Shown piece after piece: positions 1 to 64,000 of a DNA stretch of 64,000 bases. The DNA lies in assembly GCF_003946245.1 (NCBI RefSeq), contig NZ_RHNN01000008.1, positions 1 through 64,000 of the forward strand, written 5' to 3'. The notes under the pieces are model-generated. The model had not been told where the DNA came from and did not search any database. It worked only from the letters and a program-made list of their open reading frames with translations. Both the position numbers and the translations under genes were made by a program. Positions within the stretch are counted from its first letter, which is position 1. Every line of letters starts with the position of its first letter. The DNA comes from Levilactobacillus cerevisiae (lineage in GTDB: Bacteria; Bacillota; Bacilli; Lactobacillales; Lactobacillaceae).

Positions 1-19
1 CATTCTTTGATTATACAAA

Positions 20-186
20 AATATCCGTTGCCAGTAATCAAATTCATTTGATTACCAACAACAGATATTTTAGAACCATACTTTAACAGGTTTAGGGCGA
101 CTCATTTCTCGTCACTGTCTCCGCACACGAAGCGGAATGCAGGTCGGTGTCCAAACGCCGGCCTTTTTTGTACACCCACAATATAG
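20..186 (-). ncRNA. Antisense RNA of RatA type, copy 1 (putative antitoxin)
   Basis: On the minus strand an extended -10 (TGCTATATT, TATATT at 180-185) and a TGGCCG at -35 (203-208), 17 bp apart, match the promoter of the second copy at 448-565 base for base. The transcript would run left through a segment homologous to copy 2 (around 80-160) into a long hairpin (20-75) whose arms pair almost fully and end in T-rich sequence. The hairpin is unlike that of copy 2, so the 3' end has been rearranged. A partner toxin would lie left of the window and cannot be seen. The antitoxin role is inferred from copy 2. Confidence 0.5.
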
Positions 187-357
187 CATATTATCTGTTG
201 GACGGCCAAGTAAAACACTCGAAAAAATGAAATCGGTCGTAGGAAATGTACTGCAGATATTCAAACCATGCGGGGATGTTTGACGAAGCTATCTTTTCTC
301 CTTTCGAGGTGATGTCTATGGAGACATGGAAAAATCTGAAGAAAGGTTTCACAGCCT

Positions 358-441
358 ATGAGCGTGTTTCAGGCGCTGTCATTGATGCTGGCATTTGCCA
401 CATTAATGATATTAATCGATCGCCATAACGATCGAAAGTAA
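358..441 (+). CDS. Putative holin-like type I toxin, 27 aa
   Basis: A 27-codon gene begins at ATG 358 with the Shine-Dalgarno GAAAGG at 341-346. It encodes MSVFQALSLMLAF then a hydrophobic stretch and a charged tail ending DRHNDRK. This is the layout of the 'putative holin-like toxin' family (TxpA-like): MSVxxAL start, one membrane helix, short Asp/Arg/Lys-rich tail. The stop at 439-441 lies just before the terminator of a convergent minus-strand RNA (448-553), as in TxpA/RatA, where the antitoxin RNA covers the toxin mRNA 3' end. The role is inferred from family and layout. A different frame gives a 60-aa ORF across the same bases, but it lacks family features. No clear toxin promoter was found. 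Confidence 0.72.
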   Translation: MSVFQALSLMLAFATLMILIDRHNDRK

Positions 442-447
442 ATAAAA

Positions 448-553
448 AAGCCGCCCCTTAAGCGTTTGAGTTCAGGGCGACCCATCTGTCGTTACTTACT
501 CCGTTTGTGAAACAGCGTGTAGGGTCGGTGTTCACTCATCGGCCCTTTCGTCT
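448..553 (-). ncRNA. RatA-like antisense antitoxin RNA, copy 2
   Basis: The minus-strand promoter has TATATT at 560-565 with an upstream TG, and TGGCCG at 583-588 with 17-bp spacing. A transcript of about 105 nt would end in a hairpin (451-482, arms GCCGCCCCT and AGGGCGAC) followed by a U-run given by the A-tract at 445-450. The terminator starts nine bases after the toxin stop, so toxin mRNA reading on would pair with this RNA. Both the conserved promoter and the body resemble copy 1 (about 80-208). Confidence 0.62.
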
Positions 554-639
554 GTCTATAATATAGCACATCGGCCATAGAACGGCCACTTAATGGACTT
601 GGCAATAGATGAATGAGCAGCTCAGAGAGGCTTAAAGTC

Positions 640-700
640 TCCTAAGAGCAGTTCAGGCGACGCTCTGATTTATCACTCTGTTCCGATGACATTTTCGCAG
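640..700 (-). repeat. Degenerate third copy of the antitoxin-RNA body
   Basis: Bases around 655-692 (GTTCAGGCGACGCTCTGATT onward) line up with the body of the copy 2 antisense RNA (GTTCAGGGCGACCCATCTG onward), but no matching promoter is visible on the right. It looks like a decayed relic, which would make the left end of the window a small array of type I toxin-antitoxin loci. The rest of 442-750 holds only this relic and the neighbouring terminator. Confidence 0.35.
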
Positions 701-707
701 TCCAATT

Positions 708-741
708 AAAAAATCCACCAGCCAATTTCTAGCTAGTGGAT
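708..741 (-). terminator. Rho-independent terminator of the phosphatase gene
   Basis: Hairpin with arms ATCCAC(CAGCC) at 713-723 and (GGCTA-like) GTGGAT at 731-741. An A-tract at 708-713 gives the U-run on the minus strand. It follows the stop of the minus-strand gene at 751 by ten bases. Confidence 0.85.
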
Positions 742-750
742 GGGCAGCTG

Positions 751-1407
751 TTACTTAACCTTGCCTTCAGAGTTGTTATAATAATTAACCTTGTATTTGC
801 CATCCTTCACGGTCACCTTGGTGATGCTCCCGTTGTCAACTGGCACAGAAACGTCGATGTCCGAGTACTTGGACACGATGCTCCGGATGGTCGTGCTATG
901 GGTGGCGATTAAGAGGCGGTCGCCGTCATTCGCTGCGGTAATCGCGTTATCCAGGCCGGGTTGCACGCGATTCCAGAAGGTGGCGTTGTCCTCAGCGTCG
1001 CCAAATGGATCTTGGGCGTGGAACATATCCTTAGTCTTTTCAATCGTCAGTTCCTTGATCATGGCGTTGAAGGAATCCAAACCGATCGGCGTGCCCAGCG
1101 TGTACCAGACCAAGCCAGTGTCCAGGCCTTCAAAGTAGCCAAAGTTTTCTTCACGAAAGGCTGGTTCGGTGGTCAACGTGACCGGGGCATCGTTGGCAGC
1201 CAAGATACTCTTAGCCGTATTTTGTGCCCGGGTCGTATCACTGGCGTAAGCCGCCGCAAACTGAATTTTGGCTAACCGCTCGCCGGCACGTTTGGCATCG
1301 GCGATTCCCTTTGCAGTTAGCGGGGAGTCAGACCACCCTTGAATCCGATGGTATTTGTTTAAGTAAGTTTGGCCGTGACGCACCAAATAAAGTTCAACTG
1401 TCGCCAT
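751..1407 (-). CDS. Histidine phosphatase family protein (phosphoglycerate mutase-like)
   Basis: The 218-aa protein opens with LVRHGQT (residues 8-14), the RHG phosphohistidine motif of the histidine phosphatase superfamily. A later EENFGYFEG and an ATHSTTIRSI segment supply the acid/base Glu and the second catalytic His. The length fits small cytosolic phosphatases of the GpmB/CobC type rather than the ~230-250-aa glycolytic GpmA. The substrate cannot be read from the sequence. A start at 1407 is supported by GAGGAGAG-like bases upstream on the minus strand, and a terminator follows the gene, so it looks monocistronic. Confidence 0.9.
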   Translation of the reverse strand: MATVELYLVRHGQTYLNKYHRIQGWSDSPLTAKGIADAKRAGERLAKIQFAAAYASDTTRAQNTAKSILAANDAPVTLTTEPAFREENFGYFEGLDTGLVWYTLGTPIGLDSFNAMIKELTIEKTKDMFHAQDPFGDAEDNATFWNRVQPGLDNAITAANDGDRLLIATHSTTIRSIVSKYSDIDVSVPVDNGSITKVTVKDGKYKVNYYNNSEGKVK

Positions 1408-1477
1408 TTCAATCTCTCCTCTTCTTAAATAACTTTTGTCTCACATTTCAATAATATAGCTGTGGCGGTACAACGTG

Positions 1478-1500
1478 AGTCTGGGTTTTTAATCCAGACT
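1478..1500. other. Short inverted repeat upstream of the phosphatase gene
   Basis: AGTCTGG and CCAGACT flank a nine-base loop. It lies about 75 bp upstream of the phosphatase start and could be an operator or part of the S2 region. No function is assigned. Confidence 0.35.
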
Positions 1501-1626
1501 TGAAACCACCAGTGGCCAGTAAGGCAAATGCACTCCTGGCTTGAGGTGATAGACCACTTAACAGCTTACCAGTTTTAGCCAAAGGTTGAAAGCGGCACGC
1601 CGTCTAAAACTGACGGATTACCGTTC

Positions 1627-1768
1627 GCCAAATTTAGGTCAGAACGATGTGGGGTAGGACGGCCCAAGCCCTAGCACAGCCTTGAGCCTCGCTTTGAACC
1701 GCCCAACCCGGGGCTCAAAGTCGCTAGTAGACCACATGGAAAATCCCAAGGCTGAGTCTAAATTTGGC
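1627..1768 (+). repeat. S2-type structured intergenic element, copy 1
   Basis: The ends are a perfect 10-bp inverted repeat (CCAAATTTAG at 1628-1637, CTAAATTTGG at 1758-1767). Inside are nested pairs ATGTGG/CCACAT and TTGAGCC/GGCTCAA. The same plan, a long closing stem with nested stems built on TTGAG/CTCAA words, is seen at 8979-9138 and 9217-9439. The closing sequences differ but pairing is kept, which suggests selection on structure. No coding potential was recognised. Confidence 0.5.
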
Positions 1769-1860
1769 TCGCCCACGTCTATATGGACGGTTGTCAATGA
1801 CTTTGAATAAACGTTGAACGTTCAGCGACGTTTACGTCAATCTAATAGTGACAAACAATC

Positions 1861-2060
1861 ATAACCGGAGAAGGTCAGAGGTGGAGGCTGCTGTGACGAC
1901 GGTGTTAGCTGGGCACCAGCTTACAGCGTGGGACGCGTTTGGAGACTGACGGTCCTGGTCAGGCTTTAAACCCAGCCGGAGGACCGTTCCCCAGGCCGCA
2001 GGCGGTCCCCATAGCAGCCGGAATCTCTGGCAGCCGCAGGTGGGCACGAATAACCAATTT
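1861..2060 (+). ncRNA. S1-type structured RNA element, copy C (diverged)
   Basis: This is a distant relative of the S1 elements at 4416-4652 and 7137-7425. It shares the order GGTGTTAG...CTTACAGC, then a GGAGAC-like word, then the conserved word CCGCAGGCGG (around 1997-2006). Own helices include GGCTGCT/AGCAGCC (1886-1892 with 2013-2019), ACGGTCCT/AGGACCGT (1949-1956 with 1980-1987) and AGCTGG/CCAGCT. It lies between the phosphatase region and the convergent 3' end of the antiporter, so it is not a leader of any gene here. That argues the S1 family can stand alone. Confidence 0.5.
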
Positions 2061-2096
2061 AGTAGGCACAATCCTTGTTAGCTGAGCATTTAGGCC

Positions 2097-3953
2097 TTAG
2101 TTTAAAATGCCTAGTTCGCGCCGGATCTCATGCGCCGTTTCCGCGTTGCTGGTAAAGATGATGCGGTCATTCAGCTTCAGCGTGGTGCTACCAGTTGGCC
2201 GGACAAAGTGGCCATCCCGGAAGATTTGACTGATGGTGATGTCCTTAACAAACGGCAGACTGTGAATTTCCTGATCGGTATAGCGCCGGTTGCGGAGCGC
2301 GACTTCGTAGACGGCGGAGGTCGAGGCCGTCAGTAGGCGCAGTGTCGTTGGCGTTTCAATCAGGCTACGGAGCATGGCGATGTTGACGTTCGGTGTGTTG
2401 TAGACTTCAATGCCGAGGTCGGTCAGCTCGTCTTCCCGGGCGTCCAACACGTTGCGGTCCTCGAAGCGGGCAATGACCCGGGTGACGCCGTACGCCTTGG
2501 CGGCTTTGGCCAGTTCATAATTTTTTGTCGCGTTGAAGTGGCCAAGAACCACGATGTCTGCGTCGAAGGCGTCTTGCCCCTCTACGTAGTCACTCTCCAG
2601 AGAGTCGAGTAATTTCGCATTGACCTCTGAGTTGTACGTTTTGTAATTGTCCGGCTTGTCCGTGTACATCGTGATGTCGTACCAACTGTCGGCGAGTTGC
2701 TGAGCGACGGGAACGGTCAGGAGGTTGGTCCCGATAAAGTGGACGGTCGACTTTTTCAGGTCCTCGGCTTCAGCGGAATAGCCAGTGTTAAAGAGCAGCG
2801 GGCCGAGCACACAAGTGAGAATGGCGGCCAACAGGAAGGCACCGGACTGTTGCGAGGTGACGACCTTCATGGATTTTGCCACCTGCAGGACCGCCAAGAC
2901 CATGGTGATGGTTGTCGCAGAAATGGCGGTGCCAGCGAAGGCGTTGGCCCGTTTGAAACGCAAGCGCAGGATAAAGTAAACCGCGGCTTTGGCCAGCAGA
3001 TAGGCGGCAAAGAAGGCAGGAATCAGCAGCAACGTTGCCGGGTCGGCCAGGATGGTTCGGAGATTGAGTTCGGCACCGCTCATCATGAAGAAGATGGGGA
3101 TGAAAAAGCCGTAGCCAATCCCGTCGAGGCGGACCATGGTGTTTTCTTGCGGTTGCAGCAATTTCATCACGATACCGGCCACGAACGCACCCAGGATGCC
3201 CTCAGCACCCACAGATTCAGCGAGAACGACCAAGCTAAAAATCAGGAAGAAGGCCAGTCGAATGTCAAGTTGCGTCGTTGATTTATTAATACTGTCGAAG
3301 AAGGTGAAGAACGGCTGGAAGCGCCGGAACAACACGCCGGCAGCCAGAAAGACCAGCAGGAGTAGCCACAAAGATTTACTATTGTCACCGAAGACGGAGG
3401 CGTAAATCGTCAGGGAAAAGAGGGGGATGATTTCCCCCAGGGCGGCGATTAACAGGACCGTTTGCCCGAATGGCTTGCTGAGGAGTTCCTTTTCCTTTAG
3501 CGTGGCGATGACGATTCCCAGCGAAATGGTCATGAAGATGATGGCCGCTAACCACGGATCCTTGAACAGCCCGGTCCACTGGCAAATGAATCCCAGCAAG
3601 AGCGAACTCGCCATGATGGCCAGATAACTGGTGACGGCGAGAAAGACTGGCGAATACTTGGGCGCGCTGCCGGCCACCTTGGCAGCCAGGGGCGTCTGCG
3701 GTCGTTTTCGCCGGTTGAACAGGCTGAAATCAATTTCCATCCCACTTAAGAACAGGAGAAAAATAACGCCGGTACTCGACAGGAGTGACAGGGTTGAATT
3801 GCTGTGGACAACGTTTAGGACGCTGGGTCCCAACAGAATACCCACGAGAATTTCCACCACGGCGGTCGGTAGAACGGTCAACTTGAATTTAGCCATGACT
3901 AACGGCGTGACCAGAGCGGCAGTTAGAATAATTAACAAAGAAACTTGATCCAT
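2097..3953 (-). CDS. CPA2-family cation:proton antiporter with C-terminal RCK domains
   Basis: The 618-aa protein has about twelve hydrophobic segments over residues 1-390, with the Na/H-exchanger type SLLSSTGVIFLLFLSGME region. A Rossmann-like TrkA-N domain follows (about 400-515), then a TrkA-C domain (about 535-615, ending in SNAETAHEIRRELG). This is the KefB/YbaL architecture: potassium or sodium efflux against protons, gated by a cytosolic nucleotide-binding RCK pair. Substrate ion and ligand are not readable. The TrkA-N fold begins FIGTNLLTVPVAQQL, a weakened form of the GxGxxG nucleotide loop, so ligand binding may be altered. The gene stands alone, minus strand, about 140 bp from any neighbour. 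Confidence 0.9.
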   Translation of the reverse strand: MDQVSLLIILTAALVTPLVMAKFKLTVLPTAVVEILVGILLGPSVLNVVHSNSTLSLLSSTGVIFLLFLSGMEIDFSLFNRRKRPQTPLAAKVAGSAPKYSPVFLAVTSYLAIMASSLLLGFICQWTGLFKDPWLAAIIFMTISLGIVIATLKEKELLSKPFGQTVLLIAALGEIIPLFSLTIYASVFGDNSKSLWLLLLVFLAAGVLFRRFQPFFTFFDSINKSTTQLDIRLAFFLIFSLVVLAESVGAEGILGAFVAGIVMKLLQPQENTMVRLDGIGYGFFIPIFFMMSGAELNLRTILADPATLLLIPAFFAAYLLAKAAVYFILRLRFKRANAFAGTAISATTITMVLAVLQVAKSMKVVTSQQSGAFLLAAILTCVLGPLLFNTGYSAEAEDLKKSTVHFIGTNLLTVPVAQQLADSWYDITMYTDKPDNYKTYNSEVNAKLLDSLESDYVEGQDAFDADIVVLGHFNATKNYELAKAAKAYGVTRVIARFEDRNVLDAREDELTDLGIEVYNTPNVNIAMLRSLIETPTTLRLLTASTSAVYEVALRNRRYTDQEIHSLPFVKDITISQIFRDGHFVRPTGSTTLKLNDRIIFTSNAETAHEIRRELGILN

Positions 3954-4415
3954 CGTTTCATCCCCTCAAAAAAGTTCCCCTTTATTATAGCAAAGTTAGC
4001 CACGACTAACTGGTTTAACGACGGGCGGTTTACTTTATTTATAGGCTGAATACGTGTAGAATGGTAAGTCAAATTATGCTTGGTTGCGGACCAGGAAACT
4101 GGCCCCAGCACCACTGAAATTGGATGGTAGGGCTGAAACATCAATGCACAAGTGCCGCATGTGTCCACGGACTGTCACGGTCGAGTAATTGGGGACGCAA
4201 TTCAAGCGTAGTCGACTGATAAAATCGGCTGACGGTAGTGCAGTGGGCAGATACTTGTCGCGACAGGAAATTGTGGGGGAGAATGACATATCCTCCAGGG
4301 AAGAATCATGACGAACGTAAAGTCATGTAAGCATTAAAGCATGTGCGAAAATGATGTGAACTAGTCCGATATGGACTTATACACAGAAAGAAAAAAATGA
4401 CACGAACAGCGATGC
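3954..4415. other. Intergenic stretch upstream of the antiporter and S1 copy A
   Basis: This stretch separates the divergent antiporter and helicase genes and must hold both promoters. A 71-codon open frame on the minus strand (4074-4289) was considered; its Shine-Dalgarno sits only two bases from the start, and it resembles nothing known to me. No repeat or RNA gene was recognised before the S1 element begins at 4416. Confidence 0.4.
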
Positions 4416-4652
4416 CCCCAATCACAATGTGAGTGGAGCCGGAGGCAGCTAGGTATGGAATCCCCTGTGTCGGTGTTGTTAGACCGGTGAAATTTCCGGC
4501 CTTACAACACGGGTCGTGTGGAAAGACTTGTGGGTTTTACAAGGCTTGCCACCGCTGTCGAAGACCGCCTTATGGCTTCGGCAGGTTGCCCCACAGGGGT
4601 GGAATACCTAGAGGCCGCAGGCGGAACGCACTCACCACACCAGTGATTGGGG
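4416..4652 (+). ncRNA. S1-type structured RNA element, copy A
   Basis: Nested helices close the element. P0 is CCCCAATCAC/GTGATTGGGG (4416-4425 with 4643-4652). P1 is GTGAGTG/CACTCAC (4429-4435 with 4629-4635). P3 is CTAGGTAT/ATACCTAG (4449-4456 with 4604-4611). P4 is CCCCTGTG/CACAGGGG (4462-4469 with 4592-4599). P5 is GTGTTGT/ACAACAC (4473-4479 with 4504-4510). Two more hairpins lie inside (CTTGT/ACAAG, CTGTCGAAG/CTTCGGCAG). Nearly all change in copy B with pairing kept. It ends about 25 nt before the helicase Shine-Dalgarno, so it could be a 5' leader or a free RNA. Confidence 0.7.
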
Positions 4653-4689
4653 AAAATCGTGTAAACCAGGAAAATGAGGAGGGATTGGC

Positions 4690-6984
4690 TTGCCAGATTC
4701 AATCAAGGCCCACGAGCAAGAACATTTAGACGCGGTGGTCACAAAGATCAAGACCGCCGAAAAAGAAGCGAAGGAACGGATCGATGTTGCCGAAAATGAC
4801 GAGGCCGGTATCCGGAAGAACTTTGTCAACGATCTGCGCATCAAGACGGATAGTTACGAAGGTATTTTGGAAACTGCACTGTCCGTACGTCAGCAGCAAC
4901 AGATGTTAGCCGAACGACAGAATAGTTGGCAACATGCGACCACGGAACTGAGTACGTTGCAACGGTTGGAGCAAAAGGCTTACTTCGCCCGGATCGACTT
5001 TCAAGAGGGCCCCAAGGCCAAGGTGGAGAGCATCTACATCGGTCTCGGTTCCTTCTCTGACACGCCTGACCACTTCTTGATTTACGACTGGCGCGCGCCC
5101 ATCTCCAGCATTTACTACGATGGCGAGCTCGGCAATGTGAGTTACCAGACGCCGGATGGCGAACAGACGGTGGACGTCAAGTTAAAACGCCAATTTCAAA
5201 TTGAAGACGGCACCATCATCACCCTGTACGATACGGATCAGACGGTGACCGACCAGATGCTCTTGTCGGCGCTGAGCGAACACTCCGACACCAAGATGAA
5301 GAGCATCGTCACCACGATTCAAAAGGAACAAAACCAGATTATCCGGGACACCGGCTCTGATTTACTGTTCGTGCAAGGGGCAGCGGGGTCCGGTAAAACG
5401 GCCGCAATCCTGCAGCGAGTGGCGTTTCTGCTGTACCGGTACCGGGGCCATTTGAACGCCGGCCAGGTCATGCTCTTCTCGCCTAATCAATTATTTAACG
5501 ATTACATTGACCAGGTGCTCCCAGAATTGGGTGAGCACAACATGGTCCAAATGACGTACTACCAGTACGCTGGTCGCCGCTTGCCGAAGATTGACGTGGA
5601 AACGTTGGCGCAACGCTTTGACGAGACCAACACGCCAGCACAAAAGAAGATTAACCAGTTGAAGGGGAGTTTAGCGTTCTTTGACGCGGTCACCGGTTAC
5701 GCCGACCACCTGGAAGCCAGCGACATGGTCTTCCGCAACATCAAGTTTAATGGCGACATCTTCATTACCAAGGAAAAAATTCAAGAAATCTACTATAGTT
5801 TTAACCGTAATTATCACCTGGGTAACCGACTGCAGGCCACCAAGGAAGCCTTGATTCGGATCCTGAATCGCCGGATTTCCAGCGAAATGAAGACCAAGTG
5901 GGTGGAAGATACCATCCAGGATCTCAGCAAGCAGCAGCTGGACACCCTCTATGGGGATGATCCGCGGGAGTTTGACTCGTCCGAAAAGGAAATGCAATTT
6001 CTGTCACGTAAGGTGGTTATGCAGGCGTTTGAACCGATTCGCAAGGCGATTGTGCGGGCACGTTTCCTGAGCATCAACAATCAGTACGTCCACATGCTGC
6101 GAGACATGCCAAATCGGATTGACCTGAGCGCTTACCACGTGACGGTGGCCGACTGGAATGCCAGCGTCGAGGAGTCCGTCGCGAAGTTGCGGGACCACCG
6201 GATGCAGCTGGTCGATACCACGCCGTACCTGTACCTGTACGACAAGATGACGGGTAAATCCGGCGAGCGGGACATGCGCTACGTTTTCATGGATGAAATT
6301 CAGGACTACAACGCCTTTCAACTGGCGTTCCTGAAGTTCAGTTTCCCGCGGGCGCGCTTCACCATGCTGGGGGACCTCAACCAAGCCATTTTCACCAAGG
6401 AAAATAGCCGCACGTTGTTGCAGGAGCTGAGCACCATGTTCGATCCTGAAAAGACACGGGTGGTCCAACTGACCCAGTCTTACCGATCGACGCAACAGGT
6501 CACCGACTTCACCAAGCATATTTTGAAAAATGGGGAAGCCGTGACGGCGTTTGCGCGTGAGGGTGAACTGCCAACCATGACGGTGGCGGCGGATGAAGAT
6601 GCGGCGTTGCAGAAGGTCATCGCCCAAATCAAGCAAAATGAAGAAGAGGACGAAACGACGGCCATCATTGGCAAGGACCTGGCGGATTGTCGGGATCTCA
6701 CGGAGAAGCTGAAGGCGGCCGGCGTTGCGGTGACGCTGATTCAATCCGAAAACCAACGGCTGGCACCGGGCACCATCGTCGTGCCATCGTTCCTGGCCAA
6801 GGGTTTGGAATTCGACGGCGTGGTAGTCTGGCAGGCATCGGCCAGTCGCTACAGTGCGGATGACGAACGACAACTGTTGTACACCATCTGTTCCCGGGCG
6901 ATGCACCGCTTGAGTATTGTGGCGGTGGAAGAGCTGTCACCCCTGTTGAGCGATGTGCCAACTGATGAATATGAAATGGTTTAA
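4690..6984 (+). CDS. HelD-like superfamily 1 DNA/RNA helicase (RNA polymerase recycling type)
   Basis: The 764-aa protein starts at TTG 4690 after AGGAGGGA. Its N-terminus is charged and coiled-coil-like (residues 1-60, KIKTAEKEAKERIDVAENDE). A UvrD/Rep-type motor follows, with Walker A GAAGSGKT near residue 231, Walker B FMDEIQDYNAFQ near 535, a QSYRST motif near 595 and late helicase motifs (KGLEFDGVVVW). A long N-terminal arm before a split SF1 motor is typical of HelD, which removes RNA polymerase from DNA and recycles it. UvrD and PcrA lack this arm. The HelD assignment is by architecture. S1 copy A lies just upstream, and a terminator follows. Confidence 0.85.
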   Translation: MPDSIKAHEQEHLDAVVTKIKTAEKEAKERIDVAENDEAGIRKNFVNDLRIKTDSYEGILETALSVRQQQQMLAERQNSWQHATTELSTLQRLEQKAYFARIDFQEGPKAKVESIYIGLGSFSDTPDHFLIYDWRAPISSIYYDGELGNVSYQTPDGEQTVDVKLKRQFQIEDGTIITLYDTDQTVTDQMLLSALSEHSDTKMKSIVTTIQKEQNQIIRDTGSDLLFVQGAAGSGKTAAILQRVAFLLYRYRGHLNAGQVMLFSPNQLFNDYIDQVLPELGEHNMVQMTYYQYAGRRLPKIDVETLAQRFDETNTPAQKKINQLKGSLAFFDAVTGYADHLEASDMVFRNIKFNGDIFITKEKIQEIYYSFNRNYHLGNRLQATKEALIRILNRRISSEMKTKWVEDTIQDLSKQQLDTLYGDDPREFDSSEKEMQFLSRKVVMQAFEPIRKAIVRARFLSINNQYVHMLRDMPNRIDLSAYHVTVADWNASVEESVAKLRDHRMQLVDTTPYLYLYDKMTGKSGERDMRYVFMDEIQDYNAFQLAFLKFSFPRARFTMLGDLNQAIFTKENSRTLLQELSTMFDPEKTRVVQLTQSYRSTQQVTDFTKHILKNGEAVTAFAREGELPTMTVAADEDAALQKVIAQIKQNEEEDETTAIIGKDLADCRDLTEKLKAAGVAVTLIQSENQRLAPGTIVVPSFLAKGLEFDGVVVWQASASRYSADDERQLLYTICSRAMHRLSIVAVEELSPLLSDVPTDEYEMV

Positions 6985-6999
6985 AGCCTAAGTAAATAA

Positions 7000-7039
7000 G
7001 CGGCCCTCGTCAGATTTCTGTGCTGATGGGGGCCGTTTT
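7000..7039 (+). terminator. Terminator after the HelD-like gene
   Basis: CGGCCCTCGTCAG (7001-7013) pairs with CTGATGGGGGCCG (7023-7035) and is followed by TTTT. It lies 16 bases after the helicase stop. Confidence 0.88.
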
Positions 7040-7114
7040 CATATCGGCAGAAAAAAGGTGTGAACGCGCTGCCAAACTTTGTGAAATCATGCCCGGTAGC
7101 GGGGGTATCTGCGG

Positions 7115-7120
7115 TATAAT
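7115..7120 (+). promoter_or_regulatory. Perfect -10 box ahead of S1 copy B and coaA
   Basis: TATAAT at 7115-7120 has no good -35 hexamer 17 bp upstream, so its strength is unclear. It lies about 17 bp before the closing helix of S1 copy B, which would place the element at the 5' end of the transcript. Confidence 0.4.
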
Positions 7121-7136
7121 AAGACTTAATTGTTTT

Positions 7137-7425
7137 ACGTGTTGTGCGTGTGAAGTGGCTGGTAGTCCGTTCTAAATTTTTTGGACACCAGCGGACAGAT
7201 GCGCACGTTTGCTTGGCGTTGGAGCCGGAGACAGCTAGTTACAGAAACCTGTGTCGATGGTGTTAGACCGGTGAACTTCCGGCCTTACAGCATGGGTCGT
7301 GTGGGGAGACTTGCGGTGTTTGCAAGGCTCACCACCGCCTCTGGAGACCGCTTTTGGGCTCCAGAGGGTTGCCCCACAGGTTGGGAGTAACTAGCTACCG
7401 CAGGCGGAAACCCCAAGCAACACGT
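7137..7425 (+). ncRNA. S1-type structured RNA element, copy B
   Basis: Same fold as copy A with different bases. P0 is ACGTGTTG/CAACACGT (7137-7144 with 7418-7425). P1 is GCTTGG/CCAAGC (7211-7216 with 7413-7418). P3 is GCTAGTTAC/GTAACTAGC (7234-7242 with 7387-7395). P4 is AACCTGTG/CACAGGTT (7246-7253 with 7375-7382). There is also a CTTGC/GCAAG hairpin and a nine-pair CCTCTGGAG/CTCCAGAGG hairpin. The P0 3' strand is followed by GATTTTTTT, so it may also act as a terminator. It sits between a TATAAT at 7115 and coaA. Single-strand words such as TTAGACCGGTGAA and CCGCAGGCGGAA are shared with copy A. Confidence 0.72.
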
Positions 7426-7453
7426 GATTTTTTTGCAAAGTAGAGGTGTCTTC

Positions 7454-8377
7454 ATGAGTGATCCCATCAATTACAATGCGTTTACCCGCGCCCAGTGGCG
7501 GGCCTTTTCCGATGACGCAACGCTACCGTTGACGCAAGAAAGTTTGCGGCAAATTAAGGCGTTTAACGACCGGATTTCCCTGCAAGATGTTCAGGACGTG
7601 TACATTCCGTTGGTGCATTTATTACACTTACAATTTGACCACTACCGCCAATTACAAAAAGATAAGGCGGCTTTTCTCCAGCAACAACCCCACCGGGTGC
7701 CATTTATCATTGGTATTGCCGGGAGTGTGGCGGTCGGTAAAAGTACGGCGGCGCGCCTGCTAGAGGTGTTGCTGAATCACTATTTTGCCGGTCAACGGAT
7801 TCAGCTGATTACGACCGATGGCTTTCTGTATAGTAACGAGGAGCTCAAGAAACGCAATTTGATGGCGCGCAAGGGGTTCCCGGAGAGCTACGACATGGCG
7901 TCGTTGATTCAATTTTTAAATGACGTGAAGGCGGGTAAGGAGCTAATTAAGGCGCCGGTGTACTCGCATAAAGTTTATGATATTGTGCCGGACCAGTTCG
8001 AGTACATCGTGCACCCGGACGTTTTGATTGTGGAGGGAATTAATACACTGCAATTACCGACCAATGAACAAATTTATGTCAGCGATTTTACCGACTTCTC
8101 CCTGTACGTCGATGCTGAACCGTCGCTGATTGAAAGCTGGTTTTTGGAACGGTTCGAGTTGTTGCTGGAAACGGCTTTTCAGGATCCCAGCAACTACTAT
8201 TACCCTTACACGACGGTCAGTCACGAAGAGGCCATTGCCAAGGGCAAGCAGGTTTGGCGCGACATTGATTTGAAAAATTTAACGGAATACATTTTACCCA
8301 CCCGAAACCGGGCCGATATGATTTTGCACAAGACGTTCCATCACCGGATTGATCGCCTGTTGCTGCGGAAATACTAG
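7454..8377 (+). CDS. coaA: Type I pantothenate kinase
   Basis: The 307-aa protein matches bacterial type I pantothenate kinase, which phosphorylates pantothenate with ATP as the first step of coenzyme A synthesis. Evidence includes the P-loop GSVAVGKST near residues 95-103, ITTDGFLYSN, the NLMARKGFPESYD segment, VEGINTLQ, and the C-terminal ILHKTFHHRIDRLLLRKY. Its ~307-316-aa length is typical. ATG 7454 follows AGAGGTG; an in-frame codon 30 bases earlier lacks this site. The GNAT gene begins 11 bases after the stop, suggesting an operon. S1 copy B lies in its 5' region. Confidence 0.96.
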   Translation: MSDPINYNAFTRAQWRAFSDDATLPLTQESLRQIKAFNDRISLQDVQDVYIPLVHLLHLQFDHYRQLQKDKAAFLQQQPHRVPFIIGIAGSVAVGKSTAARLLEVLLNHYFAGQRIQLITTDGFLYSNEELKKRNLMARKGFPESYDMASLIQFLNDVKAGKELIKAPVYSHKVYDIVPDQFEYIVHPDVLIVEGINTLQLPTNEQIYVSDFTDFSLYVDAEPSLIESWFLERFELLLETAFQDPSNYYYPYTTVSHEEAIAKGKQVWRDIDLKNLTEYILPTRNRADMILHKTFHHRIDRLLLRKY

Positions 8378-8388
8378 GGGGCGTTGCG

Positions 8389-8967
8389 ATGTTACGAGAC
8401 GCAACCATTGTGGATGCGGACGCCGTGGCCATGCTGGTGCTCCACGAACTCGAACGCCGCCAGCTCCGACGATTGCGCCGGGTGACGAAAGAACAGCTGT
8501 CGCAAATGTTATTTGTAGGCTATCACCAGCCAGATTTTCGCTACGGGTATCCGCAAGCACGGGTGTACCAAAACCAGGGCGTGGCGGTCGGCGTGGTTTA
8601 CGGCTATCCGGCGGCAGTGGAGGCCACACTGGATAATCAGTGGGCGGAGCTGTTCAGCCGCCAGCAGTTAACGGTGCCACAGCAACTGGTGGTGATCCCG
8701 CGGGCGTTGCCGGACGAGTGGTACTTGGACTTATTAACGGTCCGCAATCGCTCAAAGGGCAAGACCTACCAGCAGAAATGGTTTGACGAGTGGCTGCTGG
8801 GCGACGCGATTCACCGTGCCCGAGAGAGTGGTCAACCCGTAATGGGGATGGACGTCCGGCCGGGAAGTTCGCTGGCCACGCTGGCGGCGGAGTTCGGCTT
8901 CGTCGCCACGCAACGCCGGTTGTTGGACCGGCAAGTTTATTACCATTTGCGGTTGAAATTGAGGTAA
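8389..8967 (+). CDS. GNAT family N-acetyltransferase
   Basis: The 192-aa protein has the GNAT outline: an N-terminal IRDATxxDADAV-like strand and helix (here LRDATIVDADAVAML), a core strand pair (VAVGVVYGYP), a WYLDLLTVRNRSKGKTY segment matching the acetyl-CoA pyrophosphate-binding region (usually V..., R/Q-x-x-G-x-G/A; here RSKGKTY), and a late EFGFVATQRRLLDRQVYYH strand. The acceptor is unknown. It starts 11 bases after coaA and reads with it. Confidence 0.8.
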   Translation: MLRDATIVDADAVAMLVLHELERRQLRRLRRVTKEQLSQMLFVGYHQPDFRYGYPQARVYQNQGVAVGVVYGYPAAVEATLDNQWAELFSRQQLTVPQQLVVIPRALPDEWYLDLLTVRNRSKGKTYQQKWFDEWLLGDAIHRARESGQPVMGMDVRPGSSLATLAAEFGFVATQRRLLDRQVYYHLRLKLR

Positions 8968-8978
8968 ATTTCGCCTCC

Positions 8979-9138
8979 GGGCTGGTGAAAATTGGGCCGG
9001 AACGCGGCGGGGAGGACGCCTCGAGCCAAAGGGCGGTCTCGAGACTTGCTTTGAGCCACCAAGAACGCGTCTCAAAGACACCATGACCTGAGTGAAACTC
9101 TCAGGTCATCCCACGGCTGAACCCATTTTCACCAGCCC
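8979..9138 (+). repeat. S2-type structured element, copy 2
   Basis: The closing stem is GGGCTGGTGAAAAT at 8979-8992 with ATTTTCACCAGCCC at 9125-9138, extended by GGG/CCC across a one-base bulge. Inside are three clean hairpins: CTCGAG/CTCGAG, CTTTGAG/CTCAAAG and TGACCTGAG/CTCAGGTCA. It begins a few bases after the acetyltransferase stop, so the element may lie at the 3' end of the coaA transcript. Noncoding. Confidence 0.55.
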
Positions 9139-9530
9139 TGCGGCTAACACTGGTTTGAACCGCAGATAGTAAGTTGGTAGTTCAGCTGGCGGTTGAAATG
9201 GTGTCTCGATGAGTGAAAACTGGGCCTGGTCGCGTCCGTTCCCGGCGGCGCGCTCAAGGCGCCCTGCTGTGGGGCCGGTTCCAGTCTGAGAAGCGGGCTT
9301 CCACCTCAACTTTGAGCCTGAAAAGCGGTCTCAAGGGTTGTCCCATGGGCTAAGCTGAGAAAAATCACTCAGCTAAGGCCATCGACACAGCTGGAATCCT
9401 TGCCCCGCCTCTGGTCACTCCCGCGACTGGGCCCAGTTTCCCCCGCACTGCGGCTGACACTGGTTTGAATCGTCAGTTGTAAGTTGTCAAGTCTACTGGC
9501 TGTTAGTTTTGGCGCCGGACGTTTGACCAC
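9139..9530 (+). repeat. S2-type structured element, copy 3, with duplicated tails
   Basis: AAACTGGGCC then TGGTCGCG (9217-9234) pairs with CGCGACTG then GGCCCAGTTT (9422-9439): 18 pairs, two of them G-U wobbles valid only for a plus-strand RNA. Inside is CTAAGCTGA/TCAGCTAAG and a GGCGC-rich hairpin. An ~80-bp tail (CTGCGGCTAACACTGGTTTG onward, 9137-9217) recurs after this copy (about 9444-9530) as CTGCGGCTGACACTGGTTTG onward. S2 plus tail has thus been duplicated in tandem with a period near 305 bp. The remaining bases to guaA hold only its promoter. Confidence 0.55.
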
Positions 9531-9616
9531 AGCTTACCGCTCCCATTTACACCAGTCTGGAGACGCTTGCCAACGGATTTTACATCACCCGGTGAAGCGA
9601 TTGTGGTGGATTTACA

Positions 9617-9645
9617 TTGACCAGCGTTTCAGAAATCGGTATGAT
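9617..9645 (+). promoter_or_regulatory. guaA promoter
   Basis: TTGACC at 9617-9622 and TATGAT at 9640-9645 with 17-bp spacing. It gives a leader of about 30 nt before the TTG start, too short for a riboswitch. Confidence 0.75.
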
Positions 9646-9681
9646 ATAACCAATGTTGAAAAAGAAGAAAGGGTGAATGGC

Positions 9682-11238
9682 TTGGCAAACGTTGATATGT
9701 CCAAATTCGATAAGATTATCGTCTTGGACTTCGGAAGTCAATATAATCAATTGATTACGCGCCGGATTCGTGACATGGGCGTTTACTCTGAATTGAAGGC
9801 GCACACCATGAGTGCGGCCGAGATCAAAGCTTGGGGCCCCAAGGGGATTATCTTCTCCGGGGGACCGAATAGCGTGTACGACAGTAGTGCCTTTAACGTT
9901 GACCCTGAGATTTTTAAATTGGGTATTCCAATCTTGGGAATCTGTTACGGGATGCAACTGATGGCGCACAGCCTGGCTGGTGGCAAGGTGGAATCTGCGG
10001 ATAACCGTGAATACGGTCGCGCAGACATCACCGTCCTCAGCGACGATGCGAAGCTGTTTAAAGACACGCCCAAGACACAGACGGTGTGGATGAGCCACGG
10101 TGACTTAGTGACCCAGGTACCGGATGGGTTTGAACGCGTCGCAACGAGCGAAAATTGCCCGATTTCTGCCATGCAAGACGTTGACCGCAACTTCTACGGG
10201 ATTCAATTTCACGCGGAAGTTCGGAACACGGAGTATGGCAATGATATCTTGAAGCACTTTACCTTCGATGTCTGTGGTGCAAAAGCCAACTGGTCAATGG
10301 ATGATTTCATTGACCTGCAAATTGACCACATTCGTGAGATGGTCGGCGACAAGCGCGTCTTGTTAGGCCTCTCCGGTGGGGTGGATTCCTCCGTCGTGGG
10401 TGTGCTGTTGCACAAGGCGATTGGCACGCAGCTGACCAGTATCTTTGTGGATCACGGCCTGTTGCGGAAGGGCGAAGCCGAACAAGTTATGGCGAGCCTG
10501 GAGGGCAAATTTGGCCTGAACATCGTCAAGGTGGACGCACAGGACCGCTTCTTAAACAAGCTGGCCGGTGTGACTGAGCCCGAAAAGAAACGGAAGATTA
10601 TTGGGAATGAATTTATCCAAGTCTTTAACGACGAGGCGCAAAAGCTCGACGGCATTGACTTCCTGGCGCAAGGGACGTTGTACACCGACGTCATTGAAAG
10701 TGGAACCGACACGGCGCAGACCATCAAGTCGCACCATAACGTTGGTGGATTGCCGGAAGACATGCACTTCCAGCTGATTGAGCCCCTGCGTTCACTGTTC
10801 AAGGATGAAGCCCGCGAGTTGGGTGAAAAGCTGGGGATGCCAAGCGACCTCGTTTGGCGTCAACCGTTCCCAGGCCCTGGTTTAGGGATTCGAGTCCTTG
10901 GCGAAATCACGCCAGAAAAGTTACAAATCGTCCGCGATAGTGACTTGATTCTGCGTGAAGAAATCAAAAAGGCCTGCCTCGACCGCGATATTTGGCAATA
11001 CTTCACCGTCTTACCAAACATCAAGAGTGTTGGGGTCATGGGTGATGGCCGGACGTACGACTACGCAGTCGGCATCCGGGCAGTCACGTCCATTGATGGC
11101 ATGACCGCCGACTTCGCCCGCATTCCGTGGGACGTTCTGCAGGAAATTTCCGTGCGAATCGTCAACGAAGTGGACCATGTGAATCGCATACTGTATGATG
11201 TTACGAGTAAGCCGCCTTCGACTATTGAGTGGGAATAG
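9682..11238 (+). CDS. guaA: GMP synthase (glutamine-hydrolysing)
   Basis: The 518-aa enzyme aminates XMP to GMP. It has a class I glutaminase domain with nucleophile Cys88 in GICYGMQ and a QFHAEV segment. An ATP pyrophosphatase domain follows, with the LSGGVDSS P-loop near residue 230 and a C-terminal dimerisation domain ending [11 protein letters not shown] 9682 is chosen as start: AAAGGG lies ahead, the promoter at 9617-9645 lies upstream of it, and MANVDMS fits the family. A longer reading from 9484 would run through promoter and S2 repeats. The 3' end abuts the ICE integrase and is the likely integration site. Confidence 0.96.
11217..11238 (+). other. Putative attachment site (one end of the ICE) in the guaA 3' end
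   Basis: The last codons of guaA (TCGACTATTGAGTGGGAATA and stop) lie 23 bases from the stop of a convergent tyrosine integrase. Base composition drops sharply from here on. The guaA 3' end is a known target for integrative elements in Firmicutes, and the reading frame is intact, as expected when the att core restores the gene end. The other copy is not in the window, so core length cannot be set. Confidence 0.6.
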
Positions 11239-11261
11239 TAGAAGCTAAGATATAAATACCG

Positions 11262-12497
11262 TTATACCGGCGTTTCTTGACTCTTTTCTTCTGTATTTCC
11301 CGTTGCTGGCACCGAAATGGCACCAGTAATGTGTTTCTTGCCCGTAAACTGATTACGAGTGGGGACAACGACTGAATGATCCGCCGGAGTGAAATCAACT
11401 AGACCATTAAGGTGTTGTGCTGTCTCAAAGTTACTATTTGGATATAGATGTCCATAAGTTCCTAAAGTTGTTTGAATGTCTTCATGTCCCAAACGTTCCT
11501 TAATAATTAATGGGTTTTCCCCAATACTAATTAACAAGGAAGCATGAGAATGTCGAAGCGCGTGGACACGAATTCGATGAACATTCGCGGCCTTAGAATA
11601 GACGTTGATTACTTGAGACAGTGATCCGCGAGTAGTTGGCACACCATTGTATGAAAGCACAAAATCTGTTTTAACTTCAGACGCTTGAATCTCTTTCCAC
11701 TCGGAGAGATATTCAAGTGTCTTTTTGTCTAACGGAACTGTCCGAGCACTGGCGCGAGTTTTGGGTGAAGTAAATTCATAGTTAAACGCATTTAAATAAT
11801 AAAGTGTTTTGTTGATCCGGATCGTACCGGCTTTAAAATCAACGTCTTCCCACTGAAGAGCGGTTGCTTCACCGATGCGGGCACCGGTCATAAATAGAAG
11901 CCAAATTGTGGTGAAATTGAAACGCTGATAGTAGTCATTAAGATCCATTAAGGAAATAACTTTCTCAAACTCGGCTTTAGTCCAGAAATCGACTTTCTTC
12001 TTTTCCTTCTTTAAATTGCCAACAATTTTTGTTGGATTCTCTTCACAGAATCCTAGTACAATTGCACGATCAAAAACCAAAGATAACAAGCATTGAACTA
12101 GGCGGGTGTATGAATTACTTACTTGACTCTTCATCATGATTTGCCATTTCTGTATGTCCACCGGCGTAATTTTGTTAATGAAATACTTGTTAAATCCTTT
12201 GAATTGCTTTCGAAAGACGCTAACGCGACTGTCAAAAGTAGCCTTTTTGACATGACCTTCATACCAAGGAATAAAGAATTGCTGGCAGAAGTCACCAAAG
12301 GTAATCTGATCTGTTGAACCTTCTTTAACCCCATTCGCCATTAAATCACGATAAGCAGTCTTTGCTTCACGCATTGTTTTAAATCCGCTACGGCGTTTTT
12401 GGACACGTTTACCAGTTCGTTCATCCACACCAATGTTGGCACGGAAATAATAGGTGCCGTCTTTTGCTTTTTTTATTACTTCGGTTGTCTTTGTCAT
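11262..12497 (-). CDS. int: ICE tyrosine recombinase (integrase)
   Basis: The 411-aa protein has an N-terminal arm-type DNA-binding domain (KDGTYYFRANIGVDERTGKR), a core-binding domain (about 70-165) and a catalytic domain. Catalytic residues visible are Arg in GARIGEA (~212), HALRH (~312) and the tyrosine in LGTYGHLYP (~347). This is the Tn916/phage-type integrase that cuts att sites. It overlaps the upstream small gene by one base (TAATG), so both are co-transcribed. It converges on guaA. Confidence 0.95.
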   Translation of the reverse strand: MTKTTEVIKKAKDGTYYFRANIGVDERTGKRVQKRRSGFKTMREAKTAYRDLMANGVKEGSTDQITFGDFCQQFFIPWYEGHVKKATFDSRVSVFRKQFKGFNKYFINKITPVDIQKWQIMMKSQVSNSYTRLVQCLLSLVFDRAIVLGFCEENPTKIVGNLKKEKKKVDFWTKAEFEKVISLMDLNDYYQRFNFTTIWLLFMTGARIGEATALQWEDVDFKAGTIRINKTLYYLNAFNYEFTSPKTRASARTVPLDKKTLEYLSEWKEIQASEVKTDFVLSYNGVPTTRGSLSQVINVYSKAANVHRIRVHALRHSHASLLISIGENPLIIKERLGHEDIQTTLGTYGHLYPNSNFETAQHLNGLVDFTPADHSVVVPTRNQFTGKKHITGAISVPATGNTEEKSQETPV

Positions 12498-12745
12498 TAT
12501 GATTGCTCCTCTGACGCAGATGCACCGATTTTAGCTAACTCTGAAAGAGTTCGCGCATTGAGCGTAAGACCTAATACTTCTTCAACCGCAGTTACTGGAA
12601 CGCGGCCTAGCTTTGGTGACTCGTAATATGGACAGCCTTTCTGGACCATTAACAGCTTTGCACGTCTGATAATGTCTTTAGAAGCCCAAGGTCCATATCC
12701 TAAAGCCACAAGTTCATGTTTAGTCATAGTGACAACGTGAACCAT
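12497..12745 (-). CDS. DUF3173-type small DNA-binding protein, probable excisionase or directionality factor
   Basis: The 82-aa protein starts at ATG 12745 after GAAAGGAGG with good spacing; an upstream in-frame start would add 45 residues with no ribosome site. The sequence (MTKHELVALGYGPWASKDII...AKLLMVQKGCPYYESPKLGRVPVTAVEEVLG) reads as a winged or MerR-like DNA-binding fold: recognition helix, then a wing, then a VPVTAVEEVLG helix. DUF3173 genes commonly sit directly before ICE integrases in lactobacilli. The excisionase role is inference from size and position. Confidence 0.75.
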   Translation of the reverse strand: MVHVVTMTKHELVALGYGPWASKDIIRRAKLLMVQKGCPYYESPKLGRVPVTAVEEVLGLTLNARTLSELAKIGASASEEQS

Positions 12746-12762
12746 AATTAGCCTCCTTTCGC

Positions 12763-12792
12763 TGGAAGCTAGACCGTATATCTTAGCTTCCA
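12763..12792. other. Leader hairpin upstream of the integrase operon
   Basis: GGAAGCTA and TAGCTTCC flank a short loop just upstream of the Shine-Dalgarno of the DUF3173-type gene. It could be an operator or attenuator of excision genes. The rest of 12746-13120 shows no gene. Confidence 0.4.
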
Positions 12793-13117
12793 TATTAACA
12801 GGATTGGGGAATAAGTGCAGCTCAATTGTGTCGGAAAACTTGCTACCCAGTTCCGTCACTAACGGACATAGGAATTTCACCTCTCCTGCTTACGTGGGAG
12901 CCTCGCGGAAGTATCATTATTGACTTAACTTGTACGATCATCAGTTAAAAATCGTAATCAAAGTGTGGGAGGCGCTCGCACTTCTGGTCATGGCGTCCGC
13001 AGATCAACAGTTCAAGTAAAGTCAGAAAGTCAGGGTAGCAATATTCAGTTTTCAAAGGACTCACAGGTGTTATTGCCTGCTCACTATATACATACAGATA
13101 AAAATAGAAAATGAAAC

Positions 13118-13156
13118 CCAAAAAGCAAACTAATCGAAAAAAGATTAGCTGAAATA
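13118..13156 (-). repeat. Duplicated terminator-like segment, left of the ars/cad cargo
   Basis: AAAAAGCAAACTAATCG, six A's, then GATTAGC forms, on the minus strand, a hairpin (CTAATC/GATTAG) followed by a T-rich run. A near-identical segment is the terminator of the orf8-like gene at 21023-21056. The two copies bracket the whole ars/cad block. Confidence 0.55.
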
Positions 13157-13161
13157 ATGCT

Positions 13162-13215
13162 TGACGTTTACATAGATATAGGTCTATATTGTAGATATAG
13201 ATACGTGTCTATATT
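13162..13215 (+). promoter_or_regulatory. ars promoter with two ArsR-type operators
   Basis: TTGACG (13162-13167) and TATATT (13186-13191) are 18 bp apart. Two imperfect palindromes of the form ATAGATA-N4-TCTATAT lie at 13173-13190, over the spacer and -10, and at 13198-13215, with centres 25 bp apart. They fit binding sites for the ArsR encoded next. Confidence 0.8.
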
Positions 13216-13233
13216 TGTGAGGGGAGAACGTCA

Positions 13234-13593
13234 ATGGATTATCAAAATTATGTGCTAATGCTAAAAGCAATGGCTGACCCTAATCGTCTCAAAATCATTG
13301 ATTTACTTTCCTGCGGTTCGCTTTGTGCCTGTGATATTTTAGAACATTTTGATTTTTCACAACCAACGTTATCGCACCACATGAAAGTTTTACAAAATGC
13401 TGGGATCGTCACGGCACGTAAAGAGGGTAAGTGGCAGCATTATACATTGCAGGCTGAATTTACGGCTAAATTTAGGCAAGGGACTGAACTACTTTTAGCC
13501 AGCAATGAAGAATGCGTTTGTCATGGTGACGATTGCATAGATCAGCAGACAAGTCATTCCAGAAAGGTTGTTATCACTAATGAAAAAAGTTGA
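13234..13593 (+). CDS. arsR: ArsR-family arsenite-responsive repressor
   Basis: A 119-aa winged-helix protein of the ArsR/SmtB family. It carries the metalloid-sensing cysteines in LSCGSLCACDIL (the ELCVCDL motif of classical ArsR) in the alpha-3 helix, and the recognition region FSQPTLSHHMKVLQNAG. It would release the operators at 13173-13215 when As(III) binds. A Cys-rich tail (EECVCHGDDC) may be an added metal site. It starts after GAGGGGAG and overlaps arsD by 14 bases, so it leads the operon. Confidence 0.95.
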   Translation: MDYQNYVLMLKAMADPNRLKIIDLLSCGSLCACDILEHFDFSQPTLSHHMKVLQNAGIVTARKEGKWQHYTLQAEFTAKFRQGTELLLASNEECVCHGDDCIDQQTSHSRKVVITNEKS

Positions 13594-13939
13594 ATTATTT
13601 GAACCAGCGATGTGCTGTTCTACCGGGGTTTGTGGGCCAGCGGTTAATGAAGATCTATTAATGATCACTTCAGCGTTTGACGCGTTACAAGGTGTTTCCA
13701 GCGTTGAAGCCGACCGGTATAATCTTAGCAATAATCCAGATGTCTTTAGTCAGCGGGCCGATATTCTAGCTGCAATCAAGGATGATGCCGATGCAACATT
13801 GCCGATCACTGTTGTCGACGGCAAAATTGTTAAAACCGGCGCTTACCCAACAATTGATGAGTTATCGGAATATACTGGTTTAGTTTTCGTGCCGGCTGAT
13901 CAATCAAGCGGCTGTTGTGGTGGAAGTGGCTGCTGCTAA
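13580..13939 (+). CDS. arsD: Arsenic metallochaperone ArsD
   Basis: 119 aa, starting at ATG 13580 inside the arsR end. The conserved pair MCCSTGVCGP gives Cys12-Cys13-Cys18, the As(III) site of ArsD, which hands arsenite to ArsA. The C-terminus has two further vicinal pairs (SSGCCGGSGCC), as in the enterobacterial protein. The thioredoxin-like core ends at LPITVVDGKIVKTGAYPT. It lies directly before arsA. Confidence 0.95.
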   Translation: MKKVELFEPAMCCSTGVCGPAVNEDLLMITSAFDALQGVSSVEADRYNLSNNPDVFSQRADILAAIKDDADATLPITVVDGKIVKTGAYPTIDELSEYTGLVFVPADQSSGCCGGSGCC

Positions 13940-13988
13940 TTTTTTGGTTGAAGCAAGAAATGGCACAGCCGTTTCTTTTAAATTATAT

Positions 13989-14004
13989 ATAGATGATTAT
14001 CTAT
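13989..14004 (+). promoter_or_regulatory. Third ArsR-type operator, in front of arsA
   Basis: ATAGAT-GATT-ATCTAT is a perfect 6-4-6 palindrome with the same half-site as the two operators ahead of arsR. It sits 16 bases before the arsA start. It could give separate control of arsA and the downstream genes, or act as a roadblock. Confidence 0.6.
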
Positions 14005-14019
14005 GTTAGGAGAATATAT

Positions 14020-15750
14020 ATGCGCGAATATCAACCACAAAATGCTAATTTAACTCATTATTTATTTTTCACTGGTAAAGGGGGCGTCGGTAAGACCACA
14101 ACGGCTAGTGCCACCGCCATCAATCTAGCTGATAGCGGTCAGCAAGTGATGCTGGTCTCCACTGATCCAGCTAGTAATTTACAGGATGTATTTGATACTG
14201 ATTTGACCAATAAACCCAAGGCAATCACCGGTGTGCCCGGTCTATTTGCCGCTAACTTTGATCCGGTGACTGCTGCCGGTGAATATCGGGAAAGCGTCGT
14301 TGGTCCTTACCGCGGCGTGTTACCGGATGCAGCAGTCAAAAATATGGAGGAACAGTTGTCTGGTTCATGTACGGTCGAGATCGCATCGTTTAATGAATTC
14401 GCTAAATTTTTAACTGATCCCGCTGTCGATCAGCGCTTTGATTATATTATTTTTGATACAGCGCCGACTGGTCATGCGTTGCGTATGCTGCAATTGCCCT
14501 CAGCTTGGAATAATTACTTGGCGGAAAATGATCGTGGGGCTTCATGCTTAGGCCAACTAGCCGGGATGGGCGACAAAAAAGCAATTTACGCCAAGGCTGT
14601 GGCTACTTTAAATAATGGCGAATTGACCACCTTAATGTTAGTCACGCGTCCCCAAAAAGCATCATTACTGGAAGCGGCGCGGGCAGCCCAAGAATTAGCT
14701 GATATTGGCATGCAAAATCAACAATTAATTATTAATGGAACGTTGAAAACACCGACTGATCGTGCTTCCCATGCTATTTTTGAGCAGCAGCAGACTGATT
14801 TGCAACAGATGCCAGCAACATTACAGGCGTTGCCCCAAGCAGAAGTACCGTTACGAGCGTACAATGTTACTGGCCTAGATAAGTTGAGATTAGTTTTACA
14901 ACCGGAACAACCAAGTTTAGCAACTTATCCGGCAATTACCAATCACTATCCTAATTTAGATACCATTGTTGCTGATTTAATTAAGACTAACAAAAAAATT
15001 ATTTTCACCATGGGTAAAGGCGGCGTAGGTAAAACTACGGTGGCCGTGCAGATCACTAAAAAGCTGGTGGCCCAGCATAAAACCGTTCATTTAGCCACCA
15101 CTGATCCGGCTGATCATCTTGATTTCTTTAACACAGATGATCCTGCAATCACCATCAGTCATATTGATGAACAGCAGGTACTTAAGGACTATCAAAATGA
15201 AGTGCTGACGACGGCGCGTCAAACCATGAAATCGGCCGATGTTGACTATGTGGCTGAGGATCTACGCTCACCATGTACGCAAGAAATTGCCGTTTTCCGC
15301 GCTTTTGCTAACATTGTCGCCCAAAATGATAGTGATGTTGTAGTCATCGATACGGCGCCAACCGGCCATACGCTACTGCTACTGGATTCGACTCAAAGCT
15401 ATGCCAAAGAAGTCAAACGCACTGCCGGTGATGTGCCTCAAGCAATCGTTGATCTGTTACCGCGGCTACAAGATCCAGCGCAGACTGAAATTGTAATGGT
15501 GACTTTACCGGAAACAACGCCAGTTTATGAGTCGATGCGCTTGAATGATGATCTAGATCGGGCCCAAATTGCGCACACCTGGTGGTTGGTCAATCAAAGT
15601 ATGCTGGCAACGGAAACAACGCATCCTTGTTTGCAGGCCCGGGCGCAAAATGAAGTTGAATGGATCGAAAAGGTTAAGCAGATTTCCAATGGTCATTTTG
15701 CAGTTGAACAATGGCAACCAGATTTTGAGCAGGCGTTATTAACGATTTAG
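14020..15750 (+). CDS. arsA: Arsenite-transporting ATPase ArsA
   Basis: 576 aa, two tandem ATPase halves. Each has a P-loop GKGGVGKTT (residues 19-27 and near 338) and a DTAPTGHxL signature. Cysteines in SGSCTVEIA and SPCTQEIAVF match the metalloid-binding cysteines that join the halves. ArsA energises ArsB for arsenite efflux. ATG 14020 follows TAGGAG; nine upstream in-frame codons overlap the operator and lack a ribosome site. The arsB gene follows after a hairpin. Confidence 0.95.
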   Translation: MREYQPQNANLTHYLFFTGKGGVGKTTTASATAINLADSGQQVMLVSTDPASNLQDVFDTDLTNKPKAITGVPGLFAANFDPVTAAGEYRESVVGPYRGVLPDAAVKNMEEQLSGSCTVEIASFNEFAKFLTDPAVDQRFDYIIFDTAPTGHALRMLQLPSAWNNYLAENDRGASCLGQLAGMGDKKAIYAKAVATLNNGELTTLMLVTRPQKASLLEAARAAQELADIGMQNQQLIINGTLKTPTDRASHAIFEQQQTDLQQMPATLQALPQAEVPLRAYNVTGLDKLRLVLQPEQPSLATYPAITNHYPNLDTIVADLIKTNKKIIFTMGKGGVGKTTVAVQITKKLVAQHKTVHLATTDPADHLDFFNTDDPAITISHIDEQQVLKDYQNEVLTTARQTMKSADVDYVAEDLRSPCTQEIAVFRAFANIVAQNDSDVVVIDTAPTGHTLLLLDSTQSYAKEVKRTAGDVPQAIVDLLPRLQDPAQTEIVMVTLPETTPVYESMRLNDDLDRAQIAHTWWLVNQSMLATETTHPCLQARAQNEVEWIEKVKQISNGHFAVEQWQPDFEQALLTI

Positions 15751-15782
15751 CGTTATTAAAATTTGAAATAAAGGTATCAATT

Positions 15783-15806
15783 AATCAGGGTAGCAATACC
15801 CTGATT
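15783..15806. terminator. Perfect hairpin between arsA and arsB
   Basis: AATCAGGGTA and TACCCTGATT form a 10-bp stem with a GCAA tetraloop, followed only by TTTGG. With so short a T-run it may be a partial terminator or mRNA stabiliser tuning arsB output. It lies 20 bases before arsB. Confidence 0.55.
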
Positions 15807-15825
15807 TTGGTAGTTGGGAGGAACC

Positions 15826-17121
15826 ATGCAAGTCTTTTTCGCCGTTTTTATATTTTTACTGACATTATTATTTGTTATTTGGCAACCTAAGGGACTATCA
15901 ATTGGCTGGACTGCGATTGGTGGTGCCGTTCTAGCACTATTATTCCGGGTGGTCACGTTTAAAGATGTTGGCACTGTCACCGGAATCGTTTGGAACGCGA
16001 CTTTATCTTTCGTCGCAATTATTTTGATCTCACTAATTTTGGATGAGATTGGTTTTTTCGAGTGGGCTGCCTTACATATGGCGCGGCTAGCTAAAGGTAA
16101 TGGCGTGCGCATGTTCATTCTGATCGCCGTTTTAGGTGCAATTGTCGCCGCCTTATTTGCTAACGATGGTGCAGCGTTGATTTTAACGCCGATCGTCTTG
16201 GCAATGGTCCGTGCGTTACATTTCGATGAAAAGCGGGTTTTCCCATTTATCATTGCTAGTGGCTTCATCGCTGATGCAACATCACTACCGTTAGTTGTCA
16301 GTAATCTAGTCAATATTGTATCAGCTGATTTCTTTGGTATCACATTTTCGGAGTATGCGCTACGGATGTGGCTACCGGATCTTTTTTCATTAGTTGCTAG
16401 CATCGGTATTTTGTACTTATATTTTCGTAAGGCGTTACCTAAACACTATGATGCCAGCCAAGTTGCTGAACCAAAATCGGCGATCAAGGATCAACGATTA
16501 TTTAAATTTTCTTGGGTCGTGCTGGCAGCGTTATTGATTGGTTACTTTAGCAGTAGCTTCCTAAATATTCCAGTTTCGATTATTGCTTTGACGATTGCCT
16601 TGATCTTTTTGCTAGTCGGTCAGCTAAGTCATCACGTCAATACCAAGGCCGTTATTAAAGGTGCACCGTGGAATATTGTTTTCTTCTCAATTGGAATGTA
16701 CGTGGTGGTTTATGGCCTACAAAACGTTGGCTTAACGGCATTGCTTGCGGGAATCATTGCTAAAATGGCAACTGGTGGGCGTTTTGTCGCCACCATGGGC
16801 ATGGGCTATATGGCTGCGTTCTTGTCGTCGGCCATGAATAACATGCCAACTGTGATGATCAATGCTTTATCGATCAAAGGGGCGAATGTCTCTGGCTTAA
16901 TGCACCAAACCTTAGTTTATGCTAATATTATTGGTTCTGATCTAGGACCAAAAATTACGCCAATCGGTTCATTAGCAACTTTAGTTTGGCTACATGTTCT
17001 AGCGCAAAAGGACGTTAAGATTGCTTGGGGCACTTATTTTAAAATTGGTATCACGATCACGATTCCAGTTTTATTCATTACACTATGTGGTTTATGGTTA
17101 TCGTTAAGTATCTTTGGTTAA
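15826..17121 (+). CDS. arsB: Arsenite efflux membrane protein ArsB
   Basis: 431 aa, about 11-12 membrane segments. It belongs to the ArsB/NhaD ion-transporter family, with the [18 protein letters not shown] region and an internal repeat [12 protein letters not shown]. It exports As(OH)3 and works alone or with ArsA. ATG 15826 follows GGGAGG, four codons inside the longest frame. Confidence 0.93.
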
Positions 17122-17137
17122 GGAAGGATAGCTGATT

Positions 17138-17482
17138 ATGATGCAAACTAAATATGAGCAACAGAATTCATTGGGTAATAGTCTAAACATAATCGATACT
17201 TTGGTGAAGCAAGTTGTAAGTGCAGAAATAGAAGCAATTTCTGCGGCGTATCTGATTCAAGCCAATCAATAAATTAATCTGCTTGAATTAAAATATAGCC
17301 ATGAACTAGTAATTCAACAGAACTTGTCTCAGGTGGAAACGGCCTTTTTGCAAATCAATTAGTTAATTCTAGATAATTTAGCGGTTAGTTATTTTCGTGA
17401 CTATACTCAAGTGGAGAAAGAGTTTGATCATTTTGACCGCCTGATAGGTGAGGTAAAAGATGATCAAAATAGAGATTTTTGA
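17138..17482 (+). pseudogene. Broken small helical gene between arsB and the second arsD
   Basis: A frame opens with MMQTKYEQQNSLGNSLNII after AGGAAGGA (17121-17128) and runs 114 codons, but is stopped by TAA at 17270 and TAG at 17360. Across both stops the amino-acid flavour stays constant (ELKYSHELVIQQN..., YFRDYTQVEKEFDHFDRL), amphipathic and coiled-coil-like, so this was one protein of about 114 aa. It overlaps the second arsD by 23 bases. The family is not recognised. A sequencing error at two sites is less likely than decay. Confidence 0.65.
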
Positions 17483-17789
17483 AGCAGCAATGTGTTGCGC
17501 AACTGGTGTTTGTGGGCCAAGTGTTAACAAGAAACTTATTCAAACGACTGCAATTCAGCGTCATGTTAATGCAGACAGCAAAAACAGAATCACACGTAAA
17601 AATCTAGCACAAAACCCAGATGCCTTTGTTCATAGTCAACAAGTGCATGACTTATTAGAAAAGTATGGCGTCGCAATTTTACCAATTACTATGGTCAATG
17701 GTAAAATCGTTAAACAAAAAGATTATCCAACTTTTCAAGAGTTCTCAGACTACCTACAGCAAGATTTAAGTCGGGCACGTGTTCATTAA
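17460..17789 (+). CDS. arsD: Second ArsD-like metallochaperone, short form
   Basis: 109 aa with the same N-terminal site (MCCATGVCGPSVN, Cys12/13/18) and VAILPITMVNGKIVKQKDYPT core as the first ArsD. It lacks the C-terminal CC pairs and ends instead in DLSRARVH. It is about half identical to the first copy by eye, so it is an old paralogue rather than a fresh duplication. It lies between the broken gene and the oxidoreductase. Confidence 0.88.
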   Translation: MIKIEIFEAAMCCATGVCGPSVNKKLIQTTAIQRHVNADSKNRITRKNLAQNPDAFVHSQQVHDLLEKYGVAILPITMVNGKIVKQKDYPTFQEFSDYLQQDLSRARVH

Positions 17790-17812
17790 CCGGAGTGAAA
17801 GGAATTAATTAA

Positions 17813-19213
17813 ATGGTACGTGATGCAGAAAAATTATTGATCATCGGTGGTAGTGACGCTGGTATTTCAGCGGCCTTAAAGGCCAAAGAACTTAAACCGC
17901 AACTAAGAGTTCAAGTATTATTGGCAGATGAGTACCCTAATTTATCAATTTGTGGATTGCCCTATGCAGTTAGTGGGGAGGTACCCAATTGGCATTCATT
18001 AGCTCATCGGGATTTACAAGAATTAACGTCGACTGGCGTTGAGTTTCAAATGAATATGATTGCTAAGAAAATTGATCCGCAGCAACATGAAGTTATCGCG
18101 CATTCGTTTGCGGGTGAATTACAAATTTATCATTATGATCATTTGGTTGTAGCCACTGGAGCCAAGCCAAAATTATCTGGTATTACAGGGATAGACTTAG
18201 CGCGTACACAACAGCAGAATAGTAAAGTTCGTGTTTTGCATACGATGGCAGATTATTTTGCGCTTGAAACGAATTTGACTACAAACAGTGTGCAAAATGT
18301 GGCTATCGTAGGCTCCGGCTATATTGGGATTGAAATGGCGGAGGCGTTGCAGAAACGTCATTTAAACGTGACTATTTTTCAACGTGGCGCAGAGATACTA
18401 TCAACGGTCGATGCTGATTTAGGCCAAATCGTTCATCAAAAATTAGTTGCTAATGATGTTCAGGTTGCAACTAACTTAACTGTTTCAGAAATTAATGAAA
18501 CTGAAACTAAGGTGAAGGTTGTTGGTGTGAATGCGGATCAAAAGATAAATACTTATGATTTTGATTTGGCTTTAGTTGTGGTTGGTGTTCAGCCGAATAC
18601 TGATTTATTAGTCGCAGCTGGTTCCGAAACTGGAATTGCTGGTGCCGTCAAGGTTGATCAATATATGCAAACTACGTTACCAGATATATGGGCGGCCGGT
18701 GATTTAGTTGAAACAAAACATCATTTGTTAGGGAAGGCTTACTTACCGCTGGGCACAACGGCACACAAACAAGGGCGAACTGCCGGGTTCAATGTTGCTG
18801 GTGTTCCACGTACCTTTAAGGGTAGCATTGGGACTCAAGTGCTAAAGGTATTTGATCTAGTAGTTGCGCGGACTGGATTATTAGCAAAGGAGGCCATACA
18901 GGCAGATTTTGCGCCATTTACTGTAACAACCGACGTCGATGATCATAAAGCGTATTTTCCGGGTGCACATAAGATTAAGATCAGGATTACCGGTGATCAA
19001 CATACCGGCCGACTTTTAGGCGTACAGGTAATTGGTTATTACGGTAGTGAAGTTGCCAAACGTTGTGATATTTTTGCAGTGGCAATTTTTAATAATATGA
19101 CGGTGGCGGAAATTAGTGATTTAGATTTATCCTATTCACCACCAGTTGGCTCACCTTGGGATGCAGTACAGATTGCGACTCAGAATTGGGAGCAACAAAG
19201 TTTGAAATATTAA
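17813..19213 (+). CDS. FAD/NAD(P)-dependent disulfide oxidoreductase (CoA-disulfide reductase / NADH oxidase type)
   Basis: 466 aa. Residues 9-14 GGSDAG form the FAD dinucleotide fold. The single redox cysteine lies in SICGLPYAVSG near residue 47, as in CoA-disulfide reductase and NADH oxidase. A second GSGYIGIEMAE motif near 167 binds NAD(P)H. A WAAGDLVE FAD motif near 300 and a C-terminal dimerisation domain complete it. Such genes are common at the end of lactobacillar ars operons; they may keep low-molecular thiols reduced for arsenite handling. That role is inference. Confidence 0.85.
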   Translation: MVRDAEKLLIIGGSDAGISAALKAKELKPQLRVQVLLADEYPNLSICGLPYAVSGEVPNWHSLAHRDLQELTSTGVEFQMNMIAKKIDPQQHEVIAHSFAGELQIYHYDHLVVATGAKPKLSGITGIDLARTQQQNSKVRVLHTMADYFALETNLTTNSVQNVAIVGSGYIGIEMAEALQKRHLNVTIFQRGAEILSTVDADLGQIVHQKLVANDVQVATNLTVSEINETETKVKVVGVNADQKINTYDFDLALVVVGVQPNTDLLVAAGSETGIAGAVKVDQYMQTTLPDIWAAGDLVETKHHLLGKAYLPLGTTAHKQGRTAGFNVAGVPRTFKGSIGTQVLKVFDLVVARTGLLAKEAIQADFAPFTVTTDVDDHKAYFPGAHKIKIRITGDQHTGRLLGVQVIGYYGSEVAKRCDIFAVAIFNNMTVAEISDLDLSYSPPVGSPWDAVQIATQNWEQQSLKY

Positions 19214-19231
19214 TTATTTATTTAAAATATT

Positions 19232-19284
19232 CCAACATCCAGTTGAAGCTTATATTTTAAGCGTCAACTGGATGTTGGCGTTTT
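19232..19284 (+). terminator. Terminator of the ars operon
   Basis: A perfect 15-bp stem (CCAACATCCAGTTGA at 19232-19246, TCAACTGGATGTTGG at 19264-19278) is followed by CGTTTT. It ends the ars block 19 bases after the oxidoreductase stop. Confidence 0.9.
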
Positions 19285-19342
19285 ATAACCTAGTTATTTT
19301 TGTGATGGAGTTTCAATTACTAATATTAAGTGTAAAATATGG

Positions 19343-19379
19343 TTCACCATTAAACTATTACATGATATAATGTAATAGT
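19343..19379 (+). promoter_or_regulatory. cad promoter with overlapping palindromic operator
   Basis: TTCACC (19343-19348) and a perfect TATAAT (19366-19371) are 17 bp apart. A perfect palindrome ACTATTACAT-N6-ATGTAATAGT (19354-19379) covers the -10. It has the 10-6-10 form typical of CadC/SmtB operators and precedes such a gene. Confidence 0.82.
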
Positions 19380-19415
19380 TGGTCGTCACATAATTGTATT
19401 ACAAGGAGGATACGC

Positions 19416-19772
19416 ATGATAAAAGTAGACTGTTGTCCGGATAAACCAGAATTAGCTAGCCGTGATTTACTGAGTGAAGAGAACGCAAGTGAGATCGTCT
19501 TACTTTTTAAAGTTCTATCCAATGATACAAGATTAAGAATTTTACATTGTTTAACGCGCGAGCCTAAAATATCAGTTGGCAAGATTGCGGCTAGGCTTAA
19601 TATGAAAACTGCAGCTATTTCTAACCAGTTGCAGCGATTAGTTGATCAAAAAATTGTGAAAACTGAACGTGATGGAAATTTCATCAACTATGAAATTATT
19701 GATGAATGTACTGCTATTCTATTAGAACGTGCTTGGTGTTTAGCAGAAGACACAGGTAAAATTACGGGTTAA
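19416..19772 (+). CDS. CadC-like ArsR-family metal-responsive repressor
   Basis: 118 aa. The N-terminal VDCCPDKPE cysteines and RLRILHCL in the alpha-3 helix reproduce the alpha-3N metal site of CadC-type repressors (Cd, Pb, Zn). The DNA-reading helix lies in KTAAISNQLQRLVDQ. The start follows ACAAGGAGG. It stands directly before cadD and behind a palindromic operator, so it probably represses the pair. Confidence 0.88.
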   Translation: MIKVDCCPDKPELASRDLLSEENASEIVLLFKVLSNDTRLRILHCLTREPKISVGKIAARLNMKTAAISNQLQRLVDQKIVKTERDGNFINYEIIDECTAILLERAWCLAEDTGKITG

Positions 19773-19797
19773 TAAATATGTGAAATGGGATGTTGCT

Positions 19798-20412
19798 ATG
19801 ATTAAAACCATTATAACTGGTATTGTGCTATACGCCTCCACCGCGATTGATTTATTAGTTATTCTGATGTTATTATTTTCAAAATATCGGTCAACAAAAC
19901 ATAAGCAACAAATTTATATTGGTCAATTTTTAGGTTCATACACATTGATAGCAATCAGTCTTTTTTTTGCGTTAGTACTTCACTATGTGCCTGCTAAGTG
20001 GATTCTTGGATTTTTAGGTTTAATACCGATTGGCTTTGGGATTAAATATATCCTGAGTGACGAAGATGAAGCCGCTGAGGTTGATGAAAAAATCGAACAG
20101 CGAAAAGACAAAAATTTGATCGCAACGGTTGCTTTAATCACCGTTGCATCTTGTGGCTCTGATAACATTGGACTTTTTGTGCCTTACTTTGTATCGTTAA
20201 CAATCGAACAACTAATAACGACGTTTATTGTTTTTACATTCTGTATCTTCATACTTGTCTATTTGGGTGATAAATTTTCGCGTGTGAAGATTGTTAAGAA
20301 ATTGTTAGATAAATTTGGTAATTGGATTATGGCAATTATTTATATTGGATTAGGCATGATGATTATTTTAGAGAGTGACACAATTTCACATCTTATTAAA
20401 ATACTTTTTTGA
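19798..20412 (+). CDS. cadD: CadD-family cadmium resistance transporter
   Basis: 204 aa, five or six membrane segments. It opens MIKTIITGIVLYASTAIDLL, close to the usual CadD start, with SCGSDNIGLFVPYF in the middle. An Asp/Glu-rich cytosolic loop (EDEAAEVDEKIEQRKDKN) separates the halves. ATG 19798 is preferred to the GTG at 19780 because the family begins here. Confers cadmium tolerance in staphylococcal homologues. Confidence 0.88.
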   Translation: MIKTIITGIVLYASTAIDLLVILMLLFSKYRSTKHKQQIYIGQFLGSYTLIAISLFFALVLHYVPAKWILGFLGLIPIGFGIKYILSDEDEAAEVDEKIEQRKDKNLIATVALITVASCGSDNIGLFVPYFVSLTIEQLITTFIVFTFCIFILVYLGDKFSRVKIVKKLLDKFGNWIMAIIYIGLGMMIILESDTISHLIKILF

Positions 20413-21022
20413 AAAAATAGGATATCTTTTTTGTTTATATAGAGGTGTTATAGTGGCATCAGAGAATTGGTTACTTGCAAAAAAAATTGTTTCGAATTAC
20501 GGGTGTGGATTTGAAACATATTATAATATGAAAGTGAACGACGATCTTAGCTTAGCGTGATATTCTACGTAAAACTGAGACTTTTTGTTATTTAGGGGGC
20601 GGTAGGAGAAACATTTTGTTTTGTCTGGATTGATGGCGTACACGAGACAATTTTAGTTTTGACCATACAAGAAAGCTGTTATCACGAAAGAAGAGACAAT
20701 TATGGTCAGAATTAAATAAGGAACGATATTATTGGTGATTAAAAACTTAGTTTGATGACTAATACTGATCCAACTACATTATCAGATATGAATACAAGTA
20801 GTTTCATGATAGACACTATGTTTCAACGACTTTTGAAAGAAGGTTCAGAGCTTTCTAACAATTTCATGGATGTCCCAGATTTAAAAGCGGATACGAGTCG
20901 TATGTTATTCAGTGTGAAAAAATGAAAACAGCTGTTTGTCCAGATTAGTGGTTCAAAACAGTAATTCTGTTCGTTGCGCATACAAAAAAGATCCGTTGAC
21001 TCCGCTACACAAGAATAATTAA
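20413..21022. other. Degenerate region between cadD and the ICE regulators
   Basis: About 600 bases with no solid gene. A 35-codon GTG frame with AGAGGTG ahead (20453-20560) and a 56-codon ATG frame (20755-20925, starting MTNTDPTTLSDMNTSSFMID) are the longest candidates; neither is recognised. The word GAGACAATT occurs twice (near 20655 and 20694). The region looks like a scar of decayed insertions at the right border of the ars/cad block. Confidence 0.4.
20755..20925 (+). CDS. Possible small hypothetical protein, 56 aa
   Basis: Encodes MTNTDPTTLSDMNTSSFMID... ending SRMLFSVKK. The composition is natural-looking for a soluble protein fragment, but no clear Shine-Dalgarno precedes it and I recognise no family. 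It may be a relic of a longer gene. Confidence 0.3.
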   Translation: MTNTDPTTLSDMNTSSFMIDTMFQRLLKEGSELSNNFMDVPDLKADTSRMLFSVKK

Positions 21023-21056
21023 AAAAGCAAATTAATCGAAAAAAAGATTAATTTAC
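21023..21056 (-). terminator. Terminator of the orf7/orf8 operon; right copy of a duplicated segment
   Basis: On the minus strand AAATTAATC and GATTAATTT form a hairpin around a T-rich loop, followed by GCTTTTTT. It lies ten bases after the orf8-like stop. The core (AAAAAGCAAAYTAATCG then an A-run and GATTA) recurs at 13118-13156. Confidence 0.75.
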
Positions 21057-21065
21057 TTTCAGTGA

Positions 21066-21266
21066 TTACTCTAGATAGCGTTCTAAATTGAATTTATGAA
21101 CAGTGTGGATAAAGTGTTCGTTTAATATTTGGTAACGATCCTCGTCAAAATATGAATGGCCCCAAGTAGTGATGTTGATAATTAATGGCTGAAATTCTTT
21201 AATAAGCTTTGCCATGGCAATTGGATCACCTTGTTGAGCTGCACAAATCGTTTCGGTATAATTCAT
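21066..21266 (-). CDS. Tn916 Orf8-like helix-turn-helix protein
   Basis: 66 aa: MNYTETICAAQQGDPIAMAKLIKEFQPLI with later FNLERYLE. It matches the short helix-turn-helix conjugative-transposon domain of Tn916 Orf8, related to sigma-factor region 2. In Tn916, Orf7 and Orf8 activate excision and transfer genes. It lies downstream of the Orf7-like gene on the same strand. Confidence 0.8.
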   Translation of the reverse strand: MNYTETICAAQQGDPIAMAKLIKEFQPLIINITTWGHSYFDEDRYQILNEHFIHTVHKFNLERYLE

Positions 21267-21344
21267 CGCTATTCTCCTCGTAAAGTTAGATTTGGGTCGT
21301 CTAATTCTTATGGAGGAGGGGGTGAACGAATCTTGATGACTAAA

Positions 21345-21737
21345 TTAGTCGAAGAAAGTAGCAGCAATTTTGCTTAAGACCTTGCGATGCTGTTTAGAAA
21401 TCGCTTGACTACTAACGTGCAAGATTTGTCCGATAGCTTTATCCGAAAGCTGCTCAACATATTTATAATAGAGTAATTTCTTTTGTGGATCGGTCAATCT
21501 GGCTATTGAAATAACCAGCCTTTCATTGATGAAATACTCTTCAAGGTGTGCTGCTTGTTCCGCTTTAATTAATTTAACGCCCGGTAGCATCTCATCAATC
21601 AGGTATTCCAGCGTTTCCTCATTTAGTGGAACTTCAGGAACTTTGTGCTGCTCCTCCACATAAAGTGAGCGAGTCTTGTTTACCAGTGATAGCTTGGCAT
21701 AATGCGAAAATGCTTGTTTGACATCTTGATCAGACAT
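21345..21737 (-). CDS. Tn916 Orf7-like sigma-70 region 4 regulator
   Basis: 130 aa from ATG 21737 after AAAGGAGG. The C-terminal half (ISIARLTDPQKKLLYYKYVE then DKAIGQILHVSSQAISKQHRK) is a sigma region 4 helix-turn-helix. The N-terminal half is unrecognised. It pairs with the Orf8-like gene, as in Tn916, and is the likely activator of conjugation-gene transcription. Confidence 0.82.
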   Translation of the reverse strand: MSDQDVKQAFSHYAKLSLVNKTRSLYVEEQHKVPEVPLNEETLEYLIDEMLPGVKLIKAEQAAHLEEYFINERLVISIARLTDPQKKLLYYKYVEQLSDKAIGQILHVSSQAISKQHRKVLSKIAATFFD

Positions 21738-22123
21738 AACAAATCCTCCTTTTACCAAACAAATACTAAAAATTGTTGCAAAATGAAACCGTTTTATAAA
21801 CTTGTATAAATAGATTATAAAATAAAGTCAGTCAATAATCTCAATAAATATTTTAGTTTGTCGAGGAAGTAAAAAAAATAAGTTCTAGGTGCATGTTTGT
21901 GACAAATTGTAAATAATCATTTTTGTGTTGGATAGTTCTGTTGCTTTATTTCAATTGATTAAATATAGGTGTTCAGGAAAAGACTTCATTAAAAATATTT
22001 GTATGAATAGGTTTCAATACAATAAGTTCATTGATTTAAAAAAAGTTGAACTAAAATGCTAAACCAACAAATTAACTCCATAAATACAATCTACAATGAA
22101 TATAGAAAGTGAGGTTTTTAATT
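21738..22123. other. AT-rich divergent promoter region
   Basis: About 390 bases between the minus-strand regulator and the plus-strand copper cargo. It is strongly AT-rich with no gene. A TTGACT with TATAAT- and TATTTA-like hexamers near 21800-21840 on the minus strand could drive the Orf7-like gene. Nothing else was recognised. Confidence 0.45.
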
Positions 22124-22594
22124 TTGATTATTATAGCATTAATGGTTTTAGCGCTTATATCATTGGCTGTGTTTCATGTATGGCAAGAATCACGACTTTT
22201 ATGGAAATCCAATTATATGGTAACTGTTGCTATAAGTAATATTTTATTTTTAGTTCTTGCTTTTATTATGTGGATTCCGGCTAGAAATAATATTTTGCTC
22301 AGTGCATTGTTGGCCATTTTAATACTTCTTGGACTTATGTCGGGGGTTAGTGGCGTCGCTAAGGATGGATTTATGATATCGGGTCTGTTGCCAACTTTAA
22401 TTGACTTTAAGGACATTCAACAAATAAGTATGATGAACAAACAAATTGCACCCGATAAAACAGTTTTAGTGATCACGGGTCAGTCAAAACGGAACAAACG
22501 GTTTAGTTTTATCTTCAAAAGTAATTCAGTTGAAGTACAGAACTTTGTCAATAAACACATTGCTGATCATGCTTCTGTTCAGAGTCATGAATAA
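22124..22594 (+). CDS. Membrane protein with PH-like tail, unknown function
   Basis: 156 aa if started at TTG 22124 after AAAGTGAGG; a GTG at 22109 lies inside that site. Three hydrophobic segments (to about residue 80) are followed by a soluble tail (DGFMISGLLPTLIDFKDIQQ... VLVITGQSKRNKRFSFIFKS). That tail looks like the small bacterial PH-like domains of DUF5673-type proteins. It precedes the copY operator and is not obviously part of the copper operon. Confidence 0.6.
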   Translation: MIIIALMVLALISLAVFHVWQESRLLWKSNYMVTVAISNILFLVLAFIMWIPARNNILLSALLAILILLGLMSGVSGVAKDGFMISGLLPTLIDFKDIQQISMMNKQIAPDKTVLVITGQSKRNKRFSFIFKSNSVEVQNFVNKHIADHASVQSHE

Positions 22595-22612
22595 TTTTTT
22601 TTGCGTTTTCGT

Positions 22613-22649
22613 TTACAAATGTAATCATAAATGCTATGTTACAGATGTA
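22613..22649 (+). promoter_or_regulatory. Copper-regulated promoter with two cop boxes (module 1)
   Basis: TTTACA (22613-22618) and TATGTT (22635-22640) are 16 bp apart. CopY operators TACAAATGTA (22614-22623) and TACAGATGTA (22640-22649) match TACANNTGTA and cover both promoter hexamers. Confidence 0.88.
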
Positions 22650-22671
22650 GTCATCAGTAGAGGTGATGGTT

Positions 22672-23043
22672 TTGTTAAATCGCGAAGTTTGTTGTGTGAC
22701 CAATGCTGAATATGAAGTCCTGCGAATTATTTGGCACTATCCGGGAATTTCAACCAAAGATATTTGTAAGGAAATAAAAAAGCGAAAGAATTGGCAACTT
22801 AGTACTATAAAGACATTATTATTACGACTTGAAAATAAGACTTTGATTGTTAAGAATACCTACTATCATCAGGCTCATTATTATGCCCAATATAGTGAAT
22901 CAATAGTCGTCTCTGCCTTTATCAAAAGGTTGCTTTCTAGGCGAGAAACCTTGTCACAAGAAGAATTCTTAGAACTTGTGGAAAATAATCTCCAAAATAA
23001 CTCCAGTGACATTGGTGGGCTGAAAATAAATGAAAAAACTTAA
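22672..23043 (+). CDS. copY: CopY/BlaI-family copper-responsive repressor, tail-less
   Basis: 123 aa. The winged helix of the BlaI/MecI/CopY family is clear (NAEYEVLRIIWHYPGIST, WQLSTIKTLLLRLENK). The usual C-terminal CxCx4CxC copper/zinc motif is missing; only an N-terminal CC (residues 5-6) remains. GAGGTGAT at 22661-22668 serves a TTG at 22672; the ATG at 22666 lies within it. Two cop boxes stand ahead. Without the Cys tail it may sense something else or depend on the second CopY. Confidence 0.8.
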   Translation: MLNREVCCVTNAEYEVLRIIWHYPGISTKDICKEIKKRKNWQLSTIKTLLLRLENKTLIVKNTYYHQAHYYAQYSESIVVSAFIKRLLSRRETLSQEEFLELVENNLQNNSSDIGGLKINEKT

Positions 23044-23284
23044 ACTTACCCTTGATAAAATGTGCTGTGAAAATGCTGTAAAAAGAATTTTTTTTGAGTT
23101 ACATTCAATTAATGGAGTAGAGGAGACCCATTTTGATTTGGCGAGTCGTTCAGTGTTAATCTATCTTCAAGCAGGCACTTTACCGGAAATAAAGAGTAAA
23201 TATCAGGATGAAAATTTGATTAATAAGGGATGTAAACAAGATGAAAAACAAAAAAAAGAAACAACAAAATCATGGAGACAATGA
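23030..23284 (+). CDS. Degenerate HMA-like small protein
   Basis: 84 aa, overlapping copY by 14 bases. The fold KLTLDKMCCENAVKRIFFEL then INGVEETHFDLASRSVLIYL follows the heavy-metal-associated domain. The binding motif MxCxxC reads MCCENA, so the second cysteine is lost. A Lys/Gln-rich tail follows. It stops one base before the next start. It may be a chaperone with altered metal affinity or a docking protein. Confidence 0.6.
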   Translation: MKKLKLTLDKMCCENAVKRIFFELHSINGVEETHFDLASRSVLIYLQAGTLPEIKSKYQDENLINKGCKQDEKQKKETTKSWRQ

Positions 23285-23285
23285 T

Positions 23286-25328
23286 ATGCAATCAATGGAT
23301 CATACTCAAATGAATATGGAATCCAGTGGTGGCGATATGATGCAACACGGTGGACAAATGATGCATATGGGAAATATGAAACGTAAATTTTGGGTATCAC
23401 TGATTTTTTCACTTCCAATCATTGCATTATCACCTATGCTAAAATTCAGTTTTATGCCTAATCTGGCTTTTCCAGGTTCAGAGTGGTTAGTATTGATCTT
23501 GGCCACTTTTCTTTACATTTATGGTGGTGCACCATTCATTAAGGGTGCAAAAGCCGAATTAAAGGAAAGAAAACCAGAAATGATGACGCTTGTAGCGTTA
23601 GGTATAACTGTTTCCTATTTCTATAGTCTCTATGCTTTCACTATAAATCAATTTTTTGTAGCAGATACCCACGTTATGGATTTCTTTTGGGAGTTAGCTA
23701 CATTGATCGATATCATGCTGCTAGGTCATTGGATTGAAATGGATGCCGTTATGGCAGCAGGAAATGCGCTTGAAAAAATGGCGGCTTTGCTACCTAATAC
23801 TGCTACTGTTGTTGCTGATAACGGTGATCATATTGAAAAACCACTAAATGAAGTTGTGATTGCTGAATCAGTAATTGTTAAGGCAGGTGAGAAAATACCT
23901 ACTGATGGTATTATTCTTGATGGAAATACAACTGTAAATGAAGCTTTAGTAACCGGTGAATCTAAAGCAGTAACTAAAATGAAAAATGATAAGGTTATTG
24001 GTGGATCCACTAACGGCTCAGGTGCCATTATGGTTAAGGTAACTGGAACTGGACAGTCTGGCTATTTAGCTCAAGTTATGCAAATGGTAAGTAATGCGCA
24101 AAAGGAGCAGTCTAAGGCAGAGGGTGTTGCTGATAAAGTTGCAGGACTATTGGTTTACGCAGCAGTTAGTGCTGCTATTCTTACCTTTATTGTGTGGTTA
24201 TTGGTTTCAGGTGACTTTAATCTGGCATTAGAACGTACCGTTACGGTTCTGGTTATTGCATGCCCACATGCTTTAGGTCTTGCCATTCCGCTAGTAGTTG
24301 CGCGTTCAACCTCAATTGGTGCACAAAATGGATTGTTAACTAGAAAACGCCAAGCGTTAGAAGATGCTACTGAGTTAGATGCTATTCTTATGGATAAGAC
24401 GGGTACTCTGACTGAAGGTAACTTTGCAGTAAATGACTATAAGGCTACAGACACAGCATATTCAAATGAACAAATTATATCGTTGATGGGTTCACTTGAA
24501 TCTGGCTCAAGCCATCCATTATCGGTTGGCATCTTGTCAAAATTAAAAGAGCTAAATTTAAAAACAATTAAAGCAAAAAATATTCAAAACCTTCCTGGTG
24601 TAGGAATACAAGGCGAAATTAATAAAAAAAATATGACGATTGTTAATGAAAAGTATTTGCGTGAAAATAAAATCAAGTACGACAAAAAGACAGCCAGTAA
24701 GTTAGCATCTGCTGGTAACACAGTTAGTTTTCTCCTTGTTGCAAATATTAATGTTGGGTTTGTAGCCCAAGGTGACCAAATTAAACCAGCGTCAATAGCA
24801 TTGATCAATGGACTTAAAGCACAGCATATTCGTCCAGTTATGTTGACTGGAGATAATCAACAGGTGGCACAGCAAGTGGCTGAACGTCTTGGAATTAATC
24901 AACAGGATGTTCATGCCGAATTAAAGCCTGATGATAAGGAAAAGATAGTTAAGCAATATCAAGATAAGGGGCTTAAGGTTGCTATGGTTGGTGACGGTGT
25001 TAACGACGCGCCAAGTCTGGTTCGGGCAAATGTTGGGATTGCAATTGGTGCTGGAACCGATGTAGCGGTTGATTCTGCCGATATTATTTTGGTACGAAGT
25101 GATCCGGCTGACATATTGAATTTTCTAAAGTTGGCAAAGCATACGACTAGAAAAATGGTACAAAACTTGTGGTTTGGTGCAGGGTATAATATTTTTGCCA
25201 TTCCATTAGCTGCCGGAGTATTGGCATTTGCGGGAATTGTATTAAGCCCAGCTTTAGGTGCTGTTCTTATGGGGCTTTCAACTATTATTGTTGCTATCAA
25301 TGCGCAGACATTACGAATTGGCAAGTAA
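23286..25328 (+). CDS. copB: Copper-translocating P-type ATPase, CopB type (CPH motif)
   Basis: 680 aa from ATG 23286, with GGAGA seven bases ahead; another ATG at 23241 would add 15 Lys-rich residues. The N-terminus is Met/His-rich (MQSMDHTQMNMESSGGDMMQ). The transmembrane metal motif is CPH (VIACPHALGLAIPL), placing it in the P1B-3 (CopB) group. DKTGTLTEG carries the phosphorylated Asp, and GDGVNDAPSL the hinge. It exports copper or silver. The overlap with the HMA-like gene implies coupling. Confidence 0.93.
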   Translation: MQSMDHTQMNMESSGGDMMQHGGQMMHMGNMKRKFWVSLIFSLPIIALSPMLKFSFMPNLAFPGSEWLVLILATFLYIYGGAPFIKGAKAELKERKPEMMTLVALGITVSYFYSLYAFTINQFFVADTHVMDFFWELATLIDIMLLGHWIEMDAVMAAGNALEKMAALLPNTATVVADNGDHIEKPLNEVVIAESVIVKAGEKIPTDGIILDGNTTVNEALVTGESKAVTKMKNDKVIGGSTNGSGAIMVKVTGTGQSGYLAQVMQMVSNAQKEQSKAEGVADKVAGLLVYAAVSAAILTFIVWLLVSGDFNLALERTVTVLVIACPHALGLAIPLVVARSTSIGAQNGLLTRKRQALEDATELDAILMDKTGTLTEGNFAVNDYKATDTAYSNEQIISLMGSLESGSSHPLSVGILSKLKELNLKTIKAKNIQNLPGVGIQGEINKKNMTIVNEKYLRENKIKYDKKTASKLASAGNTVSFLLVANINVGFVAQGDQIKPASIALINGLKAQHIRPVMLTGDNQQVAQQVAERLGINQQDVHAELKPDDKEKIVKQYQDKGLKVAMVGDGVNDAPSLVRANVGIAIGAGTDVAVDSADIILVRSDPADILNFLKLAKHTTRKMVQNLWFGAGYNIFAIPLAAGVLAFAGIVLSPALGAVLMGLSTIIVAINAQTLRIGK

Positions 25329-25346
25329 GTACGAGGAGGGATTGAT

Positions 25347-26798
25347 GTGCAACGCAAACGGCTTTATTTAATACTCATTGGCTTTATTATTATCGTGATC
25401 GGACTAAATGTGTTTTGGTTAATTAAATTCAAACAATCGCCAGTTAAAGCAGGAATGATGCCAAATACAAGTTCACAAATCACTAATAATAAGGAAAAGC
25501 AAAGAAGATTGAACATTCCTCCTGTATTAAAACCAGATTCAACTGATGCTAACGATGTTTATTACACTTTGCAAGCACAAACGGGTAAGACACAGTTAGT
25601 ATCTGGAAAAAAAACAAAAACGTATGGGTATAATGGCTCGTTTCTCGGACCAACAATTCGAGTTGAAAGAGGAAAGAATATCCATATTCACACTCAAAAC
25701 CGTTTAAAACAAGCAACTTCCTTTCATTGGCATGGTGCTATTTTAGATGATTCAAGTGATGGTGGTCCACATCAAACTGTTGCAGCAGGACAGAGCAAGT
25801 TGATAAGTTTTAAAGTTAATCAACCTGCTGCTACGCTCTGGTATCATCCTCATGCTGTTGGTAGTACGGCTAGTCAAGTTTACAATGGACTAGCTGGTTT
25901 TTTGTTAGTTGATGACCAAAATAGTCGGCAACTAAAACTACCTAGAAATTATGGCAAAGATGATTTTCCAATTGTAGTACAAGATCGAAGCTTTGATAAA
26001 AATAATCAGTTAGATTATAAAAAAGTTGTATCTAGTAATGGTACGTTGGGTAATACGTTACTAATAAACGGTACTCAAAATCCATATATCGAAACAACTA
26101 CTAAATATGTTCGGTTACGCTTATTAAATGGTTCCAATGCTCGTGAATATACCTTTAAATTAGATGATCGTAGTTCCTTTTACCAGATTAGTACTGATGG
26201 AGGATTTTTGAAAAAACCGGTCCAAGAAAACAAAATTACGCTTGCACCGGGTGAACGAGCCGAAATCGTTGTTGATTTAGGTCGCTACTCACAGGGGAGT
26301 CAGGTCAAACTCAAGTCGGCAGACAGCAACATTCTGACGATGAAAGTGAAGAATAATCATGACGGGGAAGCAAAATTACCACGACAACTGACTAATCTTC
26401 AGACAGTCACTAAGTCAGAACAAAAAGTAACACAAAATATTACTTTATCGGGTATGGGACATATGGTAAGCATCAATAATAAGCAGTTTTCAATGAATCG
26501 AATTGATTTGAAAGTAAAGCAAAATACTACGCAGGTTTGGAAGATCCGCAATAAAAATAATATGATGGGTGAAATTCACCCTTTTCATATCCATGGTGTT
26601 CAGTTTCGATTATTGAGTATTAATAACAACGCATCACCAAGCAATATGCAAGGTTGGAAAGATACGATCATGACAAGACCGGGTAACCAATACAAGATTT
26701 TGATTAAATTCACACAAACCGGAGTTTTCATGTATCATTGTCACAATCTTGAACATGAAGAGGCTGGAATGATGGGTCAAATTAGAGTTGTGCCGTAA
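25347..26798 (+). CDS. Membrane-anchored multicopper oxidase
   Basis: 483 aa from GTG 25347 after GAGGAGGGA. An N-terminal membrane anchor (LYLILIGFIIIVIGLNVFWL) leads three cupredoxin domains. Copper ligands are visible: FHWHG, WYHPHA, HPFHIHG and YHCHNLEHEEAGMM, which together form the type 1 and trinuclear sites. CueO-like enzymes oxidise Cu(I) to Cu(II) outside the membrane and so lower toxicity. It lies directly after the CPH ATPase. Confidence 0.92.
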   Translation: MQRKRLYLILIGFIIIVIGLNVFWLIKFKQSPVKAGMMPNTSSQITNNKEKQRRLNIPPVLKPDSTDANDVYYTLQAQTGKTQLVSGKKTKTYGYNGSFLGPTIRVERGKNIHIHTQNRLKQATSFHWHGAILDDSSDGGPHQTVAAGQSKLISFKVNQPAATLWYHPHAVGSTASQVYNGLAGFLLVDDQNSRQLKLPRNYGKDDFPIVVQDRSFDKNNQLDYKKVVSSNGTLGNTLLINGTQNPYIETTTKYVRLRLLNGSNAREYTFKLDDRSSFYQISTDGGFLKKPVQENKITLAPGERAEIVVDLGRYSQGSQVKLKSADSNILTMKVKNNHDGEAKLPRQLTNLQTVTKSEQKVTQNITLSGMGHMVSINNKQFSMNRIDLKVKQNTTQVWKIRNKNNMMGEIHPFHIHGVQFRLLSINNNASPSNMQGWKDTIMTRPGNQYKILIKFTQTGVFMYHCHNLEHEEAGMMGQIRVVP

Positions 26799-26801
26799 AT
26801 A

Positions 26802-26939
26802 TCACTTAATTCGCTTAATGAAATTATGCCAAGTTTGTCTAATGGTATCAAGCTGTTGCGGTGGAATTAAGCCTAGCATCATGATAAATAGTAACAATGG
26901 GCAGAGGATAATCAGAAGAATTGTCGCTAGCATCCACAT
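26802..26939 (-). CDS. Small membrane protein, 45 aa, antiparallel in the copper module
   Basis: Minus strand ATG 26937-26939, preceded by GAAGTG. It encodes MWMLATILLIILCPLLLFIM then a short soluble tail (LIPPQQLDTIRQTWHNFIKRI). One membrane helix with an internal Cys-Pro. The plus-strand frame over the same bases reads as an unlikely protein. It resembles the 55-aa protein at 41362-41529 in style. Its location between oxidase and two-component genes hints at a metal-envelope role, but there is no direct evidence. Confidence 0.5.
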   Translation of the reverse strand: MWMLATILLIILCPLLLFIMMLGLIPPQQLDTIRQTWHNFIKRIK

Positions 26940-27021
26940 ATTTATTCACTTCTTTTTCTTTTTGATAATTATGTCAGATGTGTATGGAGATTATATGCAA
27001 AATATATGGAGGTAGAAAAAT

Positions 27022-27714
27022 TTGACAAAAATTTTAGTTGTTGACGATGAAAAGAAAATTGTAGATATCGTTACTGCATATCTAATTGCGCAAAAATTTG
27101 AAGTTGAAGTGGCCTATTCCGGAACGGAAGCCTTAACAAAGTTTTATAAGGGACAGCCTAATTTAGTGGTGCTTGATCTTATGCTGCCAGATTTGGATGG
27201 TAATGAAGTGACCAAAAGAATACGGCAGGATAGTAAGACGCCAATAATTATGTTGACGGCCAAGTCAAGTGACGAGAGTGTTGTTAACGGACTACAATCT
27301 GGGGCCGATGATTATGTGATTAAGCCCTTTAGTCCACGAGTAGTAGTTGAACGGATAAAAACTGTCCTGCGACGTGTTGCAGAGGAACAAACAGAAAAAG
27401 TACTTTCTTTTAATAATGGACAGTTAAAAATTAAACTAGAATCTCAGCAAGTTTTTGTCTACGGCACAGAAATTGCACTCACGCATACAGAATACGACCT
27501 TCTTTCAATAATGGCGATGTATTATCGACAAATATTCACCCGTGAACAGCTGATTGATTCGACAAGAGGTATTGACTATGATGGACTGGACCGGATGATT
27601 GACTCGCATATTAAAAATTTAAGGCGAAAAATTGAAGATGATAGCACTAAGCCAGTTTTTATAATAACTGTCCATGGTCGCGGTTATCGTTTTGGTGGGA
27701 GTAAGGACGAATGA
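27022..27714 (+). CDS. OmpR-family response regulator
   Basis: 230 aa from TTG 27022 after GGAGG. The receiver has KILVVDDEKKI, the phosphorylated Asp in VVLDLMLPD, and IIMLTAKSS and DYVIKPFSP. The C-terminal winged helix has LTHTEYDLL and HIKNLRRKIEDD. It overlaps the kinase by four bases. Its place after the copper oxidase suggests metal sensing (CopR/CusR style), which is inference. Confidence 0.9.
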   Translation: MTKILVVDDEKKIVDIVTAYLIAQKFEVEVAYSGTEALTKFYKGQPNLVVLDLMLPDLDGNEVTKRIRQDSKTPIIMLTAKSSDESVVNGLQSGADDYVIKPFSPRVVVERIKTVLRRVAEEQTEKVLSFNNGQLKIKLESQQVFVYGTEIALTHTEYDLLSIMAMYYRQIFTREQLIDSTRGIDYDGLDRMIDSHIKNLRRKIEDDSTKPVFIITVHGRGYRFGGSKDE

Positions 27715-29066
27715 AGCGACAGATTCGAACACAGCTAATAATCTCTTTCCTATTTTTGGTGTTGTTGATCGTTGGTTCAATTAGTTTAATGACAGTGAGC
27801 CTGGTCAGTGATCATTTTGATAAATATGTGCAACAAAAACATGATACAACGCTCACAGCATATAAAAATGAATTAATGGTTAGTTATCTGACTAGCAATG
27901 GTAATTGGAAACAATCTAAAGTTAAAAAGATTGGCGCTAGAGCGCTACAGGATGGCCTTATTTTGGTTTTAAAAGACGCTGATAATAAAATCGTATGGGA
28001 ACCAAGTCAGGCCTTGTTACATAAGGCCACTAATGCTAAAAATATCGATAGTATGAACAAAACGACTGAGGCCATCAAGATTAATTCTAAACAAGTTGCT
28101 CAAGCACAATTCTCACATAATGACGCTTTAGGTTATACACGACATGATGTGGCGTTTATCAATGATTTACGAATTAGTTTGGCCGGTATCTCGGCCTTTG
28201 TTTTTTTAGTTGCGATAATTATTGCGGTATGGATAGCCCGTGATCTAAGTAAGCCATTACGACAAATTGTATCCTTTACTCAAGCAGTTGCATCTGGTGA
28301 TTATCGAAATCAATTACCGCAACAAACCCAAATTGTCGAAATAAATGCACTAATAAATGTAACTAATGAACTCTCACGTCAGTTATCCAAGAATCAGGCT
28401 CTGAGAGAACGTTTATCTTCCGATATTGCCCATGAATTACGAACGCCTTTAACAACGATTCAAGGTTCGTTAGAAGCGATGATCGATGGTATTTGGCCAA
28501 TTAGTGAGGTTAGGTTGGTTAGTTTAAATGATGAAGTCATAAGGCTGACCCACTTAATCAATAACATTGAAAATATCGCTTCAATTGAACATCGTGAGGA
28601 TAAGTTAATTAAGGTTGATACTGATCTTAGTAAATTAATACAACAAGTTTTAAGTAACTTTCAGAGTAACCTTGAAGAGAAAAAAATAACACTTGATTAT
28701 CATACTGAGAAAGTTATTGCCGTGATAGATCCAGACAAAATAAATCAGGTTATTACAAATTTATTGTCAAACGCCATAAAATTTACACAAACAAGAGGCA
28801 AAATAATAATTAAGTTAAAACGAATATCGAATAACATTGTTTTGACTGTAGAAGATAATGGTAGTGGTATTGCGGAAAAAGACGTACCACATATATTTGA
28901 TCATTTCTATATGGCTGATCCAGCACGAAATCGACAACAAGGTGGGCAAGGAATTGGTTTAGCAATCGTTAAGGCAATTGTGGTGGCTCATGGTGGCTCA
29001 GTTTCTGTTGATAGTAAATTAGGTGTTGGGACGATTTTTACAGTTAAACTACCATTAAATAACTAA
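27711..29066 (+). CDS. Sensor histidine kinase
   Basis: 451 aa. Two membrane helices (about 8-30 and 158-182) enclose a 125-residue outer sensor domain. A HAMP linker ([20 protein letters not shown]) follows. The H box is [16 protein letters not shown], the N box [15 protein letters not shown] and the G boxes VEDNGSGI and [13 protein letters not shown]. It pairs with the regulator just upstream. The sensor domain is not Cys/His-rich, so metal sensing is not visible. Confidence 0.9.
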
Positions 29067-29080
29067 GAGGGAATGATTAT

Positions 29081-29884
29081 ATGGGGGCATTAAATCCTAT
29101 TGCGTTTAAACTAGGACCTTTTCTGGTTCATTGGTATGGCATTGTTATTGCTAGTGGTGCAGTGCTTGGCGTACTACTTGCAATTAAGGAGACTAAGCAG
29201 CAAAAGATTTCTACGGATGATATTTATGATCTGATACTCTGGGCTTTACCAATTGGCCTGATAGGTGCACGACTTTATTATGTTATTTTTGAATGGCCAT
29301 ATTACTCGCAACATTTAAATGAGATCATTGCAATTTGGCAAGGCGGAATTGCAATTTATGGCGGTTTGATTGCTGGTGGTATTACATTGATTATCTTCTG
29401 CCGGCGACGTGGCCTGTCAATTTGGCAAGTTTTAGATGTTGTTACGCCAGGCATCATGCTAGGACAAGTTATTGGGAGATGGGGGAATTTTATTAATCAG
29501 GAAGCTTTTGGTACTGTCGTCTCACGTGGCTTTCTGCAGCAGCTCCATTTACCCAATTTTATCATACAGCAGATGTATATCGGTGGTGCGTACCATCAAC
29601 CGACATTTCTATATGAATCGGTATGGAATCTTATTGGATTGATTTTACTTATTAGCTTACGACATAAAAAAGGGCTTTTTAAACGAGGAGAAATTGCGTT
29701 AAGCTATGCAATTTGGTATTCGTTTGGTCGGTTTTTTGTTGAAGGAATGCGGACTGATAGCTTGTATCTATTTGGGCAAGTACGAGTCTCACAATTATTA
29801 TCATTAGTTATTTTTGTTGTTATGATAGTTATCTTCGTTTATCGACGAAAGCAACAAAAGATCTCTAATTATTTAATCAGCTGA
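29081..29884 (+). CDS. lgt: Prolipoprotein diacylglyceryl transferase, accessory copy
   Basis: 267 aa, seven membrane segments. It carries the Lgt signature [19 protein letters not shown]-like N-terminus ([13 protein letters not shown]) and late [17 protein letters not shown]. It adds diacylglycerol to the lipobox cysteine of prelipoproteins. It starts 14 bases after the kinase gene, so it belongs to this operon. The chromosome should already carry lgt; Lgt copies within copper islands are known in Gram-positives, often near copper-binding lipoproteins. Confidence 0.93.
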
Positions 29885-30004
29885 CCAATATCTGATAGAG
29901 GATGAGGCTAAAGTTTGAAAAAAACAGATATTAGCAGTCAACCTAATTAATTGAAAAAAGGCCAACTTAAATAAAGGTGGGTAAACCTCAGAATTTGACC
30001 TCCC

Positions 30005-31240
30005 TCAAGCAGTTACCCTAAAGCCGTGCTGTTTCGCAAATTGGATTGCGGCTTCAACGGTCATTGCGCGTGTTGGTTGGTTTTGTTCTTTAATCACCGG
30101 CGGCGTATAGACCACATGTTCACTCAACATGTGATAAATTGCGGTTAATAATTGCCGGGCAATGGCGATTATTGCCCGTTTATGGCCGCGCCGTTTCTTG
30201 AGCGCTAAATAGCGATTGCGAATTTCGGGGTGTTTCGGACTCCGAACAACTGCATTGGCTATTTGAACGAGTAATGGCTTGAGATAGCAGCCAGCACGTG
30301 AGATACGAACCGAGTGCTTTTTACCCGCACTTTCGTTATTAGTTGGCGTTAAGCCGGCCCAAGAACAAAGATGTTTAGCTGAATAGAACTTAGTCATATC
30401 AACACCAATTTCTGAGATGACACTAATGGATGACATCATAGAACTACCAAAGCCCGGTGTGCTTTGGATCAATTCAATTTCTTTGGCATAAGGTTTAGCC
30501 AATTCTAGGATGATTGTTTCTAATGCTTGTTTATTGGCAACCAGCTGTTCATAGTGTTGCTTGATAAGCTTCATTTTCTCTGCTTGTTCAGGAGTAATGA
30601 CGCCATCAATCGCTAATTCTAATTCTGGTAATTTTTTCTTCAGGCTACCGTGAATCAAACTTGGCAAATCCACATCAGGTTCTAACGGATTTTCTAGGAT
30701 GCGCTCAATAATTTTGGACGCACTTTTTCCGAAAGTGTCGGAAACCACACTAGCTAATTGAATGTTAGAGACCGTTAATGAATTTTGAAACCGATTCTTT
30801 TCACTTGAAGTAAAATTAGTCAGTTTAAACCGATAACGTAGCAGATTACGTAATTGGCGAATATCTGCCGGTGGCATAAAGCTACCAGCAACGAGATCGT
30901 GTTTAAATAAATCTGCGATCCATTGGGCATCTTTCTTATCGGTCTTCTTACCGCGAATCGCTTTGACATACTTGGGGTGGGCCAAAGTGATCCGAATATC
31001 ACGTTTTTCTAAAATATTGTGTACGGGGATCCAGTATTTACCGGTGGATTCCATACAGAGATCAAAACATGAGTATAGCTCTAACCAATCAGCTAACGAC
31101 CGCAGGCCGTTAGTGAAGGTCGAGAAGCGGTGACGCTTGTAGGTGGTAATACCGTGGCCATCAGTGATGGCCAAACAAGCAACCACAAAAGTTTTGTGAA
31201 CATCTAAGCCACAACAGTTCTGATAGACAATTTTTAGCAT
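30005..31240 (-). CDS. IS110-family DEDD transposase
   Basis: 411 aa. The N-terminal RuvC-like domain shows the acid tetrad: Asp in CGLDVHKTF, Glu in CMESTGKYW and two Asp in KKTDKKDAQWIADL. The C-terminal Tnp domain has STPGFGSSMMSSI and the SAGKKHSVRISRAG segment with the conserved serine. Full length and apparently intact. It starts after GGGAGG on the minus strand. Members of this family work with a bridge RNA made from the noncoding end. Confidence 0.92.
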   Translation of the reverse strand: MLKIVYQNCCGLDVHKTFVVACLAITDGHGITTYKRHRFSTFTNGLRSLADWLELYSCFDLCMESTGKYWIPVHNILEKRDIRITLAHPKYVKAIRGKKTDKKDAQWIADLFKHDLVAGSFMPPADIRQLRNLLRYRFKLTNFTSSEKNRFQNSLTVSNIQLASVVSDTFGKSASKIIERILENPLEPDVDLPSLIHGSLKKKLPELELAIDGVITPEQAEKMKLIKQHYEQLVANKQALETIILELAKPYAKEIELIQSTPGFGSSMMSSISVISEIGVDMTKFYSAKHLCSWAGLTPTNNESAGKKHSVRISRAGCYLKPLLVQIANAVVRSPKHPEIRNRYLALKKRRGHKRAIIAIARQLLTAIYHMLSEHVVYTPPVIKEQNQPTRAMTVEAAIQFAKQHGFRVTA

Positions 31241-31261
31241 TGTCTTGTACCTCCCTCAAGA

Positions 31262-31440
31262 TTGTGATCCCACAAAGTAGGGACTAGTTGTCCAGCATTA
31301 AACGAGTAGTTTAAACAAAGATAAGTTTGCGTGCTCAAAGTCACACTTATTTGTGCTTGAAAGGACAACCTACACATATAATTATTCAGCACTAACGCTA
31401 ACGTCAGTGCTACTAATCTCCACGTGATTTGTAGTGTACA
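31262..31440 (-). ncRNA. Candidate IS110 bridge RNA in the 5' noncoding end
   Basis: Read on the minus strand, this leader has successive stem-loops. AGCACTGACG/CGTTAGTGCT lies first (near 31388-31411). GTTGTCC/GGACAAC then encloses about 75 nt with inner CACA/TGTG pairs (near 31289-31370). TCCC/GGGA stands near 31269-31283. A 5' hairpin followed by internal-loop-bearing stems before the transposase matches the layout of bridge RNAs described for IS621-like elements. Guide loops cannot be assigned without the exact ends. Confidence 0.45.
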
Positions 31441-31472
31441 AGGTACGATCACAAGTTAAATATACAAAGAAA

Positions 31473-31522
31473 TACCGCTGCAGGCAAACGCTTTTTCATT
31501 GCGTTTTGTGCCTTGAGCGGTA
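31473..31522. other. Long imperfect hairpin upstream of the Spx-like gene
   Basis: TACCGCT (31473-31479) pairs with AGCGGTA (31516-31522), and inside it GGCAAACGC pairs with GCGTTTTGTGCC with small bulges. It lies next to the IS110 end and 22 bases before the Spx-like gene. It could be an attenuator or the hairpin that the IS targeted. Confidence 0.5.
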
Positions 31523-31544
31523 CGCGAAAGGAATGTTTATAATT

Positions 31545-31952
31545 ATGATTAATTTATATTTTCATACCAGTGATCCAGCAAAAAGAAAAATGTTGGATTG
31601 GTTTCATTATCAAAAAATAGAAACACAAACCAGAAATATTATGCAAAAACGCTTAACAAAATTAGAAATTAGACATTTATTTTTGCTGTCTGATAATGGT
31701 AGTGATGATTTAATTGCAACACGTTCAAAGGCTGCTCGAGAATATACTTTCGATAATAGTTTAACCTTTGATCAATTAGTCACTATTGTGTATAAGCATC
31801 CTAAAATTCTGAAAAATCCAATTGCTTTTAATGAAAATAATTTAATTTCTGGATTTAATCTTGAAGAGATCGGTGTTTTTGTACCAAGAATACAGCGAAA
31901 ACGTGAGCGCTTATCGCTGTTTAGTAAATTATATATCGTGGAATTTGGTTAA
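31545..31952 (+). CDS. Spx/MgsR-family regulator without the CxxC switch
   Basis: 135 aa from ATG 31545, with AAAGGA ahead. The ArsC-like fold is recognisable (INLYFHTSDPAKRKMLDWF, LTFDQLVTIVYKHPKILKNPIAF, NNLISGFNLEEIGVFVP), typical of Spx, which binds the RNA polymerase alpha subunit. The N-terminal CxxC redox switch is replaced by TSDP, so it would be redox-blind. A copper cop box follows within 60 bases, so it is not in that operon. Confidence 0.75.
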   Translation: MINLYFHTSDPAKRKMLDWFHYQKIETQTRNIMQKRLTKLEIRHLFLLSDNGSDDLIATRSKAAREYTFDNSLTFDQLVTIVYKHPKILKNPIAFNENNLISGFNLEEIGVFVPRIQRKRERLSLFSKLYIVEFG

Positions 31953-32010
31953 GGAGATTACGACAACAAGCAGTTCCGAAAAGAAAGTAAAATATTTTTT
32001 AACCTTTGTG

Positions 32011-32059
32011 TTTACAAATGTAAACGACAGAGGTATGATACTTTGTGTTTACAAGTGTA
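32011..32059 (+). promoter_or_regulatory. Copper-regulated promoter with two cop boxes (module 2)
   Basis: TTTACA (32011-32016) and TATGAT (32034-32039) are 17 bp apart. CopY operators TACAAATGTA (32013-32022) and TACAAGTGTA (32050-32059) lie over the -35 and just past the -10. Confidence 0.88.
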
Positions 32060-32072
32060 AATTAAGCGAGGA

Positions 32073-32528
32073 GTGGTTAATCTGGATAAAATTAATATAA
32101 CGTTCATGACACCTTCTGAATGGGAGGTGATGCGCATCATTTGGACTAAGAGAAGTGTAAGCAGCCTTGATGTTATTGAAGTGATGCAGCGAAAACGTGA
32201 TTGGTCGGAATCTACAATCAAAACTTTACTTGGTCGGTTGACTAAAAAAAATATTTTGGCAACAACTAAAGAAGGTCGTCATTTTAATTATCGACCTACC
32301 GTGCCAGAAACAGCCGCAATGGACGAAACTGTGACGGAATTATTTCAACATCTCTGTGATATGAAAAAAGGAGCCGTCATCATTAATCTGTTAGCTAAGT
32401 TAAATCTTAGTAAAGGTGATATTGAGCGTATGCAGGCTCAGCTTGATAAAAAACTAAAGGATGCGCCTAGCACAATTAACTGCAACTGTTTGTATAGTGG
32501 AAAAAATGATTGTTATATGACTGATTGA
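32073..32528 (+). CDS. copY: CopY/BlaI-family copper-responsive repressor, with cysteine tail
   Basis: Up to 151 aa. Winged helix: TPSEWEVMRIIWTKR and WSESTIKTLLGRLTKK. The C-terminus has INCNCLYSGKNDCYMTD, a modified CxCx4CxC copper/zinc motif with the last CxC reduced to one cysteine. The start is uncertain: a GTG at 32073 overlaps the best Shine-Dalgarno (GAGGAG, 32068-32073), and the next in-frame options are CTG 32082 or ATG 32106. Two cop boxes precede it. Confidence 0.85.
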   Translation: MVNLDKINITFMTPSEWEVMRIIWTKRSVSSLDVIEVMQRKRDWSESTIKTLLGRLTKKNILATTKEGRHFNYRPTVPETAAMDETVTELFQHLCDMKKGAVIINLLAKLNLSKGDIERMQAQLDKKLKDAPSTINCNCLYSGKNDCYMTD

Positions 32529-32559
32529 AAAATAATTTTTATAAGAGGGAAGTCTGATT

Positions 32560-32931
32560 ATGGATAAAATTTTGGTAACAATAATAGCCGGTCTATTAGT
32601 TGGGTTTATTGTCTGGTGGTTCTTCGGCAAACATGTGACTAAGGAGGTTGCAGCTGATGTAACAGGTAATGAACAAGATGTTAGTGTGGTTGTTAATGGC
32701 GGTTATACACCTAGTACTGTGGTTTTGAAACGTGGTATTCCCGCCCAAATTACGTTTAACCGTAAAGATCCCTCAAGCTGTTTAGAACAAGTTGTTTTCG
32801 AAGACTTCGGCATCAATGATTTTTTGCCACAGAATAAGGATCATGCAATCGACATTGATACAAGTAAACCTGGTGAATACAACTATGCTTGTGGAATGAA
32901 TATGTTTCATGGAAAAGTGATCGTTAAATAG
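32560..32931 (+). CDS. Membrane-anchored cupredoxin-like protein
   Basis: 123 aa. An N-terminal membrane helix (ILVTIIAGLLVGFIVWWFFG) exposes a cupredoxin-type domain outside: VSVVVNGGYTPSTVVLKRGI, then SSCLEQVVFEDFG, then YACGMNMFHGKVIVK. The CGMxM and His residues resemble a type 1 copper site. It is likely a copper carrier for the ATPase encoded downstream. It starts after AAGAGGGAAG. Confidence 0.82.
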   Translation: MDKILVTIIAGLLVGFIVWWFFGKHVTKEVAADVTGNEQDVSVVVNGGYTPSTVVLKRGIPAQITFNRKDPSSCLEQVVFEDFGINDFLPQNKDHAIDIDTSKPGEYNYACGMNMFHGKVIVK

Positions 32932-32967
32932 AAAATTTAGCTTATAAAAATATTGGAGGTAGTTATT

Positions 32968-33240
32968 ATGGCAGAAAAGAAACAAAGTATTGTGGTGGTT
33001 GTTGATGGTGGCTATCATCCAGATACAGTGAAACTAACTAAAGGAATTCCCGCGGAAATTATTTTTAAGCGGATCAGTGATAAGGGATGTGTAGATACGA
33101 TTGTATTTCCAAAATTTGGTATTAAGCGTTTCTTACCAATAAACGAACAACAAATTTTCTCGATCAATACAGATAAGGCCGGTGAATATCAATTTCATTG
33201 TGGGATGGACATGGTTTATGGAAAGGTGGTTATTAAATGA
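32968..33240 (+). CDS. Cupredoxin-like protein without membrane anchor
   Basis: 90 aa, clearly a paralogue of the protein just upstream (VVVDGGYHPDTVKLTKGIPA, GCVDTIVFPKFG, FHCGMDMVYGKVVIK) but lacking signal or anchor, so it should be cytosolic. ATG 32968 follows TGGAGG. It overlaps the ATPase start by four bases. The pair could serve the ATPase from both membrane sides, which would explain why that ATPase has no N-terminal metal domain. Inference. Confidence 0.8.
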   Translation: MAEKKQSIVVVVDGGYHPDTVKLTKGIPAEIIFKRISDKGCVDTIVFPKFGIKRFLPINEQQIFSINTDKAGEYQFHCGMDMVYGKVVIK

Positions 33241-35156
33241 GTATTCGAAATCGTTTTATATTCTCTTTAATTGTTTCTACCCCGATACTAATAAACATGG
33301 TTGCTAGCCCGTTTGGTTTTAAATTGCCGGGAGATATGTGGACACAGTTTCTACTCACAACCGCAGTTATGGTAATTTCTGGACGAGCATTTATACAAAG
33401 TGCTTGGGCATCATTTCGTCATCATCACGCCAATATGGACACTTTAGTAGCTATTGGCACGGGAACGGCCTATTTATATAGTATTTATGCAATGTTTAGT
33501 AACCAAGACGTTTTCTTCGAAGATGCAGCCCTTGTCATCACCTTAATTTTATTGGGCCAAGTTTTTGAAGAAAACATGAAACGTAATGCGTCTGGTGCTG
33601 TGGCAAAGCTATTGGATTTACAAGCGAAAGAAGCCGAAGTTTTGCGTGGTGGAGAAATTATTAAAGTTCCAATGGCTGAAGTTATCGTAGGCGATATTCT
33701 TCGTGTTAAACCAGGACAAAAAATTGCTGTAGATGGCGTAATTACTGAAGGTAGTTCGACAATTGATGAATCAATGGTTACAGGTGAAAGTATGCCGACT
33801 GAGAAAAAAGTTGGCGATACGGTAATTGGCTCAACAATGAATAGTACTGGAACATTTATGTTTAAAGCTAGTAAAGTAGGCAATGATACATTACTAGCAC
33901 AAATTGTTGAAATGGTAAAAAAAGCTCAAACTAGTCATGCACCAATTCAAAAAACTGTTGATAAGATTTCCGATATCTTTGTTCCTGCTGTTCTAATTAT
34001 TGCAATTCTGGCCTTTTTCGTTTGGTATGTTTTACTTGGGGCCAGCGTAGTAACTGCCATGCTATTTACTGTTTCGGTAATCATCATCGCTTGCCCTTGT
34101 GCATTAGGAATTGCTACGCCAACGGCTTTGATGGTTGGTACCGGACGCAGTGCTAAGATGGGTATTCTAATTAAAAACGGTGAAGTGCTGGAGGCTGTCA
34201 ATACAATCAAAACGGTTGTTTTTGATAAAACAGGTACGATTACAGTTGGAAAGCCAAAAGTAACGGATATTATTGGTGATGAACAAATGGTACTTGACAT
34301 AGCAGCTAATCTTGAGGCTTCTTCGGAACATCCTTTAGCCGCAGCAGTGTTAGAAAAAGCTAAGGAACAAGACATCACACCTAATTCTGCACAAAATTTC
34401 AAAGCAATCGAGGGTAAAGGTGTACAAGCACAGATCAATGGTAAAAAAGCCTTCATTGGCAATGATAAATTACTTGATAATTATAAGCTTACTGATCAAT
34501 TAACAGCTAAAATGGTACAGTTGCAAAGCGAAGCCAAAACAGTGGTAATTGTTGGCTACGACGATAAAATTGTTGGGTTAATTGCTATTCAAGATGCGCC
34601 AAAGCAAAGCTCAGCTACAGCAATTGCGGCCTTGAAGAAACGTGGCTTACGTCCAGTTATGTTAACTGGTGATAATGAACGAGTTGCTCGGGCAATTGCT
34701 GATCAGGTTGGCATTGATGAAGTAATTGCCGATGTACTACCTGGTGATAAGGCCGATCATGTAAAACAGCTTCAACAACAGGCACCAGTTGCGTTTGTTG
34801 GTGATGGCATTAACGATGCACCGGCATTAACAACAGCTGACGTTGGAATCGCCATGGGATCAGGAACAGATATTGCGATTGAATCAGGCGGTATTATCTT
34901 AGTCAAAAATAACTTATTGGATGTTGTTAATGCACTTGAATTAAGTCAAAAGACGTTTAATCGAATTAAGTTGAACTTGTTCTGGGCATTTATATATAAT
35001 TCACTGGGCATTCCTGTCGCTGCTGGTATTTTTGTCGGACTTGGTTTGATCTTAAGCCCAGAGCTGGCTGGTTTGGGGATGGCATTGAGTTCATTATCCG
35101 TTGTTGCGAGCTCGTTGATGCTTAATAAAACCAAGTTAACCACTGTAACTGCGTGA
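33237..35156 (+). CDS. copA: Copper-translocating P-type ATPase, CPC type, lacking HMA domain
   Basis: 639 aa. The transmembrane motif is CPC (VIIIACPCALGIATPT), the mark of P1B-1 Cu(I) pumps. DKTGTITVG carries the phosphorylated Asp, SSEHPLAAAV the nucleotide-binding HP site, and GDGINDAPAL the hinge. It starts straight at the first membrane helix with no HMA domain, so it is shorter than typical CopA (~740-800 aa). Two cupredoxin genes overlap or adjoin it. Confidence 0.93.
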   Translation: MSIRNRFIFSLIVSTPILINMVASPFGFKLPGDMWTQFLLTTAVMVISGRAFIQSAWASFRHHHANMDTLVAIGTGTAYLYSIYAMFSNQDVFFEDAALVITLILLGQVFEENMKRNASGAVAKLLDLQAKEAEVLRGGEIIKVPMAEVIVGDILRVKPGQKIAVDGVITEGSSTIDESMVTGESMPTEKKVGDTVIGSTMNSTGTFMFKASKVGNDTLLAQIVEMVKKAQTSHAPIQKTVDKISDIFVPAVLIIAILAFFVWYVLLGASVVTAMLFTVSVIIIACPCALGIATPTALMVGTGRSAKMGILIKNGEVLEAVNTIKTVVFDKTGTITVGKPKVTDIIGDEQMVLDIAANLEASSEHPLAAAVLEKAKEQDITPNSAQNFKAIEGKGVQAQINGKKAFIGNDKLLDNYKLTDQLTAKMVQLQSEAKTVVIVGYDDKIVGLIAIQDAPKQSSATAIAALKKRGLRPVMLTGDNERVARAIADQVGIDEVIADVLPGDKADHVKQLQQQAPVAFVGDGINDAPALTTADVGIAMGSGTDIAIESGGIILVKNNLLDVVNALELSQKTFNRIKLNLFWAFIYNSLGIPVAAGIFVGLGLILSPELAGLGMALSSLSVVASSLMLNKTKLTTVTA

Positions 35157-35172
35157 GACTGGAGGTCATAAA

Positions 35173-35274
35173 GTGGAAAATCAAAATTCAAAGAAATCTA
35201 CAGTAATAACAGTTGCGGTAGCAGTTATCTATACTATTGTTGCAATTTTTGCTGGAATACTCTTGTTAAATTAA
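35173..35274 (+). CDS. Small membrane protein, 33 aa, end of copper operon 2
   Basis: GTG 35173 follows CTGGAGG with good spacing and encodes MENQNSKKSTVITVAVAVIY then IVAIFAGILLLN. One membrane helix with a short charged start. It lies 16 bases after the CPC ATPase stop, so it is probably translated with it, perhaps as a small ATPase-associated subunit. Not recognised. Confidence 0.65.
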   Translation: MENQNSKKSTVITVAVAVIYTIVAIFAGILLLN

Positions 35275-35389
35275 CTACGAGTTTGAATTAAAGAAGTAGA
35301 AATTTAAATCTTGTTATACTGTTTTTGGTTTAATTTTCTGGGATTTCATTAAACAATAAATGTAGAGTTTTTTTGAGAGGATGAGAGCA

Positions 35390-35977
35390 ATGCAATCTCG
35401 AAGATTTAAGCCTTGGTGGGTTGTTTTAGTAGTATCTTTAGGCATTTTTGTTGTTATAGGAGCGATTAGTGTTGGTACCTATAATAATTTAGCTAAACAG
35501 AATCAAGAAGTTGAAGCGCAATGGAGTCAAGTAGAGAACGTGATGCAACGACGCTATGATTTAATTCCAAACTTGGTAAGTGCAGTTAAAGGAAGCATGA
35601 ATCAGGAACAGAAGGTTTTTGGTCAAATTGCTGATGCACGGAAGAGTTATGGCAGTGCGACAACAGTTAAGGAAAAGGCTAATGCTGATAATAAAATCAA
35701 TAGTTCAGTTGGTACTTTGATCAATGTGATCCAAGAAAATTATCCTAATTTGAAGTCGAATACCAATGTTGCGACGTTAATGACCCAACTAGAGGGATCT
35801 GAAAATCGTATTGCGGTTGAACGACGTCGTTATATTCAGCAAGTTAAGACTTATAATCAAAGTGTGGTTACTTTTCCTAAAAATATTTTTGCATCTACAA
35901 TGGGCTTAGGTAAAAAGACTGAATTTAAAGCAAATTCAAATGCAAGCAAGGCTCCTAAAGTTGATTTTAACAACTAG
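35390..35977 (+). CDS. LemA family protein
   Basis: 195 aa. N-terminal membrane helix (WWVVLVVSLGIFVVIGAISV), then the LemA coiled-coil core with NLAKQNQEVEAQWSQVENVMQRR, DLIPNLVSAVKG and ERRRYIQQVKTYNQ. ATG 35390 is preferred over 35381, which overlaps the Shine-Dalgarno GAGAGGATG. It precedes a TPM-domain gene by three bases after its stop, a common LemA pairing. Function in the envelope is unknown. Confidence 0.9.
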   Translation: MQSRRFKPWWVVLVVSLGIFVVIGAISVGTYNNLAKQNQEVEAQWSQVENVMQRRYDLIPNLVSAVKGSMNQEQKVFGQIADARKSYGSATTVKEKANADNKINSSVGTLINVIQENYPNLKSNTNVATLMTQLEGSENRIAVERRRYIQQVKTYNQSVVTFPKNIFASTMGLGKKTEFKANSNASKAPKVDFNN

Positions 35978-35989
35978 GAAGTGGACACA

Positions 35990-36775
35990 GTGAAACGAAA
36001 AAAGACGAATATCTGGCTGTGGTTATTATTATTACCATTTTTGTCACTGTTCCAAACTACTCTTGTTCAGGCAGCCAGTTTACCTAATACGCCAGCTGAA
36101 AATTATTTTGACCAAGTGAATTTGCTAGATTCACAGACACAAAATTTAGTTAATGCTAAGAACCAACAATATGAAGGAACCAAGGCTAAACCACAAATTA
36201 TGTTGGCTGTGGTAAAATCTACTGGCGATACCGATATAGACCAGTATGCAGCTGATTTATTTTCAAAATGGAGAATTGGTCAAAAGAATTCGGATAATGG
36301 TATTCTAATTCTTTACGCCTTAAATGGTGGGAAACGTAATGTTCGTATCGAGGTTGGTTATGGATTAGAAGATGTGGTTACAGATAGCCAATCTGGACAA
36401 ATTTTGAACAATAATACGGCAGAATTGAAATCTACTTCCTCTACAATCGTAAACCAGGGATTGCAGAAAACATTCGATAGCGTAGCAACATTAGTTGATA
36501 AACATTATGGCTATAAAAATAATAAAAGTGCAATTTCTGGTAATGAAAATCAGAATGTAGTTAAATCTGATCGTAATCTTTTCAATTGGAAAAATATTTT
36601 GCAACTAATCGTTTTGCTTATTTTTATCGGTTTTATAGTCAGTCCTTGGGGTCGCAGTTGGCAATTCTGGTCAATAATAGCTTGGCTTTTCAATAATAAT
36701 AATGATCATTTTGGTGGCTTTGGTGGTGGTTCTTCAGGTGGTGGATCCTCTGGCGGTGGTGGTGCAAGCATTTAG
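35990..36775 (+). CDS. TPM-domain (YgcG-type) secreted membrane protein
   Basis: 261 aa from GTG 35990 after AGGAAGTGG. Signal peptide ending near VQAA, TPM domain (FDQVNLLDSQTQNLVNAKN to about residue 170), a membrane helix (LQLIVLLIFIGFIV) and a Gly/Ser tail (GGFGGGSSGGGSSGGGGASI). It is transcribed with LemA. TPM proteins are linked to photosystem repair in plants, but the bacterial role is unknown. Confidence 0.88.
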   Translation: MKRKKTNIWLWLLLLPFLSLFQTTLVQAASLPNTPAENYFDQVNLLDSQTQNLVNAKNQQYEGTKAKPQIMLAVVKSTGDTDIDQYAADLFSKWRIGQKNSDNGILILYALNGGKRNVRIEVGYGLEDVVTDSQSGQILNNNTAELKSTSSTIVNQGLQKTFDSVATLVDKHYGYKNNKSAISGNENQNVVKSDRNLFNWKNILQLIVLLIFIGFIVSPWGRSWQFWSIIAWLFNNNNDHFGGFGGGSSGGGSSGGGGASI

Positions 36776-36948
36776 ATTCTAGAATATTTAAGATTTATTT
36801 TCCGTTTATTTTTCCATCCCATTTTTCCATTTGGAATACCGAGATAATATTTACGCTTAAAATATCGTAGTATTTGCGGACTATGATGTAATAATAGTTA
36901 TTTATAGTTTCTAAAAAGCAAAAGTGTGAAAAAGAGAGATGAAAATAG

Positions 36949-39222
36949 TTGATTATTTTTAGTGAATTATTGCAGCAAACGCCAAGTGTATCTGCAATAT
37001 CGCATTCGAGAATTGGTGTAGAGCGCGAAAGCCAGCGAGTAACTTTAGACGGAAAGTTAGCTAGTACTGAGCACCCGATCGTATTTGGTAGTCGTCGGTT
37101 TCATCCCTATATTAAAACAGACTTTGCCGAGACACAGTTAGAAATCGTAACCCCGGTAGTGGATACTGTGAATGATTTGTTCCATTGGTTGGCTGCATTA
37201 CATGATGTGGTCTACCAGTCATTACCAACTAATGAAATGTTGTGGCCTCTTAGCATGCCACCAGCATTGCCAAGTTGTGAAGATCAGATTAGCCTAGCTA
37301 AGTTACCCGACTTTAAGGATGTTTTATATCGACGTTATTTGGCAAAAACTTATGGTCGACGTAAACAGATGATCAGTGGCTTACATTTTAATTTTGAGCT
37401 TCCGGCTGTGTTGGTTGAAGCATTGTATCGCCAACAATGTGAAATTAAGGATCTTGCCTGTTTTAAAACAACTCTCTATTTGAAAATAGCGCGTAATTAT
37501 CTGCATTACCGTTGGGTGATTACTTATTTGTTCGGTGCATCTCCTGTTGCCGAACATAACTACTTTAAGCACCATGAAGAGAAGCCCCAGAAGATAGTTC
37601 GAAGCATTAGAAACAGTAAGTTCGGTTATCGCAATAAAGAAAATGTTCAGGTATCGTTCGAATCATTGAAAATCTATCTCAGTGATATCGAATCTCAAAT
37701 ACGCAAAGGTAATTTACTTGAAGAGAAAGAATTTTATTCTTCAGTTAGGTTGCGCGAGAGCCAAAATATAGTCGGACGTAAACAAACAAAAATTGATTAT
37801 CTTGAGTTAAGAAATATCGATATTAATCCATTTGAACGATATGGAATTAGTAAAAATCAGATTGTGTTTATGGAACTATTTATGCTATTCATGCTTTGGA
37901 CAGATGAGAAGAAAAATGGTAATGATTGGATAGCAACTGGTAATCAAACCAATAATGAGGTGGCGCTTGAGTCACCATTAGCACCAACCTGTTATCGAAC
38001 AAACGGCATTAAAATAATTAATTTAATGAAAAAAATGACAAAGCAGTTGGATTTAAATGGTTATGAAGAAGTGCTACAACAGGCCCAGGACATGCTCACA
38101 GATGTTACAAAAACGATTGGTGGACGAATGACGAAGCGGTTAATGGCCACTAAACAATCGGATTTGGCAACAGCAATCGGATTAAAGAATCGTAGGGTTA
38201 CAACGCAGGTACCTTATCAATTAAATGGCTTTGTCAATATGGAGCTATCAACACAAATCTTAATGTTTGATGCTATTCAAAAAGGTATTATGGTAGACGT
38301 GGTCGATGAAAATGATCAGTTATTAAAACTACAATTGGGTCACCAAATTGAGTATGTTAAGAATGGTAATATGACAAGTCGAGATAGTTATATTGTGCCG
38401 CTGATTATGAAAAATAAGACGGCTACTAAAAGGATTTTGGTCACGGCGGGTTTTAATGTTCCAATCGGAGTTGAATTTGTTAACGTGGACACGGCTTTAG
38501 CGGCCTATTCAAGATTTGTGGGTGAATCGATTGTGATCAAGCCCCAGTCGGCTAATTACGGTAGGGGTGTTTCCGTATTTCAGTTTTCTCCTTCTCTGGC
38601 TGATTATCAACAAGCAATTCGGCGAGCATTTGCTGAATGTTCGACTGTACTGGTTGAGAATTTTTTTGCAGGACCTGAATATCGGTTTTTAGTAATTAAT
38701 GATAAAATAACGGCAGTATTATTACGAATTCCAGCTAATGTTATTGGCGATGGGCATCATACAGTAAAACAGTTAGTTGCAATTAAAAATAAGAGCACTT
38801 TACGTGGCCTGAATGATCGAACACCGCTTACAAAGATTTCTTTGGGTGTGGTCGAACAAGCCATGTTGATAAGCCAAAACCTTACGGTTGATTCAGTTCC
38901 GGTGGTTGGTAAGCGCACCTATCTTAGAAAAAATTCAAATATCAGTTCCGGTGGTGATTCCATTGATGTAACTGATCAAATTGACTTTACTTACAAGGAA
39001 AAAGCTGTAGCTGCTGTGAAGTGTTTAGGTGCAAAAATATGTGGAATTGATTTGATTATTCCAGATAGATTAGTTCCGGTTTCTAATCGCGAGTCCTACT
39101 CAATTATCGAGGCCAACTATAATCCGATGATGGATATGCATTGCTATCCCTATAAGGGTAAAAAACGTCGAGTAACAGTAGACGTGTTAGAGTTCCTGTT
39201 TCCACAACTAACCAATTTGTAA
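36949..39222 (+). CDS. gshF: Bifunctional glutamate-cysteine ligase / glutathione synthetase
   Basis: 757 aa from TTG 36949. The N-terminal half is a gamma-glutamylcysteine synthetase (IGVERESQRV, FAETQLEIVTP, ISGLHFNF). The C-terminal half is an ATP-grasp ligase (VIKPQSANYGRGVSVF, GPEYRFLVIND, IIEANYNPMMDMH). The fusion makes glutathione from Glu, Cys and Gly in one protein, as in Streptococcus and Listeria. Most lactobacilli lack glutathione synthesis, so this is notable cargo. Glutathione binds copper, arsenite and cadmium, fitting the neighbours. A terminator follows. Confidence 0.95.
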   Translation: MIIFSELLQQTPSVSAISHSRIGVERESQRVTLDGKLASTEHPIVFGSRRFHPYIKTDFAETQLEIVTPVVDTVNDLFHWLAALHDVVYQSLPTNEMLWPLSMPPALPSCEDQISLAKLPDFKDVLYRRYLAKTYGRRKQMISGLHFNFELPAVLVEALYRQQCEIKDLACFKTTLYLKIARNYLHYRWVITYLFGASPVAEHNYFKHHEEKPQKIVRSIRNSKFGYRNKENVQVSFESLKIYLSDIESQIRKGNLLEEKEFYSSVRLRESQNIVGRKQTKIDYLELRNIDINPFERYGISKNQIVFMELFMLFMLWTDEKKNGNDWIATGNQTNNEVALESPLAPTCYRTNGIKIINLMKKMTKQLDLNGYEEVLQQAQDMLTDVTKTIGGRMTKRLMATKQSDLATAIGLKNRRVTTQVPYQLNGFVNMELSTQILMFDAIQKGIMVDVVDENDQLLKLQLGHQIEYVKNGNMTSRDSYIVPLIMKNKTATKRILVTAGFNVPIGVEFVNVDTALAAYSRFVGESIVIKPQSANYGRGVSVFQFSPSLADYQQAIRRAFAECSTVLVENFFAGPEYRFLVINDKITAVLLRIPANVIGDGHHTVKQLVAIKNKSTLRGLNDRTPLTKISLGVVEQAMLISQNLTVDSVPVVGKRTYLRKNSNISSGGDSIDVTDQIDFTYKEKAVAAVKCLGAKICGIDLIIPDRLVPVSNRESYSIIEANYNPMMDMHCYPYKGKKRRVTVDVLEFLFPQLTNL

Positions 39223-39266
39223 CGCTTCATTTAATAATGATGAGTAAGCAAAAATAGCTATATAGT

Positions 39267-39328
39267 AAAAGGCAATCATAATTTCCAATTTGGAGTACAT
39301 CCTTTTGGAGGTTCATGATTGCCTTTTT
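39267..39328. terminator. Bidirectional terminator between gshF and the NusG-II gene
   Basis: GGCAATCAT (39271-39279) pairs with ATGATTGCC (39315-39323), flanked by AAAA on the left and TTTTT on the right, so it works for both converging genes. Confidence 0.8.
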
Positions 39329-39342
39329 AAACGCTTGTATGT

Positions 39343-39786
39343 TTAAGGCTTTACAAGAGAGTTGTCTGGTGTGGCAGACTTATTACTACTTTTTATCGTT
39401 ATAATCAGACGGTGAGGAAGACAAATACTTTGTTGACCAGGTTTACTGATCCAACCAGTATTGACAGCAATCTGGTCTGGTGTATTGTCTTCCTTGTCTC
39501 GAATACGTGTCCCATCAACTTCTATAATATTATATTCACCAGAGTGTGGGTGTAAGGTAAATAATTTATGTGGTGTTTTTTTTGATAATTTAATTTTTTT
39601 TATTACTTTTTTATCAATAGAAATTTCAGCATAGATAATTGGTTTAGTATTATTATCGGCTGCTGCGGCCATTTGTTGCTTTTGAGAATATCCAAATATT
39701 GCTAATGGTATAAAGGAAACTATTAGCAATATGAGAATAATTATATAATCCCAAGGACGCACTTGTTTTTTTAGATTTTTAAACAT
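39343..39786 (-). CDS. NusG domain II-containing membrane protein
   Basis: 147 aa with one N-terminal membrane helix (WDYIIILILLIVSFIPLAIF) and an outer NusG-II domain ending SGEYNIIEVDGTRIRDKEDN then TGWISKPGQQSICLPHRLII. This is a standard Firmicute family often found with flavin-based respiratory or electron-transfer genes. None are present here. It ends against the bidirectional terminator and follows the SH3/NlpC gene by 18 bases. Confidence 0.85.
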   Translation of the reverse strand: MFKNLKKQVRPWDYIIILILLIVSFIPLAIFGYSQKQQMAAAADNNTKPIIYAEISIDKKVIKKIKLSKKTPHKLFTLHPHSGEYNIIEVDGTRIRDKEDNTPDQIAVNTGWISKPGQQSICLPHRLIITIKSSNKSATPDNSLVKP

Positions 39787-39804
39787 TTTTATTTATCGAC
39801 GTAA

Positions 39805-40941
39805 TTAAAAGACACGAACTGCGAATGAAGGAGAAAAATAATTATTGATCGTGCGAATTCCAACTGAATCACCGGGTTTTGGTGAATCTATATATTGATT
39901 ATTACCAATATAGATAGCGTCATGGTAGCTGGCACCAGGTTCTCCCCAGAAAAGAATATCACCTGGTTGCAGATTATCTAGACTAACTTTAGTACCAGAA
40001 CTTTCCTGAGCAACGGTGTAACCGCCAACTTCTTTCCCTGCTTGGCGAAACGCATAGCCAACTAGGCCAGAACAATCGAATCCGCTTGGTGTTTTTCCCC
40101 CCCACACATAAGGAACACCAATTTGTGCTTCTGCTGCATTGATAATATTTTCTATAGTAGATTGTGAGGCAGTGTTTGTGTTAGTAGTTTTTTGTGCTCC
40201 TGTATTAGCAGCAGCCGAACTTTGATTGCTGACCGATTGTTCTTGCGGTAGAGCCGATTTAGTTGTTTGCGCAATATTTGAATTAGTTGGACTTTGTGAA
40301 GTTGTAGTGGGAGCAATCGTATCATCGCTTGAATCATTGGTACTAGCTGTTTCAGAAGTAGCGCTTTGTTGCGGCGCTGATAATTGTTTTGTTTGAGAAT
40401 TAATATAGTAAGGGGTTCCATTGTTATCAGACGCTAAGTATGTTTCTGGTACCCATCCTTGATCAATTCGGAACCAAGTCACACCATTTATTTCTTGCTG
40501 CTCTTGAATAGTTATGGCAGTACCATAAGATAAGTATTCTCCAGTCGGCGTAGTACCAGCTGAATCAGTCCAAATAGTGATTGCGGCATCTTTTAAGTTT
40601 GCAACCACCGTTTTGGTTGTGGCTGTTACCGTGGGCGTAACCGTAGTTTCCTGAGCCATTTTTAAATATGTTTCTGGTACCCATTGATTTTCTGCTAATT
40701 GATACCAGTTTACATTGTTAACACTTTTTTTAACACCAAGGGTAACTTTGGAATTAGGAGCTAAATAACTAATTGGCTTACTAGAATAGCTTGGGCTACT
40801 CCAAACTGTAGTAGCACCGATTTGATAGGAAACTGTAGCTTGAGTTGTAGCTGCCTCAGCTGGTTTTCCTGTGAAAAGTACAATACCAGTTAATGATAGT
40901 GCTGTAACTAAAATAGGTGCATTTTTCTTCATTAATTTCAA
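39805..40941 (-). CDS. Secreted SH3 and NlpC/P60 peptidoglycan endopeptidase
   Basis: 378 aa from TTG 40941, eight bases after GGAGG. Signal peptide ending KPAEA-A, two SH3b-like repeats (ATTVWSSPSYSSKPISYLAP, AAITIWTDSAGTTPTGEYLS) each closing with WVPETYL, a long Ser/Thr/Gln linker and a C-terminal NlpC/P60 domain. Catalytic Cys is in GFDCSGLVGYAF, His in SYHDAIYIG. It should cut stem peptides. It stands outside the conjugation block, which has its own hydrolase at 43826. Confidence 0.92.
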   Translation of the reverse strand: MKLMKKNAPILVTALSLTGIVLFTGKPAEAATTQATVSYQIGATTVWSSPSYSSKPISYLAPNSKVTLGVKKSVNNVNWYQLAENQWVPETYLKMAQETTVTPTVTATTKTVVANLKDAAITIWTDSAGTTPTGEYLSYGTAITIQEQQEINGVTWFRIDQGWVPETYLASDNNGTPYYINSQTKQLSAPQQSATSETASTNDSSDDTIAPTTTSQSPTNSNIAQTTKSALPQEQSVSNQSSAAANTGAQKTTNTNTASQSTIENIINAAEAQIGVPYVWGGKTPSGFDCSGLVGYAFRQAGKEVGGYTVAQESSGTKVSLDNLQPGDILFWGEPGASYHDAIYIGNNQYIDSPKPGDSVGIRTINNYFSPSFAVRVF

Positions 40942-41013
40942 CTTTATGTCCTCCAATTATACAATATACTTCATTTAAACAATTTTATGTGTAATAAATA
41001 TGGAGAAATATAC

Positions 41014-41041
41014 AAAAAAGGAGTGCTTGAGATAAGCACTC
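41014..41041 (-). terminator. Terminator after the cupin gene
   Basis: GAGTGCTT and AAGCACTC around a GAGAT loop, with an A-run at 41014-41019 giving the U-tract on the minus strand. Ten bases past the cupin stop. Confidence 0.85.
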
Positions 41042-41050
41042 GAAATTGAA

Positions 41051-41347
41051 TTATTTGATGTCAACTACGCCGATAAATTCAACATCACTTATTGCGGTTA
41101 AATAAAAACTATCGGTTGATTCTAACACGGCAACTTGACCGCTTTGAATAGTATATTCCTGATCTGGTGTGGTTAACTTTACCGTTCCTTTCAAAGGAAT
41201 AAGAACTATATTTCCAGGTACTGGATGAAATTTGCCATTATTTGTCACGGTATTTTTCTTTAATTTACGATGACCAATCCGTCTTTGACCACTTTCATAA
41301 AGATGTTCATGAACTTCATTGTCATGACTGCCAGTTAATATTTGCAT
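41051..41347 (-). CDS. Small cupin-domain protein
   Basis: 98 aa. A single cupin barrel: HPVPGNIVLIPLKGTVKLTT and YTIQSGQVAVLESTDSFYLT. Metal ligands of classical cupins are mostly absent; one His-Glu-His lies in the N-terminus (EVHEHLYE). It follows the 55-aa membrane protein by 14 bases on the same strand, so the two form an operon. Role unknown. Confidence 0.75.
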   Translation of the reverse strand: MQILTGSHDNEVHEHLYESGQRRIGHRKLKKNTVTNNGKFHPVPGNIVLIPLKGTVKLTTPDQEYTIQSGQVAVLESTDSFYLTAISDVEFIGVVDIK

Positions 41348-41361
41348 ATAATACCTCCAAG

Positions 41362-41529
41362 CTAATTGACTTTTTTACGTGGTTTTTCAGTGTTGCTGGA
41401 ATTTTGTTGAGCATGATTTCCGCAGCCATTCATACTACCAGAATTTCCATGCATCATGCCTTTATGCATAAATAGCATCATGAGTGGATGTGCTAAAAGA
41501 ATAAGAGCTATTAGAATCCATTGTGACAT
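41362..41529 (-). CDS. Small Met/His-rich membrane protein (DUF2933-like)
   Basis: 55 aa from ATG 41529 after GAAAGGAAG. A membrane helix (WILIALILLAHPLMMLFMHK) is followed by GMMHGNSGSMNGCGNH and a basic tail. Met/His/Cys content next to a membrane helix is typical of small DUF2933-type proteins found in copper resistance loci. It may bind copper outside or at the membrane. Inference. Confidence 0.7.
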   Translation of the reverse strand: MSQWILIALILLAHPLMMLFMHKGMMHGNSGSMNGCGNHAQQNSSNTEKPRKKVN

Positions 41530-41914
41530 AACTTCACTTCCTTTCGCTTTTGATTCTAGGATAAGTATAAAATAGAAGTGTGTCATTTCTATGTTGTAGT
41601 GGGTTTATTCAAACTTAAAATCTAGAGCGCAAACCGATATTACTGAACACCGCAAGATAATAAAAAAGAACACGAAATTTATCGCCAATATTAGGCATTA
41701 CGCAAGTATATTTATTCAACACAAGCAGAAGAAGACTATAAACTCGATACTAAGTAATCTCATCCTGACAACTAAAGATTGTAAATATAAAATAAATTAA
41801 TTGTTATTTAAAGCATATTATGTATTCACGGCATTCATTTGAACGCCGTGTTTTTTACGGCTCTCTGTCAAATCCTGTTGATAGTCAATTTTACAGTGTT
41901 AGAAGTTTTTTTTA
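41530..41914. other. Noncoding gap between metal cargo and conjugation block
   Basis: About 385 bases, AT-rich. It holds the promoter of the minus-strand small membrane gene and a plus-strand terminator at 41827-41856. A short frame near 41708-41758 (RKYIYSTQAEEDYKLDTK) might be a relic of a resolvase start, but the match is weak. The gap marks the junction between cargo and orf13. Confidence 0.4.
41827..41856 (+). terminator. Orphan plus-strand terminator
   Basis: CACGGC and GCCGTG around a 12-base loop, followed by six T's. No plus-strand gene lies directly upstream, so it is left over from lost cargo or ends a small RNA. On the minus strand it lies 59 bases past the TcpC stop but lacks a U-run there. 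Confidence 0.65.
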
Positions 41915-43189
41915 CTATAAACCAGACTTAATTGTCCAATTTGAGCCGGTCTTTTCTAAAATAAGTGTGTACTGCGAGTATTGGGTCATGGCGGTTTCTA
42001 TATCTAGAAACTTGACAGTAGCGTCAACTTGGATATTGTTACCTTGACGATGAAAAGTCGGATTAACTAGTTCCGCAAAGTGATAGTCTTTATTTAATGG
42101 TTTTGCACCACCATCGACATAATATTTCAGTTCATTGGCGGTGCCGCTTGGATAAAGGGTGAAGAAAGTTGTTAGAAACTTAGTAATGCTATTAGTGGTT
42201 TCAGCATCAATTGAACTGTCCGTTTGAAGCTGCTTTTCTGTTGCTTTAGCTTTAGTTGGGGCTGCCGCAATCGTTGGGTTAGTGACGATCACCATATCAC
42301 CGTCTTTATTTTTCATAACGTTCAATGAGTAGGTGGACTCGATTGCTTTTGCGGCATCTTCTTTTTGACTATTTTTGATTTGTTGATTAACCGTGAATAA
42401 GACTTTGTTGACTTGATTCTTCTTAGCCTCAACTTTCCAAATTCGAATATCAGACACAGTGGAAGTTGTCGGGATATCTGAACGCAAAGCATCGGCATTC
42501 AAGGTTACCAATCCATTTAACATAAATTTACCGAGGTCCTTTTGCCGTGTTTCTAATTTTTCATGGTTAGGTTCCCAAGTATAGTAAACCTTAGCAAAAT
42601 CAGTGACAAAGGCTTCGATCGCATTGGTATCGGTCAACTTTACTTTCACCACTTCACGTTCATGGACCGTGTGTTTATTGATGGCGGTGAAATTCTTGTA
42701 CACGCCAAAACTCACACTAGCGATCAAGATTAACCAGCAGAGCCAAGTAGTTTTTCGCCGGATGCCAACGCGAGGTTGCTTTAACTTGCGGGGCCTTTTT
42801 TCTTTTGCTGGTTTTGGTTGGCGCTTTGGCGGCCGTTGCCGTTTGATTTTTTCACGCGGCCGCTTGGGACGAGCTTTCTTATGTGAAGCGACCTGATGCT
42901 TGGCTGGACGTTCGTTGTATTCATATCGTGAATCGCGTTCAGTTTCTCGATCATAGGGTGGCTGTAGTTCATGTTGTTGCTCAAAGTCGCGGGGTGGGTA
43001 ACGTTCATCGCGATAATCATTCGGTGGGCGGCGATAGTTGCGGTCGTCCCGTTCTTGTATTCGTTGCGGTGGTCGATTTTCATAATCTTCATGATAGCGT
43101 GGTCGTGGTCGTTTCTCATAGCGATGATCACGTGGGTCTTCGTAGTCATCGTAATCATAGTCGTAGTCTTCATAATCCTGACGGGCCAT
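41915..43189 (-). CDS. tcpC: TcpC-family conjugation protein (Tn916 Orf13-like, VirB8-type)
   Basis: 424 aa from ATG 43189 after AAGGAGG. The first ~130 residues are extremely charged (repeated YEDYDYDYDDYED, then Arg/Pro/Lys-rich). A single membrane helix (TTWLCWLILIASVSFGVY, about 160) follows. Two outer NTF2-like domains complete it (AFVTDFAKVYYTWEPN, ITKFLTTFFTLYPSG). This is the VirB8-like scaffold of the mating channel. The long acidic/basic cytosolic tail is larger than in Tn916. Confidence 0.9.
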   Translation of the reverse strand: MARQDYEDYDYDYDDYEDPRDHRYEKRPRPRYHEDYENRPPQRIQERDDRNYRRPPNDYRDERYPPRDFEQQHELQPPYDRETERDSRYEYNERPAKHQVASHKKARPKRPREKIKRQRPPKRQPKPAKEKRPRKLKQPRVGIRRKTTWLCWLILIASVSFGVYKNFTAINKHTVHEREVVKVKLTDTNAIEAFVTDFAKVYYTWEPNHEKLETRQKDLGKFMLNGLVTLNADALRSDIPTTSTVSDIRIWKVEAKKNQVNKVLFTVNQQIKNSQKEDAAKAIESTYSLNVMKNKDGDMVIVTNPTIAAAPTKAKATEKQLQTDSSIDAETTNSITKFLTTFFTLYPSGTANELKYYVDGGAKPLNKDYHFAELVNPTFHRQGNNIQVDATVKFLDIETAMTQYSQYTLILEKTGSNWTIKSGL

Positions 43190-43215
43190 GGATTGTTCCT
43201 CCTTGTGGATCAGAT

Positions 43216-43824
43216 TTACCATTTAAGTTTAGTGGCGAGATTAGCCACACTATTTTGTTGCAAGATGGTAAGGTGATTATTTTTTTGATTGTTGTGGTCG
43301 AGTTCATAGCATTGATAAAATTCGGGGTAGTCGTTGCGAAATCGATCAAATAACTGGCGTAGGCGAACTTGGGTATAGCCGCGATAGTCTAGTTCACTGT
43401 AGATGTCGTATTTGTCATCGCTGGTGAAAAATTCTTCGGCAAGGTGTAATTCGCGATCCAAAATGTATTGGCGGTCGGCTTCACGAAATTTAGTATTGCC
43501 TAACCATTCCTTGACGTTCTGTTCGTGTTCTAAAGCTAAACGGAACTCACGACGTTTACCAAATTCAAATTGTGGTAATTCGGCAACAAAGTAATCAATT
43601 GTTTTGACCAAATCATCAACGTTAGGTTCATGTTGTTCAAAAAACTTGATGCGTTCCCATTCGGCTGAAGCGTGATCGAGTTGTTTGTTACGCAACAGGC
43701 GATTATCGCCGTAGTTCAAATCGATCCGACTTTCCACTAAGGTGTGGTCGATGGCATTGGTCAACAGGTCCATCCAGTGGTCATAGCTAAAACCATCTTC
43801 ATTTAAGCTAGTCAGGGAAATCAC
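43216..43824 (-). CDS. Unknown ICE protein in the transfer operon
   Basis: About 202 aa, entirely soluble, rich in aromatic and charged residues (SYDHWMDLLTNAIDHTLVES, REFRLALEHEQNVKEWLG, FDRFRNDYPEFYQCYELDHN). It looks all-helical. The start is uncertain: TTG 43854 lacks a ribosome site, and GTG 43824 lies over GAGGTG just after the upstream stop (43826). No family recognised. Its place between the hydrolase and TcpC has no standard Tn916 equivalent. Confidence 0.7.
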   Translation of the reverse strand: MISLTSLNEDGFSYDHWMDLLTNAIDHTLVESRIDLNYGDNRLLRNKQLDHASAEWERIKFFEQHEPNVDDLVKTIDYFVAELPQFEFGKRREFRLALEHEQNVKEWLGNTKFREADRQYILDRELHLAEEFFTSDDKYDIYSELDYRGYTQVRLRQLFDRFRNDYPEFYQCYELDHNNQKNNHLTILQQNSVANLATKLKW

Positions 43825-43825
43825 C

Positions 43826-44824
43826 TCATTTCTTGATCCGGCCAGCCCCAACAAGATGGGCTTGCCAGTATGCCGTGTTTAGATTCGCATAACCAAGAGG
43901 ATCGCCAGCATTATACATACGCATATTACCGACATAAATGCCAACGTGGGTAATGTAGTCGGAAGTGGCGTAAGTGCCTTTAAAGAATACTAAGTCACCG
44001 GCCTTGGCGTTTTTGATACTGATATGTTGGGTCACATTATATTGTGCTTGGGCGGTACGCGGGAGCTTAATGCCAGCTTTGGCATAGGCCCAACTGGTTA
44101 GCCCAGAACAATCAAACCCAGTAGTTGGTGTTGAGCCACCAAAAACGTAGGGGGTGCCTTGATATTTAAGCGCTTCGGTCATAATCGCTTTGACCGTTTT
44201 ATCACTGAAATTAGCTACAGTTGGGTTAAGATACTGACTGACTAAACTCACGTAGAACATATTGCCATAAGCGTAGCGCCAGCCTTCATCAGAAACTGGA
44301 TTGGTGTAAGTGACTTTTTTACCACCGGCTTTTTCTTTAGCAAAATCACTGGCTATTTGGAGCGAATATTTCTTGCCATGAGTAGCCACGTAATTAATAA
44401 AGGCGCCACCGAAGTTGTAACTTTGAATAGCGGTATTTAAATCGGTTTTTGTTGCTTTCATGGATTTGATTAAACTAGCAAAATATTTGACGCCTTGTTT
44501 GATCGAAGCGTCCGGCGACAAGCTACCAGGTGCTTGGCCGAGCGATTCACTAGACTGCATCACATCGCTACCTTTACCGCCAGATTCAACTTGCATAATC
44601 GCGAGAATCACCGTTACTTGATCAGGAATACCAAACTCCTTGCAATATTTTTCAACGGTACTTTTGTACTTGAGTACTTCTGCGGAAAGGTTCATCGAGT
44701 CAACCACTAAAGCGGTCGTATCACCACTATCATCGTCATCGGCCGTCATTGCCACTGAAAAGAACAACAAGCTAATGAGTATGATCGGCAAAACGGCTAG
44801 GCCTAACCATTTCTTATTCATCAT
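43826..44824 (-). CDS. CwlT-like lysozyme/NlpC-P60 hydrolase (Tn916 Orf14-like)
   Basis: 332 aa. An N-terminal membrane helix (LAVLPIILISLLFFSVAM) anchors a soluble lysozyme-like domain with the catalytic Glu in IMQVESGGKG. The C-terminal NlpC/P60 domain has Cys in GFDCSGLTSWAYAKAG and His in DYITHVGIYVGNM. This bifunctional wall hydrolase opens peptidoglycan for the mating channel. It overlaps the VirB6-like gene by 11 bases, showing translational coupling. Confidence 0.93.
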   Translation of the reverse strand: MMNKKWLGLAVLPIILISLLFFSVAMTADDDDSGDTTALVVDSMNLSAEVLKYKSTVEKYCKEFGIPDQVTVILAIMQVESGGKGSDVMQSSESLGQAPGSLSPDASIKQGVKYFASLIKSMKATKTDLNTAIQSYNFGGAFINYVATHGKKYSLQIASDFAKEKAGGKKVTYTNPVSDEGWRYAYGNMFYVSLVSQYLNPTVANFSDKTVKAIMTEALKYQGTPYVFGGSTPTTGFDCSGLTSWAYAKAGIKLPRTAQAQYNVTQHISIKNAKAGDLVFFKGTYATSDYITHVGIYVGNMRMYNAGDPLGYANLNTAYWQAHLVGAGRIKK

Positions 44825-46856
44825 GTTTTTGCCTTGGCTTGACCAGCAATTTACGGTGCATGGTTGTTTTATTGACAACGAGATTCAGTGGCTTGTCAGT
44901 TGTCGGTTTGAATTGCCGTTTCTCACCAGTTTTGGGTGCAGTCGTGAATGATTGTTTGGGCCGTGATGTTGGCTTTTCTATTGGTGTTTTAGTATGTGGT
45001 AGTTTAGTGGTACTGGGATCGCGTGGCTTTGGTTGCGTGACTGGAGAAACTGCCGACTTTTTCTTGATCGGATCAGAATTAGACGGTTGCCGTGGATTCT
45101 TTGGCGGATCAACCACTAATTTACGCCGTTGCATTTCTTCCCGACGTTTTTTAGCGGCCAGTTCGCGTTCTGATTGATTGTCTTGACGCTGATTTTTCAA
45201 CCCATTTTTGAAATCACCAATACCTTTTTTAGCCGTTTCTTTACCTTGATGTAACCCATATTTTGTATTGGTTGGCAGATCCTTTAACTGTTCTTTGGTG
45301 TGTTTCGCAGTTGCGGCCATTTTCTTTTTGGTATCTAATGCAGCACCCACTTTTTTACCAGCACGGGTCATCTTGCTAGTGGTGGCATCGCGTTTATTGG
45401 GCTGTGGTCGTTTTGAATTACCTTTACCGGTTGCATCAGTACCAGTTTCAGTCTGCGGCTGTGGACGTGGTTTTAAACCGCGTGCGAGCATACCACCCAT
45501 TGCGGCGTTGCCCATGACCTGCCGGATCAAACGGCTACTACTGCGGCGCAAGCGACTAGCACCAGCTTGGGAGTCAGAACTTTTAAGCTGCATCATGCCC
45601 ATTAAATCGCCGAGCTTCATCCAGATGCCGGCAAAGATGACGATTTGGAGAAAGGCGACCAGAAAGAATGGGGTGGTGGTCGATAGCCCATAGATCATGG
45701 TGGAAAGGCAGAACGTCAATGTTAGGACAATAGTGACGCCAGCACGCATCATGATCGTATTGAATAGCCGCAAAACAGCCGTTTTCATTAAGCCGTTAAA
45801 TCCTGGGATCATGGCTAAGAGACAACTGATCGGTAAGAAAATGGCGTAAATAATAAAGAGGATTTGACTAAATAACATCATCGCTGTGAGAAAGAAGACA
45901 AAAATGGTGATTGCGATATCGAAGATACACACAAAGGTGGTCACACCTAAACGTTGAATCGTTTTGACCGCTGATAGATTGTCGTTTTCTTTATCTTCAA
46001 TTTCAGCCTTGACGATCTCTGTTCGATCTTTACCTTTGTTCTTGAACGGATCAGTTTTGACCAGTTTGTTGACGCGATCCTCGCCAACCTCCTTGAGATT
46101 AGAATCGCCAAACTGTAATAACGTCCACGGCTGTTTGACTTGAATGTTGAATAACGTTTCACGAATCGCATCAACCCCGTTTTTTGAGGTGGACTGTTTA
46201 TTTTGCATGATCATTTTAGAACCAGTGTTTAAAGCTGAGGTACTCATATCGGCGGAAAATTGGTTGATCTTGCCAATATAGTCGGGTGAGTAGGCAATGA
46301 AGCTTGCCGACAGAATAAAAATCACGATAAAATTGGCTACCGCTGAGATGGCTTTGGAGGATTCACGTTTGATCAGGCCAGTATAGGCGACATACACGCC
46401 AAGCACTAATATCAGCAACAAAAGCATACCGGGATAAAAGCCGTCAGCGCTAAAGCCGTTTTTAGAAACCCCGGCGAGTAGTTGCATGTTTTTACCAATG
46501 GCATCGGTGGTATCTTTGATGAAATCTAGTGAGTAAGCTTGTTGAATCAGGTAACCCGTGGCGTAGGAGAGGTAGACGGAGATCAGCCACAGAAAATTGG
46601 TGATAGCATAAATAGCGTACATGACCGACTTGCCAATGCCGTCACCCCAGTTCCATGGCAACCAATCCCATGATGAATCGACGAAATAATCTAGTTGATA
46701 GTTATTGACTGGATATTTGGAAAATTCGTGTTTATTATTGACGGTTTCATCGACTAGGCCTGCTGCGTGGACACTTTGGAGAGAAGTAGCACTCACTAGC
46801 ACCACGACTAGCACAAAGCCGATCAGTAATAAAAGTCGTTTTTTACGTACCGACAT
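44814..46856 (-). CDS. VirB6-like membrane channel protein (Tn916 Orf15-like)
   Basis: 680 aa. Signal-like start (LLLLIGFVLVVVLVSATSLQ), then about seven membrane helices to residue 420 and a long basic tail (residues 430-680, many Lys/Arg/Gln/Pro with KKRREEMQRRK). This is the CD3337/EF1877 family of ICE membrane proteins. It forms the inner channel with VirB4 and TcpC. It ends 11 bases inside the hydrolase gene. Confidence 0.9.
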   Translation of the reverse strand: MSVRKKRLLLLIGFVLVVVLVSATSLQSVHAAGLVDETVNNKHEFSKYPVNNYQLDYFVDSSWDWLPWNWGDGIGKSVMYAIYAITNFLWLISVYLSYATGYLIQQAYSLDFIKDTTDAIGKNMQLLAGVSKNGFSADGFYPGMLLLLILVLGVYVAYTGLIKRESSKAISAVANFIVIFILSASFIAYSPDYIGKINQFSADMSTSALNTGSKMIMQNKQSTSKNGVDAIRETLFNIQVKQPWTLLQFGDSNLKEVGEDRVNKLVKTDPFKNKGKDRTEIVKAEIEDKENDNLSAVKTIQRLGVTTFVCIFDIAITIFVFFLTAMMLFSQILFIIYAIFLPISCLLAMIPGFNGLMKTAVLRLFNTIMMRAGVTIVLTLTFCLSTMIYGLSTTTPFFLVAFLQIVIFAGIWMKLGDLMGMMQLKSSDSQAGASRLRRSSSRLIRQVMGNAAMGGMLARGLKPRPQPQTETGTDATGKGNSKRPQPNKRDATTSKMTRAGKKVGAALDTKKKMAATAKHTKEQLKDLPTNTKYGLHQGKETAKKGIGDFKNGLKNQRQDNQSERELAAKKRREEMQRRKLVVDPPKNPRQPSNSDPIKKKSAVSPVTQPKPRDPSTTKLPHTKTPIEKPTSRPKQSFTTAPKTGEKRQFKPTTDKPLNLVVNKTTMHRKLLVKPRQKHDE

Positions 46857-49310
46857 TTACTCACCTCCAGTTATCTGCGCTGGTGGGCGAGTGTCGAAGG
46901 CCTTGTATAGATGTTCAAAGATATAATCAAAGTGTAGGACACCGACGTGGCCCCAAATATCTTGAAATAAGCATTCACCATTATCCAGTGAACGTAGGCG
47001 GTGTTGATTACTTTCATCTTCGGCATCAAGCCCAAAGAAAGTGAGGGTGTTTTTGATTTCATTAATATCGGTCGAACGAAAGGCAAATTTCATACCGATA
47101 TTATTTTTCATCTTTTCGTCTAGAAGATCATTAGCGTTTTGCGTGACTAGATAAACCCCAGCATTCATTGAACGGCCTTCACGGATCAACTTCATAGAAA
47201 GAGCTTTACCTTGCGCTACATTCAAAAATGCCCAAGCTTCATCGAGATCGACAATTTTAAATTGCGAACGATCGGCATGGATAAAGTCGATGGCGAAAGT
47301 CGAGATGATCATCAACATGGCGACGGATAACATTTCCGCGGTGATGTATTCATCTTGCGTTTTGTCCGCATCAGGCAGGACCAAATCGGCAATTTGAATG
47401 ATATTGATTTTGCGGTCCAAGGCGATCGAACGGCGAGTGGAGCCATCTGAAAAGAGTAAGGCGGCAAAATCATAATCGGTGAACGATTCAATATGATCAG
47501 CGATATTGTTGGCAATCGGGGTCCCTTCGCGGCGCAGTTCAGTGATCACTTTCAATAATCCGGGTTGCGGATCAAGGGTGACGTTGCGAATCGCTTTACG
47601 TAAAGTCGGAAACCGTTCGGCATCACGACTAGAGATTCCCGTTAAAAAGGTGAGTGTATCGACCGCCAGACTTTCAGAATCTTTTGGATTACTGAGAATG
47701 ATATAAGGATCAAGTAAACCGCGATTCGCTTCTTCGCTGGTCAGGTTAACGATGTTAATATCGTCTTGCATGAAGTCTAAATTTTTCGCCCAATCAGTTC
47801 GTTCCGATTTTGGATCAAGTATCAAAGCTTGTGCGCCATAGAGTACGGCGTAGTAAACGAGTAAGTTATTAGAAAATGATTTACCACCGCCAAGTGAACC
47901 AAGGAAAGCGGCCGAAAGAGCATTGGTCACTGTTCCCTTTAAGCCTTGCGCGGCTAAGTCAGGTTTGATGAAAACATTGCGGCCGGTATCCACGTTGTAG
48001 CCCACATAAATTCCTTCGCGTTCTCCTAAAGCTTGAGTAGCACCAAAGCCTAATGAGGCAATGAAATCACTAGTCACGTATTGAATGTAGTCATTCATGT
48101 AGCGCTTTGAAGCGGGCATGAACTCGCTGTGTAGCCCCAGCATATCGCCGAACGGGCGAACCAATTTAATATTCAATGAATCATAGAAATCGAGGACTTG
48201 ATCAGCGCGCTTTTTCATTTCATCGTAGCTTTTTCCACTGACGCGAATGACATAGGAAATTTTGTACATCGCGTCTTTAGTTTGATCAAGCTCAGCCTCC
48301 AAGTCGTCAACGGAATCAAGGGCATCGGCGACACCGCGAGTGGTTTCGTTATTAGATTCATAGGCGTGGTTATCTAAATCTTTCAATTCTTTCTTTTTGT
48401 TACGCACCTTAGTTAGTGCCTTTTTGTTAGTCACAATTTCCACATTCAGTGAGGTATCAATGGGAAAATCGAATTGTTGTTGCTGGAAGTAGAAAATCTC
48501 ACTACCGGGAAAATCTAATTCACCAACAATATCGGATAAGGCCATATAGGTGACATAGGATTCGGTGAAACCGTGGGTGATGATCAAGTAACGCTGCTTT
48601 TGTTCAATCAACGAACGCGTTGGCTTGATCAAGTCATATTTTTTGATTACCGTATCTTGTTCATTTTTTTGTCGTGGCAGGTGGTATTGGTAGTCTTCAT
48701 AATCTTGCCCTGACATACCGTAAAGATGTTCTAACAAGTAACCAAAGTCATCTTTAATCAACGGTCGAATTTTAAACCGGCGACTGACTTTATCGGCAAG
48801 GAAGCGGGCGACTTTACGAAAACGATCAACTTCGCTGTTGTTCATGACCATGAAGTCACCGGTGTATTTTTCATTGAATTCATGAAGAAAATCCTGAATG
48901 CCAAGCATGATATCATGCCAAACGCCTTTAGCGGATAACTCGCGGTCGTTTAACAGCAGTTTAAAACCAATAAAAAAACGATAATCAACTTGATTATCGC
49001 CAATATTGTCGATCAACGCGGCGGCTTGACCGTCAATATGCGTATCGGCAATACTTTTTAAATTTCCTTTGACCGTGGCTTTGGAACGGCGCATCGTGTC
49101 TTTGATACTGGATTCGGTGGCAAGTTGTAAGAGATGCAGTTTACCGTCACGGTTTTGTGAGATCAACTGACGGAAATTTTCGTGGACTTCCGCTTTTTGA
49201 TCAGGTGAGAGAAAAGAGTAATTATAGGGGACGAGTTCGTAATAGGCGAAGCATTCGCCATCACGATTAAACACTAAATTGTCTTCGATATATTTTATGG
49301 GAAACTTCAC
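46857..49310 (-). CDS. VirB4-family conjugation ATPase (Tn916 Orf16-like)
   Basis: 817 aa. Walker A GSLGGGKSFSNNL near residue 472, and Walker B FKIVDLDEAWAFLN near 695. The RxxR-type ending (VYLVTQNANDLLDEKMKNNI) and the N-terminal VirB4 domain match the family. It powers the transfer channel. It abuts the VirB6-like start (46856/46857) and overlaps the TcpE-like gene end by four bases. Confidence 0.95.
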   Translation of the reverse strand: MKFPIKYIEDNLVFNRDGECFAYYELVPYNYSFLSPDQKAEVHENFRQLISQNRDGKLHLLQLATESSIKDTMRRSKATVKGNLKSIADTHIDGQAAALIDNIGDNQVDYRFFIGFKLLLNDRELSAKGVWHDIMLGIQDFLHEFNEKYTGDFMVMNNSEVDRFRKVARFLADKVSRRFKIRPLIKDDFGYLLEHLYGMSGQDYEDYQYHLPRQKNEQDTVIKKYDLIKPTRSLIEQKQRYLIITHGFTESYVTYMALSDIVGELDFPGSEIFYFQQQQFDFPIDTSLNVEIVTNKKALTKVRNKKKELKDLDNHAYESNNETTRGVADALDSVDDLEAELDQTKDAMYKISYVIRVSGKSYDEMKKRADQVLDFYDSLNIKLVRPFGDMLGLHSEFMPASKRYMNDYIQYVTSDFIASLGFGATQALGEREGIYVGYNVDTGRNVFIKPDLAAQGLKGTVTNALSAAFLGSLGGGKSFSNNLLVYYAVLYGAQALILDPKSERTDWAKNLDFMQDDINIVNLTSEEANRGLLDPYIILSNPKDSESLAVDTLTFLTGISSRDAERFPTLRKAIRNVTLDPQPGLLKVITELRREGTPIANNIADHIESFTDYDFAALLFSDGSTRRSIALDRKINIIQIADLVLPDADKTQDEYITAEMLSVAMLMIISTFAIDFIHADRSQFKIVDLDEAWAFLNVAQGKALSMKLIREGRSMNAGVYLVTQNANDLLDEKMKNNIGMKFAFRSTDINEIKNTLTFFGLDAEDESNQHRLRSLDNGECLFQDIWGHVGVLHFDYIFEHLYKAFDTRPPAQITGGE

Positions 49311-49687
49311 TGGTTGAACCTCCTTACGTGGGTGATGTGGTCAAGGGCATGGGCTTTAACGGGTTTGACTGGCCGTCCGGAAAACGTGATCTTCTGGGCG
49401 GTAAAATAAGTGATCACCGAGCGAAGAAAACCTAGTGGCCGTTTGTTATCAAAAGTCTTTTGACTCATGAACCAAGTAATGGCTGCTGGAATACCGAGAT
49501 GTTTTAGGAACGCGCCATCAATAAAACTTAGTGGTGGTACATCGCCCAGCAACATGACCAAAAATAGCGCAACGATGAACCAAGTCATTTGCGTGAACGT
49601 GACGGGGAATGGTAGATTAACATCATTGATCGCGTAGAGCACTTTTTCCACTGACCAAATGCTGGTGTAACTACGAATCTTTTTCAT
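49307..49687 (-). CDS. tcpE: TcpE-family conjugal transfer membrane protein (Tn916 Orf17-like)
   Basis: 126 aa from ATG 49687 after GAAAGGAGG; the longer frame upstream overlaps ardA and lacks a site. Two membrane segments (TQMTWFIVALFLVMLLGDVP and AAITW region), then PLGFLRSVITYFTAQKITFSG, as in TcpE. It is needed for transfer in related systems. Confidence 0.88.
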   Translation of the reverse strand: MKKIRSYTSIWSVEKVLYAINDVNLPFPVTFTQMTWFIVALFLVMLLGDVPPLSFIDGAFLKHLGIPAAITWFMSQKTFDNKRPLGFLRSVITYFTAQKITFSGRPVKPVKAHALDHITHVRRFNQ

Positions 49688-49754
49688 AAGTGACCTCCTT
49701 TCATTGGGGTAAAGAGGACTGATCCATTTGCTAGACCAGTCCCCGGGAAGAATC

Positions 49755-50258
49755 TTAGTTTGCGTATTCATAAATAGCGCTGTTGGTAACCAAGTAATTA
49801 CCTTCAATTTCTATATCGCGACCCAGTGCTTCAAAGTCGAGGTAAGCGATGACTTGATCTGGAAGGTCACCGAAAATTGCACCAGATTCCACAGCATCTT
49901 GAGCTAGCTCGGCCATATCTGAAACACCCTTATAGATAACGATATCCTCAGCGTTTTCAGCTAGTTCTTCAATATCACGGAACCATTCGCCAATCAAGGC
50001 ACTAACGTCAGCACCAAAATCATATTCTTCAAGCCGTTCTAAAGCAGCATACTTACGATTGATCTCGTCTATTGAATCAAAGCGATCAATTTCAAAAGGT
50101 GCTTCGTAATCATGGATCGCGTACTCTTCACTGTCATTTTTCAATTCCAGCTGTTCGGCAATGGCATCAGGGTATAACGGTGGGGTGAACCATTTACCTG
50201 TGGTCTTGCCTTGATTGTAATAACCTAAGTTGACGATAAAAACGCGTACCGTTTCCAT
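49755..50258 (-). CDS. ardA: Antirestriction protein ArdA
   Basis: 167 aa, very acidic. It begins VRVFIVNLGYYNQGKTTGKW and contains YAIHDYEAPFEIDRFDSIDE, as in Tn916 Orf18. ArdA mimics B-form DNA and blocks type I restriction enzymes, protecting the element on entry. It lies within the transfer operon between TcpE and the TcpD-like gene. Confidence 0.95.
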   Translation of the reverse strand: METVRVFIVNLGYYNQGKTTGKWFTPPLYPDAIAEQLELKNDSEEYAIHDYEAPFEIDRFDSIDEINRKYAALERLEEYDFGADVSALIGEWFRDIEELAENAEDIVIYKGVSDMAELAQDAVESGAIFGDLPDQVIAYLDFEALGRDIEIEGNYLVTNSAIYEYAN

Positions 50259-50283
50259 TTAGCTACCTCTTTTCTTGCAGTAA

Positions 50284-50505
50284 TTAGGCACCAACAACAC
50301 GATTGAATAAGTTCAATAGCACATCTTTAACGCCGGCGGTATTAAATACCAGCCCCACAGCGATCAATGCAATGATCAGAAAGCCGATCAGTTTAGAAAA
50401 TTCACGTTTAAAGCCTAAGAAAACACCGATCACGGCAATTGCCATCAGCACTAAAGACTGGGCGTTGCTAGTGAACCAGTTGAAGAGATTTTGTCCGAAG
50501 TTCAT
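50284..50505 (-). CDS. TcpD-like small membrane protein (Tn916 Orf19-like)
   Basis: 73 aa, two membrane segments (SLVLMAIAVIGVFLGF and LIGFLIIALIAVGLVF). The position between ardA and the relaxase region matches Tn916 orf19 and the TcpD family. It is a channel subunit of unknown detail. Confidence 0.82.
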   Translation of the reverse strand: MNFGQNLFNWFTSNAQSLVLMAIAVIGVFLGFKREFSKLIGFLIIALIAVGLVFNTAGVKDVLLNLFNRVVGA

Positions 50506-50617
50506 AGAAGTTCATCCTTTCATTTAGAAAATATAGTCAGATTAAGATTGTTATGAATAACTCCATTATGGATTGCACGTTTTTTGACAGGGTAACGCAC
50601 GACCATTCTTAGATGAT

Positions 50618-51664
50618 TTATTTATGTTGATCACTCAATAGTTGAAACCGCGATACAATAGCTTTGATAATCGGTACCGTCACACTATTACCGGCTTGCT
50701 TATAAAGTTGTGCGTCAGATAGGCCAGAGTCCTTGGCTTTATAAAATACTTCATCAGGAAAACCTTGTAGGCGCCAGTATTCAAGTGGCGTTAAACGACG
50801 GATACGTAATGCTTGATCAACAACTGCTTCACTGCCATCAGTTAGTAAAGTGTGCGCTTTTTTATGAGCAACGCGGCCACGTCGAGTTTGACTAGTGGGA
50901 TAGGTTAGACTGATGCCATCACCACTATGCGCATTAGTGTAACCACGATGAGTGGCATCTGATACCTTGAGTGATTTTTGTGTTGGTGTGATGATCTTTG
51001 TTCTAATGCCAGAGGTTGCAACCAGAGTTGGTGCGATACCATCAGGGTCATAAACGCGTTCATATTGATGCGTCACAGTTGGATTGACTTGAGCTAGTCC
51101 TTTAGTAGTCGTTGTTCCATTGTCTGGGATAGGAAATACTTGTCGCTGACGTTTTGTTCTAAGATGTCCGACAATGAATAAACGCTCGCGGTGTTGGGGA
51201 ACGAGGGCGGCAGAATCGAGAACTGACCATTCAACGTCATACCCCAATTGGTACAATTCAATTTGCACTCTAAGGAAGTCAAGTCCGCCGTTAATACTAA
51301 GAAGGTTTTTAACGTTCTCAATAAATAGAATTGTGGGTCGGCGATTATCGGGTAGCTGCTTAATAAGGTTTGTAACTGTGAAGAACAGACTTGAACGATG
51401 GCCTGTGGTGAATCCTCGCAATTTTCCAGCAAGGCTGATGTCTTGGCATGGAAATCCGAAGCACCAAATATCTGCGGTTGGAAGTTCAGTAATTCTAACT
51501 GTTGTGATGTCATGGGCAGTCCATTCTCCTTTGATATCAAAAATTGCTTCGTAGCTTTTACGCGAAAATTTATCTATTTCGCAATAGCCAACACAAGTGT
51601 GCCCGGCTTGTTCCATCCCAAGCCTAAAACCACCAATGCCAGAAAATAGGTCTAAAAATTTCAT
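50618..51664 (-). CDS. DNA (cytosine-5-)-methyltransferase, apparently without restriction partner
   Basis: 348 aa. Ordered C5-methylase motifs: FSGIGGFRLGMEQAG (I), FGFPCQDIS with catalytic Cys (IV), IENVKNLLS (VI), and the QAGNSVTVPIIKAIVSRF end (X). The target-recognition region (about 190-280) contains PTLVATSGIR. No endonuclease lies near, so it is probably an orphan that shields the ICE. It has a separate place between orf19 and the relaxase, where Tn916 has none. Confidence 0.95.
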   Translation of the reverse strand: MKFLDLFSGIGGFRLGMEQAGHTCVGYCEIDKFSRKSYEAIFDIKGEWTAHDITTVRITELPTADIWCFGFPCQDISLAGKLRGFTTGHRSSLFFTVTNLIKQLPDNRRPTILFIENVKNLLSINGGLDFLRVQIELYQLGYDVEWSVLDSAALVPQHRERLFIVGHLRTKRQRQVFPIPDNGTTTTKGLAQVNPTVTHQYERVYDPDGIAPTLVATSGIRTKIITPTQKSLKVSDATHRGYTNAHSGDGISLTYPTSQTRRGRVAHKKAHTLLTDGSEAVVDQALRIRRLTPLEYWRLQGFPDEVFYKAKDSGLSDAQLYKQAGNSVTVPIIKAIVSRFQLLSDQHK

Positions 51665-51680
51665 GATGATACCTCAAAAT

Positions 51681-52004
51681 TCAAAAATATTTGCGGGAAG
51701 ATTTAATGGTTAGTAGCGGCCAACCGGTTTTAGCCGAGACCTGATAGAGCAATTGCAATAACTCTTCGCTTTTAATTGGATTACCGTACACGTCTAAAAT
51801 CGGCGCCGGCCAATGCACAGAAAAACGCCAATCAATATAGCTGGTTGGCGTTAGATACTTATCTAGTTCATGTAATTGTAGAAAATTGGGATCTTCGATA
51901 ACACCGACCAATTGTAATCGGTAGTAATAAACATTGAAAATATAGTCTTTGATTCCAGCGGGAAAGGTGGCAAGTGGCTTATTCAGTTCCTTGGTCGTTT
52001 TCAA
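51681..52004 (-). CDS. Small ICE protein downstream of the relaxase
   Basis: 107 aa from TTG 52004 after GGAGGTGAT. It overlaps the relaxase 3' end by 26 bases. Sequence such as IKDYIFNVYYYRLQLVGVIE, then YIDWRFSVHWPAPILDVYGN is common in this ICE class but has no assigned role. It ends before the methylase. Confidence 0.75.
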   Translation of the reverse strand: MKTTKELNKPLATFPAGIKDYIFNVYYYRLQLVGVIEDPNFLQLHELDKYLTPTSYIDWRFSVHWPAPILDVYGNPIKSEELLQLLYQVSAKTGWPLLTIKSSRKYF

Positions 52005-53184
52005 AATAATCACCTCCAACTTCACTAATACCAAGGGTTTGTTGTTCAAGTATCGTTTGATGCTTTTGCTTTAATTCGGTGTTCTTGATTATAGCCATCG
52101 TGCTGTTATTACCGTTATAGCCGTCAATGTTCAGCAGAACTTTAAGGGTTGGAGCAACTTGCTTTTTTATCCAAGCGCGAGTGCGGCGAAGATCAAAGGG
52201 CTCGGGATCAAGGGTCAGTCGTAGTGGCTGCCTACCTTTGCCACAAAAAACTGTCCAGATTGGATTAAGCGGCCATTTAGCCCGATCTTTATTTTTGCCT
52301 CGATTAACAAAACGAATATAGCGAGTAATAATGCCAAAAGCAGTTCGCTCAACATCACGATAGGCAAGTAAATCTTCAATAGCTATCTTGGCGCGATCAT
52401 TTTTCAAACGTATTTCAAAGCGGTTTTTGATTCCGACCGTTTGATAGTCAGTACCAAACTTATGTTGTTGTTCCGCTTCTTTTTCATAGATACAGAAGTA
52501 AATATCACTTTTCATCGAACCAACGTATAAACTCGCACCATGATCTTCGGCTTGTTCATCAGTCATGGCACCAGATTTTAGGCCTTCAAATCGACGCATT
52601 ACCGAAATACATTCATTTTTCTCACATTTGGTAATGAGTTCAGGAATACTGAGGAGACCAGCGTGATCATTAATAGCTAAATCAATTCGTTTAAAAACGG
52701 CTTTAAGTTCTAAACACCTTCGAAAAAAGTCAAACCAAGTTTCATCATTAGCCAATAGGACTCCTTCAAACTCACGGCACCCTTGGCCTTTAAGTTCTAA
52801 TAGTGTACCAATTTTTTCGGTTGGGGTAGAGGCCATCACTTGGATATTGCTAAAAACATAGCTAGTGGAATAACCATATAATCCCCAGTCATTGAATAGC
52901 ATGAAATCCATTTTTAGATTGAGCACCTTTTCAATCAAGGTCTCCACATCATGAGTGGGGAAGCGAATACGCACATAATCAAAATTGAGTGTTAATTCTG
53001 GATCTTCACCCCAGTGAGCTAATACATAGTCAATTTGCATTTGTAAAGAACTACTTGGACTCCGCGTGCCGTTTTCTAAACGTTGGACGTGTCTCACTGT
53101 AATCCCGATGCGTCGAGCTAAAGTTGTTTGCGTGATATTCAGTTGCTTACGCTTAGTCCGTATTTGTTCACGCCAAATCGGCAT
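51979..53184 (-). CDS. MobT-family relaxase / replication initiator (Tn916 Orf20-like)
   Basis: 401 aa from ATG 53184 after AAAGGAG. An N-terminal XRE helix-turn-helix (ITQTTLARRIGITVRHVQRL) precedes a Rep_trans/MobT nicking domain (FEGVLLANDETWFDFFRRC, FKRIDLAINDHAGLL, NRFEIRLKNDRAKIAIEDL). It nicks oriT, located directly upstream, and starts rolling-circle transfer and replication. Confidence 0.93.
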   Translation of the reverse strand: MPIWREQIRTKRKQLNITQTTLARRIGITVRHVQRLENGTRSPSSSLQMQIDYVLAHWGEDPELTLNFDYVRIRFPTHDVETLIEKVLNLKMDFMLFNDWGLYGYSTSYVFSNIQVMASTPTEKIGTLLELKGQGCREFEGVLLANDETWFDFFRRCLELKAVFKRIDLAINDHAGLLSIPELITKCEKNECISVMRRFEGLKSGAMTDEQAEDHGASLYVGSMKSDIYFCIYEKEAEQQHKFGTDYQTVGIKNRFEIRLKNDRAKIAIEDLLAYRDVERTAFGIITRYIRFVNRGKNKDRAKWPLNPIWTVFCGKGRQPLRLTLDPEPFDLRRTRAWIKKQVAPTLKVLLNIDGYNGNNSTMAIIKNTELKQKHQTILEQQTLGISEVGGDYFENDQGTE

Positions 53185-53280
53185 TGAATCAACTCCTTTC
53201 TTTTCAAAATACAAAAAGGCGACCTTACACAAGCTGGTCGTCTTTAGGTAAAGCTATTAAGTTGTAGTTACGGCAACGTT

Positions 53281-53420
53281 TCTACGCTATTTTCGGCCGT
53301 GACGTATCAGTTTTCTACCCCCGTGTTACATACCGGGGGTTGATGCGGCCGGCTTGCGCCGACCGCCGCCTCCGCTCGCGCTTTTCGCGCTGCACAGCAC
53401 GGCGGGGCGAATCAGTCTAA
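53281..53420. other. Putative oriT with nearby GC-rich hairpins
   Basis: Directly upstream of the relaxase gene, ACCCCC (53317-53322) and GGGGGT (53335-53340) flank GTGTTACATACC. This is the same plan as the Tn916 oriT (CCCCC-GTATCTAACA-GGGGG style). A GC-rich block (53347-53410) with CGCG-CTTTT-CGCG and GCCG/CGGC repeats follows, possibly a single-strand origin. The gap between relaxase and AbiH is thus explained. Confidence 0.7.
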
Positions 53421-53490
53421 GGTTATTGTTATATCAAAAAAAGTGTTACAATTTTTACTATATATTATAAAATTAGGTGAGGCGAATGTT

Positions 53491-54924
53491 ATGGCCGAGA
53501 AAAAAACATTATTCATTATAGGAAATGGTTTTGATTTAGCACTTGGTATGCAATCAACCTTCAAAGAATTTGGTATTTATCGCCGTAAACAGTTAGAAAA
53601 TGTTAAACTTTCAGATTGGACAATAATTGATCTTGCTCTGGAGACCCATACCTATGGTGGATGGGGAAAACAAGAACAAAATGACAATTGGGATTGGTGG
53701 AACTTTGAAAAATTTTTAAAAGATTCCGTCCTTGATGTAATATATAATCAAGATTTTTTGGGATTAATTTCTGGTAGAGGTATTGAATCCAAAAAGGAAG
53801 ACGAAGAGAAAATCATTTCGGCAATGGATGAAGTGGGCATTGTATTATCACGTGATGAATTTCTATTAAGAAATACGGATGGTCTGGATGCTGAGCTAGT
53901 TGTTAACCTTAATAAATTGTTGGCTATTACTCCTGACAACTTAGATCATGTGAGTAATGGTTATTTTTGGCAATTACTATTGTTGTATCGAGTGAATAAA
54001 TTTTATACAGAAAAGTCATCTCGATTGGACCTTTTTAATCCGTATTTTTTGCATACTGGTGATGTTAAGACCTCACAGACTATAAAAATGGATAATATCA
54101 GTGATCCTGAAAAAGATCTGCAAATTCCCGGGATATTTCCTAGTTTTTATTCTCTTCAACCCGTATTAATACGAGACATTAATATTTGGGAATCCGAGTT
54201 TTCAAAGTTCATTGCTGAACGCCAAGGAAAACTTCTAAACAGTGGACTTAACTATCAAGATGCATCAAACGCTTTGATGTATTCTGTTCTCAATGAAACC
54301 CAGCAAAATCAACAAGTTCAAATACTTAATTTTAACTATTCTCGACCTGCACTGAAGGAATCTAAGAGCCTTTACTGTGGGAATCAACTAAACATACATG
54401 GATCAATAGAAAATGAATCGTTGGTCCCAGAAGAAAATTCTGGAATCATTATTGGATTTGATTATCAAGTAATTCTCGACTATCCAGAATTTACAGACTT
54501 TATGGCACTATTCACTAAGACCTTTCGTCTATCAGAGTTGAATACTGTTTTATCAAAATGTGTTCCTGATAAGAAAAGAGTTAGGCTTGATTATAACGTT
54601 GATAAAATCGTAATCCTAGGTCACAGTTTATCAAAAGCTGACGACTCATATTTTCGAACAATTTTCGATACAGCTGATATATACAATAGTGATGTTATTA
54701 TAGAGTACTGGTACACGGATTACCCTGGTCGAGATCAGTCACTTTCTATTGAAACTGAAAGCCTCAATAGAATTAATGGTTTATTAACTCGGTATATTAA
54801 GACTTCAAGGCAAGAAAATAAAAATAATCTCCTGCATAAGTTATTATTAGAAAATAGGCTCATTCTAAAGGAATATAGCATTGCAGATATTCTAGCAAAG
54901 TATGGCAAGCGAAAGAGTCAATGA
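53491..54924 (+). CDS. AbiH-family phage abortive-infection protein
   Basis: 477 aa from ATG 53491 after AGGTGAGG. The N-terminal TLFIIGNGFDLALGMQSTFK and the later LNFNYSR and NIHGSI segments, with FDYQVILDYPEF and VILGHSLSKADDSYF, match AbiH (SIR2-like NAD-binding fold, GNGFD motif). AbiH confers phage resistance by abortive infection in lactococci; the mechanism is not settled. It is on the opposite strand to the transfer genes, right beside oriT. Confidence 0.9.
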   Translation: MAEKKTLFIIGNGFDLALGMQSTFKEFGIYRRKQLENVKLSDWTIIDLALETHTYGGWGKQEQNDNWDWWNFEKFLKDSVLDVIYNQDFLGLISGRGIESKKEDEEKIISAMDEVGIVLSRDEFLLRNTDGLDAELVVNLNKLLAITPDNLDHVSNGYFWQLLLLYRVNKFYTEKSSRLDLFNPYFLHTGDVKTSQTIKMDNISDPEKDLQIPGIFPSFYSLQPVLIRDINIWESEFSKFIAERQGKLLNSGLNYQDASNALMYSVLNETQQNQQVQILNFNYSRPALKESKSLYCGNQLNIHGSIENESLVPEENSGIIIGFDYQVILDYPEFTDFMALFTKTFRLSELNTVLSKCVPDKKRVRLDYNVDKIVILGHSLSKADDSYFRTIFDTADIYNSDVIIEYWYTDYPGRDQSLSIETESLNRINGLLTRYIKTSRQENKNNLLHKLLLENRLILKEYSIADILAKYGKRKSQ

Positions 54925-54940
54925 AAGCCAAAATAATTTA

Positions 54941-54986
54941 TCCGTTTTTTTACTCACTATATGTTATAATTTGAGTAGAAAGCGGA
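54941..54986 (+). promoter_or_regulatory. abiE promoter with overlapping inverted repeat
   Basis: Extended -10 TGTTATAAT (TATAAT 54965-54970). It lies inside an inverted repeat: TACTCA (54951-54956) with TGAGTA (54972-54977), extended by TCCG/CGGA. AbiEi antitoxins repress their own operons through inverted repeats, so this is the likely operator. Confidence 0.65.
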
Positions 54987-55009
54987 TTTTTTTGAATTGA
55001 GGTGGAATA

Positions 55010-55603
55010 ATGAGCCAACAAGATGAGATCATTGAGTACTTGAACAAAAACGGTGGTCAAATTACATCTAAAACTGCTAATTCAATGGGCATCTCACCTA
55101 GAGTGCTGCGCAACATGTATGCTCATGGACAGCTTGAAAGATTAGCACCGGGTGTTTATATTGATCCACTTGAATTTGGTGACGATATTGCTGCGATACA
55201 ATATAGCCTTTCAAAAGGTGTTTTCTTTAAAGATACGGCATTATTCCTTTATGGAATGATTGATCGAACGCCAAGTACCTATGAGATGAACTTTCCGTTG
55301 CCATACGCGTACAGTACAAAAACCGATGCACCAATCAAGATTTATCGACAAAAAAAGGATCTTTATGAAATTGGCATAACAACAACTAAAACTCCCGGTG
55401 GACACCTAGTTAAGGTTTACGATGTTGAGCGCACCTTGTGTGATATCCTGCGAACGCGAGATAGGTCTGATGCCGAGACGATTAAACAAGCAATGAATAG
55501 TTACGCCCATCGGAAAGAAAAGAATCTCCGCCAATTAATGGCGTACGCAAGAACATTTAAGGTAGAAGAAGAAATTAGAACGTATATGGAGGTCCTACTG
55601 TGA
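55010..55603 (+). CDS. abiEi: AbiEi-family antitoxin (type IV toxin-antitoxin)
   Basis: 197 aa. N-terminal winged helix (DEIIEYLNKNGGQITSKTAN, RVLRNMYAHGQLERLAPGVY) and the C-terminal AbiEi domain (VYDVERTLCDILRTRDRSDA). It represses the operon and counters AbiEii without binding it. It overlaps the toxin by four bases. Confidence 0.93.
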   Translation: MSQQDEIIEYLNKNGGQITSKTANSMGISPRVLRNMYAHGQLERLAPGVYIDPLEFGDDIAAIQYSLSKGVFFKDTALFLYGMIDRTPSTYEMNFPLPYAYSTKTDAPIKIYRQKKDLYEIGITTTKTPGGHLVKVYDVERTLCDILRTRDRSDAETIKQAMNSYAHRKEKNLRQLMAYARTFKVEEEIRTYMEVLL

Positions 55604-56457
55604 AACTTGAATTTACTAACCAGAAGCAATTTTTGGCTAGAATCAGAAAGTTAGCAAAAGAAAGAAAAATCACACCACAAATTATGTTGCAGGAGATTGT
55701 TTTGGATGATCTAATTGATAGAATCTCTAATTCGCCTTACCAAAAAAATCTTGTACTAAAAGGTGGCTTCTTGATTGCATCACTAATTGGTAACGACACT
55801 CGCTCAACACGGGATATTGATACCTCAATTGTTGGTTTACCAGTGACGGAAGATAAAATGAAAAGTGTGTTTCAAGAAATCTGTGACATTGAATTACCAG
55901 AAGATATAATCAAACTATCAATTGTAAGGATTGGCGAAATTAGGGAAGATGATGAGTATTCTGGTTACCGGATTCATATCCGTGCACAAATCTATACCAC
56001 ACGAGTTGATGTTAAGATTGATATATCAACTGGAGATGTGATTACTGAGCGCGCCATCCAGTATGGACACAAAATGATACTTGAGGATCGGACTGTCCAA
56101 GTTATGGCGTACACAGTTGAAACCATCATTGCCGAAAAGTTGGAGACGATTGTTAGCCGGGCTGATGCTAATACACGATTGAAGGATTTTTACGATTTAT
56201 TTTTGCTCGATCATCAGGATAAGACTGAAATAAAGTTTGACGTATTAAAAAAGGCAATACAAGCAACTTCTGCAAAAAGAGAAACAACTAATCAATTAGG
56301 TACCTATATTTCAACATTAACAGCTCTTAAAACAAGTCCAAGTCTTCAAAGATTATGGATTGCTTATCAAAAGCCCAATGAATATGCGCACGGGATTGAG
56401 TTTGGAGCTACGTGTAATGCAGCGATTGATTTAGTCCGTAAATCAGGTATGGAGTAA
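55600..56457 (+). CDS. abiEii: AbiEii/AbiGii nucleotidyltransferase toxin
   Basis: 285 aa. The nucleotidyltransferase fold has LVLKGGFLIASL then STRDIDTSI (the GG/S...DxD motif), AEKLETIVSR and RLKDFYDLFLL. AbiEii toxins transfer nucleotides to tRNA acceptor ends and stop growth. The pair protects against phage and also stabilises mobile elements. It ends 25 bases before the convergent tcpA. Confidence 0.93.
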   Translation: MKLEFTNQKQFLARIRKLAKERKITPQIMLQEIVLDDLIDRISNSPYQKNLVLKGGFLIASLIGNDTRSTRDIDTSIVGLPVTEDKMKSVFQEICDIELPEDIIKLSIVRIGEIREDDEYSGYRIHIRAQIYTTRVDVKIDISTGDVITERAIQYGHKMILEDRTVQVMAYTVETIIAEKLETIVSRADANTRLKDFYDLFLLDHQDKTEIKFDVLKKAIQATSAKRETTNQLGTYISTLTALKTSPSLQRLWIAYQKPNEYAHGIEFGATCNAAIDLVRKSGME

Positions 56458-56482
56458 CATAAATAACTACCTGAATAAGCGA

Positions 56483-57850
56483 TTACAGTGTTTTGTTATT
56501 GCTCTGGTAGGCAGCATCGATCTCACCCAGAAAATCATAGCCCTTCGGTACCAGTGGTGTGTAAAACTCACTAATAACGCTAATACCAGTATCAACGTAA
56601 CCACGACCTTTGATGGGTTTTAAGAAGAAATCTTTATCGGTTTCACCAAACATCATGGTATAACCAAGGTCCGACATTCGACCAAGTGCTGCTCGGAACA
56701 TAAACTGATCACGAATACCATCACCTAAATATTTTGCGTCAGGGCGCTGGCAGGCCAAGATAAGAAAGAATCCTGATTGACGGCCAAGCATGACAATTTG
56801 TTTAAGCTTACTCATGACTTGTACAGCTTCACGTCCGATCATATCCATGAAAGCCACATACTCATCAAAGACTAGAAAATGGGCGGGAAGTCCAAGCGCG
56901 GCATAGTTATTGCCTGTTTGGTAACCGGCCATTTTTTTCATCTCTTTATTACGTTCCATCATTTCTTGGTAAAACTGAGCTACGGCGGCAATCATATCGT
57001 CTTGTTCATAGTGAACATCTGGAATAACATCGGTCAAATCGGCTAGGTCGGAATTTTTTGGATCAAGAATGGTCAACTGATTACCATCGCGAATCAATGC
57101 TTGGATCAATGTGAGAATAAAATAGGTTTTTCCACCACCAGTGCCGCCAGCGATTAGCATATGGGGCAAAACATCGTATTCCCAAGCAACATTATTCATA
57201 AGGTTGACGGCGCCTTTTTGACATTTCACATGTTCAATCGAAATTCGATTACCAATCGTATCATAGAGTAGCGTGTACTCTACAAATGAATCATGGAGGA
57301 TTTTATCAACGATTTCACAGTATAAGCCGGATTCAAGTTTCTTTTCCAAATGGATCAGTTGATCTTGGTAAGGACTCATTACAATTTCCACCTGCACATG
57401 GATCAGACCATTTTTCAAACGATAGTAAACTCGTGGAAACCGTGAGATTCGTTCTTTTGAACCCCCTAAATCTAAGTCTTTAAAAAAGCCATCATTTTTC
57501 CTTGTCTCACTCTCATACCAGTTATTCGTCATGAACATTCGCGCAATTTTTTGTCGATGTATCAATTTGCGGTATTGGTCGGGAAATCTGATTAATATCA
57601 GTAAGATGATTATTAATGAAACCAGAAATGTAATGATGGAACTGATAATCAATCCGCTAAACGACCAAGGGAGGCTATGAATTGTTGGCCATGAAACGGT
57701 TTTGAGGTTGATTTTAGACAGTAACGGCAGATAAAAGAAAATAGTCAATGGTAGCAAGATGAATAGAATCATACTTAGCAATGTTTGAAAAACTAGGTTC
57801 TGATCACGTGGATGGATTTGAGTGCCGCGATAGTGAAAAATTGCTTTCAA
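56483..57850 (-). CDS. tcpA: FtsK/SpoIIIE-type coupling ATPase TcpA (Tn916 Orf21-like)
   Basis: 455 aa from TTG 57850 after GAGGTGAT. Two N-terminal membrane helices (LLSMILFILLPLTIFFYLPL and LIISSIITFLVSLIIILLIL) precede the ATPase. Walker A is AGGTGGGKT near residue 235, Walker B is HFLVFDEYVAFMD near 325. It pumps the T-strand through the channel. It is separated from the relaxase by the Abi island. Confidence 0.94.
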   Translation of the reverse strand: MKAIFHYRGTQIHPRDQNLVFQTLLSMILFILLPLTIFFYLPLLSKINLKTVSWPTIHSLPWSFSGLIISSIITFLVSLIIILLILIRFPDQYRKLIHRQKIARMFMTNNWYESETRKNDGFFKDLDLGGSKERISRFPRVYYRLKNGLIHVQVEIVMSPYQDQLIHLEKKLESGLYCEIVDKILHDSFVEYTLLYDTIGNRISIEHVKCQKGAVNLMNNVAWEYDVLPHMLIAGGTGGGKTYFILTLIQALIRDGNQLTILDPKNSDLADLTDVIPDVHYEQDDMIAAVAQFYQEMMERNKEMKKMAGYQTGNNYAALGLPAHFLVFDEYVAFMDMIGREAVQVMSKLKQIVMLGRQSGFFLILACQRPDAKYLGDGIRDQFMFRAALGRMSDLGYTMMFGETDKDFFLKPIKGRGYVDTGISVISEFYTPLVPKGYDFLGEIDAAYQSNNKTL

Positions 57851-57883
57851 ATTATCACCTCATTTCAATTATTTTAGAATCAA

Positions 57884-58144
57884 CTAGGCGGCATCAGCTA
57901 CGCCAATATAAATCATTGTTAGACCCTCTTCGGTCTGCATACTCTTGAAGGTAAATTCTTTAGCAACACCATCTTTAGTCACTTCCGATAGAGCTGTTAA
58001 ACTAAAACCAGAATCAGGCGATTCAATCGCAATTTCATGAGCTTCCTGAAGTTTTCTCTCAGCTTCGTTAACAGAGCTTTCTTTGATATTGGCTACAAAA
58101 TCGTCCATAAAGCCGATTTCATTAATACAGACAAGTACATTCAT
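57884..58144 (-). CDS. Small acidic ICE protein, unknown
   Basis: 86 aa from ATG 58144 after TTAGGAGA. MNVLVCINEIGFMDDFVANI then AERKLQEAHEIAIESPDSGF. Not recognised. It lies directly before tcpA in the transfer operon. Confidence 0.7.
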   Translation of the reverse strand: MNVLVCINEIGFMDDFVANIKESSVNEAERKLQEAHEIAIESPDSGFSLTALSEVTKDGVAKEFTFKSMQTEEGLTMIYIGVADAA

Positions 58145-58237
58145 AAAAAATCTCCTAACTTCTTTTTTGTGATGACCAGGGAACACTTAAACCGCCATAG
58201 AGACGGTGGGGAGCGCTGGGATGAGAACTTCCGATGG

Positions 58238-58621
58238 TTATTTTTTGTCATTTGTATTTTTCTCCGTGGTTACTGAACCAGTTTTAGATTGGTTATTTTT
58301 GACTGATACAATATCAGATGCTTTGAGATACCAAGAAACAGTTACACCTCGGAAATCCGCATTGGCGACAGTGTCGATCTCAGGATTAACTAGTTCTATT
58401 TCTTGATCATATTCAAAATTCTTAGTCCCAGCTTCGGCCGGAATGGAGACTTGAACCATCTGACCTTGTACTGTACTTTTTAGATCAAAGGTACGTGAGC
58501 GAACATTAGTTGTTTGGTTGCCTTCATCGTCTTCGATAAATCTTTCACGGCGTTGGGCGGAGAATAATAATTTACCGAACGTTTTTGGTGTGTCTAGCTT
58601 AATGCCTTCTGGTAATCGCAT
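58238..58621 (-). CDS. DUF961 (YdcP-like) ICE protein, Tn916 Orf22/23-like, copy 1
   Basis: 127 aa. MRLPEGIKLDTPKTFGKLLF, RSRTFDLKSTVQGQMVQVSI and FRGVTVSWYLKASDIV are the DUF961 features. The paralogue is encoded next to it. These ssDNA-linked proteins of ICEs open the transfer operon and help replication of ICEBs1. A Lys/Thr/Asn tail is extra here. Confidence 0.87.
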   Translation of the reverse strand: MRLPEGIKLDTPKTFGKLLFSAQRRERFIEDDEGNQTTNVRSRTFDLKSTVQGQMVQVSIPAEAGTKNFEYDQEIELVNPEIDTVANADFRGVTVSWYLKASDIVSVKNNQSKTGSVTTEKNTNDKK

Positions 58622-58656
58622 ATAGGGTTCCTTCTTTCTTTAATTTTGATAAGTGG

Positions 58657-58977
58657 CTAAATCTTGACGAAATCATCAGCCATGCAGGTGTAATTTACAA
58701 ATGCTGCTTCGGCAATCCGATAACCAACTGCGGCGATTCGTGGATTAATTAATCGAACCCGATCAAATGGTTCGAGCGTGTCATTTTTTTCACCGGCTGC
58801 CACTGGGATCGTCACTTGAATGTTGTCGGCACGTTGAACATTGGAGTAAAGGTCATAAGTGCGCGAAACAACTTTACGATTGGCACCGGAGCCTTCGCGA
58901 GTTTCGCTAAAATTACCGGCAAAGGTGAGTTGACCGAAAGTTTCACGTACTTCGGGAATTACATATTTAAGATCCAT
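58657..58977 (-). CDS. DUF961 (YdcP-like) ICE protein, Tn916 Orf22/23-like, copy 2
   Basis: 106 aa: YVIPEVRETFGQLTFAGNFS, VSRTYDLYSNVQRADNIQVT and DRVRLINPRIAAVGYRIAE. It is the partner paralogue, as orf22/orf23 in Tn916. It is the first standard gene of the transfer operon. Confidence 0.88.
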   Translation of the reverse strand: MDLKYVIPEVRETFGQLTFAGNFSETREGSGANRKVVSRTYDLYSNVQRADNIQVTIPVAAGEKNDTLEPFDRVRLINPRIAAVGYRIAEAAFVNYTCMADDFVKI

Positions 58978-59032
58978 AATTGGGTCCTCGCTTTCTTTTC
59001 TTGAATTTTAGGCAAACTAAAAGTCAGATAAT

Positions 59033-59281
59033 TTAACTATCTGACTTGGAATGTGCATAATATTCGATGACTTGGTTGAGTAAATATTGATATAGATCAG
59101 TATTGAGGGGATAGATAAGCCGCTGATTGCGAACTTGGGGGAAGTTTAAGAACAGACGATGGTGTCCTTGAATGAGTTGTACTTGGTTGATGATCAGACT
59201 ATGGTTCAGAATGAGTTCACCTTCAAGCAAAACATTCGGTTTACCACTGGATGACATTTTAATGGAAGATACGTAAATCAT
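59033..59281 (-). CDS. SpoVG-like small protein
   Basis: 82 aa: MIYVSSIKMSSSGKPNVLLE then LIINQVQLIQGHHRLFLNFP. This follows the SpoVG pattern (VTDVRI..., [20 protein letters not shown]), a nucleic-acid-binding regulator. It probably reads with the downstream ICE genes. Assignment is by eye. Confidence 0.6.
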   Translation of the reverse strand: MIYVSSIKMSSSGKPNVLLEGELILNHSLIINQVQLIQGHHRLFLNFPQVRNQRLIYPLNTDLYQYLLNQVIEYYAHSKSDS

Positions 59282-59320
59282 TTGACCTCCTAAATATGAA
59301 AATTGGGTATTTATTGAAAC

Positions 59321-59596
59321 CTAATCCAGAAGTACACCACGATAACTCAGAAAAGGGTTGTTACCATTAATAAAACCTGAGTTGAACAAAAAGGTAATAT
59401 AGGCGCCTAATTTACATTCATCTTTTGAAATTTCAAACCTAATTGACGTTTCTAGATTAGCTTGCGCCTCTTGCAGTACATCTTTTAAAATTTCATCTTC
59501 TGTTGGTGAGGTAGGGAACATTGGATTGATCAATTCTCTAAAGTCATGATGAAATTCGGATAAATTAAAAACAGAATCAATTTTTTCTTTTGGCAT
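59321..59596 (-). CDS. Hypothetical ICE protein, 91 aa
   Basis: MPKEKIDSVFNLSEFHHDFR then ILKDVLQEAQANLETSIRFE: a soluble helical protein. It lies between the adhesin gene and the SpoVG-like gene with short gaps. No family was recognised. Confidence 0.6.
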   Translation of the reverse strand: MPKEKIDSVFNLSEFHHDFRELINPMFPTSPTEDEILKDVLQEAQANLETSIRFEISKDECKLGAYITFLFNSGFINGNNPFLSYRGVLLD

Positions 59597-59622
59597 ACGA
59601 TCACTCTTTCCGATGGGAGAGA

Positions 59623-62600
59623 CTATTCATTGTTCCAGTTATCATCTTCATCTTCATCGTCATAAAAATCCGCATTAGTTTTTCTTGAATGATGAATCCA
59701 CCAGACAATTAAGCTAGTGATTAATAGTAGAATCACGCCAATAACGCTTAACAATTGATTACGTTCTTCACCAGTTTGTGGTAGGTGAATTAGTGGCGTA
59801 TCGACCGCTTCATCTTTCATTTGCGCCTTGACGATTTCACCATCTTTAGTGATCTCAAAATCGACAGGTGTTTCATTGATCTTGTAACCTTTTGGTGCGT
59901 CATACTCTACAAATTGGTATTTGCCAGCAGGTAGGTTGGCAAAACTGAAAATACCCTTGTCGTTGGTTCGGCCGGATACAACGGTTTTACCGTCTTGATC
60001 AAGGATCTTGATACCCGTATTTGGCAAGACTTTACCATCGCTGACATCAGTCTTGGTTAATTCACCAGTACCTTTGATTAAACTATTTTGTAGCGTGAAA
60101 CTAATTGCTGGCGATTCAGAAGTGGTCTTAGTCTCGGTTGTTGCTTTTTCAGCTGCTTGATTTTTATCCTGACTAATTAATTTGCCCTTAGCATCATAGG
60201 CAGTGATACCAGTTTTTGTTGAAACAATTTTAGTTAAATCTTTAGTCAAAACTAGATTTGTTGCGGAAGGGGTCTTTTCGCGTAGATAGAAAGTGCCGAC
60301 TGGTACGTTCTTAAAGGCACCAATCGACTTGTCATCAATCGTAGTGGTTTGAATGACTTTTTTATCCTTATCTAGTAACTCGAATACGGCACCTTTGGCG
60401 TTGCCATCAAAAGTGAATTGATAACCTTTGTCTTCAACTAACTTAGCGGTTTCGTTGATTTTCTTAAAGGTAAATTCGTTGAAGTGTAATTTATTTAGAA
60501 TTGGGGCGTCCTTATCGTCATTGATCGTGAAATTTTTAGTAGCTGTGTTGTCAGTTGCCTTAAATTCAAAATCATAAGTTTGGTCATTAAGCTGATAAGC
60601 TTCACCGGCATCTAGTTCTTGCACATAATAGCTACCTTCAGGCAATTGAATGTCGGCAAAGGTTGCTTTACCATCTTTGACGGTTGCAGTTGCGACTAAG
60701 GCTTTTGCTGGGACCTTGATGTTACCACTGGTGTAGCCGGCTTTACTGAACAAGCCGAAAACTTGACCATTGGCGGCCTTGTTTTCAATCGTGGGTTTGT
60801 TCTTATCCCAATTCTTGATTTGTTCTGCTTGTTTGTTAACAGTCACGTTCAACTTCTGAAAATCGTTAGTCGCTTTGAGTGAAGTGGAGGTCACTTCAAC
60901 ATTTTGACCAGCATATTTCAATTCAAAATCAATTGGCTTGTCATTAAGAACAAAACCATTTGGTGCAGCAACTTCTTTAACTGAATATTTGCCGAGATAA
61001 AGTTGTGGCGTTTTGATTTGTCCATTAGCGTCAGTCGTAGCAGTGGCGACAATTTCACCCTTTTTGGCATGGACGGTACCATCAGCGGTGGTGATGTTTT
61101 CGCTGGCAGTAAATTCAAACTTGGCACCGGCCAGTGGGGTGTAGTCATAGTTAAAACCGTATTGTTCGCCGTACTTGGTTGACTGTTTAGTCACTTCAAC
61201 CGGCGTGGCGCCAGTCTTATTCAAAGTGACAATGCCTTTTTGCGACTTATCCGTGAACTTGACGGTCACAATACCATCACTATCTTTGCCAGTGATCGAA
61301 AATTTAGCTGGGTCTTTGGCAAGAACATAGCCTAATGGTGCTTGTGTTTCGACTAATTCATATTGACCATAGGGGAGCGCCTCAGTTGTGGTCAAGTAGC
61401 CCTCTTCATTAGTCATAAAAGTATCAGTTGTTCCATCGTGATTGAGGTTAGGCATGGAAACATATTTACCAGTTTGCAGTGATTTGATTTTAAAACCGGC
61501 GTTGGCGCGCGAAATTGTTTTCCCGGATTCAGCGTCAGCCTTGACCACTTTCAAACGTTCTTCCAATACATTATTGACGACTGAATAATGATGGGTCTCG
61601 TTTTGTTGATGAACCGTGACTTTGAATGGATCGGCGGTTTTATAGCCTTCTGGTGTTTTTGTTTCCGTCACGGTATAAGTGTCATAGGGTAGATCAGTAA
61701 ACTTGAGATAACCTTCTTTATCGGTTGTCCCTGTTGTGACGACCTTATTCGTTGTGTTGCTAGTGACTGTAAACTCAACATTAGCCAGTGGGTTAGATTT
61801 ATTTTCTTTACCGGTTAAATGACTAGAAAGTGCGGTGTGCCAATCATAGTTACCAATTTTGATTAAATCGAAACCACCCGTAATAACTTGTTCCTTAACC
61901 GTTGTTGATGCGGTGGCCGTTTTCGCATTTTGACCAGCATAGGCTAGTTTGAACGCGTGTTTTTCAGTATCTTTAATATAGCCAGTTGGTGCCGTCTTTT
62001 CGATCCAGTAGTAGTCATCCAATTTTAAATTGGCGACACTCGCTTGATTGTTTTTAATCGTAACGGTATCAACCAGCTCATCATTGGAAGTTCGATGTAA
62101 TTCATAAACGGCACCATCAAGTGAAGCAGCGCCTTGTGGGGCTTTACCAGTTTTAGCATCTTCCTTGATCAAAGTGGCAGTGCCGAATTGTTCATCATCG
62201 GTCGCTTTAACCGAGGTAGCAGTGACAGCAACGTTTTGACCAGCATATTTCAATTCAAAAGGTATTTTCTCGTTGTTAAGGATATAACCGGCTGGTGCCT
62301 TTTCTTCAACGGCGTAGTAGTTGCCGAGCTTCAGATTTTGTAGTGTACCTTTGCCGGTGCTATCGGTAGTGATCGTCCCAACTTTTTTACCATCAGTTGA
62401 ATAAACACCGTACATGGCACCATTTAATGAATAGTACCTGTTAAACATATTGGTGCCGAACTGACGGCCAATCTTCGTTAGATTTACATTGCCAAGTTGT
62501 TCTTTATTGCCAAGAACGACTTCGATTGTTTGGTTAGGTGTGATCGTGGCCGTTTTGATTTCACCTTTATTAACGTAGCCATTAGGTGCGGTTACTTCTG

Positions 62601-63546
62601 AAACTTTGACTTGCGTACCCGCCTTGATGTCGTTTAAAGCGGCGTAACCATCAGTGCCGGTGGTGACCTCTTTGGTTTGACCATTGTACTCAAATTTGAG
62701 TTTCGCACCTGGCAGAGCCTTGTTGGTATCAGCGTCAACTTTTTTAGCTTTCAAATTACCATTCAGATTTACCTTAATGTTTAGATCAAAGTTATTTCCG
62801 TTTGGCAGTTTGAAATAGGCAATTTTTTGTTGATTACCTTTACCATAAAGGAGGGAAGTACCAATATTAGCAGCCTTAGCTTTAGCAAAGGAAATCTTAC
62901 CAGATTCCTTGGAATTAGCTGTGGCAGTCAAAGTCAATTTATTGCCAGCTTTTGTGATGTTCAAATTAGCGGTATTAGCAGTTTGTTCAATATATGAAGC
63001 CAAAGTGCCATTAGTGTCGGTTAAAGTGATTGAATCACCAACGTTTAAGGTAATATTTTGATCATTGAACGATGGCTTGGTGTTGAACGCTGCAACTTTT
63101 GCCAGCACAGCCGCTTTTTTATTTTGATAATCTGGATAGTCGGTGGTCAATAGTTCATTACCTAAGGCTTCCCAGATCATAATTTGTGCTAGACCATAAT
63201 TGGCGTCAGTTGGATTTTGTTGATAAGCAAAATACGCAATTTCGGCTAGCTTGTCTTTCTCAGCCGCCGAATAATCAGTTGGTGTCCAACCTGAACCAGA
63301 ATTTTCAATATCGATCCCGTGTTCAACACAGAAAGTGATTTGGCCATCAACAACTTTTTTGTAAATACCGGTGTCAGTCCAATGAAGACCATTCAATAGA
63401 CTGAGATGCCAAGTTGATACCCAGTCGCCAGCTTTAATGTTGGTCATGTCAGCGGCAAAAGCACTTGTGATTGGGGTCATAAAAATTGAAGTGAACAAGG
63501 TCAGCAGGGCTAACCAGACAGAAACTTTACGGGTTGCTGTTTGCAA
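59623..63546 (-). CDS. Thioester-domain SpaA/Cna-B repeat adhesin with LPxTG anchor
   Basis: 1307 aa from TTG 63546 after GGAGGT. Signal peptide ending TSAFAA. An N-terminal thioester domain (about 35-160) has Cys in QITFCVEHG and Gln in YGLAQIMIWEALG, whose side chains can form a covalent host-binding thioester. About nine SpaA/Cna-B repeats follow, each with Lys near the start (LTKIG, LIKED, VVKAD, LNKTG, LTKTD) and Glu in YxxxExxAPxGY for isopeptide bonds. It closes with LPQTGEE, a membrane helix and an acidic tail (DDEDEDDNWNN). Sortase should fix it to the wall. Confidence 0.93.
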   Translation of the reverse strand: MQTATRKVSVWLALLTLFTSIFMTPITSAFAADMTNIKAGDWVSTWHLSLLNGLHWTDTGIYKKVVDGQITFCVEHGIDIENSGSGWTPTDYSAAEKDKLAEIAYFAYQQNPTDANYGLAQIMIWEALGNELLTTDYPDYQNKKAAVLAKVAAFNTKPSFNDQNITLNVGDSITLTDTNGTLASYIEQTANTANLNITKAGNKLTLTATANSKESGKISFAKAKAANIGTSLLYGKGNQQKIAYFKLPNGNNFDLNIKVNLNGNLKAKKVDADTNKALPGAKLKFEYNGQTKEVTTGTDGYAALNDIKAGTQVKVSEVTAPNGYVNKGEIKTATITPNQTIEVVLGNKEQLGNVNLTKIGRQFGTNMFNRYYSLNGAMYGVYSTDGKKVGTITTDSTGKGTLQNLKLGNYYAVEEKAPAGYILNNEKIPFELKYAGQNVAVTATSVKATDDEQFGTATLIKEDAKTGKAPQGAASLDGAVYELHRTSNDELVDTVTIKNNQASVANLKLDDYYWIEKTAPTGYIKDTEKHAFKLAYAGQNAKTATASTTVKEQVITGGFDLIKIGNYDWHTALSSHLTGKENKSNPLANVEFTVTSNTTNKVVTTGTTDKEGYLKFTDLPYDTYTVTETKTPEGYKTADPFKVTVHQQNETHHYSVVNNVLEERLKVVKADAESGKTISRANAGFKIKSLQTGKYVSMPNLNHDGTTDTFMTNEEGYLTTTEALPYGQYELVETQAPLGYVLAKDPAKFSITGKDSDGIVTVKFTDKSQKGIVTLNKTGATPVEVTKQSTKYGEQYGFNYDYTPLAGAKFEFTASENITTADGTVHAKKGEIVATATTDANGQIKTPQLYLGKYSVKEVAAPNGFVLNDKPIDFELKYAGQNVEVTSTSLKATNDFQKLNVTVNKQAEQIKNWDKNKPTIENKAANGQVFGLFSKAGYTSGNIKVPAKALVATATVKDGKATFADIQLPEGSYYVQELDAGEAYQLNDQTYDFEFKATDNTATKNFTINDDKDAPILNKLHFNEFTFKKINETAKLVEDKGYQFTFDGNAKGAVFELLDKDKKVIQTTTIDDKSIGAFKNVPVGTFYLREKTPSATNLVLTKDLTKIVSTKTGITAYDAKGKLISQDKNQAAEKATTETKTTSESPAISFTLQNSLIKGTGELTKTDVSDGKVLPNTGIKILDQDGKTVVSGRTNDKGIFSFANLPAGKYQFVEYDAPKGYKINETPVDFEITKDGEIVKAQMKDEAVDTPLIHLPQTGEERNQLLSVIGVILLLITSLIVWWIHHSRKTNADFYDDEDEDDNWNNE

Positions 63547-63599
63547 GTAGATTACCTCCATTTTGATCAAATAGATTTAGCCAGCAGTGAAAAATATTG

Positions 63600-64000
63600 A
63601 ACCCCGAATTGTCAAATCAAGTGCAACACTTGCTAAACTTCACTTATAAGTGGTCTAGGTGGTGGTCATGCGAGTAGCTGCTCAGCCATGAATTCATTGG
63701 CTGATTTATAACCAAATAGTTTACGTGGCCGTTGGTTAAGTGCCGCGGTCGCTTGCTTAATATGATCATCACTGAAACTGGTAATTGATTGACCTTTAGG
63801 GATAAATTCTCTTAGTAGCCCATTAAGCTGTTCGTTACTGCCCCGTTCTGACGGCGTATAAGGATGAGCAAAATATAGGTTGGTCCCAGTGACCTCACTC
63901 AGCGCAGAAAATTCTGCACCATTATCAAAAGTGAGTGACTTAACCACCTCAGCATCAAGTTTATTCACAAACTGTTGAACTGCAGCCTTACAGGTTTCAG
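63600..64000 (-). mobile_element. IS30-family element, 3' part cut by the window edge
   Basis: The IS end lies near 63602, where CCCCGAATTGTCAAATCAAG resembles IS30 terminal sequence. The transposase runs off the right edge, so integrity cannot be judged. Confidence 0.6.
63666..64000 (-). CDS. IS30-family transposase, C-terminal part
   Basis: The frame is open through the window edge (ETCKAAVQQFVNKLDAEVVK first), so the gene continues beyond 64000. The DDE region is visible: LTFDNGAEFSAL (second Asp), NLYFAHPYTPSERGSNEQLN (Glu in the GSNE motif) and LLREFIPKGQSITSF. The end is LNQRPRKLFGYKSANEF. This is typical of IS30 as found in lactobacilli. Confidence 0.88.
   Translation of the reverse strand, partial: ETCKAAVQQFVNKLDAEVVKSLTFDNGAEFSALSEVTGTNLYFAHPYTPSERGSNEQLNGLLREFIPKGQSITSFSDDHIKQATAALNQRPRKLFGYKSANEFMAEQLLA

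Follow-up and report, generated by a model that had tools for sequence, protein, structure and literature searches.

Taken together, our analyses favor, with a probability of roughly 0.6, a reading in which the S1 elements are structured repeats of the Lactobacillaceae that are borne by MITEs, mobilised by an IS4-family transposase and kept folding as RNA, the copies in the window (the whole stretch of L. cerevisiae DNA that was analysed, 64 kb in length) being old or solo derivatives. The young form, as represented in L. koreensis, in the genome G003 and by one unit in L. tujiorum rather than in the window's species, would be a MITE of 365-626 bp that often carries two outward-facing modules of ~190 nt and sometimes one. 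After insertion, the ends would decay and the modules would go on folding on the outward-reading strand. Because any doublet, when transcribed across, would yield one correctly folded module, our inference is that selection acts on this strand as RNA.

The words and stems quoted in a preliminary description of this DNA are present at the positions given there, while its count of three copies in the same orientation was too low. A covariance model, R1, built from 22 copies of the L. cerevisiae genome, recovers five copies on both strands of the 64 kb (E 5.9e-42 to 3.3e-12) together with one fragment (Table 1); it returns no further match up to E 10 and no copy at 9.5-64 kb. By eye, the right flank of S1c resembles the right flank of the MITE copies in G003, and the TIR of S1c is unrecognisable. 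Copies in the window, as judged from their sequence, lack the MITE ends and are counted as decayed or solo derivatives; those beside coaA and helD would descend from such MITEs.

Table 1 Features of the window that bear on the S1 elements
Feature	Position	Strand	Evidence
S1b core, class A module, five helices	7222..7408	+	R1 171.1 bits
S1b including variable outer stem ACGTGTTG/CAACACGT and additional hairpin	7137..7425	+	sequence reading, fold
S1a core, class A module, 5' of helD-like gene	4436..4625	+	R1 185.2 bits
S1a including outer stem CCCCAATCAC/GTGATTGGGG	4416..4652	+	sequence reading, fold
S1c, additional copy	1862..2044	+	R1 147.1 bits
Possible fragment, divergent partner module, left of S1c	1660..1723	-	R1 19.0 bits, E 0.0042
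Additional S1 copy	9241..9411	-	R1 96.1 bits
Additional S1 copy, diverged	8970..9146	-	R1 57.9 bits
helD (RNA polymerase recycling motor)	4690..6984	+	NF041464 E 1.2e-232
coaA (type I pantothenate kinase)	7454..8377	+	TIGR00554 E 9.4e-130
TATAAT, presumed coaA promoter, 5' of S1b; recurs before coaA in relatives	7115..7120	+	sequence

The conserved multi-helix fold with compensatory changes that had been proposed is supported by a 22-copy alignment and by shuffle tests. S1a (4410-4660), S1b (7135-7428) and S1c (1855-2066) fold with z scores of -6.6, -6.0 and -3.75, respectively, relative to dinucleotide shuffles, and in each case 0/200 shuffles folded equally well. The alignment (22 own-genome copies, MAFFT) was made without structural information and the structure was derived from it afterwards, whereas the other alignments, including those of the samples from the own genome (G000) and from G003, were fitted to the model. 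In the structure-free alignment, 95.5% of 1278 cells pair, both-sided changes occur in 37 of 59 pairs against a mean of 21.4 (sd 2.2) in shuffles, the covariation score reaches 0.393 against 0.156 (sd 0.009) in shuffles, and none of five measures was reached by any of 500 shuffles; sliding the partners by 1-3 columns lowers pairing to 33-45%. The module measures ~190 nt and has a five-helix fold, in which, by eye, an outer GCC/GGC stem with a mostly GGA/GCA internal loop is followed inward by an AGGTA/TACCT stem, a CTGTG/CACAG stem and then three hairpins. A variable outer stem (P0), likewise seen by eye, encloses the module in both S1a and S1b and in several further copies.

That the family is repeated is borne out, and the genomes of some lactobacilli carry hundreds of copies each. 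In the own genome, all 150 scored candidates match R1, a lower bound given that a first look yielded 991 candidates; 400 kb of stretches from this genome hold 98 raw hits, which give no unbiased density since these stretches were picked after hits were visible. A systematic sample of G003 (20 x 20 kb, one every 150 kb, 400 kb in all) holds 66 raw hits, which suggests ~500 copies in total, and its 64 non-overlapping hits occupy ~3% of the sample; no replication-strand bias of these copies was obvious by eye. Within Levilactobacillus, the window's species has L. wangkuiensis and L. lanxiensis as close relatives, and R1 matches 23 of 24 congeners (own genome included), several of them weakly: G016 has four matches with a best E of 9e-9, and the best E values of G004, G005, G006, G013, G014 and G022 lie between 2e-17 and 5e-15. 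None of 16 genomes from other families matched. Surveys with stricter filters, in which at most 8 and at most 60 candidates per genome were scored, gave matches in 70 of 301 Lactobacillaceae genomes, spread over 11 of 40 genera, and in 24 of 43 named genomes. Presence is thus patchy: Secundilactobacillus similis and S. odoratitofui and three species of Lactiplantibacillus (pingfangensis, 60/60; fabifermentans, 60/60; herbarum, 54/60) have 54-60 matches among 60 scored candidates, while L. plantarum EGD-AQ4 (0/60), Levilactobacillus suantsaii, Secundilactobacillus malefermentans, six Lentilactobacillus, one Apilactobacillus and two Enterococcus genomes have none. A distant blastn search with S1a gave no match in plasmids or phages.

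Gene context bears on the proposal, made in the preliminary description, that S1 is a repeated family of noncoding RNAs, here taken as either cis-regulatory or stand-alone. We examined 157 non-overlapping hits from the G000 and G003 samples with a simple ORF caller. Called ORFs flank 146 of these on both sides, 11 lie at the edges of stretches and none lies within an ORF, a zero to be read with the caller's discarding of short ORFs that overlap a hit. Measured from the 3' end of the module, the next gene lies at a median distance of 73-126 bp; measured from the 5' end, the median is 382-650 bp. Both flanking genes are on the module strand in 51 cases and on the opposite strand in 49, with 16 divergent and 30 convergent pairs; because background gaps >250 bp are divergent in 36 and convergent in 34 cases, the modules under-use divergent gaps. 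The next gene downstream is on the module strand in 67 cases and on the opposite strand in 79. Modules therefore face outward from the middle of intergenic regions without clear preference for the sense of the neighboring gene. Divergent partners no more than 350 bp away accompany 30/98 copies in G000, 40/64 in G003, 26/53 in G040 and 20/34 in G041, counts from which weak partners can escape. The constant position and orientation that would mark a riboswitch or other cis-regulatory leader were not found, going by the strands of neighboring genes (51 vs 49; 67 vs 79) and by orthologous sites at which the module is absent or deleted.

The window itself offers an apparent leader, because S1b follows the presumed coaA promoter and precedes the coaA start codon; a consensus scan of 6960-7470, beside S1b, found no promoter-like site. 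Comparison of 31 coaA loci shows a module in this leader position in the window as well as in L. wangkuiensis and L. lanxiensis. The coaA intergenic regions of L. tongjiangensis, L. yonginensis and L. hammesii also contain modules, but upstream of the promoter, and those of L. namurensis, L. acidifarinae, L. zymae, L. senmaizukei and L. paucivorans are 138-164 bp long and gave no R1 match. Across these loci, the pattern is one of insertions and not of a conserved leader. The helD copy of L. lanxiensis carries an internal deletion, so individual copies are dispensable. Strong covariation and the position of S1b speak for an RNA family in the sense of the preliminary description; the balanced orientations, the at least 150 copies in the own genome, the orthologous sites at which relatives have no module or an internally deleted one, and the contrast between L. 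plantarum EGD-AQ4 and the other Lactiplantibacillus speak against it. We consider such a family very unlikely, and a leader RNA was judged unlikely on gene context, orientation and patchy presence. Two observations at these loci stand on their own: L. suantsaiihabitans has at the S1b site a short hairpin that by eye is like S1b minus its inner part, and L. fujinensis has an apparent CRISPR array with repeats GTATTCCCCGTGGACACGGGGGTGATCC between helD and coaA.

The outward-facing modules, frequently paired as doublets, together with an empty site, with target duplications and, in young copies of other species, with ends shared with an IS4-family element, indicate instead an interspersed mobile repeat. 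In L. koreensis, 15-bp inverted ends of the form ACTAAAGGTTG(A/C)AAG were found 90 times with at most one mismatch (49 + 41, against 2 + 0 for a reversed control). Among 20 stretches of this species (genome G337), chosen for their TIR pairs, 19 contain a TIR-bounded unit (L231 lacks a pair), and 18 of the 19 units are flanked by exact direct repeats of 5-7 bp (L224 is not). Eighteen of the units are MITEs of 365-626 bp without a transposase gene, and 16 of these match R1, ten as outward doublets and six as single modules; L232 and L233 gave no R1 match. Three further units with 6-bp direct repeats, bounded by inverted ends ACTAAAGGTTG(C/A)AA(G/C), come from G003 (L188 and L189) and L. tujiorum (L080). 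Among the 10 candidates inspected for these, L075 was left uncounted as the same unit as L228 of the L. koreensis set, and the second end was unrecognisable in 6. An empty site adds to this evidence: a 342-bp insertion with a TTTCT duplication in L. wangkuiensis is missing from L. lanxiensis. Its ends differ from the MITE TIR, which suggests that several sets of ends may be involved. The units are non-coding, shorter than ~700 bp, multicopy and intergenic, and all the TIRs and target duplications just described lie outside the window. A promoter scan of one L. koreensis MITE (L217) gave three sites, two of them outside the MITE, against a mean of 0.4 in shuffles.

Beyond L. koreensis the ends are rare. 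The exact TIR was found, among 24 genomes, only in G003 and in one genome from another family. TIR-like ends with up to three mismatches accompany 11 of 64 copies in G003 (reversed control 2), 4 of 98 in the own genome (control 1) and none of the 87 copies from L. wangkuiensis and L. lanxiensis (control 0). As the own-genome ends are near control, the IS4 link of the window's species rests on homology of the modules.

The candidate partner is a 1561-bp insertion sequence of L. koreensis (L214:1001-2561) that has the same ends as the MITEs and a TGATTA duplication and encodes a 450-aa transposase of the IS4 family (NCBIfam NF049925, E 5.6e-141). Such an autonomous partner with shared ends was found in L. 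koreensis only, and a transposase of this kind probably moves the MITE in trans. Relatives of the transposase occur in 17 of 40 genomes, many as fragments or distant matches, and among the 24 congeners only L. koreensis (G019) has an intact, close full-length copy. G009 has a copy at 85% with a stop and G010 a full-length relative at 50%; the own genome has a full-length relative at 50% identity and, at 79%, a truncated one beside which one similar end is present; G003, despite carrying the ends, has only a fragment at 54% and distant matches, with no close full-length copy. Relatives were also found on 161 plasmid records, at no more than 69.5% identity among the matches listed, while one L. 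koreensis MITE used as query had no match in plasmids.

A possible though doubtful alternative keeps the same MITE family and takes it as purely selfish palindromic DNA, its covariation arising from template switching between hairpin arms as the DNA is replicated and from exchange between copies, without any selection on RNA folding. Template switching can make and maintain stems, as the cited sections of PMC8794818 describe, and variants do replace one another: of 38 same-site comparisons between close species, 26 count as conserved (paired identity >=0.85) and 12 have similar flanks around a replaced module variant. For example, L070:6601-6785 and L071:6627-6796 share an intergenic site with flanks that are 93-97% identical and differ in the folded variant, and in one case, judged by eye, an older class B module holds between its arms a class A module complete with a stem of its own. 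Partial exchange may also affect some of the 26 conserved comparisons. An internal deletion at a microhomology (junction 4 of the analysis that gave the empty site) also fits selfish DNA.

The conserved copies nevertheless argue against selfish DNA as the whole explanation. In the 26 comparisons, 74 of 122 changed pairs are still canonical and 48 are broken, whereas a neutral simulation gave a canonical fraction of 0.295 (sd 0.035, maximum 0.43 of 500), with the reservation that comparisons within three species in this set are not independent. Template switching and exchange would by our reasoning yield about as many G-U as A-C pairs; in 23 orthologous comparisons (three of the 26 being dropped as overlapping), single changes from Watson-Crick pairs gave 38 G-U against 14 A-C (p 0.0012) and mismatches of other kinds 22 times; there were also 5 double breaks. 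Pairs with both bases changed seldom adjoin one another, since 24 of 26 runs have a length of one. All-copy counts, split by list rank into strong copies and the rest and excluding the last, mostly overlapping antisense rows, lean the same way (G-U/A-C 86/22, 95/47, 61/7 and 122/26). The outward-reading strand also has the better fold, in 89 of 102 copies under RNA parameters and in 95 of 102 under DNA parameters; the corresponding figure for control windows is 61 of 120 (RNA parameters). Single-strand folding thus seems to be constrained after insertion. The G-U excess and the strand preference argue against strand-symmetric cruciforms and template switching alone and are compatible with RNA and single-stranded DNA alike; since the constraint acts on resident copies, RNA would be the selected molecule. 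A stronger form of the MITE-borne RNA reading, in which hundreds of mobile-repeat copies are under selection as folded RNA and make up a genome-wide, transposon-derived layer, swapped at fixed intergenic sites in the manner of exapted SINEs, is an unlikely speculation.

The preliminary description did not recognise the element, and Rfam agrees: no family lies over the modules at gathering score in the whole window or, relaxed to E 5, in window positions 1-9000, the two copies past ~8970 being covered whole by the gathering search only. The L. koreensis MITEs L217 and L225 gave no Rfam match up to E 1. S1 thus shares a structured RNA-like fold with Rfam families and matches none of them over its modules. 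This repeat seems to be treated in none of the open-licence papers that were listed, the longer listings being sampled in part, which is weak evidence of its absence from print.

The known bacterial MITEs, reviewed in PMC10969869, include RUP, NEMIS, Bcr1, ERIC and EFAR (PMC3733652, section cited). Like these, S1 is short, multicopy and intergenic, has TIRs and target duplications in young copies and a candidate partner IS, and would be expected to give stem-loop transcripts. It differs in its outward-facing, five-helix modules of 190 nt, their strong covariation, their hundreds of copies and their exchange at fixed sites, and also in composition, with a module GC of about 0.5-0.7 where MITEs are typically AT-rich according to the sections cited from PMC10969869.

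REP and BIME elements with their RAYT transposases (PMC3733652; PMC2817692) likewise have many palindromic intergenic copies and inverted doublets, and the doublets and preferred strand of S1 are BIME-like. Their units, however, are GTAG-tagged palindromes of 20-40 bp (PMC3733652, sections cited), and S1, with ~190 nt and five helices, does not fall under that definition; unit size, fold, TIRs and the transposase class of the candidate partner all set it apart. That S1 consists of hairpins of single-stranded DNA for which a tyrosine transposase of the IS200/IS605 type provides mobility is very unlikely given its inverted ends, its 5-7-bp target duplications and its IS4-family candidate.

Double-hairpin elements of organellar DNA are GC-rich and nested. 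S1 resembles these elements in being a mobile hairpin repeat, and differs in being bacterial and larger and in having a candidate transposase.

The S1 family would make up a few percent of the genome in some lactobacilli and provide a bacterial system for watching compensatory evolution across hundreds of copies, in which counts of G-U versus A-C pairs can separate template switching from selection on a folded strand. Elsewhere in the window, Rfam scores positions 285-428 at 36.9 bits for rli28, below the gathering threshold of 45. Positions 11262-15750, where guaA is followed by an integrase-like ORF and then by ArsR/ArsA-like ORFs as read from the ORF list, look like an integrated island, within which Rfam places a pemK RNA (RF02913) at 12866-12920 on the minus strand.
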